Virus record (IMG/VR): IMGVR_UViG_3300006928_003197
Coordinates: 1-24,311 of that record
Strand: one strand, 5' to 3'
Source of the DNA: a virus
DNA length: 24,311 bases
Positions within the stretch are counted from its first letter, which is position 1; each line of letters opens with the position of its first letter. Made by a program: the position numbers and the translations under genes. Shown here in pieces: positions 1-24,311 of the stretch. The notes beneath the pieces are model-generated. The model saw nothing but the letters and a program-made list of their open reading frames with translations, was not told the origin of the DNA and searched no databases.

Positions 1-2
1 CA

Positions 3-383
3 GCTCAGTTTCCTGAGATGGCTAAAACAGTTGGTGTAAATCCAATGCAAGGTTCAGCATATCCAAAAGTAAACGTATATGAATACGATGATAAAGTTGG
101 TGTAGTAGCTGAGATACCTGGCTTGGATAAGAAAGACTTAACAATAGATGTTGAGGATGGAGTACTAACTATCGCTGGAGATAAACACGGCTTGTTTGAT
201 GATGCAGGTGCTAAAGTAATCAGAAGAGAACTAAAGCATTCATCATTCAAGAGACAATTCGAACTTGGTGAACTTCTTGATGGTAAGAAAATCAAAGCTT
301 CATTCAAAGATGGATTATTATCCGTTGAGATTCCGAAAGTGGAGCCAGTAAAACCAGAGAAGCACTCAGTTAAGATTTCTTAA
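3..383 (+). CDS. hsp20: Small heat shock protein Hsp20 (alpha-crystallin domain), probably 5' truncated by the window edge
   Basis: This is an ATP-independent holdase chaperone of the sHSP family, common in T4-like marine phages, where it probably protects phage or host proteins in the cytoplasm during infection. From the first internal ATG (18) the product is 121 residues and nearly all alpha-crystallin domain: the VNVYEYDDKVGVVAEIPGL strands, the DGVLTIAGDK strand, and the family signature near FKDGLLSVEIPK. The frame stays open to the left edge (codons for A-Q-F-P-E precede the ATG), no ribosome binding site precedes position 18, and phage Hsp20 proteins usually have a longer N-terminal arm. 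I therefore treat it as 5' partial, with ATG 18 as the alternative start. The family call is secure; the start is not. Confidence 0.9.
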   Translation, partial: AQFPEMAKTVGVNPMQGSAYPKVNVYEYDDKVGVVAEIPGLDKKDLTIDVEDGVLTIAGDKHGLFDDAGAKVIRRELKHSSFKRQFELGELLDGKKIKASFKDGLLSVEIPKVEPVKPEKHSVKIS

Positions 384-385
384 AG

Positions 386-574
386 GTGCAGCTAATCACC
401 GTTAATAACGAGAGATACCTCGTTCTTAGTACGGTATCAGCGCACAAAATCGCTCCCGAGGTTACAACTACAGACTTGAAAAAACGAGTCTACTTAGCTG
501 ATACCGTACTAAAGAACGGTGATACTTACTATTTATGTATGAAGTGTATTGATGTAGAATTTGAAGAGATATAA
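386..574 (+). CDS. Small hypothetical protein (62 aa) carrying a long inverted repeat in its coding sequence
   Basis: I do not recognise a function. The gene starts at a GTG two bases after the Hsp20 stop and ends two bases before the next gene, so it sits in a co-transcribed run. The product is a small, mixed alpha/beta, mildly acidic protein with an N-terminal strand-like segment (QLITVNNERYLVLSTVSA) and a second beta-like stretch near YYLCMKCIDVEFEEI. Base use is richer in G and C than in its neighbours. It contains a 21-bp inverted repeat (arms 421-441 and 497-518) plus further complementary hexamers, so the region may have an RNA role as well as coding. Continuous coding from Hsp20 and the absence of stops favour a real gene. 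Confidence 0.6.
   Translation: MQLITVNNERYLVLSTVSAHKIAPEVTTTDLKKRVYLADTVLKNGDTYYLCMKCIDVEFEEI
407..518 (+). repeat. Long inverted repeat with nested competing hairpin inside a CDS
   Basis: Arm 421-441 and arm 497-518 are exact reverse complements apart from one extra A in the right arm; the central 16 bp (426-441 against 497-512) are perfect, and the loop is 55 nt. A second hairpin overlaps it: AACGAG at 407-412 pairs with CTCGTT at 419-424 across a 6-nt loop. The same CTCGTT can instead pair with a second AACGAG at 483-488. Those pairings and the long stem share bases 421-424 and cannot all form at once. Confidence 0.8.
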
Positions 575-576
575 CA

Positions 577-759
577 ATGGATAATTTTGATAAGTATGTA
601 CTAAAACGGCTCTTAGAAAAAAGAGATAAAAGTATCTTAGAAGAAGATACTGAAGAGTTTATGTATCTTATGTCAGAATTTATAAAACACTTTAGATTAA
701 ATGATGAAGTAGAAAAAAAACTCTTATATGATGTTAGAGATAGGTTACCACAGGCATAA
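577..759 (+). CDS. Small charged helical hypothetical protein (60 aa)
   Basis: No family recognised. The product is short, highly charged and predicted helical throughout (alternating Lys/Arg and Glu/Asp with Leu/Phe at heptad-like spacing), with no membrane segment and no metal-binding cysteines. It starts with ATG behind a GAAGAG ribosome-binding-like stretch at 563-568, two bases after the preceding stop. The next gene starts four bases downstream. It is supported mainly by position in a gapless gene run and a plausible ribosome binding site. It may be a small regulator or host-takeover protein, but nothing in the sequence shows which. Confidence 0.6.
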   Translation: MDNFDKYVLKRLLEKRDKSILEEDTEEFMYLMSEFIKHFRLNDEVEKKLLYDVRDRLPQA

Positions 760-762
760 TGA

Positions 763-1272
763 TTGAAACGCTCCACTAAAAAATTAAAATATAAATTACA
801 ATGGTTACAGTTAGAATTAGAAGAAGTATTAGAAATTAATGCTGAAGCTAATGCTCAATTCTTAGTTGATTTTGCGTATTGTTTAGATGAACAACAAAGT
901 AAAACAGTTGAACATCAAGATACGGAAAGTTTTGAAAACACCGAAGAAGTATCAAAAAAATTATTTAAAGAGATAGCGGTTAAAACGCATCCTGATAAAT
1001 TAAAAGAAGATAGTAATGAAGTTTTTGTTAAAGCAAATAGAGCAAACAAATCAAAAAATTTTTCGGAACTACTAAGTATAGCTGAAGATTTAAATATAGA
1101 TACTACAAAGTATTTAGAAGATGAAGGGTTACTACAATCACATTGTGCAGATATAACACATAAAATACGAGAGATAAAAGAACGTATATCGTGGATATGG
1201 TATCACACACCAAGAGTAGAGTTGGTATCGATGAGAAATAAAATTGAACAACTTCTAAAGTCTACACAATAG
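763..1272 (+). CDS. J-domain (DnaJ-like) protein
   Basis: This 169-residue protein has a J-domain core: KKLFKEIAVKTHPDK around residues 65-79 with the diagnostic His-Pro-Asp at 76-78, followed by a helix (VFVKANRANKSKNFSELLSIAEDL) that fits J-domain helix III and beyond. J-domains stimulate the ATPase of DnaK/Hsp70, so the product likely recruits host DnaK to a phage target. The N-terminal 60 residues are a charged helix and the C-terminus (ITHKIREIKERISWIWYHT) is another helix, with no Gly/Phe or zinc-finger region, so this is a minimal type III J-protein. The J-domain sits unusually in the middle. The start is a TTG at 763; the ATG at 759 is out of frame and stops after six codons. It lies three genes after Hsp20. 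Confidence 0.75.
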   Translation: MKRSTKKLKYKLQWLQLELEEVLEINAEANAQFLVDFAYCLDEQQSKTVEHQDTESFENTEEVSKKLFKEIAVKTHPDKLKEDSNEVFVKANRANKSKNFSELLSIAEDLNIDTTKYLEDEGLLQSHCADITHKIREIKERISWIWYHTPRVELVSMRNKIEQLLKSTQ

Positions 1273-1304
1273 TTATTACTACGTAACGTAATAGGGAGAA
1301 TTTC

Positions 1305-2234
1305 GTGCTTGAAAACTTTAAAATATTTCCAAAGCTAGTAGGGTTATCAGCATTATTAGTAGCAGGAAGCGCAGCTTTCTTTTCTGTATTTGGTTTATCC
1401 AAACTATTTGCAGGTGCTACTTTATCTGTTATTATTATGGCAGGAAGTTTAGAATTTGCTAAACTCATATCTGCCTCATTTTTATATAGGTATTGGAATC
1501 AAGTAAATAATTTTTTAAAATATTACTTGATGATAGGTACTATAGTTTTAGTATTGATTACATCTGCAGGTATCTTCGGATATCTCAGTAATGCTTATCA
1601 AGGTGCTACCGTAGCGTTTGAAAAACAAACAACTGCTCTGTTAGCATATGAAGATAGGTTAGAACAACTTGAAGAAGATAAGGTGTTTCTAAAAGAAGAA
1701 CTTGATGCTCAGATTGCAAGTTTACCTGAAAACTACATCACGGCAAAACGTAAACTACGTGAGGATTTTAATCCACAAATACAAAACGTTAATACTGAGA
1801 TGTTAGATATAAAAGGTAAGATAGGTGATTTGAAGATTGAGTTAGTTGAAACAGGTGTTGACGTAGGACCTGCAATATATCTTGCAAGAACTTTCGAAAC
1901 AGATGTGGATACAGTTGTTAAGTTTTTCATATTCATATTGATATTTGTTTTTGACCCGATGGCTATAGCTTTAGTTATAGCATTCAATATGACTATGGGA
2001 TATAAGGAATTAGAAATATACCAAAAAGAAGAGCAGGTAAATACTCTTTTTAAGAAGTATAAAAAAGAAAAACCTAAAACTTTTACAAGAGATGAAAAGA
2101 AAAAGATTGTGGATGTAGAAGAAAAGAAACCAAAACCTAAAACAAAAAAAATAGAATACGTAGAAGAAAAACCGATTGATAAAAAAGTATTTGGCAAAGA
2201 TGCAGCAGTACCACCAAGAGGAAATAAGAAGTAA
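1305..2234 (+). CDS. Membrane-anchored coiled-coil protein with charged cytoplasmic tail
   Basis: A 309-residue integral membrane protein. Three hydrophobic helices are visible near residues 8-30, 32-56 and 72-96, then a long heptad-rich coiled coil (about 105-180), a fourth helix (about 205-232, containing FDPMAIALVIAFN), and a very basic/acidic tail rich in Lys, Glu and Pro. Similar proteins with an FDP-x-A-I-x-L helix are, as I recall, common and uncharacterised in marine phages and some bacteria. It starts with GTG at 1305 behind a strong AGGGAGA site (about 1292-1298). Its end overlaps the next gene. A role at the host inner membrane, such as exclusion of other phages or anchoring of replication, is only inference. 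Confidence 0.7.
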   Translation: MLENFKIFPKLVGLSALLVAGSAAFFSVFGLSKLFAGATLSVIIMAGSLEFAKLISASFLYRYWNQVNNFLKYYLMIGTIVLVLITSAGIFGYLSNAYQGATVAFEKQTTALLAYEDRLEQLEEDKVFLKEELDAQIASLPENYITAKRKLREDFNPQIQNVNTEMLDIKGKIGDLKIELVETGVDVGPAIYLARTFETDVDTVVKFFIFILIFVFDPMAIALVIAFNMTMGYKELEIYQKEEQVNTLFKKYKKEKPKTFTRDEKKKIVDVEEKKPKPKTKKIEYVEEKPIDKKVFGKDAAVPPRGNKK

Positions 2235-2934
2235 ACTTGATAAAGTAAATCAAGATTTACAACTACATTGTAGTAAGACAAACTTACAACCTTACTACAA
2301 ACCTGATATTAGTTTAGATGCTGTAAGTTACGATGTTAACTTAGGTAGATTTTCTAATGAGATAAGAACTAAAGGTTATTTTGTAGTTGATGATTTTTTC
2401 AATCACTCTGTCCTATATGAGATAAATAATTTCTTACTAACACACCCATACTCTTCAGCTAGTGATTCAGGCGTACATCATTTAAATGTTCCGTTTTGTA
2501 AAACCATAGTTGAAGATGTATTAGCTGTTTACAGAGATTTAGAAAATTATGAGCTTGATAAATCGTTTTTTACTTTACATTGGTATGATGAACCAACTGC
2601 ATTATTTTACAATAGATACGATGGTATAAAGTTAGAAGTATTTCTAACACCTACAGAACATAACTTAATAGAATCTCTTGGTGGAACCGCTTTACATAAA
2701 CCTGACAACTCTTTTGTATCAAGCACTACACCATTTTATACACACGTAGATTATAAAGAAATGAAAACTAATATAGAAGGCGCACCTTTCTATGATAAAT
2801 ACATAGGTTATAAATTCAATAGAGCTGTATTCACAGATTATAGCTTAGTAACATCATCTCCTGATATAAGATTTGAAAATGAAGTTCACAAAGCTAAAAA
2901 ATCCATTAATATTTTTCTAAAAAAAAAGACTTGA
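2200..2934 (+). CDS. Hypothetical protein, distant resemblance to phage 2OG-Fe(II) oxygenases
   Basis: I chose the ATG at 2200 (244 residues), overlapping the upstream gene by 35 bases; a TTG at 2176 would add eight residues. The layout recalls phage prolyl-hydroxylase-like proteins: an opening GYFVVDDFF segment, a central strand followed by ESLGGTALH, and a closing FNRAVFTDY plus KKSINIFLKKK. However, the canonical HxD iron motif is not where it should be. HWYD occurs near the centre and an HVD only later, so if the fold is right the catalytic site is altered or lost. The call is weak. The stop codon overlaps the TTGACA of the promoter serving the next genes. Confidence 0.5.
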   Translation: MQQYHQEEIRSKLDKVNQDLQLHCSKTNLQPYYKPDISLDAVSYDVNLGRFSNEIRTKGYFVVDDFFNHSVLYEINNFLLTHPYSSASDSGVHHLNVPFCKTIVEDVLAVYRDLENYELDKSFFTLHWYDEPTALFYNRYDGIKLEVFLTPTEHNLIESLGGTALHKPDNSFVSSTTPFYTHVDYKEMKTNIEGAPFYDKYIGYKFNRAVFTDYSLVTSSPDIRFENEVHKAKKSINIFLKKKT

Positions 2935-2960
2935 CATATATATATAAAAGTTTGTAAGAT
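2931..2960 (+). promoter_or_regulatory. Sigma70-like promoter with upstream A-tract
   Basis: A perfect TTGACA (2931-2936) is followed after 18 bases by TAAGAT (2955-2960), and a run of nine A residues lies just upstream (2919-2927), like an UP element. It overlaps the stop codon of the preceding gene and lies 27 bases before the zinc-ribbon start. The promoter at 10627 has the same architecture, which raises confidence in both. Confidence 0.6.
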
Positions 2961-2986
2961 CTATTATGTTACAAGAGGAATGTATT

Positions 2987-3322
2987 ATGAAATCACTAGA
3001 GTGTAAAAAATGTGGACGTTCAGTTAATAACGTTGGTGAATATACGAGTACTGTAACGTGTTCATATTGTACCTTAAAAGCTGTTGGCTTGCCTGAAGAA
3101 AAAACAAGAATCTCTTCAGGTAAACCGCCTGGCTGGCACTTTATGAATGAATTTGTTGATAAAGATGGTAACGTATTTCATAAAGGTAAAGAGAAACCAA
3201 AGCTAAAAGGTACATTACCACCCACAAAAATCAGTAAGAAAAAAATTAAACGACGTACACAAAAAGAAATAGAAGCTGAAAAAATCGAAAAGTATCGAAA
3301 AGAAAAAGCAAAGGTAAAGTAA
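2987..3322 (+). CDS. Zinc-ribbon protein with basic C-terminal tail
   Basis: A 111-residue protein with four cysteines as two CxxC pairs (C6/C9 and C25/C28), a compact zinc ribbon. A middle segment (PPGWHFMNEFVDKDGNVFHKG) follows, then a strongly basic tail of Lys/Arg/Glu suited to nucleic acid or ribosome contact. I chose ATG 2987 rather than the ATG at 2966 because AGAGGA (2974-2979) sits seven bases before it and the cysteines begin immediately. It is the first gene after the TTGACA promoter, so probably early. It overlaps the next gene by TAATG. A DNA- or RNA-binding regulator is likely, but the target is unknown. Confidence 0.7.
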   Translation: MKSLECKKCGRSVNNVGEYTSTVTCSYCTLKAVGLPEEKTRISSGKPPGWHFMNEFVDKDGNVFHKGKEKPKLKGTLPPTKISKKKIKRRTQKEIEAEKIEKYRKEKAKVK

Positions 3323-3402
3323 TGTTTGAATTTATCGTAGTTCTACTACTATTTTATATTGCAGTAAATATGAATAACAATACTAGACCACCGAGGTTTT
3401 AA
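3322..3402 (+). CDS. 26-aa single-pass membrane microprotein
   Basis: This open frame reads ATG to TAA and overlaps the preceding stop (TAATG at 3320-3324) and the uvdE start (TAATG at 3400-3404) exactly, so it bridges the two genes with no spare base. The product begins MFEFIVVLLLFYIAVNM, one hydrophobic helix, followed by a polar, Pro-containing tail. Such stop-start coupling on both sides argues that it is translated. It may be only a coupling leader that carries ribosomes into uvdE, or a true membrane peptide. Confidence 0.5.
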   Translation: MFEFIVVLLLFYIAVNMNNNTRPPRF

Positions 3403-4346
3403 TGAGAATTGGTTATGCTTGTATAAATATGCAACTATCATACCCACAAAAGTGGGGTGGACAAGAAAGAGGTGTAAAACCTATTACTACAGGTCGTAGT
3501 ATGATTCGTAGAACCTTTAATACTAAAGGTTTGGATTATGCTTCAGAAGTTACACTAAACAACGTAAAAGATTTAGATAAGATTATCGATTGGAATATTC
3601 TTAATGGGTATGATTTCTTCCGTATTACAAGTGGATTGGCTCCGTGGAAATCAGAATACAAATGGGATGATTTACCTGATATTGATGATATTAGAATGTG
3701 GTTACATTCAGCAGGTGAGAAAGCTAAGACACATAATATTCGTATCACATCACATCCAGGTCCATTCAATGTTCTTACATCACCTCACGAACACGTTGTC
3801 AAAAATTGTATTGGTGATTTGACAGACCACGGTGATGTTTTTGATATGATGAATCTTAGTAGAACACCATACAACAAAATCAACATCCACTTAGGTGGTG
3901 CATATGGTGATAAAGAATCTGCTATGGATAGGTTCTGTAAAAACTTTGAAAAACTGCCTGAATCAGTTCAGACACGATTAACAGTGGAGAATGATGATAA
4001 GGCTTCAATGTACTCAGTTAAGGAGTTGTACAATGGAATATATAAACGAATTGGCGTGCCCATCGTGTTTGACTACCATCACCATCGCTTCTGTAGCGGT
4101 AGCCTCTCAGAGCAAGAGGCTTTGGAATTGGCTATGTCAACTTGGCCCCAAGAGATAATACCTGTAGTTCATTATTCAGAATCACGTTCTATAGAACAAG
4201 AGGATGATAAGATTAAACCACAGGCACATTCTGATTATGTCTACGATTATATCGATACTTATGGTAATGTCGTAGACATAATGATTGAGGCTAAACATAA
4301 GGAATTAGCAGTTCGAAAATACAGAGAATTACATTATGCCAGCTAA
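3402..4346 (+). CDS. uvsE: UV damage endonuclease UvdE/UvsE
   Basis: This TIM-barrel, metal-dependent endonuclease nicks DNA 5' to UV photoproducts and other lesions, starting an excision repair route independent of UvrABC. At 314 residues it is full length for the bacterial/phage family. The family's metal-ligand series is visible in order and with normal spacing: H118 (in SHPG), H163 (in IHLGG), E196 (in VENDD), D224 and H227 (in DYHHH), H257 (in VHYSES) and E296 (in IEAKH). The opening RIGYACINM is also typical. Surface-ocean phages often carry light-damage repair genes, which fits the other accessory genes here. It starts in a TAATG overlap with the 26-codon frame upstream and overlaps the next small gene at its 3' end. 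Confidence 0.93.
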   Translation: MRIGYACINMQLSYPQKWGGQERGVKPITTGRSMIRRTFNTKGLDYASEVTLNNVKDLDKIIDWNILNGYDFFRITSGLAPWKSEYKWDDLPDIDDIRMWLHSAGEKAKTHNIRITSHPGPFNVLTSPHEHVVKNCIGDLTDHGDVFDMMNLSRTPYNKINIHLGGAYGDKESAMDRFCKNFEKLPESVQTRLTVENDDKASMYSVKELYNGIYKRIGVPIVFDYHHHRFCSGSLSEQEALELAMSTWPQEIIPVVHYSESRSIEQEDDKIKPQAHSDYVYDYIDTYGNVVDIMIEAKHKELAVRKYRELHYAS

Positions 4347-4458
4347 AAATAAAAAACTATCAAATGGTAAAGGTGATAGAAATCGTGTAGCTGATAAAAA
4401 AAAATACGATAAAAATTGGGAAAAAATATTTGGAAAAAAGAATGTTAAACGTAATTAA
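4336..4458 (+). CDS. 40-aa basic protein of the NGKGD(K/R) phage family
   Basis: A short gene (ATG 4336 to TAA 4456-4458) that overlaps the end of uvdE by 11 bases and the start of the deformylase by 17. The product has the pattern MPAKNKKLSNGKGDRNR, then an aromatic helix (KKYDKNWEKIFGKK). I recognise this as a very small protein seen in many tailed phages, with SNGKGDxxR followed by a tyrosine-rich segment and an acidic or aromatic end; its function is unknown to me. The overlaps, family likeness and Lys/Asn richness support a real gene. Confidence 0.65.
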   Translation: MPAKNKKLSNGKGDRNRVADKKKYDKNWEKIFGKKNVKRN

Positions 4459-5029
4459 TTGCTTAAAAGAAAATAATCCTGTAATAAACACAAAACTAAA
4501 AGAGGTAAGTATAGATGAAGGATTGGATATTGCGAAAGATTTATTCAATGTCCTCGCAGAACGGAAAGATGGTATTGGGTTGGCAGCTAATCAGATTGGT
4601 ATTGATGCTAGTGTTGCTGTGGTTAATGTTAAGGAACCTTTAATACTTATAAACCCTAAGATTATAAAGGTTTGGGATGAGATACCTTACTATGAGGGTT
4701 GTTTGTCGTACCCAAGAAAAGGTATTCAAACAAAACGATATAAAAATATTATTATAAAAACTGCACAAGAGGATTCAGATTGGTACTTTAGTGGAGCAGA
4801 GAATCCAAGTGATGGTAAAGGTAGTTGGGAAGAAACAAGTAGTAAAAAAGAAGATGATGAAAGAAGATTACTTGAAGCTATATGTGTTCAACACGAGATA
4901 GACCACTTAAATGGTATGACTATACACGATAGGCAAATGATTACCACGATAACTACTCAAGATAAAGTTGGAAGAAACGATCCTTGTGATTGTGGTAGTG
5001 GTAAGAAATTTAAAAAATGTTGTATGTAA
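4442..5029 (+). CDS. def: Peptide deformylase with C-terminal SEC-C zinc motif
   Basis: Removes the formyl group from the initiator methionine of new proteins. All three family motifs are present: motif 1 GIGLAANQ (residues 44-51), motif 2 EGCLS (85-89, metal ligand C87) and motif 3 HEIDH (151-155, ligands H151/H155 and catalytic E152). Between motifs 2 and 3 there is an acidic, Ser/Gly-rich insertion (about residues 107-140) not usual in the core enzyme. The C-terminus adds a SEC-C type motif (C182, C184, C193, C194), a zinc module otherwise found on SecA and assorted proteins. I prefer ATG 4442 to the in-frame TTG at 4430. Marine phages often carry deformylase, thought to sustain turnover of photosystem or ribosomal products. 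Confidence 0.92.
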   Translation: MLNVINCLKENNPVINTKLKEVSIDEGLDIAKDLFNVLAERKDGIGLAANQIGIDASVAVVNVKEPLILINPKIIKVWDEIPYYEGCLSYPRKGIQTKRYKNIIIKTAQEDSDWYFSGAENPSDGKGSWEETSSKKEDDERRLLEAICVQHEIDHLNGMTIHDRQMITTITTQDKVGRNDPCDCGSGKKFKKCCM

Positions 5030-5072
5030 CCTATTTATAGATGACACTTTAAATCTAAATTAGGAGAAGATT

Positions 5073-5957
5073 ATGTGTGCCAAAGGTGATGGTTGCTGTA
5101 CTACAATGAACGAATCTGTAAATGAAGAATCGAAAACAATAAAATCAATTCAGAATTTAGCAGATAAAAATAAGTACGGCACTGTATCAGGCACTAGGAT
5201 GAATGGTAAAACTGCTAGAGAGATTATAGCCATTTATAATCATCCAAAGATGAAAAGTTTTCGTGGTAAAATGGATAAAATGAAATCACAAGAATTAATG
5301 GATTTAACTATTAGGTTACCAAGAATGTTAGGTATCAAGGTTGAGTCCGTAAATGAAAAAGTAGATAAAATCGGTAGAATCAAAAAAGAATTTCCGTGGG
5401 CAAAGGGTAAGATGATGAATGTTATACAAATGGCTATTGAGATGGATGCAGATGGATTAGCAGGTGTAATGAAAAATTATAAGAAAAACCCATCAGCCTA
5501 CAAACAATTTGTTAGAGATATGTCAAAGATGAGAGGGTTACCCTCTTTAGAAGAAATGAAAGATGCGATGAAAAATGCAATTCATCAGGTAAAAACTTTT
5601 GATAAACCATCAAATGCAAAACTTATGACAATTAAGGTAATTAATAAACTCAAACAAAAAAGAAATAGTTCAAAATCAGCATCAAATAAAAAAGAATTAC
5701 AAAAGATGATTGATAAAGTTGAGGGTGATTATAAAAAAGGTAAGTACATAAAAGAATCTTTAAATGAAGTTAGTGGTGTTGAAGTGGCTAAAAAGGTTCT
5801 TAAAAATAAACAACACGAAAAGGGTATTGATTTACAGACCGCTAATCTCATAGTAACCATTGATAAGGCTTACAATAAAAATCCAAGATTACAGAAAAAA
5901 TTCAGAGCTATACAATTACCAAAGATGAAACAATTAATTTTAAAATATTTTAAATAG
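5073..5957 (+). CDS. Lysine-rich helical repeat protein, possible internal/virion protein
   Basis: Function not recognised. The gene has a clear AGGAGA site (5062-5067) and ATG. The 294-residue product starts with a Cys-rich stretch (MCAKGDGCCTTMNESVNEE) and is otherwise basic and helical. A segment recurs in diverged form: YKKNPSAYKQF in the middle and YNKNPRLQKKF near the end, each followed by a Lys/Met-rich helix; the N-terminal TAREIIAIYNHPKMKSF looks like a third copy. This suggests three helical repeats joined by Lys-rich linkers. It heads a run of four similar lysine-rich genes, two of which have capsid-targeting-like N-termini. It also contains KESLNEV, an LxE site of the type cut by T4 prohead protease. 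Confidence 0.65.
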   Translation: MCAKGDGCCTTMNESVNEESKTIKSIQNLADKNKYGTVSGTRMNGKTAREIIAIYNHPKMKSFRGKMDKMKSQELMDLTIRLPRMLGIKVESVNEKVDKIGRIKKEFPWAKGKMMNVIQMAIEMDADGLAGVMKNYKKNPSAYKQFVRDMSKMRGLPSLEEMKDAMKNAIHQVKTFDKPSNAKLMTIKVINKLKQKRNSSKSASNKKELQKMIDKVEGDYKKGKYIKESLNEVSGVEVAKKVLKNKQHEKGIDLQTANLIVTIDKAYNKNPRLQKKFRAIQLPKMKQLILKYFK

Positions 5958-5970
5958 TTTGAAAGATAAT

Positions 5971-6987
5971 ATGATTAAATTAAAAGATATAATAAGAGAA
6001 TCCAAATCTTCAGGTGTATTATCAGAAGCATTTAGAAGTTCTATCCTTAGAAAAATGGTGAACAACTTTCAAGGTTTAGATAGAGACTTCTTTACCTATG
6101 GTGCAAGACTTGGTGTTCAATGGGATAAGGTTACGGATAGCCAAATAGAAAAGAATACAAAACCTAAGAAAAAAGGTATAGAGTTTGCAGTCGCAACAAA
6201 AAAGATGGATTTACCATCTAAAAAAAGATATGGTGATTACAATTCTATTCGACAAGTAGAAAAGGGAACTGCACTTATTGTGCTAAGAGATGGTAAACCA
6301 CTTTGGTATACAAAATCTTGGAGAAATGTAGACCAAAAACGTAAAGGGGCTACAGGAAAAGGCACATCGATGCAAGCTGGTCCAAGAAGTTCACTTTATG
6401 GTGATGATAAGATGTCTTTTGGTATTGATAAGTTTGGATACCAAAGTTTATCTGCTGTACAATCACTACCCGGCATTGTTTACTATCAGGTGACTTTAGA
6501 TGAAAATATGCCTTATATGGGTGGTAAAGAAAAAAGAGAATTGAGACAAGCAGTTGGTGAGGGTTCTTGGAAGTGGAAAAGCGATGGTGAGTTTAGAGAT
6601 GGAAACGAAAGAAGATATAGAGATTTACTTAATCAAACATACAAAGATAAAAAGAAAGTGAATGCTAAAGTAAAAGCAGCAAAAGATTTTACCAATGGAT
6701 TGATAGCCGCAGCTATCGGTGGTAAACCATCAGCTAAGTTTGATAAGTTACTAAAGCAGTATAATAGTTGGACTACAAATGAAGAAAAAAAGGTATACGA
6801 GTATATGTCTCGTATCACACGTTCAATGGAAGATTTATATGGTGATTTCGGAAGATATATTGAATCAACAAAATATGATGAGGAACAAGAAAAGAAAAAG
6901 GGTGGAAAACTAGCCTACTATCGTGCAGATGATGATGCTAGAAGTGTTGCAGCCAAAGCTGGTAGGATTATACAAGGTAAATTCTAA
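5971..6987 (+). CDS. Hypothetical basic protein with capsid-targeting-like N-terminus
   Basis: I chose ATG 5971 (338 residues) rather than the TTG at 5959 because the product then begins MIKLKDIIRE, closely matching the MIKLMDILNE start of the next gene. In T4, short N-terminal peptides of this character direct internal proteins into the prohead and are cut after (L/I)xE by gp21; here IRE (residues 8-10) and LSE followed by Ala (about 18-20) would both fit. The body is mixed alpha/beta with Lys-rich stretches and strand-like segments (TALIVLRDGKPLWYTKSW, GIVYYQVTLDENMPYMGG). It could be an enzyme delivered with the DNA, but I recognise no catalytic motif. It ends in a TAATG overlap with the next gene. 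Confidence 0.65.
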   Translation: MIKLKDIIRESKSSGVLSEAFRSSILRKMVNNFQGLDRDFFTYGARLGVQWDKVTDSQIEKNTKPKKKGIEFAVATKKMDLPSKKRYGDYNSIRQVEKGTALIVLRDGKPLWYTKSWRNVDQKRKGATGKGTSMQAGPRSSLYGDDKMSFGIDKFGYQSLSAVQSLPGIVYYQVTLDENMPYMGGKEKRELRQAVGEGSWKWKSDGEFRDGNERRYRDLLNQTYKDKKKVNAKVKAAKDFTNGLIAAAIGGKPSAKFDKLLKQYNSWTTNEEKKVYEYMSRITRSMEDLYGDFGRYIESTKYDEEQEKKKGGKLAYYRADDDARSVAAKAGRIIQGKF

Positions 6988-7313
6988 TGATTAAGTTAAT
7001 GGACATATTAAATGAACAATCTGTAGAAGTAGGAAGCGCTTATGATAATAATGGACAGATAGAGTTGGTGATAGATAAACACTTTGTAAAAGGTAAGTGG
7101 AAAGTTGTTGATTTTGATTTGAGACAAGACTTTTATAAGGGTGGCGGCACATCATCAGAAAATATATTAAAAAAACAGAAAAAAGTAAAATTAAAACCAG
7201 CTCAAATTAATAAAATAAAAAAAATTATGAATAATCGTGAGGATAAACATTATATCGAAAAGGATAATTTTAGAGTTTCTGATATTTTAAATGCATTAAA
7301 TAGAAATAAATAA
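6987..7313 (+). CDS. Small protein with capsid-targeting-like N-terminus
   Basis: A 108-residue protein beginning MIKLMDILNE, matching seven of ten residues at the start of the upstream protein and ending in an LNE that fits the T4 prohead-protease rule. The rest has a strand-rich half (GQIELVIDKHFVKGKWKVVDF), a Gly-rich turn and a Lys-rich helical half (KKVKLKPAQINKIKKIM). No family recognised. Its ATG overlaps the preceding TAA, and the following gene starts one base after its stop, so the three genes are probably co-translated. A DNA-associated protein packed into the capsid is one reading. Confidence 0.65.
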   Translation: MIKLMDILNEQSVEVGSAYDNNGQIELVIDKHFVKGKWKVVDFDLRQDFYKGGGTSSENILKKQKKVKLKPAQINKIKKIMNNREDKHYIEKDNFRVSDILNALNRNK

Positions 7314-7314
7314 T

Positions 7315-8274
7315 ATGCCATCAGTAAGTAAAGCACAACAAAGATTTATGGGACTGGTTCACGCTTATAAAAAGGGTGAGGTTCCAGCGAGTAAAGTTAG
7401 TAAAGCTGTAAAAGATGCAGCTAAATCAATGAAAAAGAAATCAACTAAAAAGTTTGCTTCTACAAAACATAAGGGATTACCTAACAAGGTAAGACAAGAA
7501 ACTTTAGATAAGTTAAGAGAATTAATTAGATTAGAACTTGAGGGTTGTGGTTATGTTATGTCAGCTGAAGACCCAACTTACAAATTAAAATCACCAGGTG
7601 GTACAGGTGAAGAAGATGAGGAACTAAAAGAGGGTAAACAATGCTTATGTGAAAAGTGTTGGAAAGGATATAAGATACATCCTACTCGTAAAACAAAAGT
7701 ATTGTTTGGTAAAAGATATCCTAATTGTATAAAGAACGAATCAGCTGAAACTATGAAGTTTAAAAGATTACCAAAGATATATAAGAATTTAAAAGATGCT
7801 CAAATCGCAGTACATAAACAATCTATGAAAAATTTAAGAAAAAGTACCATAACTAAAAATATGGTTGTTTTAAAAAGTTCTAAAGGTGGATTTCAAGTAG
7901 CTATACAAGAATCGATGAGTAAATCTCAGATTAAAAAGATGAGAGATGATTTTAAAAAGACAGGTGAATTACCACCTCATTTGAAGAAGTTAGCTAAAGA
8001 TTTAGATAACGTGAAAAAGAAATATAAAGTTAAGAATGTAGTAGTACCAGGCTTAGAATGGATGTCAGAAACTATAACTGAGGATGGACACACGGATGTA
8101 GCTAGTGCTAAGAGAAGTATGAAGTTAGTTACAGAGGATGCACAAGAAGTATTACAGATGCTAACTATGATGAATGATGAAGATTCACTACCAAGCTGGT
8201 GGATGAACAAAATTGCAGTTGTTCGTAATGATATAAATAAAGCAAGGGACTACTTAAAAAATCCTAATCAATAA
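7315..8274 (+). CDS. Mosaic protein: DUF3008-like N-terminus, CxC/CWKGY module, helical C-terminal module
   Basis: The 319-residue product looks built from parts. Residues 1-60 (PSVSKAQQRFMGLVHAYKKG and on through a Lys/Ala-rich stretch) resemble the DUF3008 family, found as a small stand-alone protein in bacteria and phages. A Cys cluster follows (C110, C112, C115, C138) around KCWKGYKIHPTRK and FGKRYPNC, a module I recognise from other marine-phage proteins. The C-terminus (from about residue 255, ending in an SLPSWWMNKIAVV-type helix pair) resembles a helical module repeated on other marine-phage open frames. No catalytic motif is visible. It is the last of the four lysine-rich genes. A structural or internal virion role is inference. 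Confidence 0.7.
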   Translation: MPSVSKAQQRFMGLVHAYKKGEVPASKVSKAVKDAAKSMKKKSTKKFASTKHKGLPNKVRQETLDKLRELIRLELEGCGYVMSAEDPTYKLKSPGGTGEEDEELKEGKQCLCEKCWKGYKIHPTRKTKVLFGKRYPNCIKNESAETMKFKRLPKIYKNLKDAQIAVHKQSMKNLRKSTITKNMVVLKSSKGGFQVAIQESMSKSQIKKMRDDFKKTGELPPHLKKLAKDLDNVKKKYKVKNVVVPGLEWMSETITEDGHTDVASAKRSMKLVTEDAQEVLQMLTMMNDEDSLPSWWMNKIAVVRNDINKARDYLKNPNQ

Positions 8275-8283
8275 AAAAAATAA

Positions 8284-9030
8284 ATGGTTTCAGTAACAAA
8301 AAATCTATTATCTGAAATAGACTTTCAAAATGTTCAATGGTTCTGTTACAATAAATTTATCGATGTAACAGATACTATGAAGCATACTCACGAGAGAGCT
8401 ATATGGGATAGAAATCTAGTATCAGATTATAATAAAACCACCATAATGCAAATTGGTATGTTTGGTGAACGTGAGTTTGTGCATAAACAATACAACCCAT
8501 ATTCACATAAAGAGTTTCCCATACAGATAGAAAATCAAACAGTATATGATGAGATACCATATTCTGTAAAAGAATTAAATGTTTATTTTCAACCACTTGT
8601 TAGGCGTATCTTTGAAATGAAAGAAGAGTTTATGCAAACATTTGATTCAGATTTTGATTACTTAGATATACATTGTTACAAATGGAATTCACCAGGTGGT
8701 GGTATTGATTGGCATAACGATCCCTCTACTTGTTTTGACTTAGATGAAAAAGAGCAAGAGGTTTTCAATGCAAAACAAATGCAAAGAGTTGGTGCAGGTA
8801 GCTTTTACGTACATAGCACTTGGATGGATAGATGGCACGGAGAGTTACTAATTGAAGCAGGAGAAGATGTACCTCAGAGTGAAGTTATAGATGGTTGGTG
8901 GATAAAACCAACACCAAACAAACTTGTAACTTTGAGAACAGGTATAAATCATAGGGTAGCCAAAACATCAAATATGGCTATGGATAGATTATCATTACAG
9001 ATTTGGTTTAGTAAAGCAATAAGGAGTTAA
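8284..9030 (+). CDS. 2OG-Fe(II) oxygenase
   Basis: A 248-residue double-stranded beta-helix dioxygenase that would couple 2-oxoglutarate decarboxylation to hydroxylation of an unknown substrate. The facial triad is visible: H144 and D146 (in WHNDP), and distal H223 (in INHRVAKT), followed 12 residues later by R235 (in DRLSLQIWF), the usual 2-oxoglutarate salt-bridge residue. The segment before it, WWIKPTPNKLVTLRTG, is the expected penultimate strand. Such oxygenases are among the most frequent accessory genes of T4-like cyanophages, and none has a firmly known substrate to my knowledge. Protein prolyl residues or modified DNA bases are both possible; the nearby modification genes make the latter worth testing. 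Confidence 0.85.
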   Translation: MVSVTKNLLSEIDFQNVQWFCYNKFIDVTDTMKHTHERAIWDRNLVSDYNKTTIMQIGMFGEREFVHKQYNPYSHKEFPIQIENQTVYDEIPYSVKELNVYFQPLVRRIFEMKEEFMQTFDSDFDYLDIHCYKWNSPGGGIDWHNDPSTCFDLDEKEQEVFNAKQMQRVGAGSFYVHSTWMDRWHGELLIEAGEDVPQSEVIDGWWIKPTPNKLVTLRTGINHRVAKTSNMAMDRLSLQIWFSKAIRS

Positions 9031-9031
9031 A

Positions 9032-9343
9032 ATGAACTATTTTTTATTGGGTGTTCTTGCACCCATTTTCTTAAACTTTTTACATATGGCTATTAACGTG
9101 TACGTTTGTGTAGCACGAGGTAGTGTAATGAGTTTAGCATTTAGTGGAGCTAGTTTCGTAACCAAGAGTATTGGTATGGTTTTCTTAGCTTGGTTAGGTA
9201 TAGCTATCTTAGAATTAAACTTTAAGATTTACATACCTTTACTTTCTTTCTTTTGGTTCTTTACTCATCTTATAGAAGCATTTGTGATACAACATTACAT
9301 ACAACAAAACGTTCCAAAATATCTAAAGGAGATACAGATATGA
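9032..9343 (+). CDS. Small inner-membrane protein (three predicted helices)
   Basis: A 103-residue hydrophobic protein with helices near residues 3-27, 36-62 and 66-92 and a short polar end (QQNVPKYLKEIQI). It has an excellent ribosome binding site (AAGGAG, 9021-9026) and starts just past the oxygenase stop. Its stop overlaps the ATG of the next gene (ATGA). The helix pattern vaguely recalls AtpI-type proteins, but I would not press that. With the next two genes it forms a set whose products appear to belong to the inner membrane, the periplasm and the outer membrane. A holin is an alternative, though three helices with little charge between them is not distinctive. Confidence 0.65.
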   Translation: MNYFLLGVLAPIFLNFLHMAINVYVCVARGSVMSLAFSGASFVTKSIGMVFLAWLGIAILELNFKIYIPLLSFFWFFTHLIEAFVIQHYIQQNVPKYLKEIQI

Positions 9344-9585
9344 ACTTAACTTGGTTTTACTTCCATTGTGTTTTAGCGCTTGTTATTGTCGTAAAAGATT
9401 ACAATGGTACATTAGAAGAGGATTTGAATAAGTTTGAATTGAGTATCGGTATAAGAACTATACTGCCTGAAGATTCAACTGAGAACGATCCACCTTATTA
9501 TATACCACCGATAGAAGAGGAACCGATTGATTCAACTTGGATACTACCTGAGTATCCGACAAGAAGGGATACAACTGATGAGTAG
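9340..9585 (+). CDS. Short exported or membrane-anchored acidic protein
   Basis: I start this at ATG 9340, overlapping the preceding TGA and preceded by AGGAGA, which gives 81 residues. The first 20 (MNLTWFYFHCVLALVIVV) are hydrophobic and would act as a signal peptide or anchor. The remainder is acidic and Pro-rich (DPPYYIPPIEEEPIDSTW), probably extended in the periplasm. There is no lipobox I would trust, although one Cys lies in the hydrophobic stretch. Its end overlaps the start of the next gene by eight bases. It could be an adaptor between inner and outer membrane partners, or one half of a spanin-like pair. Confidence 0.55.
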   Translation: MNLTWFYFHCVLALVIVVKDYNGTLEEDLNKFELSIGIRTILPEDSTENDPPYYIPPIEEEPIDSTWILPEYPTRRDTTDE

Positions 9586-10153
9586 TTTTTTAAGTGGATT
9601 AATATTGTTCTCAAGTTTTGCTATGAGAACACCCAATGATGAATCAATCACAAAAGATGATTATGAGTTATCTCTAGGATTTAAATCTAAAACTATGTAT
9701 CTCAAACGAGATTGGGAACGAGAGTTAGGACAAAACTACACCGATGATGAGGTATGGTTTGAGTGGAAACCTGGCTTACTTTACATCAAACCACAATATG
9801 TCAATAAGACATCTCGTAATTTAAAATATGGTAAAGTGGATACTCGCTTACAAAAAGATGGTTATAGTTTTGGTTATACAGGATTGTACTCTGATGAGGC
9901 ATTTGAAAGTGGAGTATCTATAGGTGTTGTAAAGAAAAAAGAAATAAATCATACATTATCTTTACAAGCTAAGTTTGATGGATATTTATTTAGGAACGAA
10001 CTTACAGGTGATAGTAGATTTGATATGGAAGAAAATGTAAGTTTAAATTGGAAAATCACGGATAAGATAGTATTTAGTAATATATTCGATTATAACGATA
10101 TTAAAGATAAAAAGTACTACAAGTTCAAAGTGGGAATCGAATTTAGTCTTTAA
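9578..10153 (+). CDS. Predicted outer-membrane beta-barrel-like protein
   Basis: From ATG 9578, with AGAAGGGA just upstream, the product is 191 residues. It opens with a short hydrophobic segment that may be a signal sequence (SSFLSGLILFSSFAM). The rest is a series of alternating polar/hydrophobic strands rich in Tyr, Phe and Trp, separated by Asp/Asn/Lys turns (for example DGYSFGYTGLYSDE, KYYKFKVGIEFSL). The protein ends in an amphipathic strand of the kind that finishes outer-membrane barrels, although the last residue is Leu rather than Phe. I recognise no named family. A phage-made barrel could change the host surface, for example blocking a receptor, or could be a virion protein. Confidence 0.55.
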   Translation: MSSFLSGLILFSSFAMRTPNDESITKDDYELSLGFKSKTMYLKRDWERELGQNYTDDEVWFEWKPGLLYIKPQYVNKTSRNLKYGKVDTRLQKDGYSFGYTGLYSDEAFESGVSIGVVKKKEINHTLSLQAKFDGYLFRNELTGDSRFDMEENVSLNWKITDKIVFSNIFDYNDIKDKKYYKFKVGIEFSL

Positions 10154-10181
10154 TTGATATTTATTTTTGGAGAATAAAATT

Positions 10182-10586
10182 ATGGGATACAGATACACAG
10201 CAATTATATATTATAAGCCAACGTGGCATAAACAGCAACGTATTGAGGCTAACTCTGGCTCTATTAATATGGAAGAACGAGAAGTAAGATTCTTAACAGA
10301 AGCTACTCACTCCTGTTCTGCATATTACTATAGCACCAAATCGTTACACGATAACAACTACGCAACATCAGGTTCAGAATTAGAAACGTACTTTAGAAGT
10401 TGGAATGGATTCGGAACTGCATTAGTTTTATCAGGCTCAGTATTACCATTTGGTAATGATTGGGAATACGTAGGAACATCTTCAGCAGGAGTTTCAATGA
10501 GTTCGGCTGATGGTTGGGGTTGGAACGATGGTGATGACCCACTACCTGACAATTTTCCTGAAAGCTCACCACCTACTTGGTACTGA
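10182..10586 (+). CDS. Hypothetical soluble protein with Gly/Asp/Pro-rich tail
   Basis: The ATG at 10182, preceded by TGGAGA (10168-10173), gives 134 residues; an in-frame TTG at 10167 is less likely. The N-terminal half is strand-rich with aromatic residues (YRYTAIIYYKPTWHKQQR). The middle has Ser/Gly-rich stretches, and the end is acidic and Pro-rich (WGWNDGDDPLPDNFPESSPP). No signal peptide or metal motif is visible. It closes the transcription unit before the second TTGACA promoter. I do not recognise it. Confidence 0.55.
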   Translation: MGYRYTAIIYYKPTWHKQQRIEANSGSINMEEREVRFLTEATHSCSAYYYSTKSLHDNNYATSGSELETYFRSWNGFGTALVLSGSVLPFGNDWEYVGTSSAGVSMSSADGWGWNDGDDPLPDNFPESSPPTWY

Positions 10587-10626
10587 GGAATCAAACATTA
10601 ATAAAAACTTTTTTGAAAAAAAAAGC

Positions 10627-10655
10627 TTGACATTAATATCAAAAAAGTATTAAAT
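10627..10655 (+). promoter_or_regulatory. Sigma70-like promoter with upstream A-tract
   Basis: TTGACA (10627-10632), a 17-base spacer, then TTAAAT (10650-10655), with nine A residues immediately upstream (10616-10624). The block from the A-run through TTGACAT and an AT-alternating start of the spacer matches the promoter at 2931 closely. It lies 47 bases before the 3D-domain gene and would drive the DNA-modification and gp55 genes. Confidence 0.6.
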
Positions 10656-10701
10656 TTAGAGAAATATGAACATATTTATAAACAACAATAGAGGTAATAC
10701 T

Positions 10702-11220
10702 ATGCGAAAGCTATTAGTAAGTGTTATGACTGTAATGCTAGTTATTATTAATGGTTTAGTTAGTGTGAAGTTTATTGAAAAGAACAAACACACTATGAAA
10801 GAAATGCTCGATGTGGTGGTACAAGAACGAGATGAGTTGAAGTTACAACTTAAAGAATACGAGCAAAATGGAATAGAAGTGGATGTTACAATGTATCATC
10901 CAGTTACGCAACAGACAGATGCTACACCGGACATTCTGGCGGATGGAACGCGAATAAAAATCACTAAAGCTAGTGAATATAAGTTTATAGCGGTGAGTAG
11001 GAATCTTCTGAAGCGTTGGGGGGGTGCATTAAACTTTGGCGACTTTGTGCTTCTACGAGGAACAAAAAATGGTGCAAAAGATGGCGTCTATCAAGTACGA
11101 GATGTTATGAATGCCCGTTTTGTGAATCGAATAGATGTATTAGAATCACCAGGTGCTCCACCATATAAATTTACGGATGCTAATATCGTAAAGTTAGATT
11201 GGGTTAGCACTAATAAATAA
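10702..11220 (+). CDS. Membrane-anchored 3D-domain protein (cell-wall-active candidate)
   Basis: ATG 10702 with AGAGGT upstream gives 172 residues; an ATG at 10666 in the same frame would add 12 but lacks a good ribosome site. The order is a signal-anchor helix (about 3-24), a coiled coil (about 32-52), and a C-terminal double-psi beta-barrel of the 3D type: TMYHP, a DGT turn, EYKFIAVSR, FGDFVLLRG, then GVYQVRDV-MNARFVNRIDVLE, where the Asp residues give the domain its name. Related domains occur in MltA, RlpA-like and Sps/YabE-like muralytic proteins. A periplasmic peptidoglycan role in lysis, anchored in the inner membrane, is the natural inference. The cysteine-poor sequence and lack of a catalytic partner domain leave activity open. 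Confidence 0.75.
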   Translation: MRKLLVSVMTVMLVIINGLVSVKFIEKNKHTMKEMLDVVVQERDELKLQLKEYEQNGIEVDVTMYHPVTQQTDATPDILADGTRIKITKASEYKFIAVSRNLLKRWGGALNFGDFVLLRGTKNGAKDGVYQVRDVMNARFVNRIDVLESPGAPPYKFTDANIVKLDWVSTNK

Positions 11221-11242
11221 AAACAAAAATGTAAGGTTATAA

Positions 11243-12442
11243 ATGGAGTTATTCGAAAACTTTTTCGAGGATCCAGATAAGTTCATCTACGAAGATGAAA
11301 AGCAGAAGTTCATAGAACATATGGATTTTTTGAAAACTATGAGTGTCCAAGAATCTACACTTTATAAGAAGTGGAAAGAGTTTAATCATAACGACTATGA
11401 GATTAGACAAAAAGCTAGCAAGATTCATACGATTAAACCTAAGTTATGGAAACCAACAAACTTATCGGATAGAGAAACAACACTAGCAGAGATACAATCA
11501 ATAAAACCAAAAATCATTCCAATCAAACAAGGTGATTCAAGACAGAATGAATATTGGACTCTTATTCGTAGACTTATTCATACGATGGAGTTTACAGCTA
11601 ATCCAGGTAGAAACGTAAAGTTTATTGTTATGGATGAGACAAGTAATAAGATACTTGGTGTTATATGTTTTGGTTCTGATGTTATAGCTATTAGTGCTAG
11701 AGATTCTTACATTGGTTGGAGTAAAGATAATAAATTAACCGATGGTAAATTAAAAAACTCTACTATAGCTACAACTATATGTTCTACACAACCATTTGGA
11801 TTTAATTTCTTAGGTGGTAAATTAATCGCAGCATTAATATCTACTAAAACGTTTAGAGAACAATGGGAAAAGTTATATGGAGAAAAGTTAGCTGGAGTTA
11901 CAACTACATCACTATATGGTATACACTCTATGTACAATGGTATTCCTTATTGGAAAACACTTGGTGAATCTGCTGGTAGAATCTCATTAAAGCCTGACGA
12001 TGATTTCTTTCAGAAGTGGCACGATTGGTATAAAGATAATAAATCAGAAAAGTATGCAAAACACATACAAAGTAAAGATAAGGATTCAGGTCCTGTTACA
12101 GGTGTAAAACAAAGAATACTAAATCTTATATTTCAAGAGTTAGGGATAAGGACAACTGCATATGAACACGGATTTAAACGTGGCGTATTCTACCTAACTT
12201 ACTATGAAAATAGTAGAGAATATCTAAGAGGTGAGATATCTGAAAGTGAGTTAAAGTTAAAACCAAGATTTGAACAAGACATAGATGGTGTTATGGATTG
12301 GTGGAAAAAAAAGGCTTGTAAAAGATATGAAAAGTTGTTAACTTCCGGGAAGTTAAAAGATGATATTTTATTCTATGGAGATATCATAGGATTAGATTGG
12401 GAACAAACAAGAGAAAAATATATAGGCGAAGTTGGAAGATAA
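11243..12442 (+). CDS. DUF4338 (DruA-like) family protein
   Basis: The 399-residue product carries the DUF4338 core at about residues 95-250: LGVICFGSDVIAISARDSYIGW (strand, then R-D and G158-W159), a long central segment (PFGFNFLGGKLIAALIST), REQWEKLY, and closing YWKTLGESAGRI (A244-G245-R246). DUF4338 includes DruA of the Druantia anti-phage system, whose biochemistry I do not know to be settled. The N-terminal 90 residues and the helical C-terminus (WWKKKACKRYEKLL) are extra and basic, compatible with DNA binding. It overlaps the Mom-like gene by 11 bases, so the two products are likely made together. I infer a DNA-directed role in base modification or its protection. The family assignment is by pattern memory, not search. 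Confidence 0.7.
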   Translation: MELFENFFEDPDKFIYEDEKQKFIEHMDFLKTMSVQESTLYKKWKEFNHNDYEIRQKASKIHTIKPKLWKPTNLSDRETTLAEIQSIKPKIIPIKQGDSRQNEYWTLIRRLIHTMEFTANPGRNVKFIVMDETSNKILGVICFGSDVIAISARDSYIGWSKDNKLTDGKLKNSTIATTICSTQPFGFNFLGGKLIAALISTKTFREQWEKLYGEKLAGVTTTSLYGIHSMYNGIPYWKTLGESAGRISLKPDDDFFQKWHDWYKDNKSEKYAKHIQSKDKDSGPVTGVKQRILNLIFQELGIRTTAYEHGFKRGVFYLTYYENSREYLRGEISESELKLKPRFEQDIDGVMDWWKKKACKRYEKLLTSGKLKDDILFYGDIIGLDWEQTREKYIGEVGR

Positions 12443-13052
12443 AGTTACAGATTATTTTGTAGAAAAAGTACCTACAAACGCAATAGAAGATTTTGTTAGA
12501 AAAAATCATTATTCAAAAAGTGTAAGAGGTTTACATATCAGTTATTGTTTCGGATTATTTTCACCAAGTGGAAAGTTTGGGATACCAAAATTAATTGGTG
12601 CTATGATGTTTGGAATACCAGCTATGGCTGGTGTTGCAGAAAGTTATATGCCAGAAACACCAGATAGAGTTATAGAATTAAATAGACTTTGTTGTATTGA
12701 CGATACAGTCAAGAATACAGAAAGTTACTTTATTGGTAAAGCCATTACTTGGTTAAAAAAGCATACAAATTACAAGCTTATTCTGTCCTATGCGGATACT
12801 TTTCAAGGACACGAGGGTGTTATATACAAAGCAACTAACTTTATACATTTAGGAATGACAAAACCGAGTAGGATGTTGATAGCTGATGGTGAGAAGTATC
12901 ACGCTAGGATGTTAACTAAAAAAAGTCCTAAATTTGAAAATATTAGACAACGTATGAAAAAGGGTGATGAGAATATTTGGACTGAACCACTACCACCAAA
13001 ACATATCTATATTTTACCATTGGATAAAAAGACAAGGAAAATATTTTCGTGA
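12432..13052 (+). CDS. Mom-like DNA base modification protein (GNAT fold)
   Basis: 206 residues resembling the phage Mu Mom family, which alters adenine in DNA so that it resists restriction. Visible Mom-like features: N25-H26-Y27-S28 near the start, a central strand-helix unit ELNRLCCIDD (82-91) then KNTESYFIGKAITWL (94-108), SYAD at 119-122, GHEG at 126-129, and IYKATNFIHLG (131-141), which together make the acetyltransferase-like fold. No ATG or GTG is available in a sensible place; the start is a TTG inside the end of the DUF4338 gene. The stop overlaps the GTG of the glycosyltransferase (GTGA). In Mu the mom gene is tightly controlled; here only translational coupling is visible. Confidence 0.75.
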   Translation: MEDKVTDYFVEKVPTNAIEDFVRKNHYSKSVRGLHISYCFGLFSPSGKFGIPKLIGAMMFGIPAMAGVAESYMPETPDRVIELNRLCCIDDTVKNTESYFIGKAITWLKKHTNYKLILSYADTFQGHEGVIYKATNFIHLGMTKPSRMLIADGEKYHARMLTKKSPKFENIRQRMKKGDENIWTEPLPPKHIYILPLDKKTRKIFS

Positions 13053-14392
13053 ATATATTAAATTTTACAAAAGATAAGACAAGCGATAAAGAGTATAAGT
13101 ACAATGTACTCGTATATCCGAATATAACATATCAACAAGACTTAGAAAAAGATTCTTATGTAGTAGTATTATGTAATATTATTAGGGAGTTAAATAAGAT
13201 ACGTGATGATATACATTTTACAATATTTTCACCACATCATATTAACAGCTTAGATTTTCCTAATACAGAACAATTAGTATTACCACTACCATCATATCCA
13301 AATGCTATGAGAACTCATTTTGATTATGATACAATAGTAAAAGCATTACAATGGAAAAAAAGAGACTATGATATTGTGTATTCTCATTTACCTGAACATA
13401 CTTTACAACTAAAGAATGCAATTATAAATAATACAAATATGGAACCAAGATTTATTGGGTACACCCATTGGACTGAATTTCCTGAGATTACAAATTATAG
13501 TATGACTATGATGGATGTAAACTTCTTGGGTATTTTAGAGATGGATAAATGTGGTATAAATACACAAGGACAGAAGAAGTTAATTTTAAAAAATGCTAGA
13601 AGCCATTTTAATGATAAAGTAGTTAAAAGGTTAGATGAGATTCTTGAACCACAATATCTTGGTTGGGAGATTCCAAAATACGAGAATCAAACTACAGATA
13701 AAAAGATTATCGTATTCAATCACCGCCCTCATACATACAAAAATTATCCGTGGTTTTTAGAACAAATGGATAAACTTTGGGAACAAAGAAAAGACTTTGA
13801 GGTATGGGTTCCACTTGCAGATTCTACTGAGGGTAGAGAATATCTAACAAATGATAAATACGATAGATTCGGATATTTCTCTAAGTTATCTTCTTGTTAC
13901 ATTGGTGTATGTGCGAAACAAAAGTATAGTGGATGGGCTGTATCAGCTACTGATGGTATGAGTGTAGGTGTTCCTTACTTATTTTTAAATGCTGATTACT
14001 ATTGTGAACTTGCAAGTTCTGCAGGTATCTACTATGATAACAATAACTTCTTAGAAAAGTTAGAAGAGGTTTTAGATGATGTATCAATTAGAGAGGATTA
14101 TTCTAAACGTTCATTAGATAGATTTGAAGAGTGTAAGTGGGAATCTGCAATAACTCAGTTCAATAATATGCTTGATGAAACAATATTAAATTTAAAAACA
14201 ATAAAACAAAAAACAGATAGCTACAAAAAAATAGTTGATTTTATTCATACGAAAAAATCAGTTACTAAGAAAGACATTATCGAACACTTAGGTTGGGGTG
14301 TTAGAATAGGTTTTAGTGGTTATAGAAATAAACTTAGACAAGAACCAACTATTAAATTCACAAAGGATAGATATGAAACAACTAACAGCTGA
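13049..14392 (+). CDS. GT-B glycosyltransferase with C-terminal helix-turn-helix-like domain
   Basis: 447 residues, starting with GTG in a 4-base overlap with the Mom-like gene. The N-terminal Rossmann half (YNVLVYPNITYQQD, then YDIVYSHLPEH, then RFIGYTHWTEFPE) and C-terminal half (KKIIVFNHRPHTYKN, FEVWVPLAD, YIGVCAKQKYSGWAVSATDG, GVPYLFLNADYY) form the two-domain GT-B layout with a nucleotide-sugar site in the second half. Residues about 396-443 add a small winged-helix-like unit (KKSVTKKDIIEHLGWGV, GYRNKLR, then a strand pair). A sugar transferase with a DNA-binding-like tail beside a Mom-like protein suggests DNA glycosylation rather than surface polysaccharide work. The sugar and acceptor are unknown. 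Confidence 0.75.
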   Translation: MNILNFTKDKTSDKEYKYNVLVYPNITYQQDLEKDSYVVVLCNIIRELNKIRDDIHFTIFSPHHINSLDFPNTEQLVLPLPSYPNAMRTHFDYDTIVKALQWKKRDYDIVYSHLPEHTLQLKNAIINNTNMEPRFIGYTHWTEFPEITNYSMTMMDVNFLGILEMDKCGINTQGQKKLILKNARSHFNDKVVKRLDEILEPQYLGWEIPKYENQTTDKKIIVFNHRPHTYKNYPWFLEQMDKLWEQRKDFEVWVPLADSTEGREYLTNDKYDRFGYFSKLSSCYIGVCAKQKYSGWAVSATDGMSVGVPYLFLNADYYCELASSAGIYYDNNNFLEKLEEVLDDVSIREDYSKRSLDRFEECKWESAITQFNNMLDETILNLKTIKQKTDSYKKIVDFIHTKKSVTKKDIIEHLGWGVRIGFSGYRNKLRQEPTIKFTKDRYETTNS

Positions 14393-15164
14393 ACAAATCC
14401 AAAAGAATTGGGAACAACTTCGTAACTTGATTTCCAATACATTTGAGGGTGAACGTTTAGATAAACTGAATACGATGTACGATTATTTTGAAGATAGAAT
14501 GTGTATGGCTCCAGCGAGTGGTAGAGAACAATTTCACTACGCACATATTGGTGGTTATGTAGAACACGTTTTACACGTTATAGATTGTGCACTAAAGGTT
14601 ATGAATCTTTGGGCAGCAGAGGGTGCTAGGGTTAACTTCACTACAGAAGAAGTTATCTTCGCAGCTATGCATCACGACTTAGGTAAGGTTGGTGATATGG
14701 ATAAAGATTACTATGTTCCACAAGAGAGTGAGTGGCATAGAAAGAATCGTGGTGAGATATTCACACATAATGGTGCATTACAATATATGTCGGTTACTGA
14801 TAGAGCAGTATTTTTACTTAATCAATTTCAGATTCCTATGACAGAAAATGAGTACATCGGTTTACGATTGGCAGATGGTTTATATGAAGAGGCTAATAAG
14901 TCTTACTATATGTCTTATAATCCTGATTGGGCTTTGAAATCAAATATCGCATATGTTATACATCAAGCAGATATGATGGCTACTAAGATTGAGTACGATG
15001 AGTGGAAACGTAGTATAGAGGTGGAAGAAGAAGAGCATAAACAGAAGTATCAGAAGATGGTAGGTGTTCTAAAAACTGATGATAAGCAGGTGGAGAAGAA
15101 AGAAGATAAATTAGGCTCTAAATCTAAGGATTTATTTAAAGAACTATTTGGAGATGATGTATGA
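14373..15164 (+). CDS. HD-domain phosphohydrolase
   Basis: From ATG 14373, with AAAGGA just before it and inside the end of the glycosyltransferase gene, the product is 263 residues. The HD signature is complete: an upstream His (IGGYVEHVLHV), H101-D102 (in MHHDLGK), and a distal Asp in HQADMMATKIEYDEW, which together bind divalent metals. HD proteins remove phosphates from nucleotides or cyclic nucleotides. In a phage beside base-modification genes, a nucleotide-pool function such as a 5'-nucleotidase or dNTPase is plausible, as is defence evasion through signal-nucleotide cleavage. The C-terminus is a highly charged helix ending KSKDLFKELFGDDV. Its stop overlaps the next ATG. Confidence 0.85.
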   Translation: MKQLTAEQIQKNWEQLRNLISNTFEGERLDKLNTMYDYFEDRMCMAPASGREQFHYAHIGGYVEHVLHVIDCALKVMNLWAAEGARVNFTTEEVIFAAMHHDLGKVGDMDKDYYVPQESEWHRKNRGEIFTHNGALQYMSVTDRAVFLLNQFQIPMTENEYIGLRLADGLYEEANKSYYMSYNPDWALKSNIAYVIHQADMMATKIEYDEWKRSIEVEEEEHKQKYQKMVGVLKTDDKQVEKKEDKLGSKSKDLFKELFGDDV

Positions 15165-15409
15165 TATTTGAAATTATATTAGGTATTTTACTTGTTATCG
15201 AGGGTTACATTATATGGAACTTAATGCGTAAAGCTGAAACCTTAGAAACTTGGATTGATACCTTATCTGATAAAATAATGAGTACCCAAAGAATTATAAA
15301 AGAAATAGATTCTACAGGTCACTTTGAAGCAGATGATGAAATAGGAACAATCTTTGATGGAATCAAGGATACAGTAAATGAATTAAATAAAGCAATAGAA
15401 AGAGAGTAA
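15161..15409 (+). CDS. Small membrane-anchored protein, conserved next to gp55 in marine T4-like phages
   Basis: 82 residues with one N-terminal membrane helix (about 2-21) and a helical cytoplasmic part ending in GHFEADDEIGTIFDGIKDTV. That acidic motif is familiar from short cyanophage proteins of unknown function. It overlaps the HD gene by ATGA and is followed after three bases by gp55. The anchor plus acidic helix would let it tether a soluble partner to the inner membrane, but the partner is not shown. Confidence 0.65.
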   Translation: MIFEIILGILLVIEGYIIWNLMRKAETLETWIDTLSDKIMSTQRIIKEIDSTGHFEADDEIGTIFDGIKDTVNELNKAIERE

Positions 15410-15412
15410 GAA

Positions 15413-16120
15413 ATGGCAAGAGGTAAAATATATTTTGGACAACCAACTGAAGATGCTATCATCGAATACAATGCTGAAGAAAGTCCAATAGTTAGAAACC
15501 AAATCTACAATGAGAGAATTAGAAAACCATTGGAGAAGTTGTGTGAAAACATTATCCATACATTTAAGTTTTACTACTTTGATGTTCCAAGTGAAGATGT
15601 TAAACACGAAGTGGTTTCTAACCTTATTATCAATATGCATAAGTACAAACAAGAAAAGGGTAGAGCTTTTTCATACTTCAGTATAGTTGCAAAAAATTAT
15701 TTAATTCTTCATAATAATAACAACTACAAGAAGATGAAACAGCAAAATGATATTCAAGTTGCTGATTTTGAAAGAAATATTCAAAACGAATTAGGTGATG
15801 AAAAATATCAAGAGGGTAATTCAGAATTACTAGACTTCTATTGTGAGTACTTAGAAAACAATATCTCAAATATCTTTACAAGAAAGAAAGATATTGATGT
15901 TGCTTATTCTGTATTATATCTTTTACAAAATCTACACAATATAGAAAACTTTAATAAAAAGTATTTGTATTTGCAGATACGAGAGATGACAAGTTCTAAT
16001 ACTCAACATATCACACGAGTTATAACTCAGTTAAAGAGATATTTTGAAGAAATAAAACTTGAGTTTTACACTAAAGGTGAAGTGGATACATCGTTTACAG
16101 GCTCATTTTTTGATGCATAA
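15413..16120 (+). CDS. 55: Late sigma factor, T4 gp55-like
   Basis: A 235-residue protein matching the gp55 family: a minimal sigma factor that, with sliding clamp and co-activator gp33 in T4, redirects host RNA polymerase to late promoters. The sigma region 2-like core is visible at about residues 35-105 (PLEKLCENIIHTFKFYYFDV, HEVVSNLIINMHKYKQEKG, then RAFSYFSIVAKNYLILHNN). No region 4 is present, as expected for gp55. The C-terminus (SSNTQHITRVITQLKRYFEE) fits a helical segment before the clamp-binding tail; the end is Phe-rich (TSFTGSFFDA), compatible with a clamp-binding peptide. It is the last gene before a strong terminator, so it would end the early/middle transcript and open late transcription of the baseplate genes beyond. 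Confidence 0.8.
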   Translation: MARGKIYFGQPTEDAIIEYNAEESPIVRNQIYNERIRKPLEKLCENIIHTFKFYYFDVPSEDVKHEVVSNLIINMHKYKQEKGRAFSYFSIVAKNYLILHNNNNYKKMKQQNDIQVADFERNIQNELGDEKYQEGNSELLDFYCEYLENNISNIFTRKKDIDVAYSVLYLLQNLHNIENFNKKYLYLQIREMTSSNTQHITRVITQLKRYFEEIKLEFYTKGEVDTSFTGSFFDA

Positions 16121-16149
16121 AAAAAAGGGGGGAATAAATCCCCCCTTTT
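16119..16149. terminator. Strong bidirectional intrinsic terminator
   Basis: G6 (16127-16132), a 7-base loop AATAAAT, and C6 (16140-16145) are flanked by an A-run on the left and TTTT on the right. The stem extends to about 10 bp with A-T pairs, and the sequence works as a hairpin plus U-run on both strands. It sits between the gp55 stop and the 3' end of the only minus-strand gene, so it would end both convergent transcripts. Confidence 0.9.
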
Positions 16150-16168
16150 ACACTCACTGGAGTTGAAC

Positions 16169-16393
16169 CTACGATTTTCGGAATAAACCTACTAACACTA
16201 ATAATGCAACTAATCCTGCAAATCCTGATTCACCGAATTGGTTGATTAATCCTGTTAGGTTTCCTACAACATTTACGCCAAAGACGCCAGTTCCGAATAT
16301 TACTTCAGAAACAGCACCGATAGCTACAAAGGATAGTAGAAGATGGGTAACATCATCCATCCATCCTCTGACCATTGCTACGACTTCCTTCAT
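16169..16393 (-). CDS. Small two-helix membrane protein on the minus strand
   Basis: 74 residues, read right to left, with a strong ribosome site on the minus strand (AGGAG seven bases before the ATG). Two hydrophobic helices (THLLLSFVAIGAVSEVIFG and GLVALLVLVGLF) are joined by a Gly/Asn-rich turn (VNVVGNLTGLINQFGESG). The start is charged (MKEVVAMVRGWMDD) and the end is basic (FRKS). The topology suits a pinholin or holin, but no lysis partner is next to it. Base composition is less AT-rich than its neighbours. It is the only gene facing the other way, has its own leader with a hairpin, and shares a terminator with gp55. Confidence 0.75.
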   Translation of the reverse strand: MKEVVAMVRGWMDDVTHLLLSFVAIGAVSEVIFGTGVFGVNVVGNLTGLINQFGESGFAGLVALLVLVGLFRKS

Positions 16394-16409
16394 CGAGTAT
16401 CTCCTGTTG

Positions 16410-16446
16410 GTTATTAAAAAGGGATTATTGTCCCGTACTTAATAAC
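16410..16446 (-). promoter_or_regulatory. Nested inverted repeat in the leader of the minus-strand gene
   Basis: GTTATTAA (16410-16417) and TTAATAAC (16439-16446) are exact reverse complements and enclose a second stem, GGGA (16421-16424) with TCCC (16431-16434) over a 6-base loop. Read on the minus strand, the inner stem is followed by TTTTT, like a weak attenuator, upstream of the ribosome site. It could equally be a protein-binding operator in this divergent spacer. Confidence 0.55.
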
Positions 16447-16532
16447 TATTAATTTAAAATTATAAAGTTATCTTATATTTATTTATATACATAGGTTATT
16501 TGATTTCAATATATTTATCAATAGGACATATT
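16447..16532. promoter_or_regulatory. Divergent AT-rich spacer, probable late promoter region
   Basis: This stretch separates the minus-strand gene from the baseplate operon and must hold the start of the latter. On the minus strand TATAAATA (reverse of 16480-16487) exactly matches the T4 late promoter box. On the plus strand ATATTTAT occurs twice (16475-16482 and 16511-16518). Because the stretch is almost all A and T, such matches are expected by chance, so no promoter can be fixed from sequence alone. Confidence 0.35.
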
Positions 16533-16937
16533 ATGAGCAACGATTACGAAATTTTTAAAGGAAAAACCCTATCTTCCCTTTTTGAAGATATCTACGAAAA
16601 TACAGATAAAAACAGAAAACAACTTGATGTGCTAACAAGAGAGCTTGTTACATTCATAAAAGATGGTGATACTGCAGTTCAGATAGTACCTATGTTAAAA
16701 GAGTATCTTGAAATCAATGTAAAAAACGATGACCAACTTGTTAAGATAGCTTCTATTGTACAACGTATTATGGCTGCAGAGAATAAAGGTGGTTCGGAGG
16801 ATGAATTCGGATTAAGTGAAGAAGAAAAAGAACAATTAATGGGAAGTATACAAGAGGTGGTGGAAGATACTCAGAATATCGTAGATGAAGTAATAGAAAA
16901 ATCAGAGCATTCATTTAGTAGTTCTAAAGGAAATTAA
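16533..16937 (+). CDS. Conserved protein heading the baseplate cluster
   Basis: ATG 16533 with AGGACA upstream gives 134 residues; the same frame runs on to 16500 but without a ribosome site. The product is acidic and helical: YEIFKGKTLSSLFEDIYENT at the start, QIVPMLKEYLEINVKNDDQL and VKIASIVQRIMAAENKG in the middle, then a Glu-rich tail. I recall similar LFEDIY proteins in cyanophages. A small-terminase-like identity (T4 gp16) is possible from size and helix content but I cannot confirm it, since no large terminase is in view. It overlaps the gp5-like gene by TAATG. Confidence 0.6.
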   Translation: MSNDYEIFKGKTLSSLFEDIYENTDKNRKQLDVLTRELVTFIKDGDTAVQIVPMLKEYLEINVKNDDQLVKIASIVQRIMAAENKGGSEDEFGLSEEEKEQLMGSIQEVVEDTQNIVDEVIEKSEHSFSSSKGN

Positions 16938-18238
16938 TGTCATATTTTGATAAATCATTAGATAACAAATCAAGACTACCAAAAATAAACTCTTCATTAG
17001 TTACTGAAGAATCTTTAAGTAGTATTATAAAAACTGAATTTAGTTACTTAGCTAATCAAAAGTTTTATGAGATAGAAGCCGCTGAAGTTTTGAGAGTAAT
17101 AACAAGTGAAGAAGATTTAGAAAAAGCCAAAAGACTTATACCAGATACTACAAATCCTGATATTTCTTACTATGGTGCAATAAAAGCAAGACAATTTACA
17201 AGTGAACAAGGAGTAGATGAAGAAAAATTACCGTGGAGATTTCCTCTTAATTCAAACTTTGTAAAACTACCAATAAAGGGAGAAACGGTTTTATGCGTTG
17301 ATTATCGAGATGAACCTTTTTATGTAGATGTTGTAAATAGAAAACGAAATTTAAGTTTAAATGTTAGAGATACTGGTTTAAGCGATTTAACAAAGAAAGA
17401 GGAAAGTGAGTTAAAAGTAAACAGATATCAAGATATCTTTAATACAGATGGAAACTCATCTATACCCGATGAAAGCCAAATTGATGATTCAGGATATGAT
17501 GATAATGGTACTTTTAAACCTTTAGTAATAGGACAAACTAAACTAAATCCAGGCGATACTGTATTACAAGGTAGATTTGGTAATGTAATTCGTTTAAGCA
17601 GTGAACAAGATGAACAACCAAATTCATCTAATATAAAAATGTCTACAGGACAATTACACACTAATGGAACTTCAGCTGAAGATGATACTAGGTTTAAAAA
17701 AGAAGCGCTTAATTTACAAGAAAGTGGAACAGGATTAGTAGAACAAGCTATAAATACTGATGCAAGTTCTTTATATCTTACTGAAAATGAAACTATTGAT
17801 TTAACAGTTGATTTGATATCGAAAGTTGCACCAGGCAGAGTATTATCTAATAGAGATTCTTTTAGTGGTGCACAATTAATGGGAAATTCTGATAATATAG
17901 TTTTTAATGCTAGGTTAAATGATGTACATTTATTTGCTAACCAAAATATTAACTTAACTGCTCGTGATAGAATTAATTTTGAAGCTCCTATTATTAATTT
18001 AGGTGATAGAACCGCAGCTCAACGTTTAGTTAAGGGTGATATATTTATGGAAGTTTTTAAAACGTTGTTAATATCTTTAAAAGTATTTGCAAATAGATTA
18101 ACCGATGTAACTGCGCCTAATCCAAATAATAGTATTTTAGAAGTAGAAATGGCAGCTACTAAATTAAGAGAACAAATAGATAGTGGTGTGTTACCATTTT
18201 TAGAGGATACATTATCTAATAGAAACTTTACGAGTTAA
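16937..18238 (+). CDS. 5: Baseplate hub / central spike protein, gp5-like without lysozyme domain
   Basis: 433 residues. In T4, gp5 forms the cell-puncturing spike of the baseplate. Here the N-terminal part (about 75-140, ISYYGAIKARQF, then WRFPLNSNFVKLPIKGETV) fits the OB-fold. The middle is Asp/Ser-rich, and a strand-rich C-terminal part (NIVFNARLNDVHLFANQ, NINLTARDRINFEAPIINLG) fits the triple-stranded beta-helix of the needle. I see no glycoside-hydrolase segment between them, unlike T4 gp5, so wall cleavage must come from elsewhere, as appears to be the case in marine relatives. It opens the structural operon together with gp25 and gp6. Confidence 0.7.
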   Translation: MSYFDKSLDNKSRLPKINSSLVTEESLSSIIKTEFSYLANQKFYEIEAAEVLRVITSEEDLEKAKRLIPDTTNPDISYYGAIKARQFTSEQGVDEEKLPWRFPLNSNFVKLPIKGETVLCVDYRDEPFYVDVVNRKRNLSLNVRDTGLSDLTKKEESELKVNRYQDIFNTDGNSSIPDESQIDDSGYDDNGTFKPLVIGQTKLNPGDTVLQGRFGNVIRLSSEQDEQPNSSNIKMSTGQLHTNGTSAEDDTRFKKEALNLQESGTGLVEQAINTDASSLYLTENETIDLTVDLISKVAPGRVLSNRDSFSGAQLMGNSDNIVFNARLNDVHLFANQNINLTARDRINFEAPIINLGDRTAAQRLVKGDIFMEVFKTLLISLKVFANRLTDVTAPNPNNSILEVEMAATKLREQIDSGVLPFLEDTLSNRNFTS

Positions 18239-18240
18239 TT

Positions 18241-18894
18241 ATGGCTAGTAGAAATCCATTTGTTTACCTAATTGAACTATTTAGTAAAAAGATACAAACT
18301 TATGTTACTACAGAAACAGCAGATTTAAAAAGAAAACAAATAGAGTTAAGAGAAGATAATTTAAGAAGAATATATGAGGGTGATAAAAATAGAGAACGTA
18401 TACAAAATGCTAGAGAAAAACTAGCAAAGTTAAGAGAGAAAAAAGAAAATTTAGAAAAAACTGAAGATAGTGTTAGTACACTTGATAGAATAATAAGTGC
18501 ACTTAAAAAAATAAAAGCAGGGTTTACAGCATCAGAAGCTGCAGCTAATGCTTCAGCAGCTGGTCCTGGCTTTAATGCTTTTCTAGCAGCTAAAACACAA
18601 GCATTTATTGAAAAATCAAAAGAAGAAGCTGAGTATGTAGAAAAGGTTGCTAAAAAACAAAAAGAATTAATTAATGAGGATATACAAGAGTATAAAGAAC
18701 AACTCAATAAACTAATAGATGAAGTAAATAAGGGTAGAGATGAATATAGAGATGAAATCTTAAATCAACTACCAATATGGGCACAAACAGACCCATTCAT
18801 AGCTGATGCTCCAACTGATAGCATACTGAAGAGATACACTCTTCGTAGGCAAGCTAGAGAGATTAAAGCTAGAAAAGAACAAAAAGCAAACTAA
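18241..18894 (+). CDS. Coiled-coil protein in the baseplate cluster
   Basis: 217 residues, almost all helical. A charged heptad stretch (about 20-80) is followed by an Ala-rich segment (ASEAAANASAAGPGFNAFLA), which could be a packed hairpin, then a second coiled coil (about 115-170) and a polar end (DPFIADAPTDSILKRYTLRR). The start is two bases after the gp5-like stop. Position between gp5 and gp25 suggests a baseplate hub or tail-tube assembly part, but sequence alone does not identify it. Confidence 0.65.
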   Translation: MASRNPFVYLIELFSKKIQTYVTTETADLKRKQIELREDNLRRIYEGDKNRERIQNAREKLAKLREKKENLEKTEDSVSTLDRIISALKKIKAGFTASEAAANASAAGPGFNAFLAAKTQAFIEKSKEEAEYVEKVAKKQKELINEDIQEYKEQLNKLIDEVNKGRDEYRDEILNQLPIWAQTDPFIADAPTDSILKRYTLRRQAREIKARKEQKAN

Positions 18895-18905
18895 GAGGTA
18901 TTATT

Positions 18906-19358
18906 ATGACTGCTAAGAGATTAAAAGCTGTAATAAGAAAAATCGTATCAGAAGAAATCAAAAACCAACTAAACGAAATATTTATTAATGATAAAGAAAA
19001 AGTAAATTTAGTTGAATTATCAAAAGAAGTTAAACCCAAAAAACAGGTAAAACAAGTAGAGAACAAGCAGTACACTAAGAATAAATCTCTAAATGAAGTT
19101 TTAAATGAAACAGTTGGGTTAACCAAAAAATCTTCAGAAACGGATGACTATCCAACTATGAGTGGTAAACCTTTCGATAGTAGTAGAATGGCTGAGATGC
19201 TTGGATACGGTAGTGGTAAAGAAGTTAAACGAGATTTGGTTGGTATAGATACTGCTAAAAAAGCTGGTGTAGATCCTAATTCTGTTCCTGATGGTGTTAT
19301 GAACGCACTAACGAGAGATTACAGCGATTTAATGAAACATATTAACAAGAAAAAATAA
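18906..19358 (+). CDS. Conserved baseplate-cluster hypothetical protein
   Basis: 150 residues with an AGAGG site upstream. The N-terminal half is a Lys/Glu-rich helix (KRLKAVIRKIVSEEIKNQLN), then a linker containing SLNEVLNE. The C-terminal half is better ordered (YPTMSGKPFDSSRMAEMLGY, GVDPNSVPDGVMNALTRDYS). The DPNxxPDxVxNALTRDYS pattern is familiar from marine T4-like phages next to gp25, without a known role. The stop overlaps the gp25 ATG (TAATG). Confidence 0.65.
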   Translation: MTAKRLKAVIRKIVSEEIKNQLNEIFINDKEKVNLVELSKEVKPKKQVKQVENKQYTKNKSLNEVLNETVGLTKKSSETDDYPTMSGKPFDSSRMAEMLGYGSGKEVKRDLVGIDTAKKAGVDPNSVPDGVMNALTRDYSDLMKHINKKK

Positions 19359-19840
19359 TGAGTGTATTAAGAAATCAACAATTAGGTATACCGTTTGGGA
19401 TGGCTTATCCACTAACGTTTGGTGGTAAAACGTTTCAAGAAAATTTTGACTATGGTAGAGAAATAAAAGATAACCTAAGAAATTTGTTACTCACACAAAA
19501 AGGTGAAAGACGTAACTTAGATTTTGGCACAGATTTAATATCAATATGTTTTCAGTACCAAGCTGGTACGATAGAATTAGAAAATGCTATCGTTCAATCA
19601 ATAAATGAAGCTGTAGAAACATTTATGTCAGGTGTAACAGTAGATTCTGTTACTGTAGTAGCAGATGAATCTAATGAGAATATTGTAAGAGTTAGTGTTG
19701 ATTTTTCTGCAGACTTTACCGACTCATCTAACTTTACATTTGATATAGATCCTGGCGGTTTCTTCACAGAAGTACCAACGGCTGCTGATGCAGGAAGAGA
19801 AAGTAGTAATGAACGAGATAATCAATATGGAGATCAGTAA
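19358..19840 (+). CDS. 25: Baseplate wedge protein, gp25-like
   Basis: 160 residues of the gp25/GPW family, which helps hold the wedge to the sheath initiation site in contractile tails. The family start (YPLTFGGKTFQENFDYGREI), the conserved helix with the E-R pair (LLLTQKGERRNLDFGTDL) and the following strand (VTVVADESNENIVRVSVDF) are in place. In lysozyme-like GPW proteins the Glu is reminiscent of a catalytic site, but the role here is structural. The gene overlaps both neighbours by TAATG, so gp25 and gp6 are coupled. Confidence 0.88.
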   Translation: MSVLRNQQLGIPFGMAYPLTFGGKTFQENFDYGREIKDNLRNLLLTQKGERRNLDFGTDLISICFQYQAGTIELENAIVQSINEAVETFMSGVTVDSVTVVADESNENIVRVSVDFSADFTDSSNFTFDIDPGGFFTEVPTAADAGRESSNERDNQYGDQ

Positions 19841-21306
19841 TGGCTGAATCAACAAATCTAAAAAAAGATGTTAAAAAAGAGGTTCAATATTTGAACAAAG
19901 ACTTTTCTCAATTTAGAAATAGTCTTGTAGAATTTGCCAAAACATATTTTCCAAACACTTACACAGATTTTAGTGATAGTTCTATTGGTATGATGTTTGT
20001 TGAAATGGCATCATATGTAGGTGATGTATTATCTTACTATGTGGATAATACTTTTAAAGAAACTATACTAGCTTACGCTGAAGAAACTAAGGCGGTATAT
20101 GATATTGCACAATCATTAGGATACACACCAAAAACAGGAACACCAGCTTCGGTTAAATTAGATGTATATGTAACTGTACCATCACAAGGTGTTGGTGGTT
20201 CGGCAAGACCTAATTTTAATTACTCGCCTATAATTAATGCTGGTATGAGAGTTAGTGATAATGGACGTTCCACAACATTTAGAACTACAGACCCAATTAA
20301 CTTTGCGGCTTCAAGTTCACTAGACCCAACTTACTTTGAAGTTTATGAGGAAGATTCAAGTGGAACACCAACAAAATTTTTATTAAAGAAAAGAGTAGAT
20401 GCTGTAAGTGGTGATATAAAAGAAGAAGTAATAAATTTTGGAACTTCAAAACAATTTGATTCAACTGTATTAGCAGAACCAAATGTAAATGAGGTTATTT
20501 CGTGTACAGATAGTGATGGTAATGATTGGTATGAAGTTATGTCTTTAGGACAGGATACGATCGTAGACCAAATGGAAAACAATTCTACTAACTCACCTGA
20601 TTTACAATCATACTCAGGTGATACACCTTATCTAATGAAATTGAAAAGAACGCCAAGAAGATTTGCAACATATCTAAGAGATGATAACAGAATGGAAATA
20701 AGATTTGGCTCAGGTATATCAGATAATCCAGATGAAGAAATTATACCTAATCCAGATAATGTTGGTTCAAGTTTATCAACTGGTGTTAGTAAATTAGATA
20801 CTACATTTGACCCAACTAACTTTCTTAAAACACGTACATATGGATTAGCACCAGCCAACACCAACTTAACTTTTACTTATGCATATGGTGCTAGTCAAAA
20901 TGATAATATAGGTTCAAATCAATTAACAGTAGTTACATCTAAATCAGATTCAATTCCAAATTCATCTACTTTATCATCAGCGTTAGTAAATGATACTTTA
21001 AATTCACTACGAGTTAGCAATACGGAAGCTGCTGTTGGTGGAAAGAACGCTGAAACATTGAGAGAAATAAAGAGTAATGCAGCTGCTAACTTCCAAACAC
21101 AAAACAGAGCTGTAACTAAAAATGACTATATGGTTAGAGCATTATCAATGCCATCAAGATTTGGAAGTATTTCAAAAGTATATGTTGTTCAAGATGATTA
21201 CTTGAATGATGTAGCTGAACTTAGTGTTGATGATACAGGTACCGATAGTGAAGGAACATCAGGTACAACTACAGGTGGAACTGCTGAAACACAAACTTAC
21301 GGTTAA
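19840..21306 (+). CDS. 6: Baseplate wedge protein gp6, N-terminal part
   Basis: 488 residues covering the first three quarters of T4-like gp6, the core of the baseplate wedge. Recognisable gp6 segments are the opening (FAKTYFPNTYTDFSDSSIGM, then YVGDVLSYYVDNTFKET), the middle (RRFATYLRDDNRMEIRFGSG) and the late part (NFQTQNRAVTKNDYMVRALS). It then runs into a Gly/Thr/Ser-rich tail and stops at TAA (21304-21306). The missing C-terminal domain begins 10 bases later in the same reading frame as a separate gene. The combined length matches full gp6, so the two products together should form one wedge subunit. Confidence 0.88.
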   Translation: MAESTNLKKDVKKEVQYLNKDFSQFRNSLVEFAKTYFPNTYTDFSDSSIGMMFVEMASYVGDVLSYYVDNTFKETILAYAEETKAVYDIAQSLGYTPKTGTPASVKLDVYVTVPSQGVGGSARPNFNYSPIINAGMRVSDNGRSTTFRTTDPINFAASSSLDPTYFEVYEEDSSGTPTKFLLKKRVDAVSGDIKEEVINFGTSKQFDSTVLAEPNVNEVISCTDSDGNDWYEVMSLGQDTIVDQMENNSTNSPDLQSYSGDTPYLMKLKRTPRRFATYLRDDNRMEIRFGSGISDNPDEEIIPNPDNVGSSLSTGVSKLDTTFDPTNFLKTRTYGLAPANTNLTFTYAYGASQNDNIGSNQLTVVTSKSDSIPNSSTLSSALVNDTLNSLRVSNTEAAVGGKNAETLREIKSNAAANFQTQNRAVTKNDYMVRALSMPSRFGSISKVYVVQDDYLNDVAELSVDDTGTDSEGTSGTTTGGTAETQTYG

Positions 21307-21315
21307 GGAAAAATT

Positions 21316-21900
21316 ATGGCTGAAAGCGCAAATAACAGAAACCCATTATCACTAAACTTATATGTTCTTAGTTATGATGGTGATAAAAAACTAACATCGC
21401 CAAATCAAGCAACTAAAGAAAATTTACAAACTTACTTAGGGCAGTATAGGATGGTAACAGATGCTATCAATATAAAACCAGCTTATGTTATTAACATAGG
21501 AGTTAAATTTTCAATAATGGTTCTACCACAATTTAATAAAAACGAAGTATTGGTTAGATGTATAGATAAAGTAAAAGACTTTTTCAATATAGATAGATGG
21601 CAAATAAATCAACCCATAATTGTTTCTGATTTAGTTTATCAGTTATCAGTTATAAATGGTGTAGCCGCTGTGGTAACACCTGATGATGCAGTTCCAGCAA
21701 CTGCTAATCCAGCTGATAAGCCACAAATTATTATAAGTAATAAGTACAGAAGTGCAGATGGTTATTCAGGTAATTTTTACGATATGGATAATGCTTACTA
21801 CAACGGAGTGTATCATCCATCATTAGACCCAGCAATCTTCGAACTGAAATATCCTGATACAGATATTCAAGGAAAAGTAGTTGGTACGGTAGGAGGTTAG
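21316..21900 (+). CDS. 6: Baseplate wedge protein gp6, C-terminal part (split gene)
   Basis: 194 residues with the C-terminal domain of T4-like gp6: PLSLNLYVLSYDGDKKLTSP, NLQTYLGQYRMVTDAINIKP, FNIDRWQINQPIIVSDLVYQ, and the ending YHPSLDPAIFELKYPDTDI. It is in the same frame as the N-terminal part, separated only by one TAA and seven more bases, and has its own site (AAGGAAAA, 21305-21312) and ATG. Both parts begin MAES. Natural splitting, or termination-reinitiation at this point, is better supported than an error, because a ribosome site and start codon are present. Confidence 0.82.
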   Translation: MAESANNRNPLSLNLYVLSYDGDKKLTSPNQATKENLQTYLGQYRMVTDAINIKPAYVINIGVKFSIMVLPQFNKNEVLVRCIDKVKDFFNIDRWQINQPIIVSDLVYQLSVINGVAAVVTPDDAVPATANPADKPQIIISNKYRSADGYSGNFYDMDNAYYNGVYHPSLDPAIFELKYPDTDIQGKVVGTVGG

Positions 21901-21901
21901 A

Positions 21902-23053
21902 ATGCATTATTTTGAATATCCATCAGTAGATACAACACTTTATCAAGCTAGTCAATCTTTAAATACTGGCTTAGATGCAATATTAGAAGTTAGAAAGGAT
22001 GTAAGTCCTACAGGTGCTACCGTAAACGTATCTCGTATTTTAATAAAATTTGATTTAACTTACATTAGTTCCTCTATTGTCAACGGAACAATGCCTAATC
22101 CATCAAGTAGTATGAAGTTTTACCTTAATATGTATGATGCTAATCCTACGGAACTAACTACTTCGGATACATTATACGCTTATCCTGTAAGTGGTAGTTT
22201 TACAGGTGGAACTGGTGAATTCGCTTCTGACCCACAAATAAAAGATGGTGCTAGTTGGAAGTATAGAAATGGTGAGAGTACAGGTGAGTATTGGTTATCT
22301 GGTAGTTTAAGTAGTTCAGGCGCACCTTGGTCTAGTGGTAGTTTCACGGATGAACAAGGTGGTACGAGATTTTTAGTAGCATCACATTCTTTTGACCATA
22401 CAAGTGAAGATATGAGAATGGATGTAACTGATATTATGAACGCTCTATTAACAAGTGGTTCGCTATATCCTAACAACGGATTTCTTGTAAAACGAAGTGG
22501 AAGTTTAGGTAATAAAAATACAACCGATGATGAGGGTAGTACAACCCAATTAGGTAACTTCAGTTTCTTCTCACGTGATACAAATACGATTTACTCACCA
22601 AGATTAGAAGTAGAGTGGGATGATACAGCTTGGAATACAGGAAGTTTACAACCAATAACAGGCTCTGATTTTGATGATATGGTATTTTACACAAAAAATT
22701 TAAGACCTGAATATAAAGAGAATTCAAAAACAAAAATTAGAGTGGTAGGTAGAGAAAGATATCCTATTAAATCTTTTGCAACAACACCGACACAATTAGG
22801 TGTAAAGTATTTACCAAGTGGTAGTTCATACTACTCAGTAAGAGATGCTGATACTGAAGAAGTATTAGTTCCTTTTGGTAGTGGTTCAAAATTAAGTTGT
22901 GATGTAGATGGGAACTTCTTTAATCTAAATCTTAACGCTTTTCAACCAGAGAGAGTATATAAATTACAATTTAAAGCTACTGTAAGTCAGAGTACTTCTG
23001 ATGAACACGATGTTATATCTGATAAAGACTTTACGTTTAAAGTGAGTAGATAA
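21902..23053 (+). CDS. Tail/baseplate structural protein with DNRLRE-like domain
   Basis: 383 residues behind a perfect AGGAGG site (21891-21896). The N-terminal part (DTTLYQASQSLNTGLDAILE, SRILIKFDL) follows the DNRLRE pattern: D-T-x-L-Y, N-x-G and a strand with KFDL, a beta-sandwich often tied to surface polysaccharide binding. The middle is rich in Ser, Gly, Thr and Trp (SGSLSSSGAPWSSGSF). Near the end, LRPEYKENSKTKIRVVGRERYP and a beta-sandwich (VYKLQFKATVSQ) suggest a second domain. It occupies the slot where T4 has gp7/gp8, but I see no likeness to those. A distal tail adhesin or wedge-linked protein is likely. Confidence 0.65.
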   Translation: MHYFEYPSVDTTLYQASQSLNTGLDAILEVRKDVSPTGATVNVSRILIKFDLTYISSSIVNGTMPNPSSSMKFYLNMYDANPTELTTSDTLYAYPVSGSFTGGTGEFASDPQIKDGASWKYRNGESTGEYWLSGSLSSSGAPWSSGSFTDEQGGTRFLVASHSFDHTSEDMRMDVTDIMNALLTSGSLYPNNGFLVKRSGSLGNKNTTDDEGSTTQLGNFSFFSRDTNTIYSPRLEVEWDDTAWNTGSLQPITGSDFDDMVFYTKNLRPEYKENSKTKIRVVGRERYPIKSFATTPTQLGVKYLPSGSSYYSVRDADTEEVLVPFGSGSKLSCDVDGNFFNLNLNAFQPERVYKLQFKATVSQSTSDEHDVISDKDFTFKVSR

Positions 23054-24075
23054 TGCCTTTAAAATATCAAGACGTAGTTAATAATCCTGAATATAAGGAT
23101 AAACTCGATAAGTTAAATCAAAAAAGAATCGATAGATTACAAAGTGAATATGATAATTTTGCTTTAACGGGTTCAAGGGATTCAGGCGACAAAACATTAA
23201 GAACTTCGAATGGAACTGTTTTATCTGTCGATACAGATTTAGATGTATTCGGTGTTGATTCTGTAGACCAAATAGTTCCTGTAAAATTAGAAAAACAATC
23301 TGTTAATACGGATAAAGTTGCAGAGTTAATAGATACAGAGTTTTCTGAATTAATAGGAAATCCTGGTTTAGGAATAACAATTCAAGAGTTTTTTAATGAG
23401 TATGAAAGATTAAAAACTTCTATTGATGCAGAGGGTAGTATAAACTCACATCGTTACTTAGTAGAAGAAAGTGTAAAGTTTATTGGTGGACAAGATGAGT
23501 TGGATAGGATTAGACAAAAGTTAGAAAGAGAGTTACAAGAGTTAGAAGAGTTACTAGCAGCTCAGGCTGAAGTTGAAGCTGAATGGGCTACTTACTTAGC
23601 TGATATGTTAAACTTCTCAGATACAACTCGTCCATATGATAGAGCTACTTGGGAATCAAAAGGAAGACCTGTCGCATCAATAGATGCAGGAAATCAATCA
23701 CTTAGGTTTACAAAGAATGAACCATATATTGCTGCACCAACAAAATTTAAAGGTAGAGTGGGTGAGGTAAAACTTCCATATAGAGTTCCAAATAGATTTA
23801 CAAGAAGAGGACAGGGTACATTGAGCGGTCCTAATAAACCAATACAAATAAAAGTTGATGCGGCTGGGGATTCAAACATACGTTATCGTTGGTTTGTAAA
23901 TAATGAAGAGGTATCTAATGGTGATAGATTTCAAGGTACTGATACGGATACAATACTTTTCAATCCAGAGTATAGAAGAAAAAATATGGATAAAAGAACA
24001 TTTAAATGTGTAATATCAGATTCATCAGGACAAGGAGAACTTTCTTCAGGTCCTATAGTAGTAAAAGCAGATTAG
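23053..24075 (+). CDS. Structural protein with coiled coil and C-terminal Ig-like domain
   Basis: 340 residues starting in TAATG overlap. The N-terminal third is helical and polar. A strong coiled coil lies at about 152-185 (LDRIRQKLERELQELEELLA), followed by a linker region. The last 80 residues (about 259-340) form an Ig-like sandwich: KPIQIKVDAAG, IRYRWFVNNEEVSNG, DTILFNPEY, the YxC-type turn FKCVISDSSGQGE, and a closing IVVKAD strand. Ig-like domains on tails are used by phages to hold on weakly to host surface sugars. A trimeric fibre or tail-associated protein fits. Confidence 0.65.
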   Translation: MPLKYQDVVNNPEYKDKLDKLNQKRIDRLQSEYDNFALTGSRDSGDKTLRTSNGTVLSVDTDLDVFGVDSVDQIVPVKLEKQSVNTDKVAELIDTEFSELIGNPGLGITIQEFFNEYERLKTSIDAEGSINSHRYLVEESVKFIGGQDELDRIRQKLERELQELEELLAAQAEVEAEWATYLADMLNFSDTTRPYDRATWESKGRPVASIDAGNQSLRFTKNEPYIAAPTKFKGRVGEVKLPYRVPNRFTRRGQGTLSGPNKPIQIKVDAAGDSNIRYRWFVNNEEVSNGDRFQGTDTDTILFNPEYRRKNMDKRTFKCVISDSSGQGELSSGPIVVKAD

Positions 24076-24082
24076 GAAAGAG

Positions 24083-24311
24083 ATGCCTTTAGATTCATCA
24101 GATAGTAAACAAATATATGGCTCTAATTTAAGTGAGTATGCAAACTTTGGAAACAATGATAATGATTTTGTTTTAGTTACCATATTAGATGATGATGGTG
24201 ATATTATTGAAACATCAATAAAAAATGTGGATGAATTTAAAACAGGTGAATTGTTTACATTTAATCCTGGCAGAGTGTTGAGAAGTTTAGGTTATGTAGC
24301 TGGTAAGTATA
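24083..24311 (+). CDS. Structural protein, 3' partial at window edge
   Basis: An ATG at 24083 preceded by AGGAAAG opens a frame that runs off the right edge (76 codons visible). The product begins MPLDSSDSKQIYGSNLSEYA and continues DDDGDIIETSIKNVDEFK and TFNPGRVLRSLGYVAGKY. The pattern of an opening polar stretch, a D-D-D-G turn and an NPGxxLRxLGY segment is familiar from marine myophage tail or neck proteins. The end is not seen. Confidence 0.65.
   Translation, partial: MPLDSSDSKQIYGSNLSEYANFGNNDNDFVLVTILDDDGDIIETSIKNVDEFKTGELFTFNPGRVLRSLGYVAGKY

Follow-up and report, generated by a model that had tools for sequence, protein, structure and literature searches.

Positions 11243 to 14392 of a 24,311-base IMG/VR virus record (IMGVR_UViG_3300006928_003197; the whole stretch is called the window here) probably form an island that modifies the DNA bases of a large T4-like marine phage after replication. 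The island encodes a DUF4338/DruA-family protein (DruA), a Mom-family DNA modification protein (Mom), and a GT-B glycosyltransferase (GT) with a winged-helix-like tail; DNA modification is suggested by the gene neighbourhoods of dozens of related phages. DruA and GT are a stable, mobile pair, and their recurrent pairing, with Mom, DNA methyltransferases, and replication genes as neighbours, leads to a testable idea—that DUF4338 acts on DNA bases or nucleotides. To our knowledge, DUF4338 has no established biochemical role. The island also reveals a large family of phage GTs with a DNA-binding-like tail that appears to be undescribed, and the interchange of modifiers and GmrSD-like nucleases in its variable slot would be a source of new DNA chemistries and anti-restriction counter-defences.

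The initial annotation had proposed a DNA hypermodification cassette of four genes. Its DUF4338, Mom, and GT-B components and the helix-turn-helix (HTH)-like tail have stood; membership of the HD hydrolase and a fixed DruA-Mom-GT trio have not.

Gene Layout and Island Borders

The features of the locus are collected in Table 1. The four overlapping open reading frames (ORFs) were re-found at exactly the coordinates first given, with overlaps of 11 bases (DruA/Mom), 4 bases (Mom/GT), and 20 bases (GT/HD). A chance pile-up of ORFs was ruled out, as the order recurs in five more contigs at 77-100% identity. A single promoter had been assumed for the four genes; however, promoter-like matches were not above those in shuffles (29 vs 34.6). 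The sole good upstream promoter-like match, TTGACA-18-TAAATT at 10627-10656, lies ahead of the gene preceding the cassette (termed 'pre'), and the first strong terminator-like hairpin lies 3' of the sigma-like gene. Judged from these signals, the transcription unit is probably 10666-16120; it would thus be wider than the four genes, with the cassette co-transcribed with its flanks.

Table 1. Features of the island and its flanks, with positions in the window.
Feature	Positions	Strand	Basis
'pre', upstream flank gene, left border of the variable island	10666-11220	+	PHROG 21574, E=4e-9
DUF4338/DruA-family protein, 399 aa	11243-12442	+	PF14236; PADLOC DruA1; GNAT-like AlphaFold2 (AF2) fold
Predicted acyl-CoA loop of DruA, Q183-x-x-G-x-N...GGKL	11789-11824	+	AF2 model; conservation
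Mom-family DNA modification protein, 206 aa, TTG start	12432-13052	+	PF25680; PHROG 1384
GT-B glycosyltransferase, GT4-like, retaining-type fold, 447 aa, GTG start	13049-14392	+	AF2/Foldseek
Winged-HTH-like tail of GT, residues 390-444	14216-14380	+	AF2 secondary structure
HD-domain phosphohydrolase-like protein, 263 aa from ATG	14373-15164	+	PHROG 28876
Small TM-like protein (TMp)	15161-15409	+	Order kept in nearly all HD loci
Late-sigma-like protein	15413-16120	+	Order kept in nearly all HD loci; weak PHROG 1740, E=0.009
Terminator-like hairpin, symmetric	16123-16149	.	11-pair stem, 6 G-C pairs, T-run

The variable island sits between 'pre' and HD, and its content differs by phage. Most variants read DruA-slot-GT; others have DruA alone (L112, L113, L115, and L117), GT and slot without DruA (L110, L116, and L119), or larger sets (L123-L131). 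The 'pre' gene, whose product is small and conserved with an N-terminal hydrophobic segment, keeps the same position in many HD-context loci. The HD protein is divergent—it matches PHROG 28876 'metal-dependent phosphohydrolase' at E=2e-11 and falls under the Pfam cut-off—and its open frame extends back from the ATG at 14373 to a GTG at 14316. HD had been counted as a member of the cassette, but this was ruled out by a core HD-TMp-sigma module that occurs without DruA, Mom, and GT in about 25 contigs (L136-L160) and in Flavobacterium phage immuto, all among HD-seeded loci. Baseplate genes come after this module in immuto, and HD is missing from the loci in which DruA and GT lie among replisome genes. 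Elsewhere in the window, 3402-4346 encodes a UvdE-type UV endonuclease, and 4430-5029 a peptide deformylase with a C-terminal SEC-C motif.

The Mom Protein

The Mom-like identity proposed for the middle ORF is borne out by PF25680 (E=3e-40; 138 bits against a Pfam cut-off of 27.1; profile positions 2-191 of 202) and PHROG 1384 (E=1.7e-53). Its profile also matches the phage Mu Mom structure 8bv8 (E=7e-26); the conserved core E, R, S, D, G, Y, and N positions align with that structure, and E82, S119, D122, G129, Y132, and N136 are common to Mu Mom. Mom is a GNAT-superfamily enzyme (PMC7824862).

Genome-wide, Mom was found in 14 of the 18 long GT/DruA records (28 copies) and in none of 16 control records, a set that includes immuto and two Pelagibacter phages and is small, related, and of less total sequence than the GT/DruA set. 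In the long records, Mom often comes as two tandem copies 0.1-3 kb from GT. One record holds three Mom-family genes (L120:2280-12433), in the order DruA-Mom-x-GT-HD-TMp-sigma followed by an 834-aa ORF, Mom, x, and Mom; in the genome search, one of its Mom copies reads through one TAA.

The DruA-Family Protein

Assignment of the first ORF to DUF4338 was upheld by PF14236 (E=4e-29; 102 bits, far over the cut-off of 27; profile positions 9-297 of 297), and the PADLOC DruA1 profile also matches the product (E=3.6e-27). The AF2 model (pLDDT 84.8) contains a strand at 173-181, the residues Q183-P-x-G-x-N and GGKL, and a helix at 191-198, which is the layout of a GNAT acyl-CoA loop. Across 25 phage homologues, Q183, G186, N188, G191, G192, K193, and H228 are invariant. 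The top PDB matches of the model in Foldseek are all GNAT acyltransferases, with probabilities up to 0.99 but modest E-values (3e-3 or above); a sequence search found no relative of solved structure. By its predicted structure DruA has a GNAT fold, in agreement with a published analysis that classes DUF4338 as a GNAT domain (PMC10853773). DruA and Mom are both GNAT-like, but sequence homology between them could not be shown, as hhalign gave nothing significant with either shallow or deeper alignments. The best of these weak alignments lies just past the predicted fifth strand. The lack of demonstrable homology and the modest Foldseek E-values both count against the island reading.

A DruA-family protein inside a phage modification cassette had been called notable. 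The presence of such a protein in a phage is not unique, as T4-like Pelagibacter and Synechococcus phages carry one among their replication/recombination genes. Pelagibacter phages Mosig and HTVC008M have DUF4338 near gp46/gp47, and Synechococcus phage S-SCSM2R has it flanked by clamp-loader genes. Neither GT nor Mom adjoins it in these phages, and Mosig and HTVC008M have no Mom anywhere. Cyanophage DruA-like proteins are also among those already reported in the Phold paper (PMC12774648). These settings count against the island reading, as DUF4338 among such genes without GT or Mom may serve replication generally, so that the role of DruA may be replication and not modification.

The main rival to a modification island therefore makes DruA a replisome accessory, for example one that acylates a replication protein or aids fork repair; only Mom and GT would modify DNA, and their proximity to DruA would reflect a shared late/replication operon. 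We consider this rather unlikely. It is favoured by the phages above, by the island variants with DruA and no GT, and by a replisome group of loci in which DruA sits between the gp44 clamp loader and a gene of 231 aa that is called clamp-like from its position alone. In the HD context, however, DruA lies away from replication genes and yet keeps its pairing with GT.

Two further observations concern the spread of the family. The BFVD holds giant-virus proteins (Faunusvirus, Yasminevirus, and Dasosvirus) with DruA-like predicted structures (E-values of 9e-19 to 2e-9), which suggests that DUF4338-like proteins extend to eukaryotic viruses. In the records of L015 and L017, a second, partial DUF4338 match lies beside tandem Mom genes (G005:121832-122200 and G006:26475-26843).

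The Glycosyltransferase and Its Tail

By sequence, GT gives only weak matches (Glycos_transf_1, E=6.5e-4, under the Pfam cut-off); no relative of solved structure was found by sequence search, and tblastn gave no match among 50,697 records of isolated phages. An AF2 model built from 37 sequences (pLDDT 89.9) has 395 PDB matches at E<=1e-3 in Foldseek. The best is 7qsg (E=1e-14), and further matches include MshA, BshA, PimA, and a 'phage HY126 glycosyltransferase' (9iqz). As modelled, the product is clearly a GT-B enzyme of GT4 type with two Rossmann-like domains; R226, D302, G307, and P309 are invariant across the 37 homologues.

The C-terminal HTH-like unit noted in the initial annotation is likewise seen in the model. 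The tail (pLDDT mostly above 88) consists of a helix at 390-402, a strand at 404-406, helices at 407-414 and 423-429, and strands at 435-437 and 441-444; this predicted H-E-H-H-E-E order is the topology of a winged helix-turn-helix. Its conserved motif is SVTKxxI..LxWGxRIxFxxYRNRLR, of which the WGxRIxFxxYRNRLR part is basic. A profile of the tail gave 128 domain matches, every one within GT-family proteins; no other protein of the fetched loci matched it, and neither did any PDB sequence. Short GTs of the replisome group have no tail.

The fold also bears on the target of the enzyme. Most PDB relatives of GT by fold are small-molecule or polysaccharide enzymes, which counts against the island reading, and jumbo cyanophages have GT clusters for surface sugars (PMC7824862). 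GT could then act on host or virion surface polysaccharide or on protein, its neighbours being unrelated. We regard this as very unlikely: no recognised sugar-nucleotide or multi-GT polysaccharide cluster lies alongside, the winged-helix-like tail is present, and the neighbours are DNA methyltransferases, Mom, TET-associated glycosyltransferase (TAGT), nucleases, and DNA polymerase.

Linkage of DruA and GT

In all 16 long records with both genes (38-167 kb), GT is a single match 0.8-3.6 kb from the main DruA; two of these records also contain a further, partial DruA match. Among 24 GT-seeded loci, dereplicated at 90% identity and with at least 3 kb upstream, 21 have DruA within 5 kb of GT. These counts are descriptive, given that the records are mostly fragments and in many cases related, and that the seeds were taken from these loci.

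The pair occurs in two unrelated genomic contexts—upstream of HD-sigma, and around DNA polymerase B, the clamp-like gene, and gp44 (gp43/gp45/gp44). A tree of 60 GTs built with IQ-TREE requires at least four changes of the replisome-context label on well-supported branches; the GT of one Mom-Mom-GT-polB-clamp-like-DruA-clamp loader locus (L045), for example, nests among HD-context GTs. One inherited gene order does not explain linkage that persists across two contexts and at least four changes between them, which argues for a functional linkage of DruA and GT. Of the proposed DruA, Mom, and GT set, the DruA-GT pair is stable, but the trio is not fixed; Mom takes the middle position only in the window clade and L120.

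The Variable Slot

The slot separates DruA from GT or directly adjoins GT, and its occupant varies among relatives. Where the window clade and L120 have Mom, other loci have a D12-class adenine methyltransferase (L251, E=4e-25), an N6_N4 methyltransferase (L293, E=1e-34), a PLOD-type GT domain (L121:1670-2425, E=1.6e-36), a second GT-B (L265), a HATPase protein (L075), or one of several unassigned families. The slot of the L123-L131 group holds an N6_N4-like methyltransferase, TAGT, and PALP-family proteins. These PALP-family (pyridoxal-phosphate) proteins adjoin DNA methyltransferase, GT, and TAGT genes (L125:1320-2066 and relatives), and are a possible step in a hypermodification pathway.

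Another occupant is a family with GmrSD_N in six of its eight members, by matches that are individually sub-threshold, and HNH in at least four, the HNH signature being present in the family alignment. Its proteins adjoin GT at L084:749-2404, L086:4234-6000, and L123:1634-3319, and in relatives; such a type IV restriction-like family is odd in a phage that may have sugar-modified DNA. Exchange among DNA modifiers and modification-dependent-type nucleases is as expected of a locus in an arms race.

The nucleases raise another reading of the locus, that of a phage-borne anti-phage or superinfection-exclusion module (Druantia-like, with slot nucleases) that does not serve self-modification. The PADLOC DruA1 match, the GmrSD-like and HNH/homing-type slot genes of relatives, and the published view of phage Mom-nuclease fusions as weapons against rivals (PMC7824862) all point in its direction; however, the slot of the window holds a modifier, Mom, and no nuclease, and no defence role is known for GT or Mom alone. 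A DruE-type helicase (MZB/DUF1998, PF09369) is absent from the record, while eight control genomes were positive in the same search, and a whole Druantia system was ruled out on this basis. We consider the anti-phage reading highly improbable.

Proposed Function

Under the modification-island reading, we infer a substrate, chemistry, order of steps, and purpose from the families, folds, synteny, and DruA-GT mobility described above. The island would sit inserted ahead of the HD-TMp-sigma core module. As a member of its family, Mom would move a small acyl-derived group onto N6 of adenines in phage DNA. GT, brought to DNA by its C-terminal winged helix, would glycosylate the replicated genome at a base or base adduct, and the GNAT-fold DruA would work with it. 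In what is the weakest step of the scheme, DruA would most likely act as an acyltransferase on DNA, producing or priming the acceptor for the sugar at the replication fork or behind it. Virion DNA would thereby become refractory to host restriction. From phage to phage, the content of the DruA-GT slot is exchanged for other DNA modifiers or for nucleases of the modification-dependent type.

The nature of the sugar acceptor deserves separate consideration. T4-type DNA glycosylation requires a hydroxymethylated base. Thymidylate-synthase-type enzymes (PF00303) were found in 2 of 18 fragmentary records and Tet_JBP (PF12851) in none of the 18, in a search that gave no match in controls either; this scarcity of acceptor-making enzymes speaks against the island reading. 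If hydroxymethyl-base synthases are indeed nearly absent, the sugar may be placed on a group that Mom or DruA has installed. This case, which we consider unlikely, would be a two-step, acyl-then-sugar modification: GT would sugar a group first put on the base by Mom-/DruA-type GNAT enzymes, not a hydroxymethylated pyrimidine, and DUF4338 would be a DNA acyltransferase family of which the Druantia DruA is a defence offshoot or the source.

Comparison with Known Systems

The middle gene belongs to the same family as Mom of phage Mu (PF25680, 8bv8) and of the 'momylation' described in jumbo phages, and its conserved residues match Mu Mom. Mu Mom is encoded with com; the partners of the window Mom are instead DruA and GT. 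In jumbo phages, Mom typically occurs as a fusion with restriction endonuclease domains (PMC7824862), whereas the window Mom has no such fusion.

Like the T4-type alpha-GT and beta-GT and the Mosigvirus arabinosyltransferases, the window GT is a GT-B enzyme of T4-like phages, lies near replication genes in one of its contexts, and is proposed to act on DNA after replication. In contrast to these enzymes, it has an extra winged-helix-like tail, no sequence match to a DNA GT of solved structure was detected, and a dCMP-hydroxymethylase-type gene is missing from most records with a GT of its type. TAGT (PF20691) cassettes are a further point of comparison—TAGT genes occupy the same variable slot in related phages, but the window has no TAGT and the 18 records searched have no Tet_JBP oxygenase.

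With Druantia type I the window shares a DruA-family protein, which is over the Pfam cut-off and matches PADLOC DruA1; the window has no DruE-type helicase, and its DruA lies in a phage modification/replication locus. The cyanophage DruA-like proteins are of the same family and from T4-like marine phages; linkage to Mom or GT is not reported in the part of that paper that concerns them (PMC12774648). A search of the open-access literature gave no account of Mom together with GT or of the DruA-Mom-GT combination, and neither this family of GTs nor a modification island with DUF4338 was described there. The parts of the island are thus of known kinds; the combination, the GT family, and the place of DruA in the combination appear to be new.
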